DNA from: Acholeplasmatales bacterium
GTDB lineage: Bacteria; Bacillota_I; Bacilli_A; Acholeplasmatales; Anaeroplasmataceae
Direction of reading: 5' to 3'
Assembly (NCBI GenBank): GCA_017449215.1
Contig: JAFSJY010000044.1
Location: 1-64,000 of the forward strand
Length of the DNA stretch: 64,000 bases
Part shown: piece by piece, positions 1-64,000 of the stretch
Numbering within the stretch: the stretch's first letter is position 1
How the letters are laid out: each line of letters opens with the position of its first letter
Made by a program: the position numbers and the translations under genes
Notes under the pieces: model-generated
Seen by the model: the letters and a program-made list of their open reading frames with translations, nothing else
Told to the model about the DNA's origin: nothing
Databases searched by the model: none

Positions 1-80
1 CACTAATATAGTTGAGTAATTCAAAAAAACTAATTTTCCATCTATATTACATAATTAAAATATAATAAATTTGTAAATTA

Positions 81-138
81 AAAAGGCTGTAAACCTTGAT
101 AATGAATTAAAATTCAAAACCTAGGTTTTTTCACAGCC
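81..138 (-). terminator. Terminator of the small membrane protein gene
   Basis: On the minus strand a stem (GGCTGT...GGTTT paired with AAACC..ACAGCC) is followed by a run of T. It lies just past the stop of the gene at 154-600. The arms are imperfect, so strength is uncertain. Confidence 0.6.
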
Positions 139-153
139 CCTAAATTCTTAAAA

Positions 154-600
154 CTATTCAGTTACTTCTGCATTTGGAGCATCTGGTTTGCACATAATTG
201 CGCCTACTAGGTAGAAGCCAGCTATTAATGCACTAATCCAGTTAATCCAGCCACCACGAGTAATAGCCCAAACATAATCAAGACATAATAATACGCCAAA
301 TACGATTGCGCCAATTCTCCATTTTCCATACATACTGCACTTTAATCCACATAATACTTCGAAGATTAGTAAGATAGAACCAATTACAACTGCAACATAA
401 ACAACGGCTTTAGCAAAAGAAACAGCAAAATCAATTTGTTCTGGAGTTGCTCCTGCCTTAACTGCTTCTTGTCTTGCAATCTCAACTGCACTTTCAAGGC
501 CAGTAATACTAATAATGATACCAACAACACCTAGCACTAACATTGCTATTGTAGCAATGAATAATAATAATGCATATTTGTTTGATTTTATTCTTTTCAT
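154..600 (-). CDS. Small four-helix membrane protein, unknown function
   Basis: A 148-residue protein with no recognised family. Four hydrophobic segments are visible: about residues 9-36, 57-85, 95-115 and 118-138, with a basic N-terminus (MKRIKSNK). It is therefore an integral membrane protein, and the acidic tail probably faces outside or ends in the cytoplasm. The start chosen is the ATG at 600 because AGGAGG lies nine bases upstream; an upstream in-frame start would add 12 residues but has no ribosome site. It has its own TATAAT promoter and terminator, so it is probably a single-gene unit. No catalytic motif is visible. Confidence 0.6.
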   Translation of the reverse strand: MKRIKSNKYALLLFIATIAMLVLGVVGIIISITGLESAVEIARQEAVKAGATPEQIDFAVSFAKAVVYVAVVIGSILLIFEVLCGLKCSMYGKWRIGAIVFGVLLCLDYVWAITRGGWINWISALIAGFYLVGAIMCKPDAPNAEVTE

Positions 601-621
601 CAAGATATCCTCCTGAAATTT

Positions 622-650
622 ATTATAACAAAGCAATCATTCCTAGTAAA
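622..650 (-). promoter_or_regulatory. Promoter of the small membrane protein gene
   Basis: TTTACT (645-650), a 17-base spacer and TATAAT (622-627) on the minus strand. The -35 box directly follows the T-run of the preceding gene's terminator. The predicted leader is very short, ending in AGGAGG. Confidence 0.5.
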
Positions 651-651
651 T

Positions 652-702
652 AAAAAAAGCTAGTAAAGTTCCAAATTAGTTGGGTTTGGTATAGCTTTTC
701 TT
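652..702 (-). terminator. Terminator of the diguanylate cyclase gene
   Basis: AAAAGCTA pairs with TAGCTTTTTTT, with an inner CCAAA/TTTGG pairing, and ends in a T-run. It overlaps the stop codon of the gene at 701-1810. Confidence 0.6.
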
Positions 703-1810
703 AATCTCTAAAATGACATTCCTTACCACTTGATAATGCCTTTTCTTTTTTAATTTTCTTATCATTATACATATTGTCATCTGCTCTTTTCAATGTATCT
801 AGGATACTATCATTTTCATTTAAAGCAAATCCAAATGCACAAGAATAGCCTGTAACATCCATTTTATCTTCCATAACAGAAATCATTACAGAAGCTTCCT
901 CTTCTGTAATAGGCTTAAAGAATAAGCCCATAAATTCATCTCCACCAATTCGATAAATTCTAAATCCAACTGTTGAAAATGCTTGTAAAACCATAGAAAT
1001 AATTTTTAGTGCATTATCGCCAGCCTCATGACCATATTTATCATTCATATATTTTAATTCATTCATATCGATAGATATCGCGCCATAAACCTTATAAGAT
1101 AATGCCTGTTCATAGCTTTGACGATTTAATAATCCTGTTAGTGGATCTAATGTTGCGATATGGATATATAGGAATATGAAATATAGTAATAAAGCCGCTG
1201 CGAATATTGGAGTAAAATCATCTGGCTTTTCAAATATTACAAGTAAAATAATTCCTAAAAAAGCCGCTACTGTAATAAATAATGAAATTCTTTGATCATT
1301 ATAAGAATATTTCTTTAAATAGAAAATATTATATGTAACAAAAACTATAAAATATATTCCAAATATAAAATATGGCCATAGTCTTAAAGGACCACCCATA
1401 TATAAGCTTACCTCTCCTGCTGGAACAAAATAAGCGATAAGCTTAGTCCATTGTGATGTTAAATAAAATGGAATACTTACTAATTCTGGTAACAATAAAA
1501 TAATTTTATATTTTAATGGAAGCTTCTTTCTAGAAGGAGATGCGATTGGAAGTAATGTGATAATTAATATTGGATATGAGATATATTTAAATGCGGTTAA
1601 AAAGAATCTTAAAATATATAAATTACTATAATCATGAGTATATAGCTCAACATTATGAACTATATTGATAACTAACAATAAAATAATAGCTATTCTAGCT
1701 CTTCTTTTTATTTCTTTACTTAAATGAACACTTATAAATAGAATTATAAATAATCCAATGATCTCAAATAACAACACATAGTTATCTAAGATATAATCTA
1801 AAAACCACAT
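701..1810 (-). CDS. Membrane-bound GGDEF diguanylate cyclase
   Basis: A 369-residue protein that probably makes cyclic di-GMP from two GTP. The first ~215 residues contain about six or seven hydrophobic helices (starting near 12, 40, 75, 100, 148, 175 and 200). The C-terminal GGDEF domain starts at DPLTGLLNR (222-230), and the active-site loop GGDEF is intact at 289-293. The usual inhibitory RxxD site, which lies five residues before GGDEF, is replaced by TVGF, so product feedback through that site is not expected. GGAGAT precedes the ATG. No c-di-GMP phosphodiesterase or receptor is recognised in the window. Confidence 0.85.
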   Translation of the reverse strand: MWFLDYILDNYVLLFEIIGLFIILFISVHLSKEIKRRARIAIILLLVINIVHNVELYTHDYSNLYILRFFLTAFKYISYPILIITLLPIASPSRKKLPLKYKIILLLPELVSIPFYLTSQWTKLIAYFVPAGEVSLYMGGPLRLWPYFIFGIYFIVFVTYNIFYLKKYSYNDQRISLFITVAAFLGIILLVIFEKPDDFTPIFAAALLLYFIFLYIHIATLDPLTGLLNRQSYEQALSYKVYGAISIDMNELKYMNDKYGHEAGDNALKIISMVLQAFSTVGFRIYRIGGDEFMGLFFKPITEEEASVMISVMEDKMDVTGYSCAFGFALNENDSILDTLKRADDNMYNDKKIKKEKALSSGKECHFRD

Positions 1811-1901
1811 AAAAATATCTCCAATTTTAGAAATCTACTTATATAATAACATTATTTATTAAAATAAATAAAACATTTTTAAAGAAAGTGTTTTAAAAAG
1901 A

Positions 1902-1926
1902 AAAGATAAGATTAAATCTTATCTTA
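1902..1926 (-). terminator. Terminator at the 3' end of holA
   Basis: A near-perfect AT-rich palindrome (AAGATAAGATT/AATCTTATCTT) followed by TTCTTTTT on the minus strand. It overlaps the holA stop codon and closes the rimM-trmD-malQ-holA unit. Confidence 0.6.
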
Positions 1927-2857
1927 AAAAGTATAATTGTATACCAAGCTCATAATCCATTTTGCCTGATTTAATATCTAAATCTAATTTAGTTAATAAA
2001 TCAATATTATTCTTGATATCAGCAATAGATTTAGTTTTAGCATCCTTAATCATATAATAAGCTACATTAGGCTTGACCTGGAATAGATTTGCTATCTCAT
2101 CCTGACTTACATTTGCCTTAGATAAATTATAAACATTATATAATTGCTGAAATTTATTTAATAGCATTGGAATTAAATTAGAGGCTGCGTTTATAGTTTT
2201 AAAATCTTCATAGATTTCAAATATTCTCTTCTTGTCTCCTCTTAATACTGCATTGGTTAATTCATAGCCCTTATCCTCTAAAGGCTTAGGGACCATCTTT
2301 AATACGTCTTCCTTTGTTATTTTCTTATCCTCATATTTATAGCATTTTAATATTTCAATTGAGGAATCAACAAATGTTAAATTATCACAATAGCTAATTA
2401 ATAATGATAATACATCATCATTAATTTCATAGCCATCCTCTGTAAATTTATTTTTAGCATATTCATCAAGAGGAACATTTCTAACCTTAATATCTATAAA
2501 TGACGCATATTTCTTTAATGAATTATAAATAGGACCACCCTTAGAATCATTAAAGTCATATCCTTCTGTTGAAATACCAATTAGTACATTAGTTGAATTA
2601 TAATCGGCCATTGATGTTAATAGCTCCTTAATAGCATTTTCAGATGCGTCCTTAAAAAGCTCTGCGCTTTTAACAACAATAACCTTAGGCTCATCAAATA
2701 AAGAAATTGTAGTAAGCTCATTAACAACATCATAAACAGAATCCTCATCAAGGTCATAATAAACCTCATCAAAGCTTCCCTTTATTCCCTTTTTTATTTC
2801 TTCAATTTTCTTTACTCCAACTGAATAATCATCAGTTGATAAAAAATAGCTTACCAC
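1919..2857 (-). CDS. holA: DNA polymerase III delta subunit
   Basis: A 312-residue clamp-loader subunit, slightly short for HolA (about 340). It opens the beta sliding clamp and, with delta' and tau/gamma, loads it onto primed DNA. The N-terminus (YFLSTDDYSVGVKKIEEIK), the SLFDEPKVIVVKSAELF segment near residue 52 and the C-terminal ELGIQLYFLR tail match the family. The start is GTG at 2857, with AAGGTGA upstream. It follows malQ by 11 bases and is the last gene of the unit. An adjacent malQ-holA pair looks incidental rather than functional. Confidence 0.88.
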   Translation of the reverse strand: MVSYFLSTDDYSVGVKKIEEIKKGIKGSFDEVYYDLDEDSVYDVVNELTTISLFDEPKVIVVKSAELFKDASENAIKELLTSMADYNSTNVLIGISTEGYDFNDSKGGPIYNSLKKYASFIDIKVRNVPLDEYAKNKFTEDGYEINDDVLSLLISYCDNLTFVDSSIEILKCYKYEDKKITKEDVLKMVPKPLEDKGYELTNAVLRGDKKRIFEIYEDFKTINAASNLIPMLLNKFQQLYNVYNLSKANVSQDEIANLFQVKPNVAYYMIKDAKTKSIADIKNNIDLLTKLDLDIKSGKMDYELGIQLYFLR

Positions 2858-2868
2858 AATTTCACCTT

Positions 2869-4335
2869 CTATCTGCCACTAGCCTTAGTTATTTCATTTA
2901 TATATTTTGCTAAATCATTGCTATAATCAAAATCTCTTGAAATATAGCTCCAATTTGAATTTGATACTGTAGATGGCAAATTCATTCTACCAATATCATC
3001 TGATAATCCTAAATAATCCTGAATAGGAATAATTACCATATCACAATCAGTCTTCATTGCATATTCAATAATTTTTAAATTAGGCTTATCTAAAAATTTA
3101 ATATTACATACATCATCAATTAGTTTTTTATAAAGCTTTGGCTGTTGATGATAAAAGCTCATTAATGTTTGATTATCATGAGTACCTGTATAGAATACAT
3201 TATTTTCCTTAAAGCCCTTCTTAATTGGAGCCTTCTTTCCATCTCCAAGTTCAAATTGGAAAATATTCATTCCAGGATATCCACACTTCTTTAATAGCTT
3301 AGTTACATCATCTGTTAAGAATCCTAAATTTTCCGCAACTATTCTAGCATTAGGAATAGCCTTATTTATTGCCTTAAATAAATCATATCCGGGGCCTACC
3401 TCCCAATGTCCATTTCTAGCAGTTGAATCTCCATATGGGATACTATAATATCCGGCAAAGCCTCTAAAATGATCTATTCTTAAAATATCATAAAGCTTAA
3501 AGGAATGCTTAACTCTTCTAACCCAGAATTTATATCCATCCTTCTTCATCTTAGCCCAGTCATATAATGGATTACCCCATAGCTGACCATCAGCTGAGAA
3601 AAAGTCAGGTGGGCATCCAGCAACACCCTTAGGCTTTAAATCCTCATCTAATTGAAAATCCTTAGGATTTGCCCAAACATCGGCTGAATCATATGCACAA
3701 TAAATTGGCATATCACCCATTATTGATATGCCGTTTTTATTAGCATATTTTTTTAATTTCATAAATTGCTTATAGAATAGGAATTGATAAAATTTAATTT
3801 CTCTAATTCTATCCTTTTTAAATTCCTCACATAGCCATTTTAAAGAATCCTTATTTCTTTTTCTTTCGTTGTCATACCATTCATACCAAGGTAAATTACC
3901 TTGCCATTCCTTTATGGCAACAAACATAGCATAATCATTTAGCCAATCATCATTATCCTTAATGAATTTTTCAAATTCATCCTCATAAATATCTGAATTT
4001 AAAAATGCTTTATGTAATAATGGATATTTATTGTTAAATAAATAATCATAATTTACTCTATTTGTTGGAAATGAAACAGGTAAATCAATCATTTCTAATA
4101 ATCCATCTTCAACTAGCATATCTAAATCAATGAAATATGGATTATAGGCAAAGGCACTTGTTGAAGAATATGGTGAATCACCATATGATGTTGGGCCTAT
4201 TGGTAAAATCTGCCAAATTTTTTGTCCTGATTTCTTTAAAAAATCAACAAAATCATAAGCACATTTACCTAATGTACCTACTCCATATTTTCCAGGAAGT
4301 GATGAAATATGAAGTAAAATTCCCGCTTCTTTCAT
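2869..4335 (-). CDS. malQ: 4-alpha-glucanotransferase (amylomaltase)
   Basis: A 488-residue GH77 enzyme that transfers alpha-1,4-glucan segments between maltooligosaccharides in the cytoplasm. Family marks are the N-terminal GILLHISSLPG and GVGTLG, the loop GDSPYSS, the nucleophile Asp in RIDHFRG, the acid/base Glu in VAENLG and the third acidic residue in GTHDNQT. Length is normal. The ATG overlaps the trmD stop by four bases (ATGA), and AGGAGG lies nine bases upstream, so translation is probably coupled. No glycogen phosphorylase or maltose transporter gene is nearby, so its substrate supply is encoded elsewhere. Confidence 0.93.
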   Translation of the reverse strand: MKEAGILLHISSLPGKYGVGTLGKCAYDFVDFLKKSGQKIWQILPIGPTSYGDSPYSSTSAFAYNPYFIDLDMLVEDGLLEMIDLPVSFPTNRVNYDYLFNNKYPLLHKAFLNSDIYEDEFEKFIKDNDDWLNDYAMFVAIKEWQGNLPWYEWYDNERKRNKDSLKWLCEEFKKDRIREIKFYQFLFYKQFMKLKKYANKNGISIMGDMPIYCAYDSADVWANPKDFQLDEDLKPKGVAGCPPDFFSADGQLWGNPLYDWAKMKKDGYKFWVRRVKHSFKLYDILRIDHFRGFAGYYSIPYGDSTARNGHWEVGPGYDLFKAINKAIPNARIVAENLGFLTDDVTKLLKKCGYPGMNIFQFELGDGKKAPIKKGFKENNVFYTGTHDNQTLMSFYHQQPKLYKKLIDDVCNIKFLDKPNLKIIEYAMKTDCDMVIIPIQDYLGLSDDIGRMNLPSTVSNSNWSYISRDFDYSNDLAKYINEITKASGR

Positions 4336-5060
4336 TCTAATCCTTCCTCCTTTTTTATTTCATTTAATAATTTGATTTCTTCTTTAGTAAATTCTCTATT
4401 TTCTAATAAATCTGGTCTTCTTAATAATGTTTTTCTTAAGGCTTCCTTTAAATGATATTCTCTAATAAGCTTATGATTACCATTTAATAAAACCTCTGGA
4501 ACAGATTTACCATTATATTCAATAGGTCTTGTATATTGAGGATATTCTAATAAGCCATAAGAAAATGAATCATCCTCATGTGATTCCTTTGTAATAGCAT
4601 CATCTAATAATCTAATAATAGAATCAGATATTGCCATAGCTGGTACCTCACCACCAGTTAATACAAAATCACCAATAGAGATTTCATCATCTACATAATC
4701 TCTTACTCTTTCATCAAAGCCCTCATAATGACCACAAATTAATATAATTTCTTCCTTTTTAGCGAATTCTAAGGCCATTTCTTGCTTATATGGTCTTCCC
4801 TGTGGTGTCATTAAGCATACATATGAATTATCGCTTCTATTAGCCTTTAAGGCTCTATCAATGACATCACATTTAATAACCATACCAGCTCCACCACCAC
4901 ATGGTGTATCATCTACATGGTTATGCTTATCATTGCTATAAGCTCTATAATCAATTAATTCAATTTCAACAACACCCTTATCTATAGATCTTTTAATAAT
5001 TGATTCAGATAAGAATCCACTAAACATATTAGGAAATAATGTTAATATTTTTATTTTCAA
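4332..5060 (-). CDS. trmD: tRNA (guanine-37-N1)-methyltransferase
   Basis: A 242-residue SPOUT-class enzyme that methylates G37 next to the anticodon, using S-adenosylmethionine, to prevent +1 frameshifting. The family start KIKILTLFPNMF, the VDDTPCGGGAGM loop, the CGHYEGFDERV knot motif and SIGDFVLTGGE are all present. The start is TTG at 5060, which restores the standard TrmD N-terminus; only a GAAGGG about 13 bases upstream could serve as ribosome site. It begins two bases after rimM and overlaps malQ by four bases. Confidence 0.95.
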   Translation of the reverse strand: MKIKILTLFPNMFSGFLSESIIKRSIDKGVVEIELIDYRAYSNDKHNHVDDTPCGGGAGMVIKCDVIDRALKANRSDNSYVCLMTPQGRPYKQEMALEFAKKEEIILICGHYEGFDERVRDYVDDEISIGDFVLTGGEVPAMAISDSIIRLLDDAITKESHEDDSFSYGLLEYPQYTRPIEYNGKSVPEVLLNGNHKLIREYHLKEALRKTLLRRPDLLENREFTKEEIKLLNEIKKEEGLE

Positions 5061-5062
5061 GA

Positions 5063-5557
5063 TTAAAACAACCCTTCAATTTCATCAATGATGATTGAAT
5101 CATCATTAACCTCTTTTATAAATTTTTCTTGGAAAGGAATTAATACATCCTTGTCATTATAATTTGTTACTAAATAATGGCATACTGGATATTCTCTAAT
5201 TTCCTTTACTACTCCTCTTAAATCACCGTTTTGATTTATTATCTTCTTACCTACTAAATCAGAATAATAATATTCATTATCATCTAATTCATTTACTCTA
5301 TCTAATTCAGATACATAAATATCTGTATTTCTATATTTTTCTACTAAATTAATATCCTCTAAATCCTTAAATGTAACTAATAAATGATCATCCTGATTAG
5401 ATACTGATTTTACATTAACCTCTATATATTCATCCTTGTAGAAAATATATAATCTACTATTTTTATAAAATCTATCAAAATCACTTAAATTTTTGACCTT
5501 TAAAGCACCTTTAAGCCCATGAGTTGTCATTATATGACCACATTTATAATAATTCAT
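5063..5557 (-). CDS. rimM: 16S rRNA processing and 30S maturation factor RimM
   Basis: A 164-residue factor that binds ribosomal protein S19 and helps mature the 30S head. The N-terminal beta-barrel begins YYKCGHIMTTHGLKGALKV; the C-terminal PRC barrel contains YYYSDLVGKK and PVCHYLVT, ending in VLIPF and a FIKEV segment. Length is typical. It heads the rimM-trmD-malQ-holA unit and seems to have its own promoter after the khpA terminator, although rpsP-khpA-rimM-trmD is the common Firmicutes order. Confidence 0.92.
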   Translation of the reverse strand: MNYYKCGHIMTTHGLKGALKVKNLSDFDRFYKNSRLYIFYKDEYIEVNVKSVSNQDDHLLVTFKDLEDINLVEKYRNTDIYVSELDRVNELDDNEYYYSDLVGKKIINQNGDLRGVVKEIREYPVCHYLVTNYNDKDVLIPFQEKFIKEVNDDSIIIDEIEGLF

Positions 5558-5592
5558 AAAACGGCAAAATCTCCTTTATCTATTATAGTTAA

Positions 5593-5621
5593 ATTATATA
5601 ACAATTTATATGAAATATAAA
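5593..5621 (-). promoter_or_regulatory. Possible rimM promoter
   Basis: TTTATA, 17 bases, then TATAAT on the minus strand, immediately after the T-run of the khpA terminator. A second TATAAT lies at 5582-5587. Highly AT-rich context, so moderate confidence. Confidence 0.4.
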
Positions 5622-5647
5622 CAAAAAAGAGGCTTATGCCTCTTTTA
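5622..5647 (-). terminator. Terminator after khpA
   Basis: AAAAGAGGC/GCCTCTTTTTT hairpin with a short ATAA loop, just past the khpA stop codon. Confidence 0.8.
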
Positions 5648-5650
5648 GAA

Positions 5651-5896
5651 CTATTTGCCATCGATATCTAGATGTATTCTTTTTCCTTCCTTAGAGGCAC
5701 CAGCATAAAGCACAGTTCTAATTGCTTTAGCTAGACTGCCACCCTTACCGATTACGCGGCCTAAATCAGAAGAATTTACTAAAACCTTATATTCAAGATT
5801 TTCTCCTTCTTCCTTAACCTTAATAATCTCAACATCCTCTGGATATGCAACTAAAGGAAGAATTAAGCTTTCAATTAACTCTTCAAACTTTATCAT
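5651..5896 (-). CDS. khpA: KH-domain RNA-binding protein KhpA
   Basis: An 81-residue single-KH protein (older name YlqC). The RNA-contact loop GKGG sits in the run GRVIGKGGSLAKAIR at about residues 46-60. In other Firmicutes KhpA pairs with KhpB and affects cell-wall synthesis and RNA metabolism. It lies 11 bases after rpsP with GAGGTG before the ATG, so the two are co-transcribed and end at the terminator at 5622. Confidence 0.92.
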   Translation of the reverse strand: MIKFEELIESLILPLVAYPEDVEIIKVKEEGENLEYKVLVNSSDLGRVIGKGGSLAKAIRTVLYAGASKEGKRIHLDIDGK

Positions 5897-5907
5897 AGCA
5901 ACACCTC

Positions 5908-6153
5908 TTACTTAGAGATAACGTTATTTGCTACTAAAATGTTCTTAACAGTAACTGTTGGTTGAGCACCCTTAGCAATCCATGCCTTGATTGCATCTGC
6001 ATTTAAAGTAACCTCAGCTGGGTTTGTCTTAGGATTATAAGTACCTAAAATCTCTAAGAACTTACCATCTCTTGGGCTTCTTGAATCTGCAGCAACAATA
6101 CGATATTTAGGAGCCTTGTGAGCACCAAATCTTTGTAATCTAATTTTAACCAT
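5908..6153 (-). CDS. rpsP: 30S ribosomal protein S16
   Basis: An 81-residue S16, a 30S assembly protein that binds 16S rRNA. The conserved start [32 protein letters not shown] and [10 protein letters not shown] are present. AAAGGAG precedes the ATG. It is the first gene of rpsP-khpA, driven by a near-consensus promoter at 6194-6221. The usual upstream gene ffh is not present; coaX lies there instead. Confidence 0.97.
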
Positions 6154-6193
6154 AGTAATACTCTCCTTTGTCTATAATATTAATACGAGAAAT

Positions 6194-6221
6194 ATTATAT
6201 CATAATAAAATAGGCTGTCAA
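6194..6221 (-). promoter_or_regulatory. Consensus promoter of rpsP, with -35 in the coaX terminator
   Basis: A perfect TTGACA (6216-6221), a 16-base spacer and a perfect TATAAT (6194-6199). The TTGACA lies within the 3' arm of the coaX terminator hairpin. Confidence 0.85.
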
Positions 6222-6241
6222 GTATTTTTTCTTGACAGCTT
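6205..6241 (-). terminator. Terminator after coaX
   Basis: A nine-base-pair stem GCTGTCAAG/CTTGACAGC with an A-rich loop, followed by CTATTTTATT. The 3' arm contains the rpsP -35 hexamer. Confidence 0.7.
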
Positions 6242-6246
6242 TTAAA

Positions 6247-7011
6247 TTAATTATTTTTCTTATAAATATAATATAAACCCTTTAATAATAAATTCTCATC
6301 ATAAATAATATTATGCTTAGAATGCTTAATAACTAGCTTAGATAAACCACCTGTTGCGATAACAACATAGTCCTCACCTAATTCTTCCTTTATTCTATCA
6401 ATTAATCCATCAATTAAAGCAACATTACCATAGATGATACCACTTTTCATACAATCAATTGTATTCTTACCAATTAATACCTTAGGATCATCTAATGAAA
6501 TATAAGGTAATTGAGATGCATTAGATGATAAGGAATCTAATGATGTTTTTAATCCCGGAATAATCATACCACCGATATGATTCTTATTCTTATCAATAAC
6601 AGATATTGTAGTTGCTGTACCCATATCGATAATAATTGCAGGAACCTTATATTCCTCAATTACACATACAGCATCACATACTCTATCTGAGCCTAATGTT
6701 TGAGGATTATCAATTTTGATATTTAAGCCTGTTTTAATGCCAGGACCTATTACATAAGGCTTTTGATTTAATAAAGCCTTTAAAGCATTAAATATTTGAT
6801 TTGTTAATTCAGGTACTACTGATGATAAAATAGATCCTTCTATTTCAGTATCCTTTACCTTGAATACTGATAGCATTAATTTTAATTGAATTAAAAAATC
6901 CATATCAGTCTTTTTCTTATCAGTTGCTAGTCTAGCAGAATTAATAATATTTGTTTTATCTAATAAACCAACAACAATATTAGTATTTCCAATATCTACA
7001 GCTAATATCAT
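6247..7011 (-). CDS. coaX: Type III pantothenate kinase
   Basis: A 254-residue ASKHA-fold kinase that phosphorylates pantothenate, the first committed step of CoA synthesis. Phosphate-1 motif DIGNTNIVVG at residues 5-14, GSDRVCD near 104 and the phosphate-2 motif IDMGTATT near 129 are intact. Type III enzymes are not feedback inhibited by CoA. It is the last gene of the pan/coa operon, four bases after coaBC, with AAAGGAG inside the coaBC 3' end. Confidence 0.95.
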   Translation of the reverse strand: MILAVDIGNTNIVVGLLDKTNIINSARLATDKKKTDMDFLIQLKLMLSVFKVKDTEIEGSILSSVVPELTNQIFNALKALLNQKPYVIGPGIKTGLNIKIDNPQTLGSDRVCDAVCVIEEYKVPAIIIDMGTATTISVIDKNKNHIGGMIIPGLKTSLDSLSSNASQLPYISLDDPKVLIGKNTIDCMKSGIIYGNVALIDGLIDRIKEELGEDYVVIATGGLSKLVIKHSKHNIIYDENLLLKGLYYIYKKNN

Positions 7012-7015
7012 AATA

Positions 7016-8206
7016 TTAAAGCTCCTTTATCTCATCTAATATTAAATTAGATAAATCATTTTTAGTACCAAAAGGTAATTCCTTAATTTCATCCTTCTTT
7101 ATTAATGTAATCTTATTAGTATCTACACCAAAGCCAGTCTTATTCTCACTAATTGAATTAGCACAAATCATATCAGCATTCTTCTTTGCTAGCTTTTTCC
7201 TACTATTTTCAATTAAGTTCTCAGTTTCCATTGAGAATCCAATAAGCTTTTGATTATCCTTCTTATTTTCACCAACGAATTTTAATATATCATTAGTTCT
7301 ATTTAATTCTATTGATAAGTTATCATCACTCTTTTTAATCTTATTATTAGCTACATTAGCTGGTGTATAATCAGCTACTGCCGCACTCATAATAATATAA
7401 TCATTATTTTGATAATTATCCTTTACAGCATTAAACATATCTAAAGCTGAAATAGTATTAATAACATTAATACCATCATATGCTTTAACATTTGATGGAC
7501 CAGATACTAATGTTACATTAGCACCTCTTAAGTATGCATTATTAGCAATTGCATATCCCATCTTACCAGTTGAATGATTGGTAATATATCTAACAGGATC
7601 AATAGCCTCTCTTGTTGGGCCTGCAGTAATTAGGATATTCTTACCACATAAATCCTTAGGATAAGCTAAATGATATAAAATCTTATCTAGTAGGACCTCT
7701 TCACTTACTAGCTTACCTCTTCCTGTATCACCACATGCTAAATAGCCAACAGCTGGTTCTACTATTTCATATCCATAATCCTTTAATGCCTTTAAATTAT
7801 CCTGTAGAATTGGATTATCATACATATTTGTATTCATTGCAGGTGCTATAATTTTAGGACCTCTATTAAATGCAAATAATGTAGTTGTTAGCATATCATC
7901 GCAAATACCAGCTCTTATCTTACCAATAACATTAGCAGATGCTGGAGCTACCATAAATAAATCTGCTCTTTTAGCAAGTGATACATGCTCAACATTAAAT
8001 TCAAAATTTCTATCGAAAGTATCAACTAGGCATTTATTACCAGTTAATGTTTCAAATGTAATTGGGTTAATAAAGTTAGTAGCATTCTTAGTCATTATTA
8101 CATGAATCTCAGCATTTAGCTTTTTTAGCATTGAGCATAGATTTGCAATCTTATATGCCGCAATTGATCCAGTAACACCAATTGCTATTACCTTTCCTTT
8201 TAGCAT
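7016..8206 (-). CDS. coaBC: Bifunctional phosphopantothenoylcysteine synthetase/decarboxylase
   Basis: A 396-residue fusion. The N-terminal CoaC flavoprotein (about 1-185) has GVTGSIAAYK, the active-site His in EHVSLA, PAMNTNMY and the Cys lid loop ACGDTGRG. The C-terminal CoaB part (about 186-396) has ITAGPTREAIDPVRYITN and the KIKK lysine segment. Together they convert 4'-phosphopantothenate and cysteine to 4'-phosphopantetheine. AGGAGGTG precedes the ATG. It sits between panD and coaX. Confidence 0.96.
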   Translation of the reverse strand: MLKGKVIAIGVTGSIAAYKIANLCSMLKKLNAEIHVIMTKNATNFINPITFETLTGNKCLVDTFDRNFEFNVEHVSLAKRADLFMVAPASANVIGKIRAGICDDMLTTTLFAFNRGPKIIAPAMNTNMYDNPILQDNLKALKDYGYEIVEPAVGYLACGDTGRGKLVSEEVLLDKILYHLAYPKDLCGKNILITAGPTREAIDPVRYITNHSTGKMGYAIANNAYLRGANVTLVSGPSNVKAYDGINVINTISALDMFNAVKDNYQNNDYIIMSAAVADYTPANVANNKIKKSDDNLSIELNRTNDILKFVGENKKDNQKLIGFSMETENLIENSRKKLAKKNADMICANSISENKTGFGVDTNKITLIKKDEIKELPFGTKNDLSNLILDEIKEL

Positions 8207-8216
8207 AGGGCACCTC

Positions 8217-8609
8217 CTATTGATCGGCTAATTTACCATATTTTTCATAGAATGATTTTCTAATAATCTTATTGTTATCATCAACAAATAATACTGTAGG
8301 CTTTGTTTGCTTAGCCTCATGTATTTCTACTTCCTGATAAGACATAATAATTATCTTATCTCCAACATTAGAGCATAAAGCTGCGGCACCATTTAAGCAA
8401 ATAATACCAGAGCCTCTTTCACCCTTAATTGTATATGTTTCAAATCTAGCACCATTATTAACATCTACGATTTGAACCTTTTCATATTCGAACATACCAG
8501 ATTCATCTAATAAATTCTCATCTATTGTAATAGAACCAACATAATCGATGTCAGCCTCAGTTACAGTAGCTCTATGAATTTTGGATTTTAGCATTGTTAC
8601 TCTTGGCAT
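8217..8609 (-). CDS. panD: Aspartate 1-decarboxylase proenzyme
   Basis: A 130-residue pyruvoyl enzyme that makes beta-alanine from aspartate. The self-cleavage site Gly-Ser in YVGSIT (residues 25-26 with this start) and the substrate-binding [11 protein letters not shown] segment are intact; NGAAA follows near residue 75. The start chosen is the ATG at 8609 because GAGGA in the panC 3' end lies upstream and this gives the usual family N-terminus; a longer reading has no site. It begins four bases after panC. Confidence 0.95.
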
Positions 8610-8613
8610 CTTA

Positions 8614-9465
8614 TTAGTCCTCACACTTATAAATAAAATTATCAATTAATCTAGTCTTACCAATATATACAGCAATTGCACATAAGATTTCACCCTTAAT
8701 CTCATCAATATATTGGATATTATCATTATCTACAATTGATACATAATCAATTCTAGCAAGCTTTTCAGTTTCTAATGACTTAGTAATAATATCGATTACT
8801 ACCTTAGCATTTCTTTCGCCATTCTTAATAGCCTCTAAGCCCTTATTTAATGACTTAGATAGAATTAAAGCTGCTTGTCTTTCTTCCTTATTTAAATATG
8901 TATTTCTAGAAGATTTAGCTAAGCCATCAGCTTCTCTAATAATAGGGCAGCCAATGATTTCAATATCGAAATTTAAGTCCTTAACAAATCTCTTTACTAC
9001 AGCTAATTGTTGCGCATCCTTTTGACCAAAATATGCTCTATTAGGATTAACAATATTAAATAGCTTAGTTAATACTGTACATACGCCACCAAAATGAACT
9101 GGACGCTTAGCACCACATAAATTCTCAGATACCTCAGTTGTATTAACTAATGTAGTGAAATGACTACCATACATTTCTGATGGCTCTGGGTTGAATATTA
9201 AATCAGCACCTGCAGATTCAACTAATGCCTTATCATGCTCGATATCTCTTGGATAAGATGCTAAATCCTCATTTGGACCAAATTGAATTGGGTTAACGAA
9301 AACAGAAACTACTGTCTTATCATTTTCCTTAACACTTCTTTCAATTAAGCTCTTATGACCCTCATGTAAATATCCCATTGTAGGAACAAAGCCAACACTT
9401 AAGCCTTCCTTCTTCCATTCATTTACGATATCTCTTACTTCTTTAACTGTTTTAACTAATCTCAT
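8614..9465 (-). CDS. panC: Pantothenate synthetase
   Basis: A 283-residue ATP-dependent ligase joining pantoate to beta-alanine. The nucleotide-binding [10 protein letters not shown] motif (HxGH class), [24 protein letters not shown] and KSSRNTYL loops are present. The start is ATG at 9465, with GGAG six bases upstream; another ATG at 9475-9477 overlaps that ribosome site and is less likely. It lies 17 bases after panB. Confidence 0.95.
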
Positions 9466-9482
9466 AATCTTCTCCATCCCTC

Positions 9483-10310
9483 TTATTCAAAATCCTTAAT
9501 TGCTTCTCTATAATCCTCATCAGACATAATATAAGTATGTTCAGTACCTGGGTACTCCATACTTTCTACTTCCTTTTTATATGTCGTAAATGCTTTTTGC
9601 TCTTCCTCATATAAATTAGCGAATTGCTTAACAAATTTAGCCTTAGGACCATCAGCATAGCCTGTCATATCCTGCCATACTAATACCTGACAATCACATT
9701 CATTAGACGCACCAATACCAATTGTTGATATATGTAGCTTTCTAGTAATAAATGCAGCTATTCTTCTTGGTACACATTCAAGTGTAATAGCGAAGCATCC
9801 AGCTTCCTCTAATTTAATACAATCCTCAATTAGCTTTCTAGCAGCGGCAGCGCTCTTACCTTGAACCTTATATCCACCCATATTATTAACTGATTGTGGA
9901 GTTAACCCTAAATGACCAACAACAGGAATACCAGCATTAACAATTGCTCTAATTTCTTCAACATAGGCACCCTCAAGCTTAACAGCATGACAGCCTGTTT
10001 CCTTAACGATTCTACCAGCATTTCTAATAGCATCTTCCTTTGATGTTTGATATGACATAAATGGCATATCAACAACAACCATAGCGTTCTTAGCACCTCT
10101 TACAACAGCCTTACCATGATGAATCATATCATCTACTGTTACAGCTAATGTATTAGGATATCCTAACATAACCATACCTAATGAATCACCAACTAAAATT
10201 GAATCAATACCAGCATCATCAATATTCTTAGCTGTAATATAATCATATGCAGTAAGCATAGTCATTTTTTTCTTTCCCTTATTTTCCTTAAATGTATTTA
10301 CTGTTACCAT
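9483..10310 (-). CDS. panB: 3-methyl-2-oxobutanoate hydroxymethyltransferase
   Basis: A 275-residue TIM-barrel enzyme that makes ketopantoate from alpha-ketoisovalerate and 5,10-methylene-THF. The metal and substrate motifs LTAYDY, ILVGDSLGMV, VVDMPFMSY, VKLEG, GHLGLTPQ and ITLECVP are all present. GGAGG lies in the end of the preceding gene, whose stop directly touches the panB ATG, so the two are coupled. Confidence 0.96.
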   Translation of the reverse strand: MVTVNTFKENKGKKKMTMLTAYDYITAKNIDDAGIDSILVGDSLGMVMLGYPNTLAVTVDDMIHHGKAVVRGAKNAMVVVDMPFMSYQTSKEDAIRNAGRIVKETGCHAVKLEGAYVEEIRAIVNAGIPVVGHLGLTPQSVNNMGGYKVQGKSAAAARKLIEDCIKLEEAGCFAITLECVPRRIAAFITRKLHISTIGIGASNECDCQVLVWQDMTGYADGPKAKFVKQFANLYEEEQKAFTTYKKEVESMEYPGTEHTYIMSDEDYREAIKDFE

Positions 10311-11132
10311 CTAAATTTCCTCCAATATTTTTTTCATTTTTGAATAATCATTATTATTCCTTTTTTCGCTCATTTCAATTAAATGAAGACCTAAATATTT
10401 ATACACTAAAAGTTCATTATTTTCTAAATTATCAATATGCCCCTTAACTGTTTCAATATCATTTCTAATTATTGGACCTGTTAAAGAATTAAGAGGACCA
10501 TCATTTAAAATATTATTGATATTATTCATAAATAAAGGCATATAAATATTACTATCATTTATACCAATATCCTTATACATATCCTCTGCGATATCTACAA
10601 TACCACAAACCATATTAGATATCATTGAACAAGCAAGATGATATTTTTTCTTTTTATCCTTATCAATGACTACAATCTTATTATTAAATATATTCTTTAT
10701 CTCATCTAAATGATTACTACTTCCCTCTAATGTAAAATAGATATCATCTAATCCCTTATAGCTTTCATATTTATTATTAAAAGCATAGATTGGGTGAATA
10801 GAGTAACAATCATTATCATTATTTAATTCCTTAAATACGCTTGATGATAGGGATCCAGATGTATGAATTAGTATTTTGTTTTTAACATTTAATGATATTA
10901 ATTCATCTACTACATTCTTTATAGAATCATCATTAACCGTTAAAAAAAGAGTATCACAATTTAAAACCATATCTTTTAGGCTTTTGTAATACTCACTAAT
11001 ACTAAATTTAGCACATTCTATTGAATCATCTATATTTCTTGAATAAATACCTAAAACACAATTATGCTTCATATTTATCCATTTAGATAAAGAGAATCCA
11101 ACATGTCCCGCACCAATAAATCCAATTTTCAT
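10311..11132 (-). CDS. Rossmann-fold/DUF2520 reductase, probable PanG-type ketopantoate reductase
   Basis: A 273-residue protein with an N-terminal Rossmann domain (KIGFIGAGHVGFSL, residues 2-15) and a C-terminal helical DUF2520-like domain (about 150-273). Middle motifs LIHTSGS and SIHPIYAF fit this family. The classical ketopantoate reductase PanE is absent from the operon; PanG, an alternative ketopantoate reductase known from Francisella and some Firmicutes, belongs to this Rossmann/DUF2520 class. Its place as first gene, touching panB, strongly suggests that it reduces ketopantoate to pantoate. The role is inferred from family and context. GAGG lies about 10 bases before the ATG. Confidence 0.7.
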   Translation of the reverse strand: MKIGFIGAGHVGFSLSKWINMKHNCVLGIYSRNIDDSIECAKFSISEYYKSLKDMVLNCDTLFLTVNDDSIKNVVDELISLNVKNKILIHTSGSLSSSVFKELNNDNDCYSIHPIYAFNNKYESYKGLDDIYFTLEGSSNHLDEIKNIFNNKIVVIDKDKKKKYHLACSMISNMVCGIVDIAEDMYKDIGINDSNIYMPLFMNNINNILNDGPLNSLTGPIIRNDIETVKGHIDNLENNELLVYKYLGLHLIEMSEKRNNNDYSKMKKILEEI

Positions 11133-11487
11133 AAATTTTTACCTCACTAATATAATTTATTACTAATATCATTTAGCTTTTTATAATTAGATTTATCTAT
11201 AAAATTTTAGTCATTAGTAAAGTTTTACCCTAAAAATAAATACTTTCTAATATTTACGTGCTAATTATATACCATTTTTATTTAAAATAAAAGCATAATT
11301 TTTTTATGTTAAAATACATAAACAAAACTATGTTTTTGGTATTAAATTTTAGATTAATTTGAACATTGATTTAAGCCTAGATGTTCAATTTTTGAACATT
11401 TTATAAGTTCGAAATGTTTAAAATTTATACATTTATCAAAACCAAAATGTACATATTTTATATTTTTTTGTTTTTGCTACTAACAAT
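11133..11487. other. AT-rich intergenic region between the accessory island and the pan operon
   Basis: About 355 bases without a gene. On the minus strand TATAAT at 11264-11269, with only a weak TTTTAT -35, is the likely start of the pan/coa operon, leaving a leader of about 120 bases. Nearer the island are repeated TTGAACAT/ATGTTCAA words (11359-11399). No riboswitch or RNA gene was recognised. Confidence 0.5.
11359..11399. repeat. Inverted TTGAACAT / ATGTTCAA repeats
   Basis: TTGAACAT at 11359-11366, ATGTTCAA at 11381-11388 and TTGAACAT at 11392-11399. The last two form a perfect 8-base inverted repeat with a three-base gap. They could be operator half-sites or a hairpin downstream of the zinc-ribbon gene. 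There is no T-run typical of a terminator. Confidence 0.6.
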
Positions 11488-13062
11488 TCATCTCCTTTTA
11501 TGACCACAACTAGGACATCCGTGTCCTATTGTTCTCATTCTTATTTCAGTCAACCATTCATTGCCACATTTTTTACATTTCCACCATGCTTTTTTCCCAC
11601 TTCCAGGCAGTAATGTATTAGGATCTATTTCATTGTTTTTTTCATAATCCCATTCATCCATAAATGGTAATTTAAGTGTGATTATATCATCAACACCAGG
11701 CATAGCTACTCTACCTGAACAGTGAGGACATCCCACACCTTTACTTCTATTATTAGGGCTCGCTTCCCATTCATAATTACATTTAGAACATAGCCACCAT
11801 ACTTTTTTAAATCTTTTTGCAGTTATGTTATCAACGGTTAATTCTCCATTCTTTGTAGGATGGAATTCTTTAGCAAGTATAGGATTAGTTTCTTTCAATG
11901 ATCCTACTTGTTTCACCTTATAACTGGTAAACGATTTACCTCTTTTTATGTTAGCACATTCTGGACAGCATCTCGAATCGCTTCTATTTTTATGATTAAT
12001 TGATGCTTTATAACTTTTTCCACATTTAGTGCAAATCCACCAAACAATATCATTTGATCCTTTTGAAAACATTTCAGGATTCAATGGTCCATTAGATTCA
12101 TAATCCCATTGTTCTGCTATATCAGGTCGTGTCACAACTAATGAATCTTGGATTTCAGTTAAATATTTTAAAATATCTAATTCGTCTTTTTTAAAATCAA
12201 CGATTACAGATGTATGAAAATCCGGATTCAATGGGTTCCTTGTAAATGGATTAATTTCAGGATCAATCCAATCCAATACCTCCTGTATAACAAATTCCAA
12301 ATTATTTTTGTTTTTTGTATTACTAACCCAAAAAATCTTATTTGCTACATCTTCCCATAAATCCGATTTAATATCTTTTATTCTATAAAGCGAAATCCCA
12401 TTTGCACTACAAATTTCATATTTTTTTCGTTCTCTTATGTGTTGCTCGTTTGACTTATGCCAATTATATCCATCATATTCAACACCTGTTTTTATTGAAG
12501 GAATATAAACATCTAATTCCATTCCATGTTCGAAAATATCCTTATACCTACTAATCGCATCAGGATACATTTTTTTAATATAAAAGAATAGTGCTTGTTC
12601 AGGAAATGAGGTATTTCTTCTTGCAGAACATATAGGACATCCTGTCCCATCACCTACTCTATCATGAGGTCTTGCTTCGTATTCATGACCATTAGGGCAA
12701 ATCCACCATACCTTTTTACCACTTTTATAAGTTATATGATTTGGAGTTAAATTCCCATTTTTAGTCGGATGCCATTCCTTTGCAACTTCAGGACATCTTG
12801 TTAGCAAGTCGTTTATGCCTGGCTTAGCAAAATTAACACCATTGCACATCGGACACCCACTATTTCTTTTCGTTCTATGATAAATAGTTGCCATCCATGA
12901 ATGATTGCATTTAGAACATTTCCACCAAACTTTTGCACTACTACCATAAGAAAAGTTACTAATTAAATTAGTATTTTTGTTAGAATCAAACTCGTTTATT
13001 AAATTTTTTCTATCATTATCTAAACACCATGTGTAAAGATTATTGCTACCTTTCTTATTCAT
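11488..13062 (-). CDS. Five-zinc-ribbon protein with embedded Vsr-like endonuclease domain
   Basis: A 524-residue cytoplasmic protein built of repeated zinc-ribbon units of the DUF4379 type. Each unit has EW(H/D)-P/Y, GKKVWW, CxxC and a later GCPxC. Metal pairs are C49/C52 with C70/C73; C122/H126 with C142/C145; C344/C347 with C366/C369; C425/C428 with C445/C448; and C496/C499 with C516/C519. Between units 2 and 3 (about 152-250) lies a PD-(D/E)XK or Vsr-like core: FPEQALFF, MELDVYIP (E182, D184), VEYDG (E195, D197) and H202. Such domains nick or cut DNA. It follows the helicase-nuclease gene by 64 bases, so the two probably act together. The ribosome site is weak (GGTG close to the ATG). Defence against foreign DNA is an inference. 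Confidence 0.7.
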   Translation of the reverse strand: MNKKGSNNLYTWCLDNDRKNLINEFDSNKNTNLISNFSYGSSAKVWWKCSKCNHSWMATIYHRTKRNSGCPMCNGVNFAKPGINDLLTRCPEVAKEWHPTKNGNLTPNHITYKSGKKVWWICPNGHEYEARPHDRVGDGTGCPICSARRNTSFPEQALFFYIKKMYPDAISRYKDIFEHGMELDVYIPSIKTGVEYDGYNWHKSNEQHIRERKKYEICSANGISLYRIKDIKSDLWEDVANKIFWVSNTKNKNNLEFVIQEVLDWIDPEINPFTRNPLNPDFHTSVIVDFKKDELDILKYLTEIQDSLVVTRPDIAEQWDYESNGPLNPEMFSKGSNDIVWWICTKCGKSYKASINHKNRSDSRCCPECANIKRGKSFTSYKVKQVGSLKETNPILAKEFHPTKNGELTVDNITAKRFKKVWWLCSKCNYEWEASPNNRSKGVGCPHCSGRVAMPGVDDIITLKLPFMDEWDYEKNNEIDPNTLLPGSGKKAWWKCKKCGNEWLTEIRMRTIGHGCPSCGHKRR

Positions 13063-13126
13063 TCACACCAACTCATTTTTTTACATTAATTATTTAACAT
13101 TACAAGTAATCATTCACCACTTTATT

Positions 13127-15838
13127 TTATGTCAAAGCTACTATATTTGTATCAATATCTCCACTAACGATATTAATATTTATGTATTTTTCTTGTATGG
13201 CGTCATAAACCATAACCTTACTGATCTTGCTATACCCTAATTTTTGGGCTAAATAATAATATGCTAAACATTGTTTTATAAAAGCCTCTGTGATTTTTGA
13301 CGTACATTTCAAATCAATAATAGTATCGCCTATAACAAAATCAGCAACTCCTGTAATATGTTGAGTCTCAAAAAAGCAATGTTCCATATTATTAACATAT
13401 TTTTCCTCATAATTATCTTGATTAATGTCGAAATACCTTATTATAAAATCAGCAGTTTTTTCACCATATTCTCTTATTTTTTTTACAAATTCACTTTCTT
13501 TTATTAAATTATGGTATGACATAGATGGAATTTTAGTGCCAGGCAAATTATACCAAATTTTCATTTGACTCTGATATTTTAGAATAACTTCATATCTTAT
13601 TATGTGTGAGTAAAACAGTGCTAAGAGTTTTTCGTTTTTTATTTTAAATAATCCTTCAATAACCATATTTCTCGTTTTATAATCTCTTAATTCAACTGGA
13701 CGATCTTCTTTAAAACAAATATAGAAATCTCGTAGTATTTTTTCTCTATACTCAATATCATATATAAATCTAATTATAAATTTTGCAAAATATTCTACAC
13801 AATAGCCAAACATTGAATTGAACTTTTTTATCTTAAAAATACTATTATCTTTACCATAAGTATATTCCCTAATCGAACACAAAACATTATTAAATTTTCT
13901 CGTAATATATTGATCAAGCTTGGAATTTTTCCCTATCTTTTTTGTGACTCTTTTTTCTTCATACCAATCATAAAAATAACCATTTTTTAAATATCCAAAA
14001 GTATCAATTCCTATGATTGATAGTTCTTTATCATTAAATGCCTTAATACACCTCAAATCATCATATCTTTGGCATTCATATATTGCAGATTTACCATATT
14101 TTTTTATAAATTTATTACGCTCTTGAAATGGAAAAACAGCAATTGGTTCAATAATCAAACCTTGCTCATAATAATAACTAATCTCAGAATTATTAAAGAT
14201 TTTTTCCGAGAAAATTACTTCAACATCATACGGAACAAAAGTATTATTATCACAATATTCTTCTAATTCTTCCTTTGTACTAAATCTTTTATACTTTAAA
14301 TCAATACGGTTTTCTCTCTTTAATTTTTCGTATAAATCATCATTAGAAATTTCATTAATATCGTAATATTCTGATGATGAAAAATTATGGGCAATTCCTA
14401 TATCATATATTTCTAGAACATATGGATATGTATTTTGAGGCTTGTATTTAATCTCAAATCCGATAGAATTCTTTGTCTCTAAGTACTTTTTTAAATTCAA
14501 AAAACGATCATTAGATAATGTAAATTTTTCTCTTTTTATTTCTAGTAAATCGCAATACCCCCATATGTTTGGTTCTAATTTTCTTATATCAGAAACATCA
14601 AACAAAAAGCATTTTTTATCAAAATTACATAGTACATACTTATAAGGATTGTTATTATAAATATTTGTGTTTGGTGATAATTCATTGAATCCAGTAGTGC
14701 TATCTTTTAAAACATCAAATTCTCCAGTTTCACCATTAGCTTCATAGATTACTAATCCGTTAGGTAATACTCCGTTTTTAAGGAAAACATGTGCTCCAGT
14801 TTTTAATTCTTGCACTGAAATAATATTACAAAAAATAGGAACCAAATCACCATTTTCGTCAGTATCTATATTCATCCCTTTAACATTATAAAAACAGTAA
14901 CAAATTCTAGTATTATTCAATAATTCTTCGTTTTCAGGAGCCAGAATATCTATGTCATCTCTATATAGCAAAGCATTTCTCCTGCATCTTCCTATGACTT
15001 GGATAGTTGTAGAAGGATTCTTCGGTTCATTAGTCATATATAGTACATGTGCTCTTCTTATATCTATTCCTTCAACGATTTTGAACTTGTTTATTATTAC
15101 ATCGTATTCATTATCATCCCTACATAAATCTGACATATCATAATTTTCATCAGTAATATTAATATATTTCAATTTTCTCTTATCACATTCTCTAATTGTT
15201 ATTTTCAAAATATTATCATCTAACACTCTGAAAATAGCACATGGATTGTACTTATTAACTGATTTATGCTGCTCTTTAACCTCCAATAATTTATCCAACG
15301 CATTCCAAGGTTCTCCTTCTGACTGAACAACAGTTCTCAACATCATGGTATGGTTAAAATTACACTTTATGTCATCATTCGAATTAATATTATTTGTAGC
15401 AGATACATTCACAATTTTAAAACTAATTTCCTCTAAGATCTCCATCCACCTGTTAGTATTAATATGCCCTTCATCTCTAAACCATATAATTTTTTTATCA
15501 TGTGGTATTTCAGACATAATATCATCAGCTTGCATAATTGTATTTTTTGTATAATCATTTAATCCGAAAACCAACAAGTTATTTTTATTAGTAAATCTTT
15601 CTATTTCTACTTTAATTTGCCTATTCAGTTGACCTTTAGAAAGAGTTGTAATAACAAAAAAATAGTCATCATTCATTTTGTTAATTACATCAGCCATCAT
15701 TTTAGTTTTGCCAGTTCCTGTAGGTGAAGAAAAATTAATTTTTTTTATAACATAATTATCGCACATAATCTTTTTAACTAGCAAATCTTCATATTCATTT
15801 TGAGTTGAATTTATAATTTTCAATTCTTTTTCGTTCAT
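13127..15838 (-). CDS. Superfamily 2 helicase fused to a RecB-type PD-(D/E)XK nuclease
   Basis: A 903-residue protein. N-terminal SF2 motor: Walker A SSPTGTGKT (37-45), DEGH box (122-125), motif III SAT (146-148), motif V near IVEGIDIRRAHV (254-265) and motif VI QVIGRCRR (280-287). The middle (~300-650) shows no recognised domain. The C-terminus has GVADFVIGD (D833), IIDLK (D842, K844) and QCLAY (Q856, Y860), the D/DxK/QxxxY set of RecB/Cas4-like nucleases. Organisation recalls type III restriction R subunits, but no methyltransferase gene is adjacent. GCGAGG precedes the ATG. It lies between purE and the pan operon, unlike its housekeeping neighbours, and probably entered by transfer. A role in restriction or DNA repair is inferred. 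Confidence 0.75.
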   Translation of the reverse strand: MNEKELKIINSTQNEYEDLLVKKIMCDNYVIKKINFSSPTGTGKTKMMADVINKMNDDYFFVITTLSKGQLNRQIKVEIERFTNKNNLLVFGLNDYTKNTIMQADDIMSEIPHDKKIIWFRDEGHINTNRWMEILEEISFKIVNVSATNNINSNDDIKCNFNHTMMLRTVVQSEGEPWNALDKLLEVKEQHKSVNKYNPCAIFRVLDDNILKITIRECDKRKLKYINITDENYDMSDLCRDDNEYDVIINKFKIVEGIDIRRAHVLYMTNEPKNPSTTIQVIGRCRRNALLYRDDIDILAPENEELLNNTRICYCFYNVKGMNIDTDENGDLVPIFCNIISVQELKTGAHVFLKNGVLPNGLVIYEANGETGEFDVLKDSTTGFNELSPNTNIYNNNPYKYVLCNFDKKCFLFDVSDIRKLEPNIWGYCDLLEIKREKFTLSNDRFLNLKKYLETKNSIGFEIKYKPQNTYPYVLEIYDIGIAHNFSSSEYYDINEISNDDLYEKLKRENRIDLKYKRFSTKEELEEYCDNNTFVPYDVEVIFSEKIFNNSEISYYYEQGLIIEPIAVFPFQERNKFIKKYGKSAIYECQRYDDLRCIKAFNDKELSIIGIDTFGYLKNGYFYDWYEEKRVTKKIGKNSKLDQYITRKFNNVLCSIREYTYGKDNSIFKIKKFNSMFGYCVEYFAKFIIRFIYDIEYREKILRDFYICFKEDRPVELRDYKTRNMVIEGLFKIKNEKLLALFYSHIIRYEVILKYQSQMKIWYNLPGTKIPSMSYHNLIKESEFVKKIREYGEKTADFIIRYFDINQDNYEEKYVNNMEHCFFETQHITGVADFVIGDTIIDLKCTSKITEAFIKQCLAYYYLAQKLGYSKISKVMVYDAIQEKYININIVSGDIDTNIVALT

Positions 15839-15993
15839 AAATACCTCGCCATGTTTCTTTTATTCACTACAAACAAAGATTCAATCAAATAATTTTTAAC
15901 ATTCGAAGAAATAAAATGTCTTTATCAATTGAAGTGGTCAAAAATAATCGATATGTAGACTTATATATTTTTAATAAAATAGTAAAATTCTTT

Positions 15994-16027
15994 ATTATAT
16001 TATACAAAAAACTGCCTAGCATTTCTA
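15994..16027 (-). promoter_or_regulatory. Possible promoter of the helicase-nuclease gene
   Basis: TAGAAA (16022-16027), 17 bases, TATAAT (15999-16004) on the minus strand, with a second overlapping TATAAT at 15994-15999. The -35 lies in the loop of the purE terminator. The resulting leader would be about 150 bases. AT-rich context lowers confidence. Confidence 0.4.
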
Positions 16028-16038
16028 CTAGACAGCAT
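16004..16038 (-). terminator. Terminator after purE
   Basis: GCTGTCTAG pairs with CTAGGCAGT (one G-U pair), followed by TTTTTT on the minus strand, six bases past the purE stop. Confidence 0.75.
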
Positions 16039-16043
16039 TTATA

Positions 16044-16517
16044 TTATAATTCAATTTTTAAAACTGTATCAGTTTGATTTTGTCTAAATTCTTCATACTT
16101 CTTTGATAAAGCTTCATCATTAGTTGCTAGAATAGCAATTGCAGATAAAGCTGCGTTCTTAGCACCATTGATAGCTACTGTTAATACAGGAACTCCACCA
16201 GGCATTTGAACAATAGATAATAAAGAATCTAAACCATTTAAAGCACGGCTTTTAACAGGAACACCAATAACAGGTAGGCTTGTCATTGCGGCTACCATAC
16301 CAGGAAGGTGAGCAGCACCTCCAGCGCCAGCAATAATAACCTTGATTCCTCTTTCCTTAGCTGTATGAGCATATTCATACATTAAATCAGGTGTTCTATG
16401 AGCTGAAACAACTCTCTTTTCGTATTCAATTCCGAATTGGTCTAAAACATCACAAGCATCCTTCATGACCTCGTAATCTGAATTAGAGCCCATTATAATT
16501 CCAACCTTAATAGCCAT
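16044..16517 (-). CDS. purE: N5-carboxyaminoimidazole ribonucleotide mutase
   Basis: A 157-residue class I PurE that moves the carboxyl group of N5-CAIR to give CAIR in purine synthesis. Key motifs are [13 protein letters not shown] (residues 6-18), VVSAHRTP (37-44) and [14 protein letters not shown] (about 64-77), with the catalytic His in each of the last two. The partner PurK is not present in the window. AGGA precedes the ATG. It follows the PEPCK-like gene by 10 bases and ends the fhs operon. Confidence 0.95.
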
Positions 16518-16527
16518 TGCTTATATC

Positions 16528-18252
16528 CTACTTTTCTTCTAATAATTCGAATAATCTCTTAGCTGCTTGCATAGGACCAGCATGCTCCATTCCAGGAACA
16601 GCAAGTCTTGTATGTAGCACACCAACCTTTGTACCATTAGCAATTAATGCCTCAAATACATTGTCGATAATCTTTCTAGTTTGAGCTTCTCTTTGAACAG
16701 GTCCAAATGGATTAGCGAAGAAAGATTCAGTCATACCAGTTTCTTGAGTAGTACCCTTAGCTCTTCTTGCACCACGGATGAAGATAGGCTTAGCCTCTTC
16801 AGCGTTCTTGTAGAATTCTACAGCATCTGCACATTCAGGATCATAGTTGTTAGCATATAAATACATATCAACACTATAGCCCTTCATGATTTGAGGATAT
16901 GTAGCTACTGGAATAACTAAACGAGAATTTTGCTTATCAGGGTTCATGAAGATTGCTCTATCCATTTCACGATATGCATAACCGGCAGTCATGTCATCTG
17001 TTCTAACGAATGCACCAATTTCAGTACCATAAGCTACAACCTTACCATCCTCAACCTTGAATGTACCCATATCGTCGAAGATAGTTAATTGTGAAGAAAT
17101 GTCATCTCCAGCCATTTCAGATAAAGCCTCTAAAGACTCACTCTTACCAGCACCAGAATCACCCATAATTACAACATTCTTAGTTCTACCATCCTTTAAT
17201 GTGATGTGAACACATGCACCATGGATAGGTAGGTAACCATTATCAATCATCTTTGTATTATATAAAGTTAATAGCATCTTCTTCATATAACCAAAGTAGT
17301 CAATAGAATCATTATGTGGAGCTAAACCAACATAAATATCATTTGCCTTATCATAGAAGAATTCAGATTCACCATCATATTCACCACCGAATACATATAA
17401 TAAATCTGGCTTCTTATTCTTGCATGAAGCAAGAGGTACGAACTCAAATAGATTACCAATTGTAATACCATGAGCCATATAATCTCTATGGAAATAAATG
17501 TATGCTAATGCAGAACCAACCTTAGCAGCGTAGCAATAATAATCATTAGCTACGAAGTTATCTCTAATTCTATCCATTGGGTTCTTCTTAGCTTCAGGAT
17601 ATGTACCAGTTCTCTTATTCTTTGCAGAATATGAAATAAATGGTGGACGAATAACAATTTGCTCAATTGCATCGCACTTTCTTAAGAATGCATATTCAGA
17701 ATCCTTGTCCATCCATTCATTCTTTGATAATAATAATGCAGCATTAACACCAGCAGGTAGCTGACGATATACTGGGAACTTAGCACCAAATAGCTTTTCA
17801 GAAACTCCTCTATATGTAGATAGAATTGTGTTATTGAACTCAGATTGAGCATTGATGAATGATGTAGATTCAACACCATCCTTAACATTTCTTGTTAATA
17901 CTACTGCATAACGCTCTAAACGTCTCCAGTAATCATAGAAATGTTGAACTAAATCATATAATACTTCCTTCTTAGCTAATGCCTTTGCATATAGCTTATC
18001 CATTTCCTTAATCTCTTCAATATCGAATGCGAATAATAACTTAAATAAGTTAGTAGTGTATTCAACAACTCCAGCTCTTGGGAAAATGTTTAAAACTGGT
18101 AAGAATGCTTGATTCTCAGTCTTATATAAGTTGTCGATATACTTTGTCCAAACCTCGTTGAAGCACTTAGAATTTAATACTTCTACCTCAGTCTTACAGA
18201 ACTTCTCAGAGAAGTTCATAACTACTTGTCTTTTTCCTGTAACGTATTCCAT
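16528..18252 (-). CDS. PEPCK/HPr-kinase superfamily P-loop protein, possible phosphoenolpyruvate carboxykinase
   Basis: A 574-residue soluble protein. A P-loop GDSGAGKS at 364-371 is followed by TIFDDMG at 390-396, an Asp-Asp metal site, which is the arrangement of the fold shared by ATP-dependent PEPCK and HPr kinase. IHGACVHI before the P-loop and FIRGARRAKGT / FFANPFGPVQRE after it are probable substrate-binding segments. The length suits PEPCK (about 530-600), yet the P-loop reads more like HPr kinase. If it is a PEPCK it interconverts oxaloacetate and PEP. It sits between fhs and purE in one operon, with AAGGAG before the ATG. A cre-like site lies upstream of the operon, as expected for a gluconeogenic gene. 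Function is not certain. Confidence 0.55.
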   Translation of the reverse strand: MEYVTGKRQVVMNFSEKFCKTEVEVLNSKCFNEVWTKYIDNLYKTENQAFLPVLNIFPRAGVVEYTTNLFKLLFAFDIEEIKEMDKLYAKALAKKEVLYDLVQHFYDYWRRLERYAVVLTRNVKDGVESTSFINAQSEFNNTILSTYRGVSEKLFGAKFPVYRQLPAGVNAALLLSKNEWMDKDSEYAFLRKCDAIEQIVIRPPFISYSAKNKRTGTYPEAKKNPMDRIRDNFVANDYYCYAAKVGSALAYIYFHRDYMAHGITIGNLFEFVPLASCKNKKPDLLYVFGGEYDGESEFFYDKANDIYVGLAPHNDSIDYFGYMKKMLLTLYNTKMIDNGYLPIHGACVHITLKDGRTKNVVIMGDSGAGKSESLEALSEMAGDDISSQLTIFDDMGTFKVEDGKVVAYGTEIGAFVRTDDMTAGYAYREMDRAIFMNPDKQNSRLVIPVATYPQIMKGYSVDMYLYANNYDPECADAVEFYKNAEEAKPIFIRGARRAKGTTQETGMTESFFANPFGPVQREAQTRKIIDNVFEALIANGTKVGVLHTRLAVPGMEHAGPMQAAKRLFELLEEK

Positions 18253-18273
18253 AAAATCTCTCCTTAATTTTTT

Positions 18274-19929
18274 TTAGAATAAACCAACTATTTTACCATC
18301 AACAATATCCATTCTTTCGGCTGCTGGTTCTTTTGGAAGCCCTGGCATACGAATAATATCACCAGATAATGCAACAATGAAGCCGGCACCAATAGATGGT
18401 GTTACAGAACGAATAGTTACTGTAAAGCCTTCAGGTCTTCCTAATAGCTTAGGATTATCTGATAATGAATACTGTGTTTTAGCCATACAAACTAATGATT
18501 CACCAAAGCCAAGCTTTGTAAGTCTAGCAATTTGATTCTTAGCATCCTGTGTAAATTCAACACCATCAGCACCATAAACTTCCTTACAAATCTTTGCAAT
18601 CTTTTCCTTGATTGTATCCTTAGTATCATAGATGAATTTAAATTCATTCTTGCTATTGTCAATTTGAGCAATTACCTTCTTTGCTAAATCAATAGCGCCA
18701 TCTCCACCCTTAGCCCATACTTCTGATAAGCTAACTGGATGACCATTTTCCTTAGACCACTCCTCTAAAGCATTTAATTCAGCCTCAGTATCAGATGTGA
18801 ATCTGTTGATAGCAACTACATAAGGTAAGCCAAACTTCTTAACTGTATCAATGTGCTTTTCAAGATTCTTAAATCCGGCCTTTAAAGCTTCAACATTTTC
18901 TACATTTAAGTTTTCCTTTAAAACACCACCATGCATCTTTAATGCTCTAATAGTAGCAACGATTACTACTGCTGATGGAGTTAAATTAGCTTCACGACAT
19001 TTAATATCGAAAAACTTTTCAGCACCTAGGTCACAGCCAAATCCTGCTTCAGTGATTGTAAAGTCTGAATATGACATTGCCTTTTTAGTAGCAATTACAG
19101 AATTACATCCATGTGCAATGTTTGCAAATGGTCCACCATGAATGAAGCATGGAGTATGCTCTAATGTCTGAACTAGGTTAGGACAAATAGCATCCTTTAA
19201 AATCATCATTAATGCACCAGTAATCTTTAAATCCTTAATAGTTACTGGCATTCTATCATATGTATACGCAACAACTGTTCTATCTAATCTAGCTCTTAAA
19301 TCATCCATATCAGATGCTAAGCATAGAATAGCCATTATTTCAGATGCAACAACAATATCAAAATGGTCCTCTCTAACAACACCGTTATTATGACCACCCA
19401 TACCGATTACACAATTTCTTAAGGCACGGTCATTCATATCAATAACTCTATGCCAAGTAATACGAGTTGGATCAATATGTAATTCATTTCCTTGATAAAT
19501 ATGATTATCCAATACAGCAGCTACAGTATTGTTTGCTGTTTCTATTGCGTGGAAATCACCAGTGAAGTGAAGATTAATATCCTCCATAGGTACAACCTGA
19601 GCATATCCCCCACCTGCTGCTCCACCTTTAACACCTAGTACAGGTCCAAAAGATGGCTCACGCAAAGCTATGCATGTCTTGTAGCCTAATTTATGGAAAG
19701 CATCACCAAGACCAATTGTAGTTGTAGATTTACCTTCTCCTGCTGGTGTTGGATTAATAGCTGTAACTAATACAAGCTTAGCCTTCTTATCACCAAAAGC
19801 ATTTAAGGAAACCTTAGCCTTATACTTTCCATAGGTTTCTAAATCATCCTTAGAAATACCTAATGATTTTGCAATATCAACAATCTCTTTCATTTCTGCC
19901 TTTTGAGCAATCTCTAAATCAGTTAACAT
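18274..19929 (-). CDS. fhs: Formate-tetrahydrofolate ligase
   Basis: A 551-residue enzyme that makes 10-formyl-THF from formate, THF and ATP, feeding purine synthesis and one-carbon metabolism. The P-loop [10 protein letters not shown] (about 62-71), [23 protein letters not shown]-site [16 protein letters not shown] and the C-terminal [11 protein letters not shown] are intact. It is the first gene of fhs-PEPCK-like-purE; gaps are 21 and 10 bases. Upstream lie weak promoter-like sequences and a cre-like site. Confidence 0.96.
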
Positions 19930-20036
19930 ATCACATATACCTCTTGTTTGTGTATTTTGTACAAAGTCAATTGTTTTTTTGCGATATACACATCAATATT
20001 ATCACAATTGACCTTTTTAATAAAATAATATTTTAT

Positions 20037-20050
20037 TGAAAGCGTTTACG
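20037..20050. promoter_or_regulatory. cre-like catabolite response element upstream of fhs
   Basis: TGAAAGCGTTTACG matches the Bacillus cre consensus (TGWAANCGNTNWCA) at every fixed position except the last base. It lies just past the pyrR stop and about 107 bases upstream of the fhs start. CcpA control is inferred; no ccpA gene is in the window. Confidence 0.5.
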
Positions 20051-20051
20051 A

Positions 20052-20549
20052 TTACTTTAATCTAACCTCTTTGCTTTCAAAATCGCATACTATCATTTCA
20101 TCACGGCTTGTAGGGATGCTTTTTCCTACGAAATCCGCTCTAATAGGTAGTTCTCTGTGTCCTCTATCTACGAACACAGCAAGTTCAATTTTAGAAGGAC
20201 GACCTAAATCCATAATAGCGTCCATTGCAGCTCTTACTGTTCTACCTGTATATAATACATCATCGACTAAAATTAATATCTTACCATTAATATCATTATT
20301 AAATACTACCTTAGCTTCGATATCCTTCTTATGATCATCTCTATGTGATGATATATTAATTACCTCTAGTGGAACATCTACGCCTTCAAAATCCTTAATG
20401 AATTCCTTAATGGCTTTGGCAATAGGTGTACCCTTCTTTTCAATACCTACTAAAATAACTTTATTTAAATTTTCGTTGTTTTCAATTATCTCATGAGTAA
20501 CTCTTTTTAATGTTCTCAGGAACTGTTCTTTTTCAATTATTACTTTCAT
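20052..20549 (-). CDS. pyrR: PyrR-type uracil phosphoribosyltransferase / pyr regulator
   Basis: A 165-residue type I PRTase-fold protein. The PRPP loop VDDVLYTGRTVRAA is at about 110-123, and VDRGHRELPIRADFVGK and SIPTS are the PyrR-specific segments. In Firmicutes it binds pyr mRNA attenuators in response to UMP/UTP and has weak uracil phosphoribosyltransferase activity. No pyr biosynthetic genes or PyrR-binding loop are seen here, so its targets are elsewhere. AGG lies eight bases before the ATG. Confidence 0.88.
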   Translation of the reverse strand: MKVIIEKEQFLRTLKRVTHEIIENNENLNKVILVGIEKKGTPIAKAIKEFIKDFEGVDVPLEVINISSHRDDHKKDIEAKVVFNNDINGKILILVDDVLYTGRTVRAAMDAIMDLGRPSKIELAVFVDRGHRELPIRADFVGKSIPTSRDEMIVCDFESKEVRLK

Positions 20550-20561
20550 TTTATACCTATT

Positions 20562-20589
20562 TTTATAAAGACTTTTAGGGAAGCAACAA
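20562..20589 (-). promoter_or_regulatory. Possible pyrR promoter in the yebC terminator
   Basis: TTGTTG (20584-20589), 16 bases, TATAAA (20562-20567). The -35 covers the loop of the yebC hairpin. Weak match; supported mainly by the recurring arrangement in this window. Confidence 0.3.
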
Positions 20590-20597
20590 TGCTTCCC
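20565..20597 (-). terminator. Hairpin terminator after yebC
   Basis: An eight-base-pair perfect stem GGGAAGCA/TGCTTCCC with a four-base loop, 21 bases past the yebC stop. The following T-run is interrupted (TAAAAGTCTTTAT), so read-through into pyrR is possible. Confidence 0.6.
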
Positions 20598-20618
20598 CTT
20601 AATCCAAATTATTAAATA

Positions 20619-21353
20619 TTATTCTTCGTCTTCATCTTCAGAAATATTAGCATTATGATAAATTTCTGATACATCATCATACTCTCTTAATAATGATAAC
20701 ATTCTTCTGAACTTCTCTTCATGATCAGCATCTAGATCAACCTTAGTTGATGGAACTAATGTAGTTTCGCAAGTATCGAATTCGATATCTGCCTTTGCTG
20801 CCTCAAGTGCTGCCTTAATAGCGTCGAATTGAGCTGGGTCAGCAGTAATATTTACGAAGCCGTCCTCATCAGTAGCTAAATCCTCGAAATCAGCATCTCC
20901 AGCCATTAAAGCCTCCATTGCTTCATCCTCAGTCATACCCTCAAATGAGAATATTGCCTTACGAGAGAACATATAGCTTACTGCAGTACCAATTGTACCA
21001 CCAGTCTTATTGAATGCTGTACGAACCTCAGTAAATGTACGGTTATCATTGTCAGTTAAGCACTCAACGATAACTGCTACTTGTCCTGGACCGTAGCCTT
21101 CATATACCTTTTCCTTTGTAGCACCAGACTTAACGCCTTGAGCTTTTTCAATAGCACGCTTAATAACATCAGCTGGACACTGATCCTTCTTAGCACGAGC
21201 AATTGTATTCTTTAAACCCTGATTCATTTCTGGATCAGGAACACCAGCCTTTGCAGCTTGGAAAATTTCCTTTCCCCATTTAGCATATTTTGCTGATTTC
21301 ATTGCAGCTGTCTTAGCCATTGATGCTGCACGAACCTCATGAGCTCTACCCAT
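20619..21353 (-). CDS. yebC: YebC/TACO1-family protein
   Basis: A 244-residue YebC/PmpR family protein. The N-terminal basic region (GRAHEVRAASMAKTAAMKSA) is followed by the three-domain core with AKKDQCPADVIKRAIEKA, YEGYGPGQVAVIVECLTDN, FNKTGGTIGTAVSYMF and an acidic C-terminal segment. Members bind ribosomes or DNA; recent work on the family points to help in translating proline-rich stretches. The ATG at 21353 is preferred over a TTG four codons earlier that lacks a site; AAAGG lies about 12 bases upstream. It has a strong promoter at 21402-21430. Confidence 0.92.
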   Translation of the reverse strand: MGRAHEVRAASMAKTAAMKSAKYAKWGKEIFQAAKAGVPDPEMNQGLKNTIARAKKDQCPADVIKRAIEKAQGVKSGATKEKVYEGYGPGQVAVIVECLTDNDNRTFTEVRTAFNKTGGTIGTAVSYMFSRKAIFSFEGMTEDEAMEALMAGDADFEDLATDEDGFVNITADPAQFDAIKAALEAAKADIEFDTCETTLVPSTKVDLDADHEEKFRRMLSLLREYDDVSEIYHNANISEDEDEE

Positions 21354-21401
21354 AATTTTACACAACCTTTCAAGTTTTTTTATTAAAATAGTTACTTTAA
21401 A

Positions 21402-21430
21402 ATTATATTATAAAAATAATATCCTTTCAA
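21402..21430 (-). promoter_or_regulatory. yebC promoter
   Basis: TTGAAA (21425-21430), 17 bases, TATAAT (21402-21407) on the minus strand, about 50 bases before the yebC ATG. Confidence 0.7.
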
Positions 21431-21487
21431 GATTTTTAACTCTTTTTTTATTTTCAAGAATTAAAAAAATTTTTATTAACTATAATA

Positions 21488-22867
21488 CTACTCTTCTACT
21501 ACTAAATTTTTCTTGTCATTATAGCCTATTAATCTCTTCCATCTACCAATCCTATAAGCAGAAAGTGAGATAGCCATTCCTACTATCCAGCCTAGTGGCC
21601 AAGATAGGAATATACCATATAATTTATATTCATCTGGTAATACGTTTCCCAAAATATATGATAATACAACTCTAATAATTAAATCTGCGAATGTAGCTAT
21701 CATAAAGCTTCTCATATCCTTAGAGCCCTTTAATACACCATCACAAGGAATCTTTAAGCATAGGAATATATAAAATGGCGCTACACAATAAATGAATTTC
21801 TTACCTACCTCTACTACCTCTTTACTTGTATTATCATTTCCAAAGATAGATAGTAATGGTTCAGGCATTATCATAAATATTAATGTGGCTATTATAGTAA
21901 GTGCACCACAAATTAATAATCCAGAATAAAATCCTTTTTTAATTCTATCATATTGAGACGCTCCAGCATTTGTAGATGTAAATGTAGATATAGCATTAGA
22001 CATAACAGTATAAATATTAACTATTACATATACTATCTTGTATGCCGCACCATAGCCTGCTGTAACAGATGGTCCAAATGAATTAATTAATGATTGAATA
22101 AAAACACCACCAATAGAAATAATAGAACCTTGAATAATTGATGGTATAGCAATAGGTAAAATAGTTTTTAATATTCTCTTATCAAATATCTTACCCTTTT
22201 CATTTAATACCTTTTTAGAATATATTAATAAAATTATTAATGAAATAACTGAAGCTATTGCTTGAGATATAAATGTAGCTAAGGCAATACCCTTAATACC
22301 CATTCCAGCATTAACTAATAATATATCTAATAAAACATTTAATGCTGTTGAAAATATTAAGAAATATAAAGGAATTCTAGAATTACCTAAGCTTTGGAAT
22401 AATGATGTAACAACATTATATATAAATAAAAATATTATGCCACAAGTATAAAATAATAAATATATAAATGCTTCATCATAATATGCATCATTAACATTTA
22501 GCATTAATAATAAAGGCTTTAATAATGCTAAACCTAAACCACTAATTACTAATGCAGCTACGGCGATAGTAATTAATGATGTATAAATAGCTGATATTGC
22601 ATTTTTATAATTCTTTTGTCCTATAAATCTAGCCGTTATGATATTAGCACCAACACCAAATCCTACACCAATTGCTAAATAAACAACAGTTATTGGATAT
22701 GTTGCTGAAACTGCTGATAATGAATTGTCAGAAATCATTTTACCAGCAATCATGCTATCACAAATATTATAAAATTGTTGAAGTGTTACTGATAAAATCA
22801 TTGGAAGTGAAAATAACAATAATGTTTTAAATGGACTTCCAGTGGTTAATTTATCCTTTCTATTCAT
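21488..22867 (-). CDS. MATE-family multidrug/Na+ efflux transporter
   Basis: A 459-residue protein with about 12 hydrophobic segments in two repeated halves. The MATE start is clear: LLLFSLPMILSVTLQQFYNI, DSMIAGKMI and SAVSATYPI at about residues 15-57; the second half starts near residue 235 with PIAIPSIIQGSIISIGG. MATE proteins export cationic drugs or metabolites in exchange for Na+ or H+. The substrate is not predictable. It has its own promoter directly behind the degV terminator, and GGTGATTTT precedes the ATG. Confidence 0.9.
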   Translation of the reverse strand: MNRKDKLTTGSPFKTLLLFSLPMILSVTLQQFYNICDSMIAGKMISDNSLSAVSATYPITVVYLAIGVGFGVGANIITARFIGQKNYKNAISAIYTSLITIAVAALVISGLGLALLKPLLLMLNVNDAYYDEAFIYLLFYTCGIIFLFIYNVVTSLFQSLGNSRIPLYFLIFSTALNVLLDILLVNAGMGIKGIALATFISQAIASVISLIILLIYSKKVLNEKGKIFDKRILKTILPIAIPSIIQGSIISIGGVFIQSLINSFGPSVTAGYGAAYKIVYVIVNIYTVMSNAISTFTSTNAGASQYDRIKKGFYSGLLICGALTIIATLIFMIMPEPLLSIFGNDNTSKEVVEVGKKFIYCVAPFYIFLCLKIPCDGVLKGSKDMRSFMIATFADLIIRVVLSYILGNVLPDEYKLYGIFLSWPLGWIVGMAISLSAYRIGRWKRLIGYNDKKNLVVEE

Positions 22868-22882
22868 AAAATCACCAAAAAA

Positions 22883-22911
22883 GTTATACTACTACAAAAT
22901 ATATTTTTCAA
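22883..22911 (-). promoter_or_regulatory. MATE gene promoter abutting the degV terminator
   Basis: TTGAAA (22906-22911), 17 bases, TATAAC (22883-22888). The -35 begins directly after the terminator T-run. Confidence 0.6.
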
Positions 22912-22943
22912 GAAAAAAACGAATACATTTTTAATGTACTCGT
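22912..22943 (-). terminator. Terminator after degV
   Basis: Ten-base-pair stem ACGAGTACAT/ATGTATTCGT (one G-U) with a TAAAA loop and a TTTTTTT tail. Confidence 0.85.
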
Positions 22944-22951
22944 TATTAATT

Positions 22952-23824
22952 CTATAAATGAACCTCATCCTTACAAATATATAAAATACCAATTGTACCA
23001 GGTCCACAATGAGATGCAATAACGCCACCTGCAATTGTAGAATATACCTTTGAATTAGGGAATAATTCCTTTACCTTTGGAACTAGGTATGCTCTTGATT
23101 CCTCTGCGATAGAATCAGTAACAAAGATGAATTCAGGATCAACATTATTCTTCTCCTTATCCTCTTCTAGCATCTTAAGCATAGCATTTAATGCAGTAGT
23201 CATTTTACCAAGAGGCTTTTTACCAACTGTCATACTACCATCTCTTACAAAGATAATAGGCTTAATCTTTAATAATGAACCAAAGATTCTAGCAACACCA
23301 GAGCATCTTCCACCCTTATGTAAATATTCCATTGTCTCAATAGCGAATTGAGCCTTTACTCTTTTTACATTATATTCCATATTAGCAACTATTTCCTTTG
23401 CAGATAATCCCTTATCTCTATCCATAGCTGCCTTACATAATAATAAACCAATACCAGATGATAAATTACCAGAATCTACAACAAAGATTCTTTCTCCTGA
23501 TTCATCTACTTCCTTTGCGGCAAGTACTGCAGATTGATATGTACTACTCATCTTAGATGAAATACCAGTGAATATTACATCATAGCCTTCATCATACCAT
23601 TTCTTAAATTCTTCAATTATAACACTAGGTACAATAGCGGCAGTTTTTGGTAATATACCAGTTTCCTTAACCTTATCATAAATATCCTGTGTTTTAATAT
23701 CAACACCATCTAGATATGCCTTATCACCAAAAATAACAGAAAGTGGTAATACTTTAATATCTAATTCATCATATAAATAATTTAAATCTGATGTTGAATC
23801 AGTAATAATTTTAATCTTATTCAT
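22952..23824 (-). CDS. DegV-family fatty-acid-binding protein
   Basis: A 290-residue DegV/FakB protein. The N-terminal KIITDSTSDL (residues 4-13), the GISSKMSSTYQSA motif near 85 and DSGNLSSGIGLL near 117 form the lipid site. FakB members bind a fatty acid for phosphorylation by FakA, feeding exogenous acids into phospholipid synthesis; that would complement the fatty acid operon at 54-64 kb. No fakA is in the window. The ATG at 23824 has AAAGAGG nine bases upstream; a start seven codons earlier lacks a site. Confidence 0.88.
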   Translation of the reverse strand: MNKIKIITDSTSDLNYLYDELDIKVLPLSVIFGDKAYLDGVDIKTQDIYDKVKETGILPKTAAIVPSVIIEEFKKWYDEGYDVIFTGISSKMSSTYQSAVLAAKEVDESGERIFVVDSGNLSSGIGLLLCKAAMDRDKGLSAKEIVANMEYNVKRVKAQFAIETMEYLHKGGRCSGVARIFGSLLKIKPIIFVRDGSMTVGKKPLGKMTTALNAMLKMLEEDKEKNNVDPEFIFVTDSIAEESRAYLVPKVKELFPNSKVYSTIAGGVIASHCGPGTIGILYICKDEVHL

Positions 23825-23911
23825 AAGCCAATACCTCTTTACCATTATACAACATTTCTCTTGCTTTTAATATTAAAAATAATAAAATAAGATATGAAAG
23901 TCGGTGATATT
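23825..23911. promoter_or_regulatory. Divergent promoter region between degV and hflX
   Basis: For degV on the minus strand, TATAAT lies at 23844-23849 with no clear -35. For hflX on the plus strand, TTGCTT (23861-23866), 16 bases and TAAAAT (23883-23888) would start RNA near 23895, between the two candidate hflX start codons. Confidence 0.4.
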
Positions 23912-25174
23912 TTGAAGGCGTTGCTAGTAGGAATAACAACTAAATATGATAGATATGATATTGATTATTCATTAAACGAACTTAAGAATTTAGCCGAAAC
24001 TCTAGAATATGAAGTAATTGATTATGTTACACAAACATTAGAAAGACCTAATGCCGCTACATATATTGGTAAGGGTAAGCTATCTGAAATAGCTATAATG
24101 GTACATGCATTAGATATAGATACTGTCATATTTAATGATGAGCTATCTCCTGCTCAATTAAGAAACATATCAAATGAATTAAAAATTGATGTAATAGATA
24201 GAAGCTATTTAATATTAAAAATATTTGATTTAAGAGCCCAATCTAAGGGAGCCAAGCTAGAAATAAAGCTTGCAAGAGATTTATATTTATTACCTAGATT
24301 ATCATCATTCCATGAAAATCAATCTAGAATTGGTGGTGGTGCATCTACTGCTACTCGTGGTGCAGGTGAAACACAAAAGGAATTAGATAGACGACATATC
24401 ATGTCTGAAATCAATCATTTGAAGCAAGAAATCGAAAAAGAGAAAAAACAAAAAATAAATCAAATAGCTAAATATCAAAAGAATGAAATGCCAATTGTTG
24501 CCTTAGTTGGATATACTAACGCAGGTAAATCAACAACAATGAATACTATCCTAGAATATGTTGGTATTGATGAGGATAAAAAGGTATTTGCAAAGGATCA
24601 GCTATTTGCTACATTATCCACATATAATAGAAAGATAACATATAATAAAACTGACTTTATGCTAGTAGATACAATTGGATTTGTATCTAAGCTTCCTCAT
24701 AACTTGGTATCAAGCTTCTATCAAACATTACAAGAAGTTAAAAATGCTGATTTAATTATTCATGTTGCTGATTCATCAACTGAATATATTGGTAATCAAC
24801 TAAATGTAGTAAATGAGGTTTTATATTCATTAGAATGTGAAAAAATCCCATCTATATATTTATTAAATAAATGGGATAAAACAATATCTAATAATATGGA
24901 TATTCCTGGTAAGAAAACAATTAGATATTCTAATCGTACTAAGGAAGGCTTAATAGAATTATTAAATACTATTACTGAAGAAATAGGTAAATCAACTATT
25001 CACGCTAAGGTATTAATACCTTATGCTAAGGGAGACATAGTAAATATCATTGAAGAAAAAGCTACAATAAATGTTAGAGAATATCAAGAAAAGGGTATTT
25101 ATTATGATATCGATATTCCGTCTAAGCTTTATCATTTAGTAAAAGAATATGATTTAGATTTGATGATAAATTAA
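23912..25174 (+). CDS. hflX: Ribosome-associated GTPase HflX
   Basis: A 420-residue GTPase that splits stalled or hibernating ribosomes. The N-terminal HflX domain (to about 140) is followed by the glycine loop RIGGGASTATRGAGETQ, a coiled-coil linker rich in E/K, and the G domain: G1 GYTNAGKST near 200, G3 DTIGF, G4 NKWD. The start used is TTG at 23912, preceded by GGTGAT, giving the family-like start KALLVGITT. The ATG at 23894 would add six residues but has no ribosome site and lies at the predicted transcript start. It ends at a bidirectional terminator. Confidence 0.9.
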   Translation: MKALLVGITTKYDRYDIDYSLNELKNLAETLEYEVIDYVTQTLERPNAATYIGKGKLSEIAIMVHALDIDTVIFNDELSPAQLRNISNELKIDVIDRSYLILKIFDLRAQSKGAKLEIKLARDLYLLPRLSSFHENQSRIGGGASTATRGAGETQKELDRRHIMSEINHLKQEIEKEKKQKINQIAKYQKNEMPIVALVGYTNAGKSTTMNTILEYVGIDEDKKVFAKDQLFATLSTYNRKITYNKTDFMLVDTIGFVSKLPHNLVSSFYQTLQEVKNADLIIHVADSSTEYIGNQLNVVNEVLYSLECEKIPSIYLLNKWDKTISNNMDIPGKKTIRYSNRTKEGLIELLNTITEEIGKSTIHAKVLIPYAKGDIVNIIEEKATINVREYQEKGIYYDIDIPSKLYHLVKEYDLDLMIN

Positions 25175-25199
25175 AAAAGTTCCTCGCGGAACTTTTTTT
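25173..25199. terminator. Bidirectional terminator between hflX and a CobW-type gene
   Basis: AAAAAGTTCC/GGAACTTTTTTT with loop TCGC, T-rich on both strands, between two converging genes. Confidence 0.9.
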
Positions 25200-26127
25200 A
25201 TTGTAATGATAAAGTCTTAGGCTCTTCCTTAGGTAGGATAGTAATATTCTTAGCATGAAGCATTACTACCTCTTCACCTGCAAGCTTAGAATATTCTCTC
25301 TTTACCTCACATTCAAGTAAAATAGTATCTCCAACCTTAGGCTTTACATTAGATTCATTTACTACCTCATATCCTAAGAACTGAATATCGTTAGAGCAGC
25401 ATGTCATAACATCATGACCTACAACTAATGTATCCTTAGTAATATCTCTAACAAATACCTTAAATTTAAAGATATGATCAAAATATTTTTGATAATTATC
25501 AAATACATCTACATACCAAGTAGGATATACATCCTCCTCGAAATAGATTTCTTTCTTCTTTAAATCATATGGTAAATCCTCATCTAGCATTGTAGTTAGA
25601 TTACCATTTTGATCCTCAAATGCTATTTGTGCCTGTTGAGTTAAGCCTCTAATAGAACGTCTAAATGAGCCTAATTCATTAATACCAGCACATCTATTAA
25701 AAATAATTAATGCTGAATATTGGCACATTGATTGGAATATTTGACGCATATTATTAAACATAACCTTAAACTTAGATGCGTCAATTAGGGTAATTTGCTG
25801 ATAAATTACCATATGCTCAGGGAATTCCTGAGCCTCCCAATCAAAGAATGAATTATATTCAATAACAATTCTTGATGGCTTATATTTCTTTTCAAGCTCA
25901 ATCATATATTCAGGTGTTAACTGTTCCTGATCATCAATATATTCTACTGCAATCTGGAATTTATCACACCATTCCTTTTCATATTCTACTTCGCCTTCCT
26001 CACATACAATAATTAAAGTAGAATTATCATGATATTGCTCATTATTTTCAACAATTTCCTTAATTAATGTAGTTTTACCACTTTCTAGAAAGCCATTAAG
26101 TAAAAATACAGGTAATTCCTTTTTCAT
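25198..26127 (-). CDS. CobW-type GTPase with YcgQ-like C-terminal domain
   Basis: A 309-residue protein. The N-terminal COG0523 G domain has the P-loop NGFLESGKTTL (11-21) and VIEYNSFFDW in place of the usual EPSG loop; the GCxCC metal motif is absent. From about residue 215 the sequence HIFKFKVFVRD, VVGHDVMTCCSNDIQFLGY and GDTILLECEVKREY resembles the C-terminal domain of YcgQ (DUF1980/TIGR03943) proteins, which work with YcgR permeases and are linked to zinc supply. This reads as a GTPase-YcgQ fusion. It follows a second COG0523 gene by 22 bases, so the pair probably handles a metal such as zinc. The metal is inferred. Confidence 0.7.
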   Translation of the reverse strand: MKKELPVFLLNGFLESGKTTLIKEIVENNEQYHDNSTLIIVCEEGEVEYEKEWCDKFQIAVEYIDDQEQLTPEYMIELEKKYKPSRIVIEYNSFFDWEAQEFPEHMVIYQQITLIDASKFKVMFNNMRQIFQSMCQYSALIIFNRCAGINELGSFRRSIRGLTQQAQIAFEDQNGNLTTMLDEDLPYDLKKKEIYFEEDVYPTWYVDVFDNYQKYFDHIFKFKVFVRDITKDTLVVGHDVMTCCSNDIQFLGYEVVNESNVKPKVGDTILLECEVKREYSKLAGEEVVMLHAKNITILPKEEPKTLSLQ

Positions 26128-26149
26128 TTATAATCAATCCCTTTTTATA

Positions 26150-27331
26150 TTAGAATAATTTCTTAATTACATCCTCATCAATATGAGAACCAATTACAAC
26201 AATCTTACCAGTTGGAATAGCAGCATTCTCCTTAATTTCAACCTCTTCTGGAGTTAAATTAAATGCATACCACTTGCCATCTGTAGCTTGAATAATACCC
26301 TTAGATCTAACAACAGCACCATATTCACCAGCTGCAATCTTATCTAGGTTAGCCTTTAATACATTTAAATCATACTTCTTAACTGTTTCCATACCAAATG
26401 ATGAGAATACCTCAGCTGCGGCATGGCCATGATGATGGTGATGCTCATGGTCATGGTGATGACATTCACAATTTGGATCATCGCATTCATCCTCGTCGTG
26501 ATCATGGTGATGATGTTCATGCTCATGCTCGTGGTCGTGGTCATGATGATGGTGATGCTCGTGCTCATCCTCATCGTCATCGTCGTCATCATCGTCGTGG
26601 TGATGGTGATGGCATTCACATTCTGGGTCATCACATTCTTCTTCATCATGGTGATGGTGGTGATGGTGGTGACAAGAACAATTAGGATCGTCACATTCAT
26701 CATCCTCATGCATATCTAAATCCATGTCAGCTAATAATGAAGTATCAAAGCCTTCATATGCCTTCATTAATTCATCATCTGAAAGTGTTGAAATAGGTGT
26801 AGTTACAATTACACACTTTTCATTGTGCTTTCTTACAATTTCAACAGCACTAACTACTGTATCTTCTTTAGCAATATCAGTACGAGATAAAATTACTGTA
26901 TGAGCATTCTTAATTTGGTCAACAAAGAATTCACCAAAGTTCTTATCATACATCTTAGCCTTCTTAGCATCTACCATACATACTAATGAATTAATATTAT
27001 CCTGATATCCAGCATCATTAACAGCGGCTACTATATCAGTAAGCTTACCTACTCCAGATGGCTCAATAATAATTCTATCTGGATTAAACTTCTCAATTAT
27101 CTCCTTTAATGATTTAGAGAAATCTCCAGCTAAGCTACAACAAATACAGCCTTGGCTTAATTCCTTAATTTCAATTTTAGTGTCACTTAATAAATCAGTA
27201 TCAACTGAAATTTCACCATATTCATTTTCAATTAATACAACCTTTTCATTCTTTAAATCTGTGTTTAATAATCTTTTAATAAATGTTGTTTTTCCAGCAC
27301 CTAAAAATCCTGAAATAATATCAATTTTCAC
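26150..27331 (-). CDS. COG0523 (CobW/ZNG-type) metallochaperone GTPase with His-Asp-Cys-rich insert
   Basis: A 393-residue G3E-family GTPase. P-loop GFLGAGKT (8-15), metal motif GCICC (61-65), EPSGVG (90-95) and SRTD (149-152) are intact. Residues about 208-303 are a low-complexity metal-binding stretch with runs of His and Asp and a ten-residue unit repeated three times: DECDDPNCSC (211-220), EECDDPECEC (231-240) and DECDDPNCEC (281-290). A CobW C-terminal domain follows (304-393). Family members deliver zinc or another metal to client enzymes; the insert would bind many ions. The start is GTG at 27331, with AAGG seven bases upstream. First gene of a two-gene unit. Confidence 0.87.
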   Translation of the reverse strand: MKIDIISGFLGAGKTTFIKRLLNTDLKNEKVVLIENEYGEISVDTDLLSDTKIEIKELSQGCICCSLAGDFSKSLKEIIEKFNPDRIIIEPSGVGKLTDIVAAVNDAGYQDNINSLVCMVDAKKAKMYDKNFGEFFVDQIKNAHTVILSRTDIAKEDTVVSAVEIVRKHNEKCVIVTTPISTLSDDELMKAYEGFDTSLLADMDLDMHEDDECDDPNCSCHHHHHHHHDEEECDDPECECHHHHHDDDDDDDDEDEHEHHHHHDHDHEHEHEHHHHDHDEDECDDPNCECHHHDHEHHHHHGHAAAEVFSSFGMETVKKYDLNVLKANLDKIAAGEYGAVVRSKGIIQATDGKWYAFNLTPEEVEIKENAAIPTGKIVVIGSHIDEDVIKKLF

Positions 27332-27354
27332 ATTATTACCTTCTTTCGAACTAT

Positions 27355-27383
27355 ATTATAAATCTTTTTAGATTTATTTACAA
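27355..27383 (-). promoter_or_regulatory. Promoter of the two CobW-type genes
   Basis: TTGTAA (27378-27383), 17 bases, TATAAT (27355-27360). The spacer contains the inverted repeat AAATCT/AGATTT, a possible operator. It does not match the zinc repressor (Zur) box that I know. Confidence 0.55.
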
Positions 27384-27420
27384 ATTTAATACTTATATTT
27401 TAAATATGTATTTACATATT

Positions 27421-27449
27421 AAAAGGATTGGTTTTGTCCCAATCCTTTC
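27421..27449 (-). terminator. Terminator after the TIR-like/TPR gene
   Basis: Ten-base-pair stem AAAGGATTGG/CCAATCCTTT with a seven-base loop; the T-run after it is short. Confidence 0.75.
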
Positions 27450-27457
27450 AAATCTAA

Positions 27458-28624
27458 TTATTCACTCTTTGTTTCTGCATCAGCTGGAGCTTGAGCAGGT
27501 GCTACAGCTGGCTTAGCAACTGGCTTAGCAACTGGCTTTGCTACTGTAGAAGTTGTTGGTTTCTTAATAGTAGTACCACTTTGACGGTTCTTTCTTTCTT
27601 CATATAATTGACGGATACGCTTAATGTTTCTGATACATTCAGCGGCTCTAGGACCATCACCGATTGCCTTATAATATTGAAGTGCTGCTGCATAGTTCTT
27701 TCTCTTTAATAATCTATCAGCTGCGATTTTTAGCTTTTCTCTAGCTCTTTCCTTAGATGCTTCAGAAGTATATCTTTCACTTAATACCTTACAGTAAATG
27801 TCATATCCTTCTTTTGTCTTTCTCATCTTTGAATCATAAGCCCAAGAAGATTCATATAGATAACCTAAGTTATATAATGCATCTGGGTTTCTTAAAGCGA
27901 TAGCTTGCTTTAAATATCTTTCAGCGAATTCAAGGTTTTTAGTTTGAGTATATAAGTAACCTAAGTTATTACAAATTAAGCCTTGAGAATCTTCATCAGT
28001 TGAACCGAAGATTTTTACCTCACCCTTATTATTTTGTTCAGAGATAGGTAAACAAATTGAATAATAGTTGATAGCCTTATCACAATCCATGATTGTTTGA
28101 TAAGCATCAGCGATTCTTTCCTTAACTTCTGTATCATGAATCTTAAATACTTGTAATAATAAGCATAAAGACCATACATATTCTTCATTTTGGAATAATT
28201 GGAATGCAATCTTTCTATACTTCTTTCTATTGAATGCATTAACCTTAACCTTCATGTAACCACCAACGATGATTGAACATACGTCGTTAACTAAAGCTTC
28301 AATTGGATAGCCTTCTACTAATTCAATTTCATTGATTGGATACTTATTTTGGTAAGTTTCCTTTGCAGAATAGCAAGCAACGATTTGACAACGATTGTTT
28401 GCCTTAACGATTTCATATAAGTAATCTCTATAATCAAATGCTTCAGAAATGTGAAGAATGATTAAACCTGCTGAATTCTTAATATCATTTAAAATCTCTT
28501 TATTTTTACCTTCTGTCTTTTCAAATAGATGAACCTCAACATGCTTTTGGTCTAATACTTCTGCGACGTAATTAGCATTCTCTTCATCATCTGGCAAATA
28601 AACTAAAGTAACATAATTTTTCAT
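27458..28624 (-). CDS. TIR-like N-terminal domain plus TPR-like repeats
   Basis: A 388-residue soluble protein. Residues 1-120 read as a TIR-like flavodoxin-type fold: VTLVYLPDDEENANYVAEVL, then GKNKEILNDIKNSAGLIILH and YLYEIV, where E71 sits where TIR NADases keep their catalytic Glu. The usual ISYS start and SxW motif are not conserved, so activity is uncertain. Residues 130-345 carry helical TPR/Sel1-like repeats (LGYLYTQTKNLEFAERYLKQ at 221-240; ALYNLGYLYESS at 249-260). The tail (352-388) repeats VAKP and is Pro/Ala/Lys-rich. It has its own promoter and terminator. ATG at 28624 follows AGGAGG. Function unknown; signalling or scaffold is possible. Confidence 0.5.
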   Translation of the reverse strand: MKNYVTLVYLPDDEENANYVAEVLDQKHVEVHLFEKTEGKNKEILNDIKNSAGLIILHISEAFDYRDYLYEIVKANNRCQIVACYSAKETYQNKYPINEIELVEGYPIEALVNDVCSIIVGGYMKVKVNAFNRKKYRKIAFQLFQNEEYVWSLCLLLQVFKIHDTEVKERIADAYQTIMDCDKAINYYSICLPISEQNNKGEVKIFGSTDEDSQGLICNNLGYLYTQTKNLEFAERYLKQAIALRNPDALYNLGYLYESSWAYDSKMRKTKEGYDIYCKVLSERYTSEASKERAREKLKIAADRLLKRKNYAAALQYYKAIGDGPRAAECIRNIKRIRQLYEERKNRQSGTTIKKPTTSTVAKPVAKPVAKPAVAPAQAPADAETKSE

Positions 28625-28680
28625 ATAAATTCCTCCTACTACTATTAGGTCAAATTTTAAATAGCGCACTGCTTTATTAG

Positions 28681-28710
28681 ATTATATCACAATAAATGTA
28701 AATTTTTCAA
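28681..28710 (-). promoter_or_regulatory. Promoter of the TIR-like/TPR gene
   Basis: TTGAAA (28705-28710), 18 bases, TATAAT (28681-28686), with TGA directly before TATAAT (extended -10). Confidence 0.65.
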
Positions 28711-28727
28711 CGTGTTTTATAACAAAT

Positions 28728-29531
28728 TTAAGATAGTTGTACGTTTTTTTTCGACTTATTTTTTAATCTTCTAACTACGAAAACGATTAAACTAGGTAAT
28801 AATTCAACTAACACGACAAGAATAATTAAAATAAGTGCATAAGCATATATTTCTTTATATTCCACTAATGTTTTTGAATTAAAAATAGCTGTACCCATTG
28901 TATTTCTTACACCTGCAATAAATTCAGTTGTAACAATCATTTTTATCCCAAGTCCAATTGCTGTAATTAATGCTTGCTTTAAATATCCAGAAATTAGTGG
29001 TAAATGCACATTAAAGATAACCTTTAAGCTTAATTTACTATTTAATCTCCAAACATCATTATAAGTAGAATCAATTCTTCTTATACCTTCACTTACAGCC
29101 TCATAAAGAATTGGAATCAACGCAATAGCTGTTGAAACAATAGGAACATATCTATAATTATCATTTGGAATAGTAAGCATAATTATGACAATGATAATAA
29201 CCATTGGCATACTTCTAAACACAATCATAAATGGTCTTAATATGCCACGAGAAACATCATTAAAGCCGCTTAAAATACCAAAGCCTAATCCCAAAATAGA
29301 TGAACATATTAATGCAATAATAAAATCTAATAATGTAATACCAATGTACTTATATGTCTCACCCTTTCCTAGCAAGCTAAAAAAGGTATTAGTAATATCA
29401 AGCACAGATGGGAATACAATAGAGTTATCCTTAATAAGTCCAATTAAAGAAATTATTATTACAATAATTAATATTCCTGCAACAAATAATATTAAATTTT
29501 TAATTTTGTTACTTGTTGTAGTAGAAATCAT
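28728..29531 (-). CDS. ABC transporter permease, nitrate/sulfonate/taurine type
   Basis: A 267-residue inner-membrane permease with about six helices. The EAA loop near residues 160-190 reads YEAVSEGIRRIDSTYNDVWR and is followed by HLPLISGYLKQALITAIGLG, the layout of SsuC/TauC-like permeases. It would pair with the lipoprotein encoded just upstream, whose 3' end it overlaps by 23 bases. The ATG at 29531 is preceded by GGAGG at the long distance of 14 bases, consistent with translational coupling. No ATPase gene is next to it. The substrate is not predictable. Confidence 0.85.
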   Translation of the reverse strand: MISTTTSNKIKNLILFVAGILIIVIIISLIGLIKDNSIVFPSVLDITNTFFSLLGKGETYKYIGITLLDFIIALICSSILGLGFGILSGFNDVSRGILRPFMIVFRSMPMVIIIVIIMLTIPNDNYRYVPIVSTAIALIPILYEAVSEGIRRIDSTYNDVWRLNSKLSLKVIFNVHLPLISGYLKQALITAIGLGIKMIVTTEFIAGVRNTMGTAIFNSKTLVEYKEIYAYALILIILVVLVELLPSLIVFVVRRLKNKSKKNVQLS

Positions 29532-30441
29532 CAGAAGGTACCGCACCTCCAAATTGCTTTAGGTCTATGTTTGCTGTCTTTTCAATAGCAGCCTTTGAAT
29601 CAGCTGCTGTTTTAAATTTAATATTACACTTAGGTAATGCAGTCTTTAATACAGGTAAAGCTGAAGGTAATCCAGTATTACCTAATGTAATGATACTATT
29701 AGCTACTGATTCTACATCGCTAGTAACTAAATCACAAGATTGCTTAACCTTATCTAAGTATTCATTAACTACACTCTTATGATTATCTATAGTATCAGCC
29801 TTAATAAATAAAGCTGCTTGAGTAAATTCCTCAGTTGAAAATTCATTATATAATCCAGTTACTGAATAAGATGTAACTGTCTTATTAGCTTGCTTTAATT
29901 GATTAGTTACAGCTGTTAATGCTGGTTCTGCAGTCATAACAATTGCATTATCATCACTTGCTAATAATTCCTTAGTATTAGCTGCACTTCCTAAATATTC
30001 ATAGTTTGGTGTAACATTATATAAATCTAAAACATATTTAGCCAAAGATGAATTAATTGTGTTTTCACCAAATAATGTAACATTCTTACCACTTAAATCC
30101 TGAATAGCTAATATATCAGTTCTTGTTGTTGCAAAATATAAGTTACCCCAAGTAACTACCGCACCTAGCTTATAAGTTGACTTATTAGCCTTATATAATT
30201 TAGCACCTGCATTTACTGGTGCGATAATTATATCCTTTTGATTTGCAGTAAATTGTTCTGCTATATTATTAGCATCAATAAATGAATAGCTATCAGTATC
30301 ATTTACTGCTAATGATGCTACTGATACTGCTGGAGCTCCCTGTGGTGCTACAACACTTAGCTTATAATCATCGCTACCACATGAAGCTAAGGCTACTAAA
30401 AGGCCTGCTCCTAATGTAGTTATTAAAAATCTTTTTTTCAT
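29509..30441 (-). CDS. ABC transporter substrate-binding lipoprotein
   Basis: A 310-residue exported lipoprotein. The signal peptide MKKRFLITTLGAGLLVALAS ends in lipobox LASC, with Cys21 as lipid anchor. The mature part begins KLSVVAPQGAPAVS and resembles NMT1/nitrate-taurine type binding proteins (periplasmic-binding type 2 fold), with WGNLYFATTR and FGENTINSSL lining the predicted site. It works with the overlapping permease gene. Transcription probably begins at TATAAT 30470-30475. Ligand unknown: thiamine precursors, sulfonates or similar are all possible. Confidence 0.82.
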   Translation of the reverse strand: MKKRFLITTLGAGLLVALASCGSDDYKLSVVAPQGAPAVSVASLAVNDTDSYSFIDANNIAEQFTANQKDIIIAPVNAGAKLYKANKSTYKLGAVVTWGNLYFATTRTDILAIQDLSGKNVTLFGENTINSSLAKYVLDLYNVTPNYEYLGSAANTKELLASDDNAIVMTAEPALTAVTNQLKQANKTVTSYSVTGLYNEFSTEEFTQAALFIKADTIDNHKSVVNEYLDKVKQSCDLVTSDVESVANSIITLGNTGLPSALPVLKTALPKCNIKFKTAADSKAAIEKTANIDLKQFGGAVPSDDFYYNK

Positions 30442-30534
30442 ATTCTAAAATCTCCCTCTAACAATAATTATTATACTATATTTTATACAATTTAAAATCA
30501 TTTATTATGCTATAATAAAAAATGGTGATATATT
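30442..30534. promoter_or_regulatory. Divergent promoters for the lipoprotein gene and the SpoU methyltransferase
   Basis: Minus strand: TATAAT at 30470-30475. Plus strand: extended -10 TGCTATAAT at 30508-30516, followed by GGTGAT before the ATG at 30535. Neither has a strong -35. Confidence 0.5.
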
Positions 30535-31320
30535 ATGGAAAGAATATCTAGATCTCATGATAAATTTAAATTATTAAAGGATATGATTAAAACAAATCAT
30601 TATCCAAATATAACTGTTACAGATGATTTAGAGGTATTAAAGATAGCTGTAAATAATAATTTAAAAATTAATTTATTATTTTATACTTTCGATGAAGAAT
30701 ATAAGGATGAAACAAAGGAATTATTAAATAATTTAATAAATAATTCTAAAGAAGTATATGAAATATCTAAATCTACTTATGATTCTATTAAATTAAAGGA
30801 AAACCATGCTGGTATTATCGCAGCTATAGAATTAAACAATTATAGCTATAATGATTTTAAAAACAAAGAATTCCTAATGATATTAGATCATTTAGAAATA
30901 CCAGGAAATATTGGAACTATTTACAGAACATTAGATTCTATTAATTGTGATGGAGTTATTTTAGTAGATTCAATATCTAAAATAAATAATGAAAAAATTA
31001 CATCCTCTTCTCGTGGATGTAATCTAATAATTCCTACAATATCTGATACATATCAAAATGTATTAAAATTTCTTTTAGATAATGATTACGAAATATTCCT
31101 AGGAGAGCCAAAGCTTGGCTTAGATTATCAGGAATATAATTATAAAGGAAAGATAGCTATTGTTGTAGGAAATGAAAGATTTGGAATAAATCCTGATTGG
31201 TATAATCATAAATCAACTAAGGTATTTATTCCTATGGAGGGCTCACAAAATTCATTAAATGTAAGTGTAGCCGCTTCTATCCTTGCATATGAAGCATATA
31301 TGAAAAGAAAAAAGGCTTAA
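30535..31320 (+). CDS. SpoU/TrmH-family RNA 2'-O-methyltransferase
   Basis: A 261-residue SPOUT-fold enzyme. A weakly conserved N-terminal substrate-binding domain (to about 105) is followed by the three SpoU motifs: LDHLEIPGNIGTIYRT (about 117-132), IVVGNERFGI (about 210-219) and IPMEGSQNSLNVSVAASI (about 231-248). The Asn, Arg and Ser residues of the knot are present. It methylates the ribose of a tRNA or rRNA base; the exact target cannot be told. Its TAA overlaps the stop of the convergent glycosyltransferase gene in a shared TTAA. Confidence 0.87.
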   Translation: MERISRSHDKFKLLKDMIKTNHYPNITVTDDLEVLKIAVNNNLKINLLFYTFDEEYKDETKELLNNLINNSKEVYEISKSTYDSIKLKENHAGIIAAIELNNYSYNDFKNKEFLMILDHLEIPGNIGTIYRTLDSINCDGVILVDSISKINNEKITSSSRGCNLIIPTISDTYQNVLKFLLDNDYEIFLGEPKLGLDYQEYNYKGKIAIVVGNERFGINPDWYNHKSTKVFIPMEGSQNSLNVSVAASILAYEAYMKRKKA

Positions 31321-31328
31321 GCCTTTTT
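31308..31328. terminator. Bidirectional terminator within convergent stop codons
   Basis: AAAAGGCTTAAGCCTTTT palindrome with A and T runs on each side. Both flanking stop codons lie within it. Confidence 0.75.
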
Positions 31329-32324
31329 TTCATTTACTTCTTCATAAATATCCTTTAATTGCTTACCAACCTTTTCTAAGGTTCTCTCTTCTACCTTTTT
31401 ATAAGCATTTTCCTTTAATTCATTCATATCATTATTAAATACATAATTTAACTTCTCTATGAATTCATCATTTGTCTTACCCTTTAATACTTCTTTCCCA
31501 TCCTCTAGCCAATCGCTAAATACAGGAATATCTCTAACTATTACAGGTAGCTTAGAAGCTATTGCCTCTAATACTGCAATACCTTCATTTTCCTCATGAG
31601 ATAGGAATAAGAAACAATCAGCTCTATGGAAAGCTCCTCTTAATACCTTAATATCTACATATCCAGGCATAATTACATTCTTAGGTCTTTTCTTAATAGC
31701 TCTTTTAATTTTAGATTGAGTTAAAATAGGAGCTAAATGTCCAAACCAGATGAATTCTACATCTGGCATTTTTTCAGCTATTTTGAAGAAATCTCTTATA
31801 CCCTTTCTTTCAAAATAAAGACCAGCACATATAACTATCTTCTTATCCTTAATATTAAAGAATTCATCAAATGCTTTTACGTTTTCTTCATTATATACAT
31901 ATTCCTCTAGCTTAATACCATTAGATACAGCATATACAGGACAATTAACACCCTTATAATTTTCAATTAATCCTTTAGAATATTGTGTTGGTGTAATAAT
32001 AGCATCTGCGTGTCTATACATTCTTAAAATTAAATGATTAAAGATAGGTGCTATCAATCTCCAGCATTTAAATGAATACCTAAAATCTTCTACTGTTGAA
32101 TGACCATGAACAATAACCTTCATGCCCCTCTTATGTAATTTTTTTAGTAATCTATATGATTCAAAAAACAAAGTATTAATATGAGCAAAATCATAATTAT
32201 CATTAGGATCTAATGTATATTCAACATTATTTAATTCTAATGCCTTCATTTGATGTGTCATTGCACGTCCAATACCAGATTGCTTCAAACTATTTTGTTT
32301 TTCAAAAAACAATAAATTCTTCAT
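31317..32324 (-). CDS. GT4-family glycosyltransferase
   Basis: A 335-residue GT-B glycosyltransferase. N-terminal acceptor domain: GIGRAMTHQM (about 18-27) and VIVHGHSTVEDFR. The C-terminal nucleotide-sugar domain has AVSNGI, CAGLYFERKG and the GT4 EX7E motif in EENEGIAVLEA. No transmembrane helix is seen, but an amphipathic acceptor domain would allow membrane association, as in glycolipid synthases of related bacteria. Acceptor and sugar are unknown. ATG at 32324 follows GAGGG. It is the last gene after SGNH hydrolase, beta-helix protein and PatB-type lyase, 47 bases downstream. Confidence 0.82.
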   Translation of the reverse strand: MKNLLFFEKQNSLKQSGIGRAMTHQMKALELNNVEYTLDPNDNYDFAHINTLFFESYRLLKKLHKRGMKVIVHGHSTVEDFRYSFKCWRLIAPIFNHLILRMYRHADAIITPTQYSKGLIENYKGVNCPVYAVSNGIKLEEYVYNEENVKAFDEFFNIKDKKIVICAGLYFERKGIRDFFKIAEKMPDVEFIWFGHLAPILTQSKIKRAIKKRPKNVIMPGYVDIKVLRGAFHRADCFLFLSHEENEGIAVLEAIASKLPVIVRDIPVFSDWLEDGKEVLKGKTNDEFIEKLNYVFNNDMNELKENAYKKVEERTLEKVGKQLKDIYEEVNEKKA

Positions 32325-32371
32325 AATATCCCTCATTTTTAAAAACACGAAAGTATCATATCACAAAATAA

Positions 32372-33538
32372 TTAATTAATCTCTTCCCAGATTTTAATTC
32401 CATTACTTAATCTTAAAAGGCCATCCTTTACATTAGAAAGAGATGTAGCTAAATTAATTCTAATAAAGCCTTCGCCAGACTTACCATATTCAACTCCATC
32501 AGATACAAAAAGGCCAGTCTTTTCTCTAATGAAATCTCTAAACTTTAAGGAATCATTTGAATATGCACTTATATTTACCCAAGCTAAATATGTAGCTTCT
32601 CTTTTAGTTAATTTTAATTTAGGTAAAAATTTATTTAAATAATCCTCTAAATATTTAAAATTATTATCAATATATAAATTTAATTCATTTAACCAATTAT
32701 CGCCATTATTTAAAGCAGCGATAGTTGCTTCAAAGCAAAAGAAATTACCTTCTGCACATTCAGAAGTATTTAAATCTCTATCAAATTTCTTTAATATATC
32801 CTTATTAGCTGATAAGGCTAAAGATGCTTGTACGCCTGCCATATTAAAGCATTTAGTAGCTGATATTAGTGATAATGAATTATTCTTAGCTATATCAGAT
32901 AATGAATAAAAAGGAATATATGATAAATCACTTCTTACTATATCTGCATGTATTTCATCAGATACAATAATAACATTATTATCATATGCTATTTTAGCAA
33001 CCCTTTCCATTTCATCTCTTGTCCAAATTCTTCCAACAGGATTTCCTGGATTACAGAATATTAATAATGTATTCTTATTATCCTTAGCATATTTAGAAAA
33101 TAATTCATAATCTATTTCATATCTATTATCCTTATAGATTAAAGGACATTCAATAATTCTTCTTTTATTATTTCTAATAGAATTAAAGAAGATATTGTAA
33201 ACAGGAGTAAAAATAATTACACCATCATCTACATTAGATAAAGCTCTAACAGCTGATGATAAAGATGGTACTACACCAGTAGAAAACACCATTTCATCTC
33301 TTTTATATTCAACATTATGTCTTCTTTTCCAAAATGAAATAAATGCTTCATAATATTCTTCTGGAGTGTATGAATAGCCAAAAGCATTTATTTCTAATCT
33401 TTTCTTAATAGCTTCACTAATTTCAGGAAGACATTTAAAGTCCATATCAGCTACCCACATAGGAAGCTCATTATCCTTAACATCCCACTTATATGAATAT
33501 GTATTTCTTCTTTTAGCTAATTCATCGAAATTATACAT
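32372..33538 (-). CDS. PatB/MalY-type PLP-dependent C-S lyase or aminotransferase
   Basis: A 388-residue fold-type I PLP enzyme. MWVADMDF (27-34), the FGYSY segment, TPVYNIFF, CNPGNPVGR, SDEIHADIV and the PLP lysine in SATKCFNMAG are typical of the MalY/PatB class, which mostly cleave cystathionine or cysteine to pyruvate, ammonia and thiol. Aminotransferase activity cannot be ruled out. The ATG directly follows the stop of the beta-helix gene (TAAATG), with AAGGAA as ribosome site, so both are co-translated. Confidence 0.87.
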   Translation of the reverse strand: MYNFDELAKRRNTYSYKWDVKDNELPMWVADMDFKCLPEISEAIKKRLEINAFGYSYTPEEYYEAFISFWKRRHNVEYKRDEMVFSTGVVPSLSSAVRALSNVDDGVIIFTPVYNIFFNSIRNNKRRIIECPLIYKDNRYEIDYELFSKYAKDNKNTLLIFCNPGNPVGRIWTRDEMERVAKIAYDNNVIIVSDEIHADIVRSDLSYIPFYSLSDIAKNNSLSLISATKCFNMAGVQASLALSANKDILKKFDRDLNTSECAEGNFFCFEATIAALNNGDNWLNELNLYIDNNFKYLEDYLNKFLPKLKLTKREATYLAWVNISAYSNDSLKFRDFIREKTGLFVSDGVEYGKSGEGFIRINLATSLSNVKDGLLRLSNGIKIWEEIN

Positions 33539-34384
33539 TTATTCCTTAACCTCAATAGTTGTTTTCTTAGGATCTACTATATCCTCATCTAAGATGATTT
33601 CATCAATCTTTAATGCTTTAATCTTACCAGAATATGGATTCTTAACAGAATCAATCTTTGTCTTTATTTCAGCATTTATATCATTACATCTTTCAAATGC
33701 TAAATTAGTATTTAATAGCTTACAATTAATCATTTCAATATTATCGATATAGCACATACCCTGCTCACTATCGATAGTACAATTAACGAATTTTAGGTTT
33801 TTACTATTCCATCCTAAATATTCACCAATGATTATAGAATCATAAACTACTACATTATTACAATTCCAAAATGAATCCTTTGAATTCATTACTGCATTTC
33901 TAATTTCGATGTTTTCAGCTCCATCAAATGCATAATTACCATCTAAATTAAAATTCTTAATTTTGATGTTTTTAGAATTCATTGCAAAGTAATCGCCCTT
34001 AGCATTTACATCATTTAAAACAATATCATCACAATTCCATAATGTTTCTTGGGCATTAGGAATATTAACATTATTTAAATATACACCCTTACATCTTCTA
34101 AATTGCTTAGGAACAGCAATTAGTGATTTATTAATTGTAATATTATTTGTATACCAAATGCCTGATCTTGCTAAATCAATAAATGTAGTTTCATTAACAA
34201 CTACATTATTACAATACCAAAGTGGATATTTCCACTTAAATATACAGCCATTTAATTCTAAATTGCTGCATTCCTTTAATGGTGATTCACCATTATCGAA
34301 TGTAACATTTTCTAAAGAAACATTATGAATATTATATAATGCTCTTTCTCCTTCATATAAACCACCACTTAACTTCTTTTGCAT
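33539..34384 (-). CDS. DUF3737-type beta-helix protein
   Basis: A 281-residue protein made of repeated short strands with the pattern CNNVVVNxTTF / WNCDDIVLNDV / CNNVVVYDSI, recurring about every 20 residues. This is a right-handed parallel beta-helix of the DUF3737 type. There is no signal peptide, so it acts in the cytoplasm. Function unknown. The gene sits between an SGNH hydrolase (nine bases away) and a PatB-type lyase (no gap), a grouping I have also seen with this family. AGGAGG precedes the ATG. Confidence 0.72.
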   Translation of the reverse strand: MQKKLSGGLYEGERALYNIHNVSLENVTFDNGESPLKECSNLELNGCIFKWKYPLWYCNNVVVNETTFIDLARSGIWYTNNITINKSLIAVPKQFRRCKGVYLNNVNIPNAQETLWNCDDIVLNDVNAKGDYFAMNSKNIKIKNFNLDGNYAFDGAENIEIRNAVMNSKDSFWNCNNVVVYDSIIIGEYLGWNSKNLKFVNCTIDSEQGMCYIDNIEMINCKLLNTNLAFERCNDINAEIKTKIDSVKNPYSGKIKALKIDEIILDEDIVDPKKTTIEVKE

Positions 34385-34393
34385 AAAAACCTC

Positions 34394-35848
34394 CTATGCT
34401 TGTCTTGCCTTACCATTTAGTTCTAATTTAACATTAGAAAATCTAGCAATGGTTTGAGCGTTGGCAAACATTCCAACATAAACATATTTGTCATCCATTG
34501 AAAGATAATCAAAATCTATAAATTTACTTTCATATAATTGATTACGATAATATGTTTTAACAAACACAACCTGTCCTAATCTCTCAATAGATATATCTAA
34601 TTCCTCATTTTCTTTATAAAATTCATTTATTATATTTAATTCTTTCTTTAATTCAGTTGGATTAGATCTAGAAAAATTAATATAAGATATCGCATCTGTA
34701 GTTACAATACCACCAGCAATAAAATTAGTTGAATAATTTTCCTTAGGATTTGTTTGATTAAAATAAACATCTCCTCTTAGCATTAATCCAAAGCCTGATT
34801 GCTTGATACCATTATAGTATTCTATCTTAGCATGTGCACTAAATTTAAAATTTAAATTCTTGTCTATCTTAGTAAATGCATAAGCAAATCCATCACTAGA
34901 TGCGTTAAATTTACCGAATTTAGTTTTAGAGCCAACTAAGAAATCATCATTATCGCTTTTAGCTATTATAGAATCATCAATAATATCTAAGCATCCAAAT
35001 GCAGTACCATAATATGGTTCATTGCATTTAAAGCAATCTTCAGGCTTATAAGCCTCAAAATCTGGTGTTTTATATTCCTTAAATACAAATAAAGGATTTA
35101 TCACTAAATCACTAAATTTAGGCTCTTCTAATTCCTTAAAGTACTTAGAAATAGGATGATTAATTTTCTTCAATTCAGATGCTAATAAATAAGCAACCCA
35201 TTTAGCACCTAAATAATTAAGATGTGTCTTATCAACACTTCTCTCATCATATGTTACAACACCATTAACCTTCTTACCCTTAGATATTGCATGTAATAAT
35301 AATTGCTTATCCTCTAATTTCTTTGATACCTCAATTAATGTATTAGTTAAATCAATGCCAGCAATATTTAAATAAGATGCTAAATCTAATACTGCCTTTC
35401 TATAATCACCAAATTCATTAATATGAACATCATTACCTTCATATTTCATACTTAAATCTAACCTTGGGATAGGACTACAAATAATAGGTGTAGCCTTTTT
35501 ATCTAAAGCAATCTTAATATAATTATCATATAATGATTTTTTAAAGCTTCCTTCTTCATTAATATCCTTTAAGGCACTAGTAAATCTTGCGATATCATCA
35601 CCCTTTTCATCATTATGACCAAAGCCAATGATTACAAAATCACCTTCGCTTACCTCATTAAGGAATGTTTGATAATTAGGCTCTAAAATAAAGCTTTTTG
35701 AGCTTCTTCCTGATAAAGCTAAATTAAGAACTTCAATTCCACTTACATATTCACTTAATAATACACCATATCCATATCTTGGATAATAATAGCTAACGTC
35801 TTCAAATGATGAAACAGTTGAATCTCCTAGCATTATTATTTTAGCCAC
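34394..35848 (-). CDS. SGNH/GDSL hydrolase with C-terminal beta-rich domain
   Basis: A 484-residue cytoplasmic protein without signal peptide. The N-terminal SGNH domain (about 1-225) has the nucleophile block IIMLGDSTVS (Ser10), the Gly of LSGRSS, the oxyanion block GFGHNDE and the Asp-His pair in DKTHLNYLGA, as in rhamnogalacturonan acetylesterases. The C-terminal part (about 245-484) is beta-rich with GFGLMLRGD and AGGIVTTD, resembling a carbohydrate-binding jelly-roll. It may deacetylate a sugar. Start is GTG at 35848 with AAGGAG upstream. First gene of a four-gene unit ending with a glycosyltransferase. Confidence 0.78.
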   Translation of the reverse strand: MAKIIMLGDSTVSSFEDVSYYYPRYGYGVLLSEYVSGIEVLNLALSGRSSKSFILEPNYQTFLNEVSEGDFVIIGFGHNDEKGDDIARFTSALKDINEEGSFKKSLYDNYIKIALDKKATPIICSPIPRLDLSMKYEGNDVHINEFGDYRKAVLDLASYLNIAGIDLTNTLIEVSKKLEDKQLLLHAISKGKKVNGVVTYDERSVDKTHLNYLGAKWVAYLLASELKKINHPISKYFKELEEPKFSDLVINPLFVFKEYKTPDFEAYKPEDCFKCNEPYYGTAFGCLDIIDDSIIAKSDNDDFLVGSKTKFGKFNASSDGFAYAFTKIDKNLNFKFSAHAKIEYYNGIKQSGFGLMLRGDVYFNQTNPKENYSTNFIAGGIVTTDAISYINFSRSNPTELKKELNIINEFYKENEELDISIERLGQVVFVKTYYRNQLYESKFIDFDYLSMDDKYVYVGMFANAQTIARFSNVKLELNGKARQA

Positions 35849-35914
35849 TTAGAACCACTCCTTAATTTTTAGATACTACTATGTTTTTCCACACTAGTAA
35901 CAATATCTATGCAG

Positions 35915-35943
35915 ATTATAATAAAAGAAAGGGATTATTTCAA
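35915..35943 (-). promoter_or_regulatory. Promoter of the SGNH operon, with -35 in the upstream terminator
   Basis: TTGAAA (35938-35943), 17 bases, TATAAT (35915-35920). TTGAAA covers part of the 5' arm and loop of the terminator hairpin at 35931-35947. Confidence 0.65.
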
Positions 35944-35947
35944 TCCC
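35921..35947 (-). terminator. Terminator of the RNase III-like gene
   Basis: GGGATT/AATCCC stem with a GAAAT loop and a TTTCTTTTATTAT tail, starting at the stop codon. Confidence 0.7.
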
Positions 35948-36936
35948 TAATCTTCCATATTATCGGCTTCGTCACTAGGGACTTCCTTGCCTAATACATA
36001 TAATAGCATTCTATAAGCTGCCTTATTTTTAGCAATCTTCTTATCCTTATCAAAAGCCTTAAATTTCTTATCAATTTCATCAATCATACAAGTTGATAAG
36101 AATCCACCATTCTTTTCAGTTGTATGATAATCTGCGAATGAGAAATAACCCTTTAAGGTTAAATTATCTAATGTATCCATTGCATTAGTTTCACTATATT
36201 CACCAGCATCCTTAACAATCTGAGAAGTCATATTATTTTCTGTTAAATATTTATAAGCTGCTTGTGCTGCTAATAATCTAGATTCAGAATGGTTTACACC
36301 AACTCCATCAAATTCTAAATTATTTAATGTTAATTCACATTTAATATAGATATTACCGCTCTTATCCTTAACTCTCTTATATACATAGCTAGGCATAGCT
36401 TGGCCTGTTTCAACACAATAATTAAATAATAAAATTGTTGGATGAGAATCTATATTACCAAATCCATAATTTAACCAATACTCAACATCTAGCATAAATG
36501 AAACAACATTTGAAATAATTGATACATTCCAATTACAATCTAAAGCTACCGCACCAATAATTGCCTCAAATAGCTTTCTATCAATATCAACTAATTCTCC
36601 ACCCTCAAATGAGCTTACATATTCAGTTAATCCTAATACATTAACTGATACTCTATATAGGTCTTGTGATGTTAAATTATCTAATAAATCATAAATTACT
36701 GTATTTTCAATTGTAGTTTTATAGGGAGAACCATTTTCATTAGTACCATAATAATTCATTAATGTTACTGTTAATGCATAATTAATAGCTCTTTTACCAA
36801 CAATTCTTAAAATTCCATTTGATCTAGGATCATTACCATCACCTGGTTCAAAATCAAATGCTTGAGCAAGTAATGCATCATTATTGAATTTATATTGAAT
36901 TGTTTTTTCAATTATAGAGATTATATCCTTATCCAT
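35947..36936 (-). CDS. RNase III-like protein with lost catalytic residues and two dsRNA-binding domains
   Basis: A 329-residue protein. Residues 5-150 align with the RNase III fold: IQYKFNNDALLAQAF at 13-27 and FEAIIGAVALD at 123-133. The signature NERLEFLGD is NGILRIVGK (40-48), so residues equal to E. coli E38, E41 and D45 are G41, R44 and K48; D114 is K121; only E117 remains, as E124. It should therefore not cleave RNA. A dsRBD spans about 164-232 (HPTILLFNYCVETGQAMPSY...AAQAAYKYL) and a second about 252-316 (ending KKIAKNKAAYRML). It probably binds structured RNA without cutting it. Strong promoter, GGAGG site and own terminator. Confidence 0.75.
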   Translation of the reverse strand: MDKDIISIIEKTIQYKFNNDALLAQAFDFEPGDGNDPRSNGILRIVGKRAINYALTVTLMNYYGTNENGSPYKTTIENTVIYDLLDNLTSQDLYRVSVNVLGLTEYVSSFEGGELVDIDRKLFEAIIGAVALDCNWNVSIISNVVSFMLDVEYWLNYGFGNIDSHPTILLFNYCVETGQAMPSYVYKRVKDKSGNIYIKCELTLNNLEFDGVGVNHSESRLLAAQAAYKYLTENNMTSQIVKDAGEYSETNAMDTLDNLTLKGYFSFADYHTTEKNGGFLSTCMIDEIDKKFKAFDKDKKIAKNKAAYRMLLYVLGKEVPSDEADNMED

Positions 36937-36965
36937 AATTTACCTCCAAAAAAACCAACTATTTC

Positions 36966-36994
36966 ATTATATCACGTAATACACATTTAGTCAA
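36966..36994 (-). promoter_or_regulatory. Promoter of the RNase III-like gene
   Basis: TTGACT (36989-36994), 17 bases, TATAAT (36966-36971) with TGA before it (extended -10). One of the strongest promoters in the window. Confidence 0.8.
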
Positions 36995-37024
36995 ATAGCC
37001 CTCGTTTAGTACGAATTTGGTTGA

Positions 37025-37900
37025 TTAGTTTGTAATTTTAGTACCTATCTTCATGCCAACCTTAACTACAGTTTCTATACCGTCATTAGAGTTTTTGATG
37101 ATATCATCATCTATTTTAACAACATTCTTTTTAACAAATAGAATGATTGTAGACCCACCGAATTGGAACTTTCCCTTTTCTTCTCCCTTTTTAAATTCAT
37201 ATTCCTGATGTAGGTTTTCTATTTTACCTACACACATAGCTCCAACCTCCATGAAGATTACATCATCAAAATTATTAGTTTTCAATATTGTATATTCTCT
37301 TGAATTTTGATGATATACCTTTCTTGAATGGATAGCAATTGGCTGAGTAGTATGTAATACACCCTTTATTTTTATATTCTTTGTCTTTTTACCATCATCA
37401 ATATAAATATAATGATGATAATCATCTACTGTTAATCTAAATATTAAAATTAAACCATCCTTATATTCATTAGCTAATTCCTGATTCTTTAATATTTCAG
37501 CAACATTATATTCACTTTTCTTTACTGTAAATATTAAATCATCACTTATTTTTCTTACCATAAGCTTAGAATCACAAGGTGAGATTAATGAATTAGGATT
37601 ATTATCAAATTTTAATTCCTTTAAATTTCTTAAGAAAAAATCATTATAGCATTTAGGATTCTTACAATCATATAAAGACATATCAATATTATGCTTCTCT
37701 ATTGTTTTCTTAACCTTTTTCTTAGACATTCTTCTATTCATATACCAGTGACTAGCATTAGCTACTAGCTTAGATGCGAAAAATTTTAAGAATAATCTAC
37801 CAATGAATGTATGATATAAGAATCTTAAGAATCCAGTTTCATATTCAGTTGAATTAAATCTATTACCGTTTCTATCGGCATATACAACATAATTTTTCAT
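37025..37900 (-). CDS. psd: Phosphatidylserine decarboxylase
   Basis: A 291-residue pyruvoyl enzyme that makes phosphatidylethanolamine. The self-cleavage motif reads FGGST (LGST class) near residue 243, with the Ser giving the pyruvoyl group. YNDFF near 85, SPCDSKL near 108, the DDYHHYIY block near 159 and VGAMCVGKI near 216 fit the family. A hydrophobic patch near residue 30 may anchor it to the membrane. The partner phosphatidylserine synthase is not seen here. Its promoter abuts the terminator of the flippase-like gene. Confidence 0.92.
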   Translation of the reverse strand: MKNYVVYADRNGNRFNSTEYETGFLRFLYHTFIGRLFLKFFASKLVANASHWYMNRRMSKKKVKKTIEKHNIDMSLYDCKNPKCYNDFFLRNLKELKFDNNPNSLISPCDSKLMVRKISDDLIFTVKKSEYNVAEILKNQELANEYKDGLILIFRLTVDDYHHYIYIDDGKKTKNIKIKGVLHTTQPIAIHSRKVYHQNSREYTILKTNNFDDVIFMEVGAMCVGKIENLHQEYEFKKGEEKGKFQFGGSTIILFVKKNVVKIDDDIIKNSNDGIETVVKVGMKIGTKITN

Positions 37901-37916
37901 AATAAACCTCTACTTA

Positions 37917-37945
37917 ATAATACAAAAAAGATAGAATAAAGTCAA
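37917..37945 (-). promoter_or_regulatory. psd promoter abutting the upstream terminator
   Basis: TTGACT (37940-37945), 17 bases, TATTAT (37917-37922), directly after the terminator T-run. Confidence 0.65.
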
Positions 37946-37977
37946 AGAAAAACAGAACATCAACTGTTCTGTTTTTT
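37946..37977 (-). terminator. Terminator after the flippase-like gene
   Basis: AAAACAGAAC/GTTCTGTTTT stem with a seven-base loop and a T-rich tail; it overlaps the end of the coding sequence. Confidence 0.85.
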
Positions 37978-39123
37978 AATATCGTGCCTTATAACTAATA
38001 TGTGCTCTAAAATTGAAATTAATGCACATACAATAACAGGAATATAGAATGATACTGCTCTTGTTAATAGCATAGCACTAGCTATCATTTCCTCACCCGT
38101 ATAAACAAATCCAAATAATTCTAGATATAAGAACTCAGAAATACCAACACCACCAGGTAAAGGTAGAGAATCAACAGCTAAAGCGATTAATACCTGAATA
38201 CCCATTAGCTCCCAATATGAATGATATTTCATATTAACACCCATAGAGCCTCTTAGGAAGGCAATGAATACAATATATGTTACTGAGAATAATGCAATTC
38301 TTTGAACAAAATTACATAATAATGCTCTTGTAAAATCTAGCTTATGAGATTTAATAAGCTTAGCACCAACCTCATATTCATCCATCTTCTTATATAATGT
38401 TCTTACCCATTTTACTGGTCTTTTAACAATATGAATCTTATGTAAGAAAAGAATTAATCTTAATCCAAATGCTCTTACCCAATTTGTTTTAAAAGCACCT
38501 AGGAAGCACATTACAATCATAAATATATTGAATGTAAATCCAAAGATAAATAAGCCAAGCATCAATCCATTTCCAATAACTAATGATGGATACATAATTA
38601 ATCCAACTAAGCCTAGAGCTACTAATACTATTTTAAATAAAGCTGTATTAATTAATAAGCAAATAGATACATATGATAATGATACTCCATCCTTTGCCAT
38701 ATAATAGCCAACCATTGGCTGACCACCTGAAGCGGATGGTGTAATAGCACAGTAATAATAATCTATAGATGAATACATTATATTTTTACCAAGTGAAACC
38801 TTTTGTCCCATTGATTTAAAGATAATCTTCATTGCATATCCTTCAAAGAAGATATAAATGAATATCATTGCTACGCCTAAGACTATCCACCAAGGACTAA
38901 CCTCACCAATAACACTCATCAAATCAGAAAATGAATATTTACTAAATAATATAATAGCAGTTACCACAATTAAGGCAACCATGAAGCCAATACTTAATAT
39001 ATATTTAAAATATGGATTTTTCTTCTTTTTAGTAGTAGATTCTACTGATACCTCATCAGTTAAAGCTGGAGTTTGTACGTCTTCAGTTTTATCTAATTGT
39101 TCAGTATTATTTAAATCTGCCAT
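37960..39123 (-). CDS. Flippase-like (UPF0104/MprF transmembrane-type) membrane protein
   Basis: A 387-residue integral membrane protein with a Thr/Glu-rich cytoplasmic N-terminus (1-37) and about eight helices. The family block YYYCAITPSASGGQPMVGYYM (near 121-141; quoted in part: TPSASGGQP) and SLPLPGGVGISE near 312 are the conserved glycine-proline motifs of the UPF0104 family (the N-terminal half of MprF and YbhN). Such proteins are thought to move lipids across the membrane. No lysyl-transferase domain is attached. psd lies just downstream, so a lipid role fits. It follows the methyltransferase gene by 29 bases. Confidence 0.8.
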   Translation of the reverse strand: MADLNNTEQLDKTEDVQTPALTDEVSVESTTKKKKNPYFKYILSIGFMVALIVVTAIILFSKYSFSDLMSVIGEVSPWWIVLGVAMIFIYIFFEGYAMKIIFKSMGQKVSLGKNIMYSSIDYYYCAITPSASGGQPMVGYYMAKDGVSLSYVSICLLINTALFKIVLVALGLVGLIMYPSLVIGNGLMLGLFIFGFTFNIFMIVMCFLGAFKTNWVRAFGLRLILFLHKIHIVKRPVKWVRTLYKKMDEYEVGAKLIKSHKLDFTRALLCNFVQRIALFSVTYIVFIAFLRGSMGVNMKYHSYWELMGIQVLIALAVDSLPLPGGVGISEFLYLELFGFVYTGEEMIASAMLLTRAVSFYIPVIVCALISILEHILVIRHDIKKQNS

Positions 39124-39152
39124 ACTCCCTCCTCATAAATATCACAAATTTA

Positions 39153-39749
39153 CTATTTTTTTATTGATTTTAGAATGTAATAACCGTGATCACGATTAAT
39201 TATATCACAATTGCCAAAAAGCTCAATTAAATGGGCTTTTGAGCTTGGAGCGCCCTGTTTCTTTTGGATGACAACCCAAAGCTCTCCACCAATAGCTAAA
39301 TGCTTATAAGCACCATCATAAATGCTAAATACTGTATCCTTACCTGCTCTAATAGGTGGATTAGTAATTATTGATGAAAATTCTAAGCCTTCTACCTTTT
39401 CATATAAATTAGAATTAAATGCTTCTGAATTAGCATTATTATTCTTAATGTTTTCTAATGATAAATTATAAGCACGCTCATTTATTTCACACATAATAGT
39501 TTTCTTATTATATATTTTAGAAACAACAATACCTATTGGACCATAGCCAGATCCCATATCTAGGATTGGTAAATCTATATCATTGGGTATGAATGCATTT
39601 AGCATAGCAAATGAACCATAATCTATATAATCTTTTGAAAATACACCATTATCTGTTTTAAATTTAAAGGTTTGTCCTTTAAAATTGAATATAAAATCTT
39701 TAGGTTCAGACGGAGTATTAGTAGTCTTTGAATAATAATGATCAGCCAT
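39153..39749 (-). CDS. RsmC-like class I methyltransferase
   Basis: A 198-residue SAM-dependent methyltransferase of the RsmC/RlmG small-domain type. The FSKDYIDYGS segment (38-47), SAM loop LDMGSGYGPIG (about 63-73), acidic CEIN and the catalytic NPPIRAG block are clear. It probably methylates guanine in 16S or 23S rRNA; the N-terminal duplicated domain of E. coli RsmC is absent, as in Gram-positive homologues. It heads a two-gene unit with the flippase-like gene; GGAGG precedes the ATG. Confidence 0.87.
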   Translation of the reverse strand: MADHYYSKTTNTPSEPKDFIFNFKGQTFKFKTDNGVFSKDYIDYGSFAMLNAFIPNDIDLPILDMGSGYGPIGIVVSKIYNKKTIMCEINERAYNLSLENIKNNNANSEAFNSNLYEKVEGLEFSSIITNPPIRAGKDTVFSIYDGAYKHLAIGGELWVVIQKKQGAPSSKAHLIELFGNCDIINRDHGYYILKSIKK

Positions 39750-39776
39750 AAAAACACCTCCAAACCAAACAACATA

Positions 39777-39804
39777 ATTATATCATATATTACATAAATG
39801 AAAA
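39777..39804 (-). promoter_or_regulatory. Promoter of the RsmC-like gene
   Basis: TTTTCA (39799-39804), 16 bases, TATAAT (39777-39782), with TGA before the -10 (extended). Confidence 0.55.
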
Positions 39805-39850
39805 GTAAATTTAACATTTTAAAACTTATTTTGAACGTTTTCAGCCTTAA

Positions 39851-39888
39851 AATAAGAAAAACTGCTATACCAAAAGATATAGCAGTAT
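39851..39888 (-). terminator. Terminator of the rplKAJL operon
   Basis: Nine-base-pair stem ACTGCTATA/TATAGCAGT with TTTTTCTTATTTT after it. Confidence 0.88.
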
Positions 39889-39916
39889 GCTTTCAAATAT
39901 AACTATTGTTTATTAA

Positions 39917-40294
39917 TTACTTAACTTCAACAGTTGCGCCAGCTGCTTCTAACTTAGCCTTTAATTCATCAGCCTCAGCCTTAGAAACCTTTTCCTTAAC
40001 AGCCTTAGGAGCGTTGTCAACTAAATCCTTAGCTTCCTTTAATCCTAAACCAGTTACTTCCTTAACAACCTTGATAACACCAAGCTTTGCAGCACCAGCG
40101 TTAGTTAATACTACGTCGAACTCAGTTTGTTCAGCAGCAGCAGCACCTGCAGCAGCACCAGCAGCTGGAGCAGCAGCTACAGCAGATGGATCAACACCGA
40201 ATTCTTCCTTTAATGCATCAACTAATTCCTTGATTTCAAGGATAGTCATTTCCTTTAATGATTCAATAAATACTTCTTTTGTTAACTTAGCCAT
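39917..40294 (-). CDS. rplL: 50S ribosomal protein L7/L12
   Basis: A 125-residue stalk protein that recruits and activates translation GTPases. It has an N-terminal dimerisation helix ([20 protein letters not shown]), an Ala/Gly-rich hinge at about 38-55, and the C-terminal domain with [20 protein letters not shown] and [13 protein letters not shown]. It follows rplJ by 31 bases and is the last gene of the operon. Confidence 0.98.
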
Positions 40295-40325
40295 TTTAAT
40301 TTTCCTCCAATTTTGACCTTTAATA

Positions 40326-40823
40326 TTATTCGTTTTCTTTCTTCTCAGCTACTAACTTTAAGCCCATTGCTAATTGGTTAACAGAACCTAATAGACCAAA
40401 TGCTAACTGAGTTAATAATGTTTCGTATGATGGTAATACTGATAATGCCTTTAATTGGTCAAACTCGTATACGTCACCATCAACGATACCCTTTAAAACT
40501 TCAATCTTGTTATTTTCTTCACCAAGCTTTGAGAAAAGAACCTTAGCAGGTGCTACTACATCGCTTTCTGCGAATGCTAGAGCAACTGGACCCTTTAAAG
40601 CATCAGTGAATGATTCAAAACCAGCTTCCTTAGCTGCACGTGTAGAAATATTGTTCTTATAAACAGATACTAATACACCCTGAGCACGTAATTCCTTACG
40701 TAACTCTTGGAACTTTGCAACTGTTAAACCTTGGTATTTGAATGCAACTACAGCTGCAGAATTCTTGATTCTTTCTGTTACAGCTGCTACAGCTTCTTGC
40801 TTCTTAAGAATGCTTTCTTTCAT
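40326..40823 (-). CDS. rplJ: 50S ribosomal protein L10
   Basis: A 165-residue base of the L7/L12 stalk. [19 protein letters not shown] at the start, [19 protein letters not shown] near 35 and [11 protein letters not shown] near 57 are typical, and the C-terminal helix that carries L7/L12 is present. The ATG at 40823 has GGAGG eight bases upstream. An L10-leader-like RNA precedes the gene, so L10-L7/L12 autoregulation is likely. Confidence 0.97.
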
Positions 40824-40845
40824 TCCTTCTACCTCCATATAGTAT

Positions 40846-40957
40846 AAATGAAAAATCCTTCTCTACCAAGGTAAAGAAGGATTACTTAATCCTAATTAAT
40901 TCCTCGGTAGGAGATTAAGAGCTTTCGCTCGCCTACTGTCTTAGGCTTATTTGTTTT
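40846..40957 (-). ncRNA. L10 leader-like attenuator RNA upstream of rplJ
   Basis: The 112 bases between rplA and rplJ, read on the minus strand, form a GGCGAGC/GCTC arm with flanking CAGTAGGC and CTACCGAGG segments. They end in a strong hairpin AATCCTTCT/AGAAGGATT followed by TTTTTC, which looks like an intrinsic terminator. This is the layout of the Firmicutes L10 leader, where L10-(L12) binding favours termination. The secondary structure was judged by eye. Confidence 0.75.
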
Positions 40958-41650
40958 TTACTTTGCGATTGTATCAGAATCGACTTTAACTCCTGGACCC
41001 ATTGTAGATGCAACAGATACGTTCTTAACATAAGAACCCTTAATTGTTGAAGGACGAGCCTTTATTAATGCATCGTAAATAGTCTTTAAGTTTTCAGCAA
41101 GCTTTTCAACACCGAATGAAACCTTACCGATAGGTAATTGGATGTTTCCAACCTTGTCTGGACGGTACTCAACCTTACCTGCTTTGATTTCCTTTACTGC
41201 CTTAGCAACATCCATAGTTACTGTACCAGTCTTAGGGTTTGGCATTAAGCCCTTAGGTCCTAGAACACGTCCTAGCTTACCTAATTGACCCATCATATCT
41301 GGTGTAGCTACGATAACATCGAAATCAAACCAACCTTGGTTGATCTTGTTGATCATATCTGCTTCTCCAACATAATCAGCGCCTGCTTCAGTTGCTTCTT
41401 GTTGCTTTGCACCACGGCATAATACTAAAACCTTTTGAGTTTTACCAGTACCATTAGGTAATACAATAGCACCACGAATATTTTGTTCAGCTTTACGTGG
41501 ATCAATGTTTAAGCGGAATACTACATCAACTGTTGCGTCAAATTTAACTGTTGAAGTTTTAATTGCTAAATCTAAAGCTTCCTTTGCATCGTAAGCCTTT
41601 GACTTCTCAACTAACTTAGCAGCTTCAACGTACTTTTTTCCTCTCTTCAT
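40958..41650 (-). CDS. rplA: 50S ribosomal protein L1
   Basis: A 230-residue L1 that binds the mobile 23S stalk near the E site. [58 protein letters not shown] and [23 protein letters not shown] segments (shortened here) are typical. AGGAGG lies before the ATG. It is separated from rplK by 73 bases that hold an L1-site-like hairpin. Confidence 0.98.
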
Positions 41651-41666
41651 GTTTATCCTCCTAAAA

Positions 41667-41693
41667 TGTGGTTAAGCGGGAATTCCTCCCACA
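41667..41693 (-). promoter_or_regulatory. Candidate L1-binding site between rplK and rplA
   Basis: TGTGG...CCACA stem enclosing GGAGGA. It shares TGGGAGGA and ACCACAT with the rplK leader element at 42174-42212. Just upstream is a TAGGTTGT/ACGACCTA hairpin with a GAAA loop (41699-41718). A role as an L1 repressor site is inferred. Confidence 0.4.
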
Positions 41694-41723
41694 AGTTTTA
41701 GGTCGTTTTCACAACCTAGAAAA

Positions 41724-42149
41724 TTAGTCTTCGACTACAATGCCCATGTTCTTAGCAGTACCACAAATGATATTTGTAGCTGCTTCAATGTCGTTAGCAT
41801 TAAGGTCAGGCATCTTCATCTCAGCAATTTCTCTAGCTTTTTGTCTAGATATCTTTGCTACAGTATGCTTCTTTGAGTTTTCAGAACCCTTCTGAATTCC
41901 AGCAGCCTTTAATAATAAATCTGATGCTGGTGGAGTATGCACAACGAATGTGAATGAACGGTCCTCATAAACTGAGATTACTACTGGTAATGTATATCCC
42001 ATCTTATCCTTTGTAGCGTCATTGAACTGAGAACAGAATCCTGGAATATTAACTCCTGCCTGTCCTAAAGCTGGACCTACTGGTGGAGCTGGATTAGCTT
42101 TACCGGCTGCAATCTGTAGTTTTACAACCTTTACGACTTTCTTAGCCAT
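41724..42149 (-). CDS. rplK: 50S ribosomal protein L11
   Basis: A 141-residue L11 of the GTPase-associated centre, the thiostrepton site. [35 protein letters not shown] and [16 protein letters not shown] are present; Pro residues of the thiostrepton-contact helix ([10 protein letters not shown]) are conserved. It is first in rplK-A-J-L, with AGGAGG before the ATG. The usual upstream neighbours secE and nusG are absent. Confidence 0.98.
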
Positions 42150-42173
42150 AATAATTTCCTCCTTGTTTTCAAT

Positions 42174-42212
42174 GATGTGGTATTCAGACTAACCTAAATT
42201 AGTCCTCCCATC
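42174..42212 (-). promoter_or_regulatory. Candidate L1-binding site in the rplK leader
   Basis: GATG/CATC outer stem, GGGAGGA on the 5' side, an inner GACTAA/TTAGTC hairpin and ACCACAT on the 3' side. Position fits L1 control of the L11-L1 operon. Compare the element at 41667-41693. Confidence 0.45.
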
Positions 42213-42240
42213 AGTGTATTATACATACACGTGCTTTTAC

Positions 42241-42269
42241 ATTATATCAAAGCATTTTGTCTAAGTCAA
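42241..42269 (-). promoter_or_regulatory. Promoter of the rplK operon
   Basis: TTGACT (42264-42269), 17 bases, TATAAT (42241-42246) with TGA before it. Leader of about 85 bases. Confidence 0.82.
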
Positions 42270-42302
42270 ATAAAATTTTTAATAAAATTTACACCTAATA
42301 AA

Positions 42303-42328
42303 AAGTTAAAAAGGAGCTTGCGCTCCTT
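42303..42328 (-). terminator. Terminator after the Sel1-repeat gene
   Basis: AAGGAGC/GCTCCTT with GCAA tetraloop and TTTTTAAC tail. Confidence 0.85.
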
Positions 42329-42332
42329 AATA

Positions 42333-43499
42333 TTAAACCTTCTTTAATTTTACCTTTCCGCCTACGCCCTTAGAGAATCTCTTTACTGCTTCTAAAGCAT
42401 CTGGGTCTCCCTTTTGAGCAGCTAAACGATACCATTTATAAGCATCTTCTACGTTGATTAAGGATACACCAATACCCTTTTCTAGACAGTCACCTAAACG
42501 ATACATTGAATATGGATCACCAAGCTCGGCAGCCTTTTGCCACCAGAATTTAGCAGTAACTAAATCTGGGTCCATATATTCATCCTTAGGATCAGTTAGG
42601 TTTTCAGCTAAATGCACCATGGCATCAACATTACCAGCATTTGCGGCCTTAGTCCACCAGCTAATTGCTGTTTGATCATTCTTTAATACACCATCACCCA
42701 TATGATAGCACTCAGCTAAGGCATTTTGAGCAACTGGGTTACCAGCATTTGCGGCATCAGTAAAATATGATACTGCTCTTTTCATATCCTGCTCAACATC
42801 TGTACCTGTATAATATTTCATACCAAGCTTAACCTGAGCATTAATATTACCTGCCTCTGCAGCCTGCTCATAGAAGTTTAAGGCAAGACCAGTACATTGA
42901 AGTGTACCTTCACCCTTAGCATAACAATCTGCAATTTTTTCCATACATACAGGGTCACCATTTCTAGCACCCTCTAGATATAATGTAGCCGCACCCTTCA
43001 TCTTACCTAAAAGCTCATAGCATTCTCCAGCTTCTCTTTGAGCATCAACAATACCAGATTTTGCAGCATGTACTAACCACTGAGTAGCTCTTGGTACGTC
43101 CTTAGTGATACCTTCGCCTCTTAAATAAGCTAATCCTAAATAATATTGGCTTAGAGGATGAGCATATTTTGCGGCTTCAGTAAACCAGGCAACAGCCTGT
43201 GTAGAATCCTGCATAATACCTGTACCAGTTAAATAGCTCATACCAACCATATAGGCAGCCTCTACATTTTTATTAGTTGCTGCGGTCATATATAATTGGA
43301 AGGCTTCCTTAACATTCTTAGTACATCCCTTACCATTATATAAAAGGTCTGCTAAATAATATTTTGCATCATAATTTAAAACATCGTTTTTAACAACTGT
43401 TTCAAACATTGGATAGCATTCCTTAAATTTTTCATCATTATATAATTCCAATGCACGCTTATATACACCACGGTATTGGTTTATTACATACTCAGCCAT
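42333..43499 (-). CDS. Sel1-like/TPR repeat protein
   Basis: A 388-residue soluble solenoid of about nine Sel1-like repeats of ~36 residues. Repeats read AAYMVGMSYLTGTGIMQDST, QYYLGLAYLRGEGITKD, AQVKLGMKYYTGTDVEQD, AQNALAECYHMGDGVLK, MYRLGDCLEKGIGV and so on, each with A-x2-LG-x2-Y and GxGV/GI. An N-terminal TPR-like segment (10-45) and a basic tail (KGVGGKVKLKKV) flank them. Such proteins act as binding scaffolds. There is no signal peptide, unlike secreted Sel1 proteins. It lies between rpoC and rplK with its own promoter and terminator; the partner is unknown. Confidence 0.85.
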   Translation of the reverse strand: MAEYVINQYRGVYKRALELYNDEKFKECYPMFETVVKNDVLNYDAKYYLADLLYNGKGCTKNVKEAFQLYMTAATNKNVEAAYMVGMSYLTGTGIMQDSTQAVAWFTEAAKYAHPLSQYYLGLAYLRGEGITKDVPRATQWLVHAAKSGIVDAQREAGECYELLGKMKGAATLYLEGARNGDPVCMEKIADCYAKGEGTLQCTGLALNFYEQAAEAGNINAQVKLGMKYYTGTDVEQDMKRAVSYFTDAANAGNPVAQNALAECYHMGDGVLKNDQTAISWWTKAANAGNVDAMVHLAENLTDPKDEYMDPDLVTAKFWWQKAAELGDPYSMYRLGDCLEKGIGVSLINVEDAYKWYRLAAQKGDPDALEAVKRFSKGVGGKVKLKKV

Positions 43500-43537
43500 A
43501 TAACCACCGACCTTTGTTAATTGAATAGACTAATATA

Positions 43538-43566
43538 ATTTTACTTTAAAAATAAAAAAAAGGCAA
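43538..43566 (-). promoter_or_regulatory. Sel1 gene promoter, with -35 in the rpoC terminator
   Basis: TTGCCT (43561-43566), 17 bases, TAAAAT (43538-43543). TTGCCT is part of the 3' arm of the rpoC terminator stem. Confidence 0.5.
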
Positions 43567-43588
43567 GAATACTAGTATTCTCACCTTT
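43552..43588 (-). terminator. Terminator after rpoC
   Basis: AAAGGTGAGAATAC/GTATTCTTGCCTTT stem (one G-U pair) with eight following T. Confidence 0.88.
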
Positions 43589-43595
43589 ATAAATC

Positions 43596-46500
43596 CTATA
43601 GATCGTTAATATCAGTTTCCTCATATCCGATTTGGAAATCTTGATTATCATCATCAGATGCTTCACCAATCTCCTTTAGATATGATTCATGCTCCTCTTC
43701 CTCATCGTCATTATCTTCTCTTGCAGCGTCTAATACATCACTGTATAGATTATCATCCTCTGGACGATGCTCACAAGTGAATGACTCTTCCTCAAGGATA
43801 CCTGTACCTGCAGGGATTAAACCACCGATAATAACATTTTCCTTTAATCCTTGTAATGTATCAACCTTACCTTGGATTGCAGCTGATGTTAAGATTCTTG
43901 TAGTTTCCTGGAATGAAGATGCAGATAAGAATGAGTCAGAAGCTAAGGCAGCCTTAGTAATACCTAATAATAACTGCTTTGCAACTGGTAATTCACCATG
44001 ATTTCGAATTGCACCCTTAACAGCGTCGTTGAATTCAAATACAGATACATCCTTACCTGGAATTAAGTTAGTATCACCTTCAGAGTCAACCTTTACCTTT
44101 CTCATCATTTGACGAACGATAATTTCGATATGCTTATCAGAAATTTCTACGTCTTGTGAACGGTAAACCTTTTGAACTTCTTCAACTAAGTACTTTTGAA
44201 CAGCCTCAGCATTTAATACTCTTAATAATTCCTTTGGATGGATTGAACCACGCATTAATCTTTCGCCACGCTTAACCTCGCTACCACGTGCAACTAATAA
44301 TTCAGATGTTGCATCAACTGTATAAGATTTCTCTTCACCAGTTACATCATTCTTAATAACAATTGCCTTACCAGCCTTTGTATTAGTAATAGATTCAACA
44401 ACACCATCGATTTCAGTAATAGTAGCCTTACCTTTTGGCTTACGTGCTTCGAAAAGCTCTTGAACTCTTGGAAGACCTTGAGTGATATCGGCAGTTGAAG
44501 CAACACCACCTGAGTGGAATGTTCTCATTGTTAACTGTGTACCTGGCTCACCAATTGATTGAGCAGCGATTGTACCAACAGCTTCACCAACCTCAACAAC
44601 CATGTTAGTTGCAAGGTTACGTCCATAACACTTCATACATACGCCAGTCTTAGCCTCACATGTAATGTTAGAACGAATGAATACATATTCAAGATTAGCT
44701 TCACCAATCTTGTCAGCCTTAATCTCATCGATTAACTCGTTTCTCTTAACGATAACCTCGCCAGTTTCAGGATTAATTACATCCTTAGCTGCGAAACGAC
44801 CAATACATCTATCCTTTAGCTTAACGACAACCTTTGGTTGACCGTTTTCTAAGTTGTTCTCATCAACAATCTTTGTAATCTTAAAGCCGTTTTCAGTACC
44901 ACAATCCTCAGTTGAAATAACTACGTTTTGAGATACATCGACTAAACGTCTTGTTAAGTAACCAGATTCTGCTGTCTTTAAGGCAGTATCTGTAGAACCC
45001 TTTCTAGAACCATGTGTAGAAATGAAGAATTCAGCAACTGATAATCCTTCACGGAAGTTAGCCTTAACTGGAACTTCGATAGTTTCACCGGCAGTATTAG
45101 CCATCAAACCACGCATTCCGGCAAGCTGAGCGAAGTTAGATCTAGAACCACGTGATCCTGATTCAGCCATCATATAAATATGGTTGTTAGACTTCTTAAA
45201 TGCTTCCCATACACCAGTTTCAATTTCAGATCTTGCTGTTGACCATTCAGCCTCAACAAGCTTCTTTCTTTCCTTACCAGTAACGATACCCATTTCATAG
45301 AACTTATTGATTTGGTCAACCTTCTTATCAGCTTGAGCAATTCTTTCTTCCTTACCGTCGTACTTAATAACGTCGGCCATAGAAATAGTGAATCCGGCAA
45401 TTGTAGAATACTTGAAACCTAAATCCTTGATTCTATCAAGCATGATTGAAGTTTCAGTAATCTTAAATCTCTTGAATACTTCTGCAATAATTCTTGCAAT
45501 GTTCTTCTTAATGAATGCCTTAACTGGCTCAGATGCAATTAATCTATCATAAGAGCCCTTAATATCATTCTTATCTAAGAAATACTTAAGTGGAGTAGCC
45601 TTTGTAAGGTTTTCCTCTGTAGCCTCATTTAAATAAGGGAATTCCTTAGGAAGAATGTTATTGAAAATCATCTTACCTAATGTTGTGAAAATATAATTAG
45701 AAGGTAATTTTACATTACTGAACTTAGATTCAGGTAAGTAATTAATATCAATAAAGATTCTTGTATGTAATGTAATATAGCCATTCTTATAAGCCATATA
45801 TGCTTCATTGAAATCCTTATAGAAATGACCTTCGTTTTCCTCACCCTTAATTTCCATAGTTAAGTAATAGTTACCTAAAATCATATCCTGAGATGGAGTA
45901 ACTACTGGCTTACCATCCTTAGGGTTAAGGATATTGTTAGAAGCTAACATTAATAATCTAGCTTCTGCTTGTGCCTCTAATGATAGAGGTACGTGAATAG
46001 CCATCTGGTCACCATCGAAGTCAGCATTGAATGGTGTACATACTAATGGGTGAAGTCTAATAGCCTTACCTTCAATTAGTACTGGCTCGAATGCTTGAAT
46101 ACCAAGTCTGTGTAATGTAGGGGCACGGTTTAATAATACTGGGTGTTCTCTAATTACTGATTCAAGAATTGTCCAAACGCTTGAATCTTGGTTTTCAACT
46201 AGCTTATTAGCAATAGCAATTGAATTGCCATTTCTTACTAATTCTCTTAATACGAATGGCTTAAATAATGTTAATGCCATTTCCTTTGGTACACCACATT
46301 GATACATTCTTAATGATGGACCAACAACGATAACTGAACGTCCTGAATAGTCAACACGCTTACCAAGTAGGTTTTGACGGAAACGTCCTTGTTTACCCTT
46401 TAACATATCAGATAAGCTCTTTAGCTTATGAGCCTTATCAAGGTTAGACTTCTTACCTCTCTTAGAACCATCAATTAAAGCATCAACAGCCTCTTGTAAC

Positions 46501-47378
46501 ATTCTCTTCTCATTCTTAGTAATTAAGTGAGGAGCATGTTGCTCATATTGCTTCTTTAAACGATTATTTCTATTTAAGATTCTTCTATATAAGTCATTTA
46601 AGTCAGTAGTAGCGAATCTACCACCCTCTAATTGAACCATTGGTCTAATTGCAGGTGGAATAACTGGTAAAATATCTAATACCATCCATTCAGGCTTATT
46701 GTCTGAATGTAAGAAATCCTCAACAACCTCAAGCTTCTTAATAGCCTTATCTCTCTTTTGCTTAGAGTTTTGCTTTAATTCTCTTCTTAGGTTTCTTTCT
46801 TCCTTTTCAAGATCTACATCTTGTAAAAGCTTCTTAATAGCTTCTGCACCTGTTAAAGCTTGGAATCTCTTAGAACCATACTTTTCAACTAATAAAGAAT
46901 ACTCTTGCTCAGAAAGAACATCCTTCTTCTTTAATAATTCATTGTTAGCCTTAACAATACCATTACCTGGATTGATAACGATATAAGATGCTAAATAAAC
47001 GATATCATCTAATTCCTTAGTCTTTAAATCTAATAAAGTAGCGATTGGAGATGGAGCGTTTCTTAAATACCAAGTATGAACTACTGGAGATGCTAACTTG
47101 ATATGACCCATTCTCTCACGTCTTACCTTAGATTCAGTGATTTCAACACCACACTTCTCACAAATCTTGCCCTTATCATTAGAACGCTTAGATTTGCCAC
47201 AAGCACATTGATAATCCTTAGATGGACCGAAAATCTTTTCACAGAATAATCCATCTGGTTCTGGCTTTAAAGTACGATAGTTAATAGTCTCGTGCTTTAA
47301 AACCTCACCATATGACCAAGATAAAATTTCTTCAGGAGAAGCTAAACCAATTTTAATATACTTATATTGTTTACTCAT
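43596..47378 (-). CDS. rpoC: DNA-directed RNA polymerase beta' subunit
   Basis: A 1260-residue beta' subunit. The N-terminal zinc site CACGKS...CEKC (near 59-77), the catalytic NADFDGDQM with Mg-binding D453, D455 and D457, the trigger-loop region ([20 protein letters not shown], near 930) and the second zinc site [11 protein letters not shown] are all intact. The length is typical for Firmicutes, with no large lineage insert; the C-terminus is very acidic. It follows rpoB by 15 bases. A terminator separates it from the Sel1 gene. Confidence 0.98.
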
Positions 47379-47393
47379 TTCGCTTACCTCCTA

Positions 47394-50300
47394 TTATTCT
47401 TCATCCTCAAATACTAAGCTGTTGTCAACATCATCTTCCTTAGCCTCATCAGCCTTTAAAGTGTTGTCGATAAAGTTATATGAAACTCTATTATTTACAA
47501 CTTGCTTAATCTCTGAGTCAACGATTGAACGATTTACTTCGTTTTCACCATTGTTATTAATTAATTCAACATGCATACCTAATGATTGGAATTCACGAGT
47601 TAATACTCTGAATGATTCTGGAATTGAAGATTCAGGGATTCTCTTACCATCAACGATAGCATCGAATGTCTTATCACGAGCAATTAAATCATCTGACTTA
47701 ATTGTCATCATTTCTCTTAATGTATGAGCAGCACCATAAGCTTGAAGTGCCCAAACTTCCATTTCACCGAAACGTTGACCACCCTTTTGTGCTTTACCAC
47801 CCATTGGCTGTTGAGTAACTAATGTATACTTACCAACATTTCTAGCATGTAACTTATCGTCAACCATGTGGCTTAACTTGATGAAGTACATGATACCAAC
47901 ATTAATCTTATTTTCGAAAGGCTCACCAGTTCTACCATCGAATAATGTAATCTTACCATCGAATGGCATATCTGCTTCCTTCATAATTTGTTCAATATCT
48001 TCAATAGTAGCACCATCGAATACTGGAGTAGCTACCTTTAATTCAGGAACTGCTTCAAAGATTTCAGCTTCAGTTGGCTTATGACCATTCTTAGCTTCAT
48101 AATCCTTAGCCCATGCTTCTCTATCTCTATTAGTGATAGTCTTAGCTGCCATACCTAAATGTAATTCAAGTACCTGACCAATGTTCATACGAGATGGAAC
48201 ACCTTGTGGGTTAAGCATAATATCGATTGGTCTACCATCTTCACTAAATGGCATATCCTCTACTGGTAGGATATTAGAAATAACACCCTTGTTACCATGA
48301 CGACCGGCCATCTTATCACCGATTTGAATCTTTCTCTTTTGGATAATGAAGATTCTTACAACCTCATTAACACCAGGATTTAATTCATCACCGTTAGACT
48401 TCTTGTAGTGAGTTACTGATTGAACAATACCTCCTCCTCCATGAGGAACACGAAGTGATGAATCTCTAACATCACGGCTCTTTTCACCGAAGATTGCTAA
48501 TAATAACTTCTCTTCTGGAGTTGGGTCAGTTTGTCCCTTAGGAGTTGTCTTACCAACAAGGATATCCCCTTCCTTAACCTCAGAACCTGGGATAATGATA
48601 CCATCAGCATCTAGATATCTCTTACGCTCTTCACCAACATTTGGAATTTCACGAGTGAATTCCTCAGCACCTAACTTAGTTTCACGAGCTTCAATTTCAA
48701 ATTCATCGATGTGTAATGATGTATAGTAATCATCATATACCATCTTTTCAGACATGATTACGGCATCCTCGAAGTTATAGCCTTCCCATGTCATGAATGC
48801 GATTCTAACATTTCTACCTAATGCTAATTCGCCGTTTTTCATAGATTGACCATCGGCTAATACATCGCCACGCTCAACTCTTTCACCAGCCTTAACAATA
48901 GGACGTTGCATAATAGCAGTTGCAGAGTTAGATCTTAAGAATTGATATAATTCATAAGTCTTAGTCTCGCCATCATCTTGCTTAACAACAATCTTCTTAG
49001 CATCAACATATTCAACAATACCATCATATGTACATACACATGCAGAACCAGAGTCTTTTGCAGCTCTATATTCCATACCTGTACCTACGATTGGAGATTC
49101 AGGATTGATAATAGGTACTGCTTGACGTTGCATGTTGGCACCCATTAGGGCACGTGTAGCATCGTCATGCTCTAGGAATGGAACGCAGGCAGCAGCTACA
49201 GATACAATCTGTTGAGGTGATACGTCCATATATTCAATATCTTCCTTATTGAAGATTTCAGTTTCACCGTTTAAACGACCGATAACCTTATCCTCAATAA
49301 TATGACCTTCTGCATCTAGCTTAGTATTGGCAGCAGCAATAATCTTGCCTTCCTCAGTAGTTGCAGTTAAATAACAAATTTCATTTACATCATTTGATAC
49401 ATACTTAACACCGTTAGCATCTACCTTAACTGGGAAATATGGAGTTTGAATAAATCCATACTCATCAATCTTAGCATATGAAGCTAAAGATGTAATAAGA
49501 CCGATTGATGGACCTTCTGGTGTTTCGATAGGGCACATTCTACCATAGTGAGAATTGTGAACGTCACGTACTTCTACACCGGCTCTATCTCTTGCGATAC
49601 CACCAGTACCTAAAGCTGAGATACGTCTCTTTTGAGTGATTTCAGCTAATGGGTTAATTTGATCCATGAATTGTGATAATTGTGATGAACCAAAGAATTC
49701 CTTTAATGATGAAGTTAAAGGCTTAATGTTAATTAAGTTTTGAGGAGTAGCCTTTTCAGGTTCAATTGTAGACATTCTATCCTCAATATTCTTTCTTAGC
49801 TTAGAGAAACCGATTCTGAATTGGTTCTTTAATAATTCACCAATTAATCTTAAACGTCTGTTTCCTAAGTGGTCGATATCATCAATTCTACCAACACCAT
49901 AATATAAGTTAATGAAGTAGCTTACAGAAGCAACTACGTCAGACATAGTTAACCATAAAGCATCCTCACTATTCTTATTACCGATAATCTTTACTTCCTC
50001 AGTAGAATCACCATGTACTACATTAACATATAATACTTCGCAAATAGTCTTAAGCTCTTCGCCTTCCTTGCAAAGCTTATCTGAATGCTTATCTAAAATA
50101 TCATGACCGATATTAATTTCAACTGAATAACCAGCTCTAGCCTTATTTAATCTATCGTATACTTCTCCTTCTACGATTTCGCCAGCCTTAGCGATTACTT
50201 CACCAGCAGAATATAAAATTTCACCAGTTTCAGCATCCTCTACATCACAAGCAGCGATCACATCTCTAGATAAAGCATATCCCTTAGCACGTGCTAAAAC

Positions 50301-51167
50301 ATCTAGCTTTTGGTTATACTTAAAACGACCAACCTTTTGTAGGTCATACTTAGCAGGATTGAATAAAGATTCATAAATAAGCTCTCTAGCACCTTCTACA
50401 GTTGCCTTTTCGCCCATATGTAACTTTGCATAAATATCAATTACTGCGTCGTCAGAATTTGTTGTGTTATCTTTCTTAAATGTTTCCTCAAAATGAATGT
50501 CATTACCAAATAAATCAATAATGTCCTTGTTAGAAGATAAACCAAATGCTCTTAAAACCTCAGTTAAAGGAATCTTCTTAGAACGGTTCAGCTTACCATA
50601 CCAAACGTCTCCTCTTGAGCTTGTTTCATACTCAATCCAAGAACCACGTGTTGGCATAACAGTTCCACCAAACTTAGTTTCGCCTGTCTTCTTATCAATT
50701 TCCTTAGTGTAGTAAACACCAGATGAACGAACGATCTGGCTGATAACAACACGCTCAGCACCATTGATAACGAAAGTACCTACTGGAGTCATATAAGGTA
50801 CATCACCCATGAATACTTCCTTAGATACACGAACACCAGTCTTAGTGTTTTCAAGTGTTACAGTCGCCTTTAAAGGACGTGAAAAATTAATCTTTCTTAG
50901 CTTAGATTCAACTACGCTAAATTTAGGATCTTCAAAATGGTAGTCAACAAAATAGATCTTTAACTCTCCATTGAATGATGTAATAGGTGATACATCATTA
51001 AATACTTCTTGTAAACCAGAGTCTACGAATTGATCGAATGATTTTGTTTGAATGTCGATTAATCCTGGTAGATCAACTGCAGTACGTACCTTTGAATAAT
51101 TACGTCTTACAGACTTCTTACCATAATTAACATTCTTGTAACTTCCGTTGAATTCCTGATTCTCCAT
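47394..51167 (-). CDS. rpoB: DNA-directed RNA polymerase beta subunit
   Basis: A 1257-residue beta subunit. Hallmarks include GRRLRLIGELL-like fork residues (LGNRRLRLIGELL), the rifampicin pocket GSSQLSQFMDQ, the GDKMAGRHGNKG active-site block and GGKAQKGGQRFGEMEVWALQ (quoted in part as GQRFGEMEVWAL). In the pocket, residue 512, equal to E. coli His526, is Gln (codon 49632-49634), residue 504 (Asn518) is Ile and residue 521 (Pro535) is Thr; Ala for Ser522 is common in Gram-positives. It heads rpoB-rpoC with two strong overlapping promoters. Unusually it lies upstream of, not downstream of, rplKAJL. Confidence 0.98.
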   Translation of the reverse strand: MENQEFNGSYKNVNYGKKSVRRNYSKVRTAVDLPGLIDIQTKSFDQFVDSGLQEVFNDVSPITSFNGELKIYFVDYHFEDPKFSVVESKLRKINFSRPLKATVTLENTKTGVRVSKEVFMGDVPYMTPVGTFVINGAERVVISQIVRSSGVYYTKEIDKKTGETKFGGTVMPTRGSWIEYETSSRGDVWYGKLNRSKKIPLTEVLRAFGLSSNKDIIDLFGNDIHFEETFKKDNTTNSDDAVIDIYAKLHMGEKATVEGARELIYESLFNPAKYDLQKVGRFKYNQKLDVLARAKGYALSRDVIAACDVEDAETGEILYSAGEVIAKAGEIVEGEVYDRLNKARAGYSVEINIGHDILDKHSDKLCKEGEELKTICEVLYVNVVHGDSTEEVKIIGNKNSEDALWLTMSDVVASVSYFINLYYGVGRIDDIDHLGNRRLRLIGELLKNQFRIGFSKLRKNIEDRMSTIEPEKATPQNLINIKPLTSSLKEFFGSSQLSQFMDQINPLAEITQKRRISALGTGGIARDRAGVEVRDVHNSHYGRMCPIETPEGPSIGLITSLASYAKIDEYGFIQTPYFPVKVDANGVKYVSNDVNEICYLTATTEEGKIIAAANTKLDAEGHIIEDKVIGRLNGETEIFNKEDIEYMDVSPQQIVSVAAACVPFLEHDDATRALMGANMQRQAVPIINPESPIVGTGMEYRAAKDSGSACVCTYDGIVEYVDAKKIVVKQDDGETKTYELYQFLRSNSATAIMQRPIVKAGERVERGDVLADGQSMKNGELALGRNVRIAFMTWEGYNFEDAVIMSEKMVYDDYYTSLHIDEFEIEARETKLGAEEFTREIPNVGEERKRYLDADGIIIPGSEVKEGDILVGKTTPKGQTDPTPEEKLLLAIFGEKSRDVRDSSLRVPHGGGGIVQSVTHYKKSNGDELNPGVNEVVRIFIIQKRKIQIGDKMAGRHGNKGVISNILPVEDMPFSEDGRPIDIMLNPQGVPSRMNIGQVLELHLGMAAKTITNRDREAWAKDYEAKNGHKPTEAEIFEAVPELKVATPVFDGATIEDIEQIMKEADMPFDGKITLFDGRTGEPFENKINVGIMYFIKLSHMVDDKLHARNVGKYTLVTQQPMGGKAQKGGQRFGEMEVWALQAYGAAHTLREMMTIKSDDLIARDKTFDAIVDGKRIPESSIPESFRVLTREFQSLGMHVELINNNGENEVNRSIVDSEIKQVVNNRVSYNFIDNTLKADEAKEDDVDNSLVFEDEE

Positions 51168-51331
51168 AAAATCACCTTTTTTGTAAATTATTACAATACC
51201 CTTTCTTCATTTTTAGGCTGTCATTTTGACTTAAGGTTGCCCTACCTTAAAACAAGATAACCACAATATATTTTAACTATAATTTATAATTATAGATTGA
51301 TACAAATTAATGCTTAAGTGGGCATAATGCC
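51168..51331 (-). promoter_or_regulatory. rpoB 5' leader
   Basis: About 160 bases of untranslated leader. It holds a TTAAGGT/ACCTTAA hairpin (51231-51250) and an AT-rich hairpin near 51285-51305, then AAAAAAGGTGATTTT before the ATG. No L10-type or known riboswitch structure was recognised. Confidence 0.4.
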
Positions 51332-51377
51332 ACTATACGCATTTTAGTATTATATGTCAAATTGTCAAACAATGCAA
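51332..51377 (-). promoter_or_regulatory. Two overlapping rpoBC promoters
   Basis: Promoter 1: TTGCAT (51372-51377), 17 bases, TATAAT (51349-51354). Promoter 2: TTGACA (51355-51360), 17 bases, TATAGT (51332-51337). The -35 of promoter 2 lies within the spacer of promoter 1, as in strong tandem promoters. Confidence 0.8.
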
Positions 51378-51394
51378 GTAATTTAGAAAAATAA

Positions 51395-51433
51395 CCAAAA
51401 GAAAAAGTGAATGTTTTTTACAATCACTTTTTC
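51395..51433 (-). terminator. Terminator after the lipoprotein gene
   Basis: GAAAAAGTGA/TCACTTTTTC stem with TTTTGG after it, about 50 bases past the stop. The stretch between holds nothing recognisable. Confidence 0.75.
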
Positions 51434-51484
51434 ATGTTTAACTTTTCTGTTGTAAAATATATGATTTATATAAGCTATCAATTT

Positions 51485-52300
51485 CTAACAAGCATATATA
51501 TTATCGTTTTCTACGTATGGAAGAGGTTCGATTTTACCATCTTCTACTTTTAAATTCAAATAATTAAATTTTAATATTTCTTTTTCTAATGCTTTTGTAA
51601 AATGAACATAATTAATTGAATCACCAGCATTAATTCCTTCCCTTTGAGCATTTCCTTTATAAATAGATAAATTTACATCAAAGCTAGAAGCCGGCCTTAA
51701 CAATCTAATCCCATTTCCTTCGCAAGGTGTTATAGTTAATAAATATACAACACAAAACACATTCCCGCTAAATTCGCTAAAATCGTCATAATTGATACTG
51801 AAATCAGTAGGAATAACCTTTGAAAAATCATTTATAAAATAACTCACAGTGCCTTCTTTTGAATAAACTTCTTTTCTTGATAATTCAGTATCAATATTAC
51901 TAAGATGATCTAATGTATAATAGAAACTCTTTTCACCACTGTAAATTATCCTAGTTATTGAAAAGTTTAATCTTTGTTCAAGATCAGAATATAATTCAAG
52001 TATTTTTTTCGTATCTAATCCTTCTAATTCAGGGTCATCGACACTAAAATCTGAAAACCCTGTTGAAAATGTCACTTCTATATTTTTTTCTATTTCCTTT
52101 TCTGTCTTCACTTTAAGGTTTGTGTAAAGTGTTAAGTATACCCCAGGTTGCACATCACTAGAATTAATGCTACCATGATTATTTTCATAGTATTCTGGAA
52201 TGTTTTCATTGCTTGTATCATTATCACATGATGAGAAAGTCAAACACGATAACACTAATAACGCTAAAACAAATACTTTTTTATATGTTTTACTTAACAT
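51485..52300 (-). CDS. Predicted lipoprotein, unknown function
   Basis: A 271-residue exported lipoprotein. A signal peptide (KTYKKVFVLALLVLSCLTF) ends with lipobox FSSC, Cys25 being the lipid anchor. The mature part is acidic and Ser/Asn-rich, with no known motif: PGVYLTLYTNLKVKTEKEIEK near 52, PASSFDVNLSIYKGNAQREG near 202. Predicted mostly beta. AAAGGAG precedes the ATG. It is a single-gene unit with its own terminator. Codon use looks less biased than in the ribosomal genes next to it. Confidence 0.6.
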   Translation of the reverse strand: MLSKTYKKVFVLALLVLSCLTFSSCDNDTSNENIPEYYENNHGSINSSDVQPGVYLTLYTNLKVKTEKEIEKNIEVTFSTGFSDFSVDDPELEGLDTKKILELYSDLEQRLNFSITRIIYSGEKSFYYTLDHLSNIDTELSRKEVYSKEGTVSYFINDFSKVIPTDFSINYDDFSEFSGNVFCVVYLLTITPCEGNGIRLLRPASSFDVNLSIYKGNAQREGINAGDSINYVHFTKALEKEILKFNYLNLKVEDGKIEPLPYVENDNIYAC

Positions 52301-52550
52301 ATAATCACATCTCCTTTACAATTTTTTTGTTTGATTATGGGTACACATAACCTATTAATATTTAATTAAAAGCACTTATTCATTTAAAATATAACACATT
52401 TTTTTCTACATAGTAAAGGTTTTTAGAGAAAAAATTCATATAAAAGATATTTTTGTGTAATTTCATAATCGTTATATGATATCGTTTTTATATTATATTC
52501 GACTATTTTGTATTTTTGAGATAAAAAAATAAATGCCAGCAACGCTGACA
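52301..52550. other. AT-rich intergenic region upstream of the lipoprotein gene
   Basis: About 250 bases. Possible weak promoter on the minus strand (TTTACT, 17-18 bases, TTATAT/TATATT) about 90 bases before the lipoprotein ATG, plus the terminator of the next gene at 52523-52551. No gene or RNA structure seen otherwise. Confidence 0.4.
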
Positions 52551-52551
52551 T
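52523..52551 (-). terminator. Terminator after the DUF1295-like gene
   Basis: ATGTCAGC/GCTGGCAT stem (one G-U) with GTT loop and TATTTTTTTATC tail. Confidence 0.75.
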
Positions 52552-53423
52552 TATTTTAGTAGTTTAAATGGTAATGGAATTAGCATTCTAGCTCTTTTCC
52601 TATACTCAAGATATCCTTCCTTATATGTAATTAGCTTCTTTTCCTCTAAAGGAATAGATATAAATAAGAATAATAAATTAATTAAGATTGCACCAAAGAT
52701 AACATACCAATAGCTAAAATCATTAACAATGAATACTGCAAGTACTCCATACCAAAATGTTATTTCACCAAAATAATTAGGATGTCTTGAATATTTCCAA
52801 AACCCAACATTAATAATTTCACTTCTACTCTTTCTATTCTTCTTATATATATGAATATTAATATCAGATATTAGCTCAAAGAATACAGCTAATATTATTA
52901 ATACATATCCAATAATACTTAATGGATTAAAATCATATCCATTAATAATATATAAGAATGCTGGTACTGATGCCAAGAACACTAATATAGTTGGCATCAT
53001 ATGGATACCAATTAAATTAACTATTTGATAAAGCTTATTAGTCTTATTCTTAATATCACTATATCTCCAATCAATATACGTAATATCATTAAATGTAATA
53101 ATAAAATTAATAGTCAATCTAATAGCCCAAAGTAATATCAAAATTAAGAATATAATATTACCTACATTATAATTACCATAATGAATTAATAACGCAACAT
53201 AAATAACTGGGGTTTGAATAGACCAATATGGATCATATATGGATGCGGTCCTTAAGAATATACCAAATACCCAAACTACTATAGTCGCTACTACATCTGC
53301 TATAAATATTTTCAAAATAATATTTACTGATTCGGGAATTAATATAAAGCTTAAAAACGCAAAAATATAAGCAATAATATAAATACATAATAATATTGAT
53401 AAACCAAATAATTTCTTTTTCAT
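52551..53423 (-). CDS. DUF1295/steroid 5-alpha-reductase-like membrane protein
   Basis: A 290-residue integral membrane protein with about seven to eight helices. The family marks are DPYWSIQTP near 65, DIRY-like DWRYSD near 118 and the C-terminal NADPH/SAM-site block FWKYSRHPNYFGEITFW near 208, then IPLEEKKL. This groups with DUF1295, steroid 5-alpha-reductase and isoprenylcysteine methyltransferase families, which reduce or methylate lipid-like substrates. The exact reaction is unknown. Single-gene unit, followed by its terminator. No clear Shine-Dalgarno is visible before the ATG. Confidence 0.8.
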   Translation of the reverse strand: MKKKLFGLSILLCIYIIAYIFAFLSFILIPESVNIILKIFIADVVATIVVWVFGIFLRTASIYDPYWSIQTPVIYVALLIHYGNYNVGNIIFLILILLWAIRLTINFIITFNDITYIDWRYSDIKNKTNKLYQIVNLIGIHMMPTILVFLASVPAFLYIINGYDFNPLSIIGYVLIILAVFFELISDINIHIYKKNRKSRSEIINVGFWKYSRHPNYFGEITFWYGVLAVFIVNDFSYWYVIFGAILINLLFLFISIPLEEKKLITYKEGYLEYRKRARMLIPLPFKLLK

Positions 53424-53468
53424 AAAACACCTACAAAACTATAATACAATAACATTTATTAAAATTCA

Positions 53469-53496
53469 TTGATTTTTTTAACATTTGTTTTATAAT
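53469..53496 (+). promoter_or_regulatory. Promoter of the small plus-strand membrane protein gene
   Basis: TTGATT (53469-53474), 16 bases, TATAAT (53491-53496), 23 bases before the ATG. Confidence 0.6.
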
Positions 53497-53519
53497 GGTA
53501 GCAAATATAGGAGGACTAT

Positions 53520-53891
53520 ATGGGAAAACTAAAATTATCAATAAAAATCATTTTATTATTAAATTTAATATTAACCATTGGGCTTGGAATATGGATTCTG
53601 TCTTCTGGAATAGCAGCAAGTCAAGACGCAGCTCAATCAGCTGCGAACCAAGGCGCTGAAAATGGTAGTGCTATTGGTGGTGCCTTAGCTGGTGGTCTTG
53701 TTGGAGCACTTGGAGTAGTTGTTACAATAATATTTGGTGCTATTTTATTCTTAATTGCATTTAATACATTAATTGCATTAATAATTTATTGCTTAAAGGA
53801 AAGACATGGAGTAGTTGGTGGAATATTAGTATTCCTACTAGCATGTCCTGTTGCTGGTGTATTAATAATAATTGAAGGATGTAAATCATAA
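53520..53891 (+). CDS. Small glycine/alanine-rich membrane protein, unknown function
   Basis: A 123-residue protein with helices at about 8-30, 52-92 (Gly/Ala-rich, perhaps two) and 98-119. A polar linker with SQDAAQSAANQGAENGS lies at 34-50. A signal peptide cannot be excluded, but the first segment lacks a clear cleavage site. AGGAGG precedes the ATG. It is a single-gene unit between a promoter at 53469 and a bidirectional terminator. No family recognised; its overall plan resembles the small membrane protein at 154-600. Confidence 0.6.
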   Translation: MGKLKLSIKIILLLNLILTIGLGIWILSSGIAASQDAAQSAANQGAENGSAIGGALAGGLVGALGVVVTIIFGAILFLIAFNTLIALIIYCLKERHGVVGGILVFLLACPVAGVLIIIEGCKS

Positions 53892-53894
53892 ATA

Positions 53895-53931
53895 ATAAAA
53901 GTAGGTTATCAACAAACGATAACCTACTTTT
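53895..53931. terminator. Bidirectional terminator between the small membrane protein and bioY
   Basis: Fourteen-base-pair perfect stem AAAAGTAGGTTATC/GATAACCTACTTTT with a seven-base loop. It ends the fatty acid operon on the minus strand. Confidence 0.92.
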
Positions 53932-54490
53932 CATTTTCAAAAATATAATTTACTTTTTCATTATCATTAGCTACAATAGGCTCTACTCTTATTGCAATTA
54001 ATGCTGCTAAAACAGTACTAATTAAATCCTTAATAATAAATGGTAAGAATCCTACCTCTATTACATACATAAAATTAGCATTAGGACTTTCTATATAAAA
54101 TTTTAAAATGAAATACATATAAATAAGTCCAATTAAATCAAGTATCAATAATCCAATTACTGATTTAATTATTTTTAATAATTTAGTATTTCCTATATTA
54201 CTACCTATAAATAATGAAGATATTAAGAATCCTATAATAAATCCAAATGAAGGTAATAATACATATTGGAATCCTCCACCAGTAGAAAATACTGGTATAC
54301 CAATTAATCCCATTACAATATATGCAATAAAGACAATCGCTGCCTTCTTCCATTTTAGTAATAAGCTAATTGTTACTACTGCGAATGTTTGAAGTGTTAA
54401 AGATATTATTCCAATATTAAAAGATATTTTAGAGCATATTATTAATATAGCTAATGAAATAGCCATTATAGTTAAATCCTTGATTTTCAT
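53924..54490 (-). CDS. bioY: Biotin ECF transporter substrate-binding subunit BioY
   Basis: A 188-residue membrane protein with six helices. SLTLQTFAVVTISLLL (about 30-45), the GLIGIPVFSTGGGFQYVL block (61-78) and GFIIGFLI are the biotin-site motifs of BioY. It works with a shared energy-coupling module (EcfA/A'/T), not in this window. It is the last gene of the fatty acid operon and overlaps birA by four bases; AAGGAG precedes the ATG. Biotin is needed for AccB in the same operon. Confidence 0.92.
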   Translation of the reverse strand: MKIKDLTIMAISLAILIICSKISFNIGIISLTLQTFAVVTISLLLKWKKAAIVFIAYIVMGLIGIPVFSTGGGFQYVLLPSFGFIIGFLISSLFIGSNIGNTKLLKIIKSVIGLLILDLIGLIYMYFILKFYIESPNANFMYVIEVGFLPFIIKDLISTVLAALIAIRVEPIVANDNEKVNYIFENEK

Positions 54491-55173
54491 AATAGTGACT
54501 CCTTAATATTAATTTCATCACTTGAAACAACTATTTTATTATTTCCATCATCTAATATTAAATGACCATCTATATCAATATCCTTAGCTGTATAGATTTT
54601 ATCCTTATAATAAACCTTCTTATTATAAACGATATTTCTTTTTCTATATAAAGATATTAATTCATCATGACCTAATTTATTTAATTTATCGAAATTATCT
54701 ATTATTGAATTAATTAAATCATATTTATCAATATCCTTATTTAATCCAATACCATCTACAGAATCCTTATTAGTCATATTAATACCAATACCAATTATGG
54801 ATGCTTCAAACTTAATTTGGAAAACATCCTCAATCAGGATTCCACATAATTTTTTATCATTTAAATAAATGTCATTTGGCCATTTAATTCCAGCATCAAA
54901 GCCATATGAATCTAATGCCATACATATAGCAAGTGGAGTAGTGATTTCATAATTTCCATTGTTCTTTAATAATATGGAAAATATAATATCCTTATCACTT
55001 CTCCATTTTCTATCATATCTACCACGACCTGCAGTTTGTTCTAAGGCAATAAGAATAGTCTTATCTGGATATTCATTATAATTATTCTTTAAATAAGTAT
55101 TAGTTGAATCAATAGTATCAACTAAATAATAATGATATTTAGTTTTGAATTTCCAGTTTAGATTAGTTATCAT
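54487..55173 (-). CDS. birA: Biotin-[acetyl-CoA carboxylase] ligase, monofunctional
   Basis: A 228-residue biotin protein ligase that attaches biotin to AccB. IDSTNTYLKN (residues 20-29), the biotinyl-AMP loop TAGRGRYDRKW, GIKWPNDIYLNDKKLCGIL and the C-terminal small domain are present. It lacks the N-terminal DNA-binding wing-helix of bifunctional BirA, so it should not repress transcription. It begins one base after fabD with only a weak AAAGGCG site. Confidence 0.92.
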   Translation of the reverse strand: MITNLNWKFKTKYHYYLVDTIDSTNTYLKNNYNEYPDKTILIALEQTAGRGRYDRKWRSDKDIIFSILLKNNGNYEITTPLAICMALDSYGFDAGIKWPNDIYLNDKKLCGILIEDVFQIKFEASIIGIGINMTNKDSVDGIGLNKDIDKYDLINSIIDNFDKLNKLGHDELISLYRKRNIVYNKKVYYKDKIYTAKDIDIDGHLILDDGNNKIVVSSDEINIKESLL

Positions 55174-55174
55174 A

Positions 55175-56080
55175 TTACGCCTTTAGTGCTTCTATTGTTT
55201 GTTTTAATGATTCTAAATCACTTACGTTATAGCAAGGGATTTTTCTATCAATTCTCTTTACAAATCCTTGTAATGATTTACCAGGTCCTATTTCAACAAA
55301 TGTATCTACACCATTTGCCATTAAATATCTAATAGAATCCTCAAAATATACAGATGAATGAATTTGATCCTCTAATATATCATTGATGCTTCTGGTTTCT
55401 TCCTTACCTGAAACATTATAAATAATTTTATATTTAGGAGTATTTGGTGTGTATTTATCTAATACAACTCTTAGTTTCTTTGATGCGTCATTTAAGAATG
55501 ATGAATGAAAAGCACCAGATACATTAAGCTCAATAACCTTTAATGCTCCTAAGGCCTTCATATTCTCCATTGCTAAATCAACACCCTTATTATCACCAGT
55601 AATTACAATTTGACCAGGGCAATTATAATTAGCAACCTCACATACACCCTCTGCTGTCTTAATACCTTCTAATACCTTTTCTCTAGCAAGACCAATTACG
55701 GCTGCCATTTTAGTAGTACCTAAAGGCAATGCATTTTGCATAATATCACCACGATTAGAGATGATATCTAATGCATTATCTAAATTCCATGTATCTGCAA
55801 ATGCTAAGGCAGAATATTCACCAAGTGATAAGCCACATGCATATTCTGGCTTAATTCCATTTTCCTCTAATACTTTAGCAAATACATAGCTTGTTAATAG
55901 CATTGCAGGCTGAGCATATTTAGTTTGATTAATAACTTCATTCTTATCTAGAAAGCACAAATCTCTTAATTCAGGATATTTATCATAAATCTCCTTAGCT
56001 ATAGCTACATTATCATAAATGTCCTTACCCATTCCCTTTGCTTGAGCACCTTGTCCTGCAAATAAAAATGCTATCTTCAT
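55175..56080 (-). CDS. fabD: Malonyl-CoA:ACP transacylase
   Basis: A 301-residue enzyme that moves malonyl from CoA to ACP. FAGQGAQAKGMG at 7-18, the nucleophile Ser85 in GLSLGEYSA, the Arg of NRGDIMQ and the catalytic His in SGAFHSSFL are all in place. Its ATG overlaps the accA stop (TAATG). It draws on malonyl-CoA made by the acc genes before it. Confidence 0.95.
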   Translation of the reverse strand: MKIAFLFAGQGAQAKGMGKDIYDNVAIAKEIYDKYPELRDLCFLDKNEVINQTKYAQPAMLLTSYVFAKVLEENGIKPEYACGLSLGEYSALAFADTWNLDNALDIISNRGDIMQNALPLGTTKMAAVIGLAREKVLEGIKTAEGVCEVANYNCPGQIVITGDNKGVDLAMENMKALGALKVIELNVSGAFHSSFLNDASKKLRVVLDKYTPNTPKYKIIYNVSGKEETRSINDILEDQIHSSVYFEDSIRYLMANGVDTFVEIGPGKSLQGFVKRIDRKIPCYNVSDLESLKQTIEALKA

Positions 56081-57003
56081 TATTTTCCACTTCCGATTCT
56101 TCTAAATTTTTCGTATCTATTATTTAATAATTCTTCTTCGCTTTCCTTACTTAATTCATTAATTTTAGCAATTAATCTATTCTTTAAGCCCTCTGCGAAT
56201 GAATCACTAACATATCTTATACCACCAAGCGGTTCTTCAATTATTTCATCTGCGATACCATAATTAATTAAATCATGAGATGTAAGCTTCATAACATCAG
56301 CTACCTCACTTACAGGTACCTTATCCTTAAATAGGATTGATGTAAATCCTTCTGGTGATAATACTGAATAAACAGCATTTTCAAACATAAAGATATAATC
56401 AGATACAGTTAAAGCTAAAGCTCCACCAGAGCCACCCTCAGATAAAATGATAGCTACTACTGGAGTTTTTAATTTTGAAAATTCATATAGATTTTGAGCA
56501 ATAGCACGTGCTTGACCACGCTCCTCAGCTCCCTTACCAGGATAAGCTCCTGATGTATCTACGATTGTAATAATTGGTCTTTTAAATTTTTCTGCTTCCT
56601 TAGCTAATCTTAATGTCTTTCTAAAACCCTCTGGAGAAGTCATACCAAAGTTTCTTTTTAAATTCTCATTTAGATTATCACCCTTAGCCTGAGCTAGGAT
56701 AGTTACAGGCATATCACCTAAATAACCAATTCCTGATATTATTGATTGGTCATCAGAAAAATATTGATCACCATGTAATTCAACAAAGTCAGTTATTAAT
56801 TTATCTATTAAGGCCTTTGCCTTAATTCTTTTTTCACTTCTTGCGATTAATACTCTATCCCAAGCACTTAAATTAGAATATGTTTCATTCTTTAAAACAT
56901 CTAATTTCTTCTTTAATTCCTTATATTTAGGATCTGCTGAATCAAGAGCTAATAATTCTTGCTCAAGAAGACTTATCTTTTTCTCATTCTCTTCTAATAT
57001 CAT
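56080..57003 (-). CDS. accA: Acetyl-CoA carboxylase carboxyltransferase alpha subunit
   Basis: A 307-residue alpha subunit that with AccD moves the carboxyl group from carboxybiotin to acetyl-CoA. ELHGDQYFSDDQSII, RKTLRLAKEAEKF, DTSGAYPGKGAEERGQ and ILSEGGSGGALAL are family motifs. It starts two bases after accD, and no Shine-Dalgarno is visible within 20 bases, so translation probably depends on coupling to accD. Confidence 0.95.
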   Translation of the reverse strand: MILEENEKKISLLEQELLALDSADPKYKELKKKLDVLKNETYSNLSAWDRVLIARSEKRIKAKALIDKLITDFVELHGDQYFSDDQSIISGIGYLGDMPVTILAQAKGDNLNENLKRNFGMTSPEGFRKTLRLAKEAEKFKRPIITIVDTSGAYPGKGAEERGQARAIAQNLYEFSKLKTPVVAIILSEGGSGGALALTVSDYIFMFENAVYSVLSPEGFTSILFKDKVPVSEVADVMKLTSHDLINYGIADEIIEEPLGGIRYVSDSFAEGLKNRLIAKINELSKESEEELLNNRYEKFRRIGSGK

Positions 57004-57004
57004 A

Positions 57005-57880
57005 TTATTTATAATTATGAAGTTTTAGTAATAATGCTAAAGTCTTCTTTAAATCCTTTCTATCAGAAATCATATCAATATAACCCTTATCTAATAGGAA
57101 TTCAGCAGTTTGGAATTCCTTAGGTAATGTTTCTTTAATAGTTCTTTCGATAACTCTTTTACCAGCAAAGCCAATTAAAGCATTAGGCTCAGCGATAGTA
57201 ATATCAGCTAAAGACGCAAATGAGGCAGATACTCCACCTGTAGTTGGGTCTGTTAATACAGCGATATAAAGACCTGTTTCTCTATATTTAGCTAATGCTT
57301 GAGATGTCTTAGCCATTTGGAATAAGCTAATTACACCCTCCTGCATTCTAGCACCACCAGATGTTGTAAATAAAATTAATGGAAGCTTATCCTCTGTTGC
57401 CTTTTCAATAAGTCTTGTAATTCTTTCTCCACAAACAGAGCCCATAGAGCCCATCATGAAGAATGAATCCATTACACCAACAAGGCACTTAATTCCATCA
57501 ATCTTACCCTCTACACACATTACAGATTCATCCTCACCTGAATCCTTCTTAGCCTTTTCAAGCTTTTCCTCATAGTCAGGAAAATCTAAATATTTTTCTT
57601 TTATATTTGTAAAAAGCTCAGTATAGCCTAAATCCATTACATCAATAATTCTTTCCTTAGAAGTTAATCTTCCATGATGATTACAATAAGGACATACCTT
57701 ATGATCTAGGATATAATTATCCTTTATAATGAATCTTTGGCAGCTAGGACATTTTACAATTAAATCCTCAGGAATTTCTTTAGGAATAGAGGCTGTAATT
57801 CTTTTTCTTAAATTAAGCTCCTCCATTGCCGTATTAAATTCAAGGATTTTCTCTTTTCTCTTATTGAACGAGCTTTGCAT
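57005..57880 (-). CDS. accD: Acetyl-CoA carboxylase carboxyltransferase beta subunit
   Basis: A 291-residue beta subunit. The zinc ribbon CPSC...CPYC (near 44-66) is complete, and the crotonase-like core carries MDFGYTEL-type MDLGYTEL, GGARMQEGVISLFQMAK and DPTTGGVSASFA. Its start overlaps accC by 20 bases; GGAG in accC serves as ribosome site. The accC-accD-accA order allows subunit balance. Confidence 0.95.
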   Translation of the reverse strand: MQSSFNKRKEKILEFNTAMEELNLRKRITASIPKEIPEDLIVKCPSCQRFIIKDNYILDHKVCPYCNHHGRLTSKERIIDVMDLGYTELFTNIKEKYLDFPDYEEKLEKAKKDSGEDESVMCVEGKIDGIKCLVGVMDSFFMMGSMGSVCGERITRLIEKATEDKLPLILFTTSGGARMQEGVISLFQMAKTSQALAKYRETGLYIAVLTDPTTGGVSASFASLADITIAEPNALIGFAGKRVIERTIKETLPKEFQTAEFLLDKGYIDMISDRKDLKKTLALLLKLHNYK

Positions 57881-59228
57881 TTTCCTTCAACTCTCCTATA
57901 AATCCTTCAATGAATGAAGTATCATAATGTCCTAAAATAAAATCAGGATGATGTAATAGGACATAATTAAATTCAACAGTTGTTTTAACACCATCAACGA
58001 TTAATTCCTCTAAGGCCTGTCTCATCTTTCTAATACATTCAAGTCTTGTCTTAGCGAAACAAATAACCTTAAGAATCATTGAATCATAATATGGTGGAAT
58101 AGTGTAACCAGGATATACGGCAGAATCAATTCTTACACCCATTCCTCCTGGAGTATTAATGAATGTTATTTTACCAGGATTAGGTCTAAAATCATTATCT
58201 GTATCCTCAGCATTAATACGACATTCAATAGCGTGTCCATATAATTTAATATCAGATTGCTTATATTGTAGTGGTAAGCCATAAGCAATTTTAATCATAT
58301 TCTTTACTAAATCTACATTAGTAACTGATTCAGTAACACAGTGCTCAACCTGAATTCTTGTATTCATTTCAATGAAATAATAATTTTCTGAATCATCTAC
58401 TAGGAATTCAATTGTACCTACTGAATCATATTTAGCAGCCTTACAAGCCTTTAAAGCTGATTCATATAGCTTAGCCTTTAAATCTGCAGAAATACTAATA
58501 CATGGAGCTTCCTCTACCATCTTTTGATTTCTTCTTTGTAAGGAGCAATTTCTTTCAAATAGGTGAATAGCATTACCATGCTTATCACACATTACCTGTA
58601 CTTCAATATGCTTAGGATGCTTAATGAATTTTTCAATATATAATTCATCATTTGAAAAGAATTTTAAAGCCTCTTCCTTAGCCTCATTATATAAAAGTGT
58701 GAATGATTCCTTATCTTCCACTAAACGAATACCCTTTCCGCCTCCACCAGCAGATGCCTTAATTAAAACAGGGAATCCGATAGCCTCAGCACAAGCTAAG
58801 CCCTCATCTAATGTTACAGCCTTATGAGAACCAGGAACAACTGGAACTCCAGCCTCAATCATTAATTGAACAGCCTCAGTCTTATTTCCCATCTTTTCCA
58901 TAGTATCCGCATTAGGCCCAATAAATGTAAGCCCACATTTTTCAACCATTCTAGCAAAATCTGGATTTTCAGATAAAAAACCAAATCCAGGATGTATAGC
59001 ATCACATCCTGAAAGACACGCAGCACTTATTATATTTTCAATATTTAAATAAGAATCCTTAGGTGCTGAGTCGCCAATACAAATAGCCTCATTAGCTAAT
59101 TCCTTATGTAGGGCATCCTCATCAGCCTTTGAATATACAGCAACTGTGGTAATACCTAATTCCTTACAAGCTCTAATTATTCTTACAGCAATTTCACCAC
59201 GATTTGCAATTAAAATCTTCTTAAACAT
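57861..59228 (-). CDS. accC: Biotin carboxylase
   Basis: A 455-residue ATP-grasp enzyme that carboxylates biotin on AccB with bicarbonate. ILIANRGEIAVRIIRACKEL at the start, the glycine loop KASAGGGGKGIR, FIEMNTRIQVEH, and the ECRINAED segment are intact. Length is normal. It begins three bases after accB, with GGAGATT as ribosome site. Confidence 0.97.
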   Translation of the reverse strand: MFKKILIANRGEIAVRIIRACKELGITTVAVYSKADEDALHKELANEAICIGDSAPKDSYLNIENIISAACLSGCDAIHPGFGFLSENPDFARMVEKCGLTFIGPNADTMEKMGNKTEAVQLMIEAGVPVVPGSHKAVTLDEGLACAEAIGFPVLIKASAGGGGKGIRLVEDKESFTLLYNEAKEEALKFFSNDELYIEKFIKHPKHIEVQVMCDKHGNAIHLFERNCSLQRRNQKMVEEAPCISISADLKAKLYESALKACKAAKYDSVGTIEFLVDDSENYYFIEMNTRIQVEHCVTESVTNVDLVKNMIKIAYGLPLQYKQSDIKLYGHAIECRINAEDTDNDFRPNPGKITFINTPGGMGVRIDSAVYPGYTIPPYYDSMILKVICFAKTRLECIRKMRQALEELIVDGVKTTVEFNYVLLHHPDFILGHYDTSFIEGFIGELKENAKLVQ

Positions 59229-59231
59229 AAA

Positions 59232-59660
59232 TTAATCTCCAATTACAAATAGTTTCTTACCAAAATCAACTACATCATTATCGTTAACTAATATTTCCTT
59301 AACAATTCCATCATATGGTGATGTAATTTCATTCATAACCTTCATTGCTTCTATAATACAAAGCTTATCGCCCTTCTTAACCTTAGAGCCAACAGCCACG
59401 AAAGGCTTAGCATCCTTATAAGGTGCGTTATGGAATGTACCAACAAGTGGAGCTGTAACTACATTACCTGATTCAACTTCAGGTGATACTGCATCACTTG
59501 AAGCTACCTTTTCAGTATTATTTGCTGTAGTAACAGTAGTTTCTCTTGCACCACTATTCTTATCTAATTTAATCTTTAATCCATTTTCTTCAACCTCTAA
59601 ATAAGAAAGTGAAGAATTCTCTAGAAGCTTCATTAACTTTTCAATTTCTTCTAAATTCAT
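59232..59660 (-). CDS. accB: Biotin carboxyl carrier protein of acetyl-CoA carboxylase
   Basis: A 142-residue BCCP. The N-terminal EEIEKLMKLLENSSLSYLEVE segment is shortened here to EKLMKLLENSSLSYLEV; a flexible Thr/Ser/Val linker (40-68) follows, then the biotinyl domain with Lys107 in EAMKVM and the thumb-type FHNAPYKDAKPF. BirA is the modifying enzyme. Four bases separate it from acpP; AAGAGG precedes the ATG. Confidence 0.95.
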   Translation of the reverse strand: MNLEEIEKLMKLLENSSLSYLEVEENGLKIKLDKNSGARETTVTTANNTEKVASSDAVSPEVESGNVVTAPLVGTFHNAPYKDAKPFVAVGSKVKKGDKLCIIEAMKVMNEITSPYDGIVKEILVNDNDVVDFGKKLFVIGD

Positions 59661-59664
59661 AAGC

Positions 59665-59910
59665 TTAACCTCTTAATTTCTTTTCAACAACTTTGACAAC
59701 ATCAGCTACTGTCATCATTGTATCCATTTCATTTATTTCGATCTTGATGCCAAAATGCTCTTCTAGCTCTAAAATCATTTCAACAGCGTAAATGCTATCA
59801 AAGCCTAAATCAGTTTTTAATACAGATTCAGGAGTAATCTCAGCGCTAACATTCGCACATTCGATAATCATCTTCTTGATTTCTTCAAAGCTAACTGTTT
59901 TATTTGCCAT
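59665..59910 (-). CDS. acpP: Acyl carrier protein
   Basis: An 81-residue ACP. The phosphopantetheine Ser39 lies in GFDSIYAVEM; Ile after Ser replaces the usual Leu. The acidic helix II (VEMILELEEHFGIKIE) that docks to partner enzymes is present. AGGAGG precedes the ATG, which overlaps the flavoprotein gene by 11 bases. A phosphopantetheinyl transferase is not seen in the window. Confidence 0.93.
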   Translation of the reverse strand: MANKTVSFEEIKKMIIECANVSAEITPESVLKTDLGFDSIYAVEMILELEEHFGIKIEINEMDTMMTVADVVKVVEKKLRG

Positions 59911-60643
59911 TTTTTTCCTCCTGCCAGAACTGATCTAGGAATATTTTATAAGCCCCCTCTGAAAATGGTGGCTTAGATAATGAAGCTAATGTTTCTTCAT
60001 CTAATTCTCCAAATTCTGCAAAGCTTCTTCCTGCATCAATATATTTTTTTAAGAATCGATTTAATTTATTCTCATTCTTAATATCTACTAATGTTTTAAT
60101 TTGTGGAACAAAAATACCTGTATAGCAGCCCTTACCACAAATGAAATCAAATTGTGCCTTAACTGAATCATATACTCTATCAACCTCAGTATAAGCACAG
60201 CTTGATATTACAACAAATCTCTTATTAGCATCTGGATATCTTAAGCCATGGAATGATTCATTACCTTCTGGTGGTTTATGACCACGATAAGTATTCATCA
60301 TAGATAACAATCTATCTGTAAATAGCTTTAATATACCAGGCATTCCAAAGAAGAATAAAGGAAAGCTTTCAATAATGATATCAGCGTTTAGTATCTTTTC
60401 CTTTACTACGCTAATATCATCATTCTTAATAACACATTCACCTTCTGTTCTTCCCCAGCATGATAAGCATCCTGTACAAGGCTTAAAATTTAATGATTGA
60501 ACATTTATAATTTCAACATCACATTCATTAAATTCATTTAAGCCTTTTATAAATGCATTTGTTATAGACATTGTTGTACTTCTATTTAATTTTGGGCTTC
60601 CATTAATTACAAGAACCTTTTTCTTCTTGTCCTTATCCCACAT
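59900..60643 (-). CDS. Flavodoxin-fold NAD(P)H-dependent oxidoreductase in the fatty acid operon
   Basis: A 247-residue flavoprotein of the NADPH:FMN reductase type. The FMN phosphate loop VLVINGSPKLNRSTT is at 10-24, a Cys pair in CTGCLSCWG (about 59-67) resembles the CxxC of iron-sulfur flavoproteins, and FFFGMPGILKLFTDRL near 105 is the second FMN segment. A C-terminal helical extension (195-247) is unusual. The ATG at 60643 follows AAAGGTGA; a longer reading enters fabZ. It lies between fabZ and acpP, so a reductive step in lipid synthesis is possible but unproven. It is not FabI or FabK by sequence. Confidence 0.7.
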   Translation of the reverse strand: MWDKDKKKKVLVINGSPKLNRSTTMSITNAFIKGLNEFNECDVEIINVQSLNFKPCTGCLSCWGRTEGECVIKNDDISVVKEKILNADIIIESFPLFFFGMPGILKLFTDRLLSMMNTYRGHKPPEGNESFHGLRYPDANKRFVVISSCAYTEVDRVYDSVKAQFDFICGKGCYTGIFVPQIKTLVDIKNENKLNRFLKKYIDAGRSFAEFGELDEETLASLSKPPFSEGAYKIFLDQFWQEEKNGK

Positions 60644-60656
60644 AAAATCACCTTTT

Positions 60657-61103
60657 TTATCTTGTATAAATAGTATCCTTTGGAACCTTAGTAAATGATA
60701 AAGTACCCTTTGAATAGATATTACCATCTACAATTACCTTACAATCAAATGTTGTAATAGGACCTAAAACCTTAGTTTTAGTAACATTAATATTTAATAC
60801 ATCACCAGGGATAACAGCCTTAATAAACTTAAAGCCATCAACCTTTAATAATACATAAATATTATCAGTATCTGTACCATCAGCCTCAAATACTAATGAG
60901 CATAGCTGAGCACAGCTTTCAATAATTAATACACCTGGCATAATAGGAGCACCAGGGAAATGACCCATGAAATATGGTTCATTTACTGATACACACTTAA
61001 TACCAACTGCACTTTCATTTGGATTAATTTCTAATACGCGGTCAATCATTTGGAATGGTGGACGTTGCTTAATCTTTTCGTTAATTTCGTTAATTAATAT
61101 CAT
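60657..61103 (-). CDS. fabZ: 3-hydroxyacyl-ACP dehydratase FabZ
   Basis: A 148-residue hot-dog-fold dehydratase. PPFQMIDRVLE, the catalytic His in FMGHFPGAPIMPGVLIIE and the Glu-rich helix with ESCAQLCSL are intact. It removes water from 3-hydroxyacyl-ACP. The ATG overlaps the fabG stop by four bases; GGAGG lies upstream. Confidence 0.95.
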   Translation of the reverse strand: MILINEINEKIKQRPPFQMIDRVLEINPNESAVGIKCVSVNEPYFMGHFPGAPIMPGVLIIESCAQLCSLVFEADGTDTDNIYVLLKVDGFKFIKAVIPGDVLNINVTKTKVLGPITTFDCKVIVDGNIYSKGTLSFTKVPKDTIYTR

Positions 61104-61828
61104 AGAGATAAACCTCCATCAATTGTAATAACCTGACCAGTAATATATGAAGATTGATCAGAAGCTAGGAATGATACTAAATTAGCAATATCCTCTGTAG
61201 AGCCAAGCTTATGCTGAGGAATAACCTTTAAGTATTCCTCCTTCTTATCCTCTGGAATAGCATTTAGCATTTCAGTTCCAATGAAGCCTGGAGCTACTGC
61301 GTTAACTCTAATTCCATATGGAGCTAATTCCTTAGCTAATGTAGCAGTCATTTGGTTTACAGCACCCTTAGTAGCACCATATACACTTTGACCAGGAAGA
61401 GAATACTTACCACTAACAGATGACATATTAATGATTACACCCTTCTTCTTTTTAAACATCTTTAATGCACATGCTTGAGCCATGTAGAAATAGCCCTTAA
61501 CATTTAAGTCAAAGCATTCATTTAAATTTTCTTCAGTCATCATTAATAAGAATTGATCTCTAACTACACCTGCATTATTTACTAATACATCAATAGAACC
61601 TAATTCCTTAGCAACATCTCTAACCATCTTATTAACTTCATCGCGATTAGCAACGTTAGCCTTATAAATAATTCCGTTTCCACCAAAAGCCTTAATTTCA
61701 TTTAATGTTTCTAAAGCCTTAGCTTCATTACTAGAGTAATTAATAACTACTGTATATCCATCCTTAGCAAGTCTAATAGCACAAGCCTTACCAATTCCTC
61801 TTGAAGCACCTGTTACGATAGCAACCAT
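61100..61828 (-). CDS. fabG: 3-oxoacyl-ACP reductase FabG
   Basis: A 242-residue short-chain dehydrogenase. The NADPH loop TGASRGIG (7-14), NNAGV near 85, Ser in MSSVSG, YGATKGAV (Tyr-xxx-Lys) and PGFIGTEM are all present. It reduces 3-oxoacyl-ACP. AGGAGG precedes the ATG; 13 bases separate it from the KS gene upstream. Confidence 0.95.
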   Translation of the reverse strand: MVAIVTGASRGIGKACAIRLAKDGYTVVINYSSNEAKALETLNEIKAFGGNGIIYKANVANRDEVNKMVRDVAKELGSIDVLVNNAGVVRDQFLLMMTEENLNECFDLNVKGYFYMAQACALKMFKKKKGVIINMSSVSGKYSLPGQSVYGATKGAVNQMTATLAKELAPYGIRVNAVAPGFIGTEMLNAIPEDKKEEYLKVIPQHKLGSTEDIANLVSFLASDQSSYITGQVITIDGGLSL

Positions 61829-61841
61829 TTCTTCTATCCTC

Positions 61842-64000
61842 CTACTTTGTAATAACTATAGCAGTATATGTACCACCTGCAGCGTAGGCAACACATAATA
61901 CATTCTTTAAATTCTTTGATTCAATAACTGTCTTAGTAATATTACCATTTGATAACTTATAACCATTATCAGACTTAATATCACTAGATAACATTAATGC
62001 AGCATGAGCTAAGCTTAATGAAGCTGCGGCAGCTCTTGCCTCACCAACGTGATCCTTAACCTCGATTAAATTCTTATTATTTAATGAATCGCCAAAGATT
62101 CTCTTATAAGAATTTAATTCAATATCATCAATTGTCTTTAAACCACAAGCAAAGCCTGAGATTGTATCAATATCATCAATTGTTAAATTAGCATCAGCTA
62201 AAGCAAGCTTAATAGCCTCATCTAGGCCCTTGTCAGAGCCCTTAACAGTACCGAATGGAACTGCGCTTGTAGCCATACCATAGCCTAATACCTCAGCGTA
62301 CTTCTTAGCACCACGAGCATTAGCATCCTTATCATTTTCTAATACGATAGTTATAGAACCATCAGATAATGTAAATCCATTCTTACCTTCAAATGGTAAA
62401 GCAACATCATTAGAAATAACATTTAACTTACCATATACCTCATTGATAGCCTCAATGTTTTCATCAGTACCAGTTGCTAAAACAACCTTCTCCTTACCCT
62501 GACGGATAATGTTAGTTGCATAAGCTACTGATTGTAAACCTGATTGGCTACCATTTGTTACAGTAACGTTATAGCCCTTTATACCTGTACAGATAGATAA
62601 ATAACCACCTGCAGCATTATAAACTGTATTAGGGAACTTAAATGCTGAACCATTAGCACAGCCCTTTTCTACGATATTCTCAGTGAATTGTAAGCATGTA
62701 CCCATAGCACCATCAGCTGTACCCTCAACAATACCGATTGTTGTTGCATTCTCATCAGTTACAGTGATATTTGCATTTTCTAATGCTTGCATACCAGATA
62801 ATACCTGTAATTGAGATAAATTATCATGCTTACGATAAGTTGGCTTTTGACCATACTTAGCATATTCATCAGCTACTACTGATGAATGAATGCTATTTGA
62901 TTCAGGCTTAACATTGTTATTAATGTTATTGATATATGTATCAACACCATTACCAAATGGAGTTACAATACCAAAGCCTGTTACATAAACCTTGCCATTA
63001 TCATTTGTAGTCTTAACATCTCCTGCTTCCTTAGAGAAAATAATACTTGCATTATTTCCACCGAAAGCGAATGAGTTAGACATAACTGTATTTAATTCCT
63101 TATCCTTTGACTTGTTAGGAATGAAATCAATCTTACCAGCCTTTTCAGCTAATCTTACTAAATCGTCGTTATCATATCCTAAAGTTGCAGGAACCTTATT
63201 TGTTGTTAATGCCTTAATAGCAAATACAGCCTCAATAGCACCAGCGGCACCTAAGCAGTGACCAACCATTGCCTTTGTAGATGAAACTGATAAATTATCA
63301 TTTTCATTATCGAAAATAGTATGTAAAGATAAGAATTCAGCATTATCATTCTTAGCTGTACCAGTACCATGAGCATTGATATAGCCAATTTCATTCTTAG
63401 CTACACCAGATGTTTTGATTGCCCAATTAATAGCATTCATTTGGCCTTCGCCATCTTCTCTTGGAGCTGTAATATGATGAGCATCAGATGATACACCTGA
63501 ACCTAAAACCTCACAATAAACCTTAGCATTTCTCTTTAATGCATGCTCATAAGATTCAACGATAACTGCACCTGAGCCTTCACCTAATGTGATACCACTG
63601 CACTTATTGAATGGTGAGCATGGATTTGAATCTAATGCATGTAATGCTAAGAATCCTGAATATGGAACAGATGCGAATGCATCAGCACCACCAGCGATTA
63701 CAATATCAGCCTTGCCTGCTCTAATTAAGTCACAAGCATAAGCAATTGAAATAGTACCAGCTGCACATGCGTTTGCAATGTTAGTTACAACACCGCCAGC
63801 CTTTACATATTCTGCAACACTTGAAGCAATTGCAGAAATAGGCATCTTGCATACATCAGATGCTGGCTTATCATTTCTATAATAATGATCGATAGAAACT
63901 GCACCACCAACGCAGCTACCCATAATTACTGATACTCTTGTATTTCCACCAAAGCTTGAAAGCTTAGCATCATCTAAAGCTTCTAATGTAGCCTTAATAC
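61842..64000 (-). CDS. 3-oxoacyl-ACP synthase fused to a second, degenerate ketosynthase domain (5' end outside the window)
   Basis: The reading frame continues to the window edge with KS-like sequence, so at least 718 residues are encoded and the N-terminus is missing. Counting from the Met at 63923, domain 1 (to about 300) is an active FabF-type KS: Cys53 in NACAAG, His185 in HGTGT, His222 in GHCLGAAG. Domain 2 starts near 311 (KVYVTGFGIVTPFGNG). There the Cys position is Ser459 (NGSQSG), HGTGT is replaced by GFACG, while His in DHVGEAR remains. The layout resembles the KS/chain-length-factor pair of type II polyketide synthases, here in one chain. It heads the visible fatty acid operon. 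Confidence 0.8.
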   Translation of the reverse strand, partial: IKATLEALDDAKLSSFGGNTRVSVIMGSCVGGAVSIDHYYRNDKPASDVCKMPISAIASSVAEYVKAGGVVTNIANACAAGTISIAYACDLIRAGKADIVIAGGADAFASVPYSGFLALHALDSNPCSPFNKCSGITLGEGSGAVIVESYEHALKRNAKVYCEVLGSGVSSDAHHITAPREDGEGQMNAINWAIKTSGVAKNEIGYINAHGTGTAKNDNAEFLSLHTIFDNENDNLSVSSTKAMVGHCLGAAGAIEAVFAIKALTTNKVPATLGYDNDDLVRLAEKAGKIDFIPNKSKDKELNTVMSNSFAFGGNNASIIFSKEAGDVKTTNDNGKVYVTGFGIVTPFGNGVDTYINNINNNVKPESNSIHSSVVADEYAKYGQKPTYRKHDNLSQLQVLSGMQALENANITVTDENATTIGIVEGTADGAMGTCLQFTENIVEKGCANGSAFKFPNTVYNAAGGYLSICTGIKGYNVTVTNGSQSGLQSVAYATNIIRQGKEKVVLATGTDENIEAINEVYGKLNVISNDVALPFEGKNGFTLSDGSITIVLENDKDANARGAKKYAEVLGYGMATSAVPFGTVKGSDKGLDEAIKLALADANLTIDDIDTISGFACGLKTIDDIELNSYKRIFGDSLNNKNLIEVKDHVGEARAAAASLSLAHAALMLSSDIKSDNGYKLSNGNITKTVIESKNLKNVLCVAYAAGGTYTAIVITK

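Follow-up and report, generated by a model that had tools for sequence, protein, structure and literature searches.

An Anaeroplasma pseudo-RNase III as a candidate binder of structured RNA

What use can a bacterium have for an RNase III once the protein is unable to cut? The question, which is directly testable, is raised by a gene in a 64,000-nucleotide stretch of DNA (called here the window) from a wall-less gut bacterium with relatives in the genus Anaeroplasma. The open reading frame runs on the minus strand from an ATG at 36936 to a TAG at 35947 and encodes 329 residues with a net charge of -17 and a pI of 4.6; phage relatives, described below, are more acidic still. The gene and its domains are laid out as follows.

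35947 to 36936, minus strand: coding sequence of the pseudo-RNase III, 329 aa; 11 orthologues; dN/dS about 0.12
36463 to 36936, minus strand: RNase III-like (former endonuclease) domain, residues 1 to 158; weak TIGR02191 match; AlphaFold2 model with Foldseek matches to 1jfz and 2ez6
36229 to 36450, minus strand: dsRBD1, about residues 163 to 236; best Pfam dsrm stretch 169 to 231; alpha-beta-beta-beta-alpha in the model
35989 to 36189, minus strand: dsRBD2, about residues 250 to 316, with a KKxAK contact motif; second dsrm stretch; TRBP in Foldseek
36943 to 36947, minus strand: ribosome-binding site GGAGG, from the sequence

Against NCBIfam TIGR02191 the protein scored 25.6 bits (E = 7.8e-6, residues 10 to 230), which is well below the equivalog cut-off of 166 bits, and Pfam dsrm (PF00035) matched two stretches with 29.9 bits, which passes the gathering cut-off of 23 bits. 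A model was built with AlphaFold2 using the 11 orthologues as input (pLDDT 83.8, pTM 0.71). A Foldseek search with this model returned the RNase III of Aquifex (2ez6, E = 8.8e-10) and that of E. coli (E about 1e-9). Further matches were 1jfz, an endonuclease domain on its own (TM 0.79 on the target), 1rc7, the solved complex of Aquifex E110K with dsRNA, mL44 of the mitoribosome (E about 1e-6) and TRBP with its tandem dsRBDs. Because the model matches solved RNase III structures, the protein clearly belongs, by its predicted fold, to the RNase III superfamily. Structure prediction had been proposed as a check in the initial annotation, and it returned an RNase III fold (1jfz, 2ez6); the two dsRBDs claimed there are borne out by the two dsrm stretches, the model and the TRBP match. 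Some RNase III landmarks are degraded, namely the helix that follows AF(T), the HSS motif and the GKG(D/E) loop. KKxAK is found in dsRBD2 and not in dsRBD1, and the GPxH loop contact is absent from both. In several orthologues the KKxAK of dsRBD2 is gone, and in most subclades one dsRBD stays basic or retains its Lys contacts.

The active site was examined in an alignment with the rnc of the same genome and 27 intact relatives. E. coli E38, E41, D45 and D114 correspond to G41, R44, K48 and K121, and E124 (E. coli E117) is the sole catalytic acid left. The rnc of the same genome, which had been suggested for comparison, gives exactly these changes (E to G41, E to R44, D to K48 and D to K121, with E124 kept), and the four substitutions named in the initial annotation are thereby confirmed. 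N78 replaces the equivalent of E. coli E65, and the equivalent of F42 is I, N or T.

36814 to 36816, minus strand: G41, equivalent to E. coli E38; E in 7 of 11 orthologues
36805 to 36807, minus strand: R44, equivalent to E. coli E41; R in 10 of 11
36790 to 36795, minus strand: K48-R49, the old GD motif (E. coli D45 and the next residue); invariant in 11 of 11
36574 to 36579, minus strand: R120-K121, second half of the metal site (K121 is E. coli D114); R120 invariant, position 121 K or R in 11 of 11
36565 to 36567, minus strand: E124, equivalent to E. coli E117, the retained acid; E or D in 10 of 11

Of the 160 positions of the RNase III-like domain, just four carry a basic residue in every one of the 11 orthologues: the old metal ligands 48 and 121, which are acidic in nearly all of the 27 intact relatives, and their neighbours 49 and 120. 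Judged from these alignments, the metal site is charge-inverted rather than just eroded.

Single changes at these positions in E. coli RNase III leave activity that is weak or low, or an enzyme that is inactive (table in PMC8708148), and loss of catalysis in the window protein is therefore a safe deduction from its sequence. The changes E117K, E117A and E117Q abolish cleavage in the E. coli enzyme while dsRNA binding is retained (PMC8708148). In S. aureus, E135A strongly compromises cleavage, and the mutant protein, which still binds many structured RNAs, has been used for RNA capture in vivo (PMC3386247). The window protein would resemble E. coli rnc70 (E117K) and S. aureus E135A in binding RNA without cutting it efficiently, but each of these carries one engineered or selected change and one dsRBD. 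The initial description of the protein as catalytically dead is well supported by sequence, phylogeny and fold, from which we infer the absence of cleavage. Housekeeping cleavage is covered, since an ordinary rnc of 229 aa that keeps every catalytic acid (L001) lies elsewhere in the genome. With this canonical enzyme (TIGR02191) the window protein shares an endonuclease fold followed by a dsRBD, and the signature helices are recognisable; it differs in its replaced metal acids, the loss of the E65 equivalent, the degraded HSS and GKGE, the second dsRBD and a more acidic composition.

All 11 orthologues belong to the genus Anaeroplasma, one of them to Anaeroplasma bactoclasticum ATCC 27112; they go down to 31% identity and form a single clade with 100/100 support. 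The pseudo-RNase III is thus present in 11 of 28 genomes of the genus, some of the others being incomplete. In five closer pairs, Nei-Gojobori dN/dS was 0.09 to 0.12 for the whole gene and 0.05 to 0.13 for the RNase III-like domain; in more distant pairs dS is near or above 1, close to saturation, and the ratios are rough there. On these values, purifying selection on the RNase III-like domain is strong. A functionless, decaying pseudogene or mobile remnant would account for the lost catalytic residues and the patchy distribution, but it is strongly contradicted by a dN/dS of about 0.1, by the open frames of the orthologues and by the conservation of promoter and synteny described below, and we find it hardly credible. 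A sequencing or annotation artefact is ruled out by the open frame, the orthologues and the selection.

RNase III works as a dimer. The main rival to the reading that we prefer starts from this point: the protein would be a non-catalytic partner or antagonist, forming heterodimers with the cell's Rnc, or with the RNase III of an infecting phage, where its nearest intact kin lie, and the half-active or inactive dimers would nick their substrates or ignore them. A precedent exists in the trypanosome editosome endonucleases, in which one active and one inactive RNase III are paired (PMC9508840). It would also fit that, in at least four of the five closer pairs, dN is lower in the RNase III-like domain than in dsRBD2. 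However, the equivalent of F42, which is required for activity in E. coli, is I, N or T, the divergence from Rnc is strong, and a further candidate partner, a second dead subfamily, is present in some genomes only and absent from the source genome. We consider a partner or antagonist unlikely.

This second dead subfamily belongs to the same genus (L014, L015, L016, L018, L022, L055, L070 and L071). Its RNase III-like domain is collapsed, and its dsRBD2 has a strictly conserved SKKxAKR contact. Four genomes carry it together with a charge-inverted protein, and the source genome has the charge-inverted protein only, which excludes here an obligate heterodimer of the two dead subfamilies. The two dead groups were recovered as one clade with a support of 69/44. 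Because they may form one clade, catalysis may have been lost once or twice, and two independent losses, as a firm reading, are weakened by the possible single clade.

Where did the family come from? The top-scoring intact relatives are RNase IIIs with tandem dsRBDs in which E/E/D/D/E is kept (L110-L121, L011, L047-L049). Phage members of this family match PHROG 28637 (unknown function), and on IMG/VR phage contigs the RNase III gene mostly lies behind a tandem pair of large serine recombinases, with tail and holin genes nearby. Copies that are identical or nearly so turn up in more than one family of the order. Of 395 genomes sampled across the class, 19 had matches, and those further members outside the window's order whose sites are readable are intact. 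In the tree, the charge-inverted clade and the tandem-dsRBD family are split from the rnc rows with 100/100 support; a placement of the charge-inverted clade with rnc is disfavoured, though formally not rejected (p-AU 0.075). The likeness between the window protein and the phage or mobile family consists in full-length homology and domain order. The acids of that family are intact, however, and many of its members stand behind paired serine recombinases, whereas the window gene lies in the chromosome, has been passed on vertically and is dead. Since the nearest intact relatives have tandem dsRBDs, the second dsRBD would be ancestral and no novelty of the window protein. The term 'paralogue', used in the initial annotation, holds in a broad sense; it fails in so far as the nearest intact kin are this phage or mobile family and not the host rnc. 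Going by the tree, the loss of catalysis most likely started from the mobile family. Dead members were absent from the phage and viral collections searched, and a phage origin of the window gene itself was set aside because no dead member was seen in phages or viral contigs.

The surroundings of the gene are those of a chromosomal locus. Its neighbours in the window are psd, an LPG_synthase_TM flippase, an MTS methyltransferase, rplL, GDSL and DUF3737, and no phage or recombinase association was seen among the neighbours checked. At six loci (the window included), across the three subclades, the gene has rplKAJL and/or the adjoining ybxB/rsmC-like MTS methyltransferase gene as neighbours, at up to about 5 kb. 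Direct neighbours differ between subclades, and no conserved operon partner was found among the orthologous loci. The gene order suggests that the gene has been inherited vertically at a stable place in the chromosome, outside any mobile context. Two other features were seen in this region of the window: the leader of ribosomal protein L10 (RF00557), which precedes rplJ (40841-40963, minus strand), which is an ordinary autoregulatory element, and a gene for a Sel1-repeat protein between rpoC and rplK (42333-43499, minus strand).

Signals for transcription flank the gene closely.

36989 to 36994, minus strand: -35 hexamer TTGACT; arrangement common to 11 of 11 loci
36966 to 36971, minus strand: -10 hexamer TATAAT with a TGn extension and a 17-nt spacer; same arrangement at 11 of 11 orthologous loci
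35930 to 35948, minus strand: intrinsic-terminator-like hairpin at the stop codon; 1 found against 0.3 expected

The promoter (TTGACT-17-TATAAT, with TGA before the -10) lies 58 nt upstream of the start. All 11 loci have such a promoter with TG, scoring 10 to 12 out of 12 and placed 58 to 74 nt upstream, though the flanking sequence has diverged; dinucleotide shuffles equalled the observed score in 0 to 5% of trials per locus. It ranks joint best among the 29 window genes with an upstream gap, tied with the promoter of the rplK operon. The strong extended -10 promoter reported initially is thus real. Because promoter and terminator-like hairpin flank the gene, a one-gene transcript is suggested. 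Codon adaptation is moderate (20th of 57 window genes). Strong expression of the pseudo-RNase III is likely, as far as such signals can tell.

Locus and promoter also bear on a second rival, in which a captured phage RNase III was domesticated against phages or mobile elements and serves as a dsRNA sensor, a decoy or a dominant-negative form against phages that carry the active enzyme. Such a role would suit the position of the nearest intact kin on phage contigs, behind twin serine recombinases, and the presence, in one Anaeroplasma genome (G007), of an intact relative between a type II restriction-modification system and Gabija genes. The window gene itself, however, stands outside any defence island, by housekeeping genes, is apparently monocistronic and has a constitutive-looking promoter; PADLOC, run on the window protein, gave no match (0 families). 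We rate an anti-phage factor as rather improbable.

The reading that we prefer, to which we give about an even chance, is that of an Anaeroplasma-specific pseudo-RNase III that binds structured RNA without cutting it; on the sequence data, it is the best explanation. Because the metal pocket is replaced by a fixed positive patch, the protein probably grips RNA without cutting. The protein would still fold like RNase III and would probably dimerise as RNase III does, and structured RNA would be laid across the old cleavage valley. There K48, R49, R120 and K121, with R44, would stand in for Mg2+ and hold the backbone phosphates without hydrolysis, and the dsRBD with retained contacts (dsRBD2 in the window protein) would assist the grip. 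As a constitutive binder, the protein might stabilise structured RNA or, as already suggested in the initial annotation, shield or present it, for example by guarding sites from the real RNase III of the cell.

The same basic residues can be read otherwise. dsRBDs can mediate protein-protein contacts, and the protein could be a pure scaffold that has lost RNA binding, the Lys/Arg cluster pairing with E124 to stabilise the fold after the loss of the metal. This would agree with an acidic protein, with dsRBD contacts that are degenerate in several orthologues and with an acid at position 124 in 10 of 11; yet most subclades keep one dsRBD basic or with Lys contacts, and four fixed basic residues exceed the need of one retained acid. 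We hold a pure scaffold for improbable.

Structured-RNA binding without cleavage can be extended to a tentative and more specific proposal, which we see as possible, with the odds somewhat against it. The protein would represent a bacterial class of clamps that hold structured RNA independently of metal. It would have arisen by domestication of a phage tandem-dsRBD RNase III whose two-Mg2+ site became a fixed Lys/Arg phosphate grip; constitutive in Anaeroplasma, it would protect or present cellular RNA as a bacterial analogue of the organellar pseudo-RNase IIIs. The weak points of structured-RNA binding in general are the acidity of the protein, the absent GPxH contacts, the variable KKxAK, the degraded RNase III landmarks, the moderate codon adaptation and the patchy presence. 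Moreover, K48, R49, R120 and K121 might form salt bridges with E124 instead of contacting RNA, which would likewise count against it.

That RNase III domains can be inactive is established for mitochondria, chloroplasts and trypanosomes. The mitochondrial mL44 (MRPL44) shares with the window protein an RNase III-fold domain and a dsRBD, and has a structural, RNA-bound role; it is, however, an organellar ribosomal protein with one dsRBD, whereas all that points from the window protein to the ribosome is its fold likeness and the proximity of rplKAJL. The KREPB-type editosome proteins and chloroplast RNC1 are likewise natural RNase III pseudoenzymes with RNA-related roles, but they are eukaryotic, have other partner domains and arose by independent losses, and charge inversion is established for the window clade only. 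In the open-access literature (subscription papers were outside the scope), we found no description of a bacterial inactive, pseudo- or paralogous RNase III, or of an Anaeroplasma RNase III. The case comes with a clear evolutionary series: relatives that are intact and borne by phages, the charge-inverted clade and, in the same genus, another clade that is dead.

The phage-carried tandem-dsRBD RNase IIIs are themselves an apparently undescribed family, no description of them having been found in the open-access literature. In IMG/VR contigs (L110-L123, for example L112:4787-9047), the intact RNase III repeatedly follows phage structural and lysis genes, behind two serine recombinases, and looks like a cargo gene. 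An ORF of 469 aa without Pfam match, which begins before the phage RNase III gene has ended (L111:9068-10474, also in L114 and L116), is a possible operon partner. A defence-island-like stretch in another Anaeroplasma genome (L077:597-12516) comprises a type II methyltransferase, two related type II restriction enzymes, the intact RNase III, and GajA and GajB; here a 404-aa ORF with DUF5677 overlaps the intact tandem-dsRBD RNase III and precedes GajA/GajB. A distant RNase III-domain protein, RUMAL_RS17030, is encoded on plasmid pRUMAL01 of Ruminococcus albus (L124:7560-9080); it is longer by about 150 residues at its N-terminus, two of its regions resemble dsRBDs, and its GD motif reads GN.
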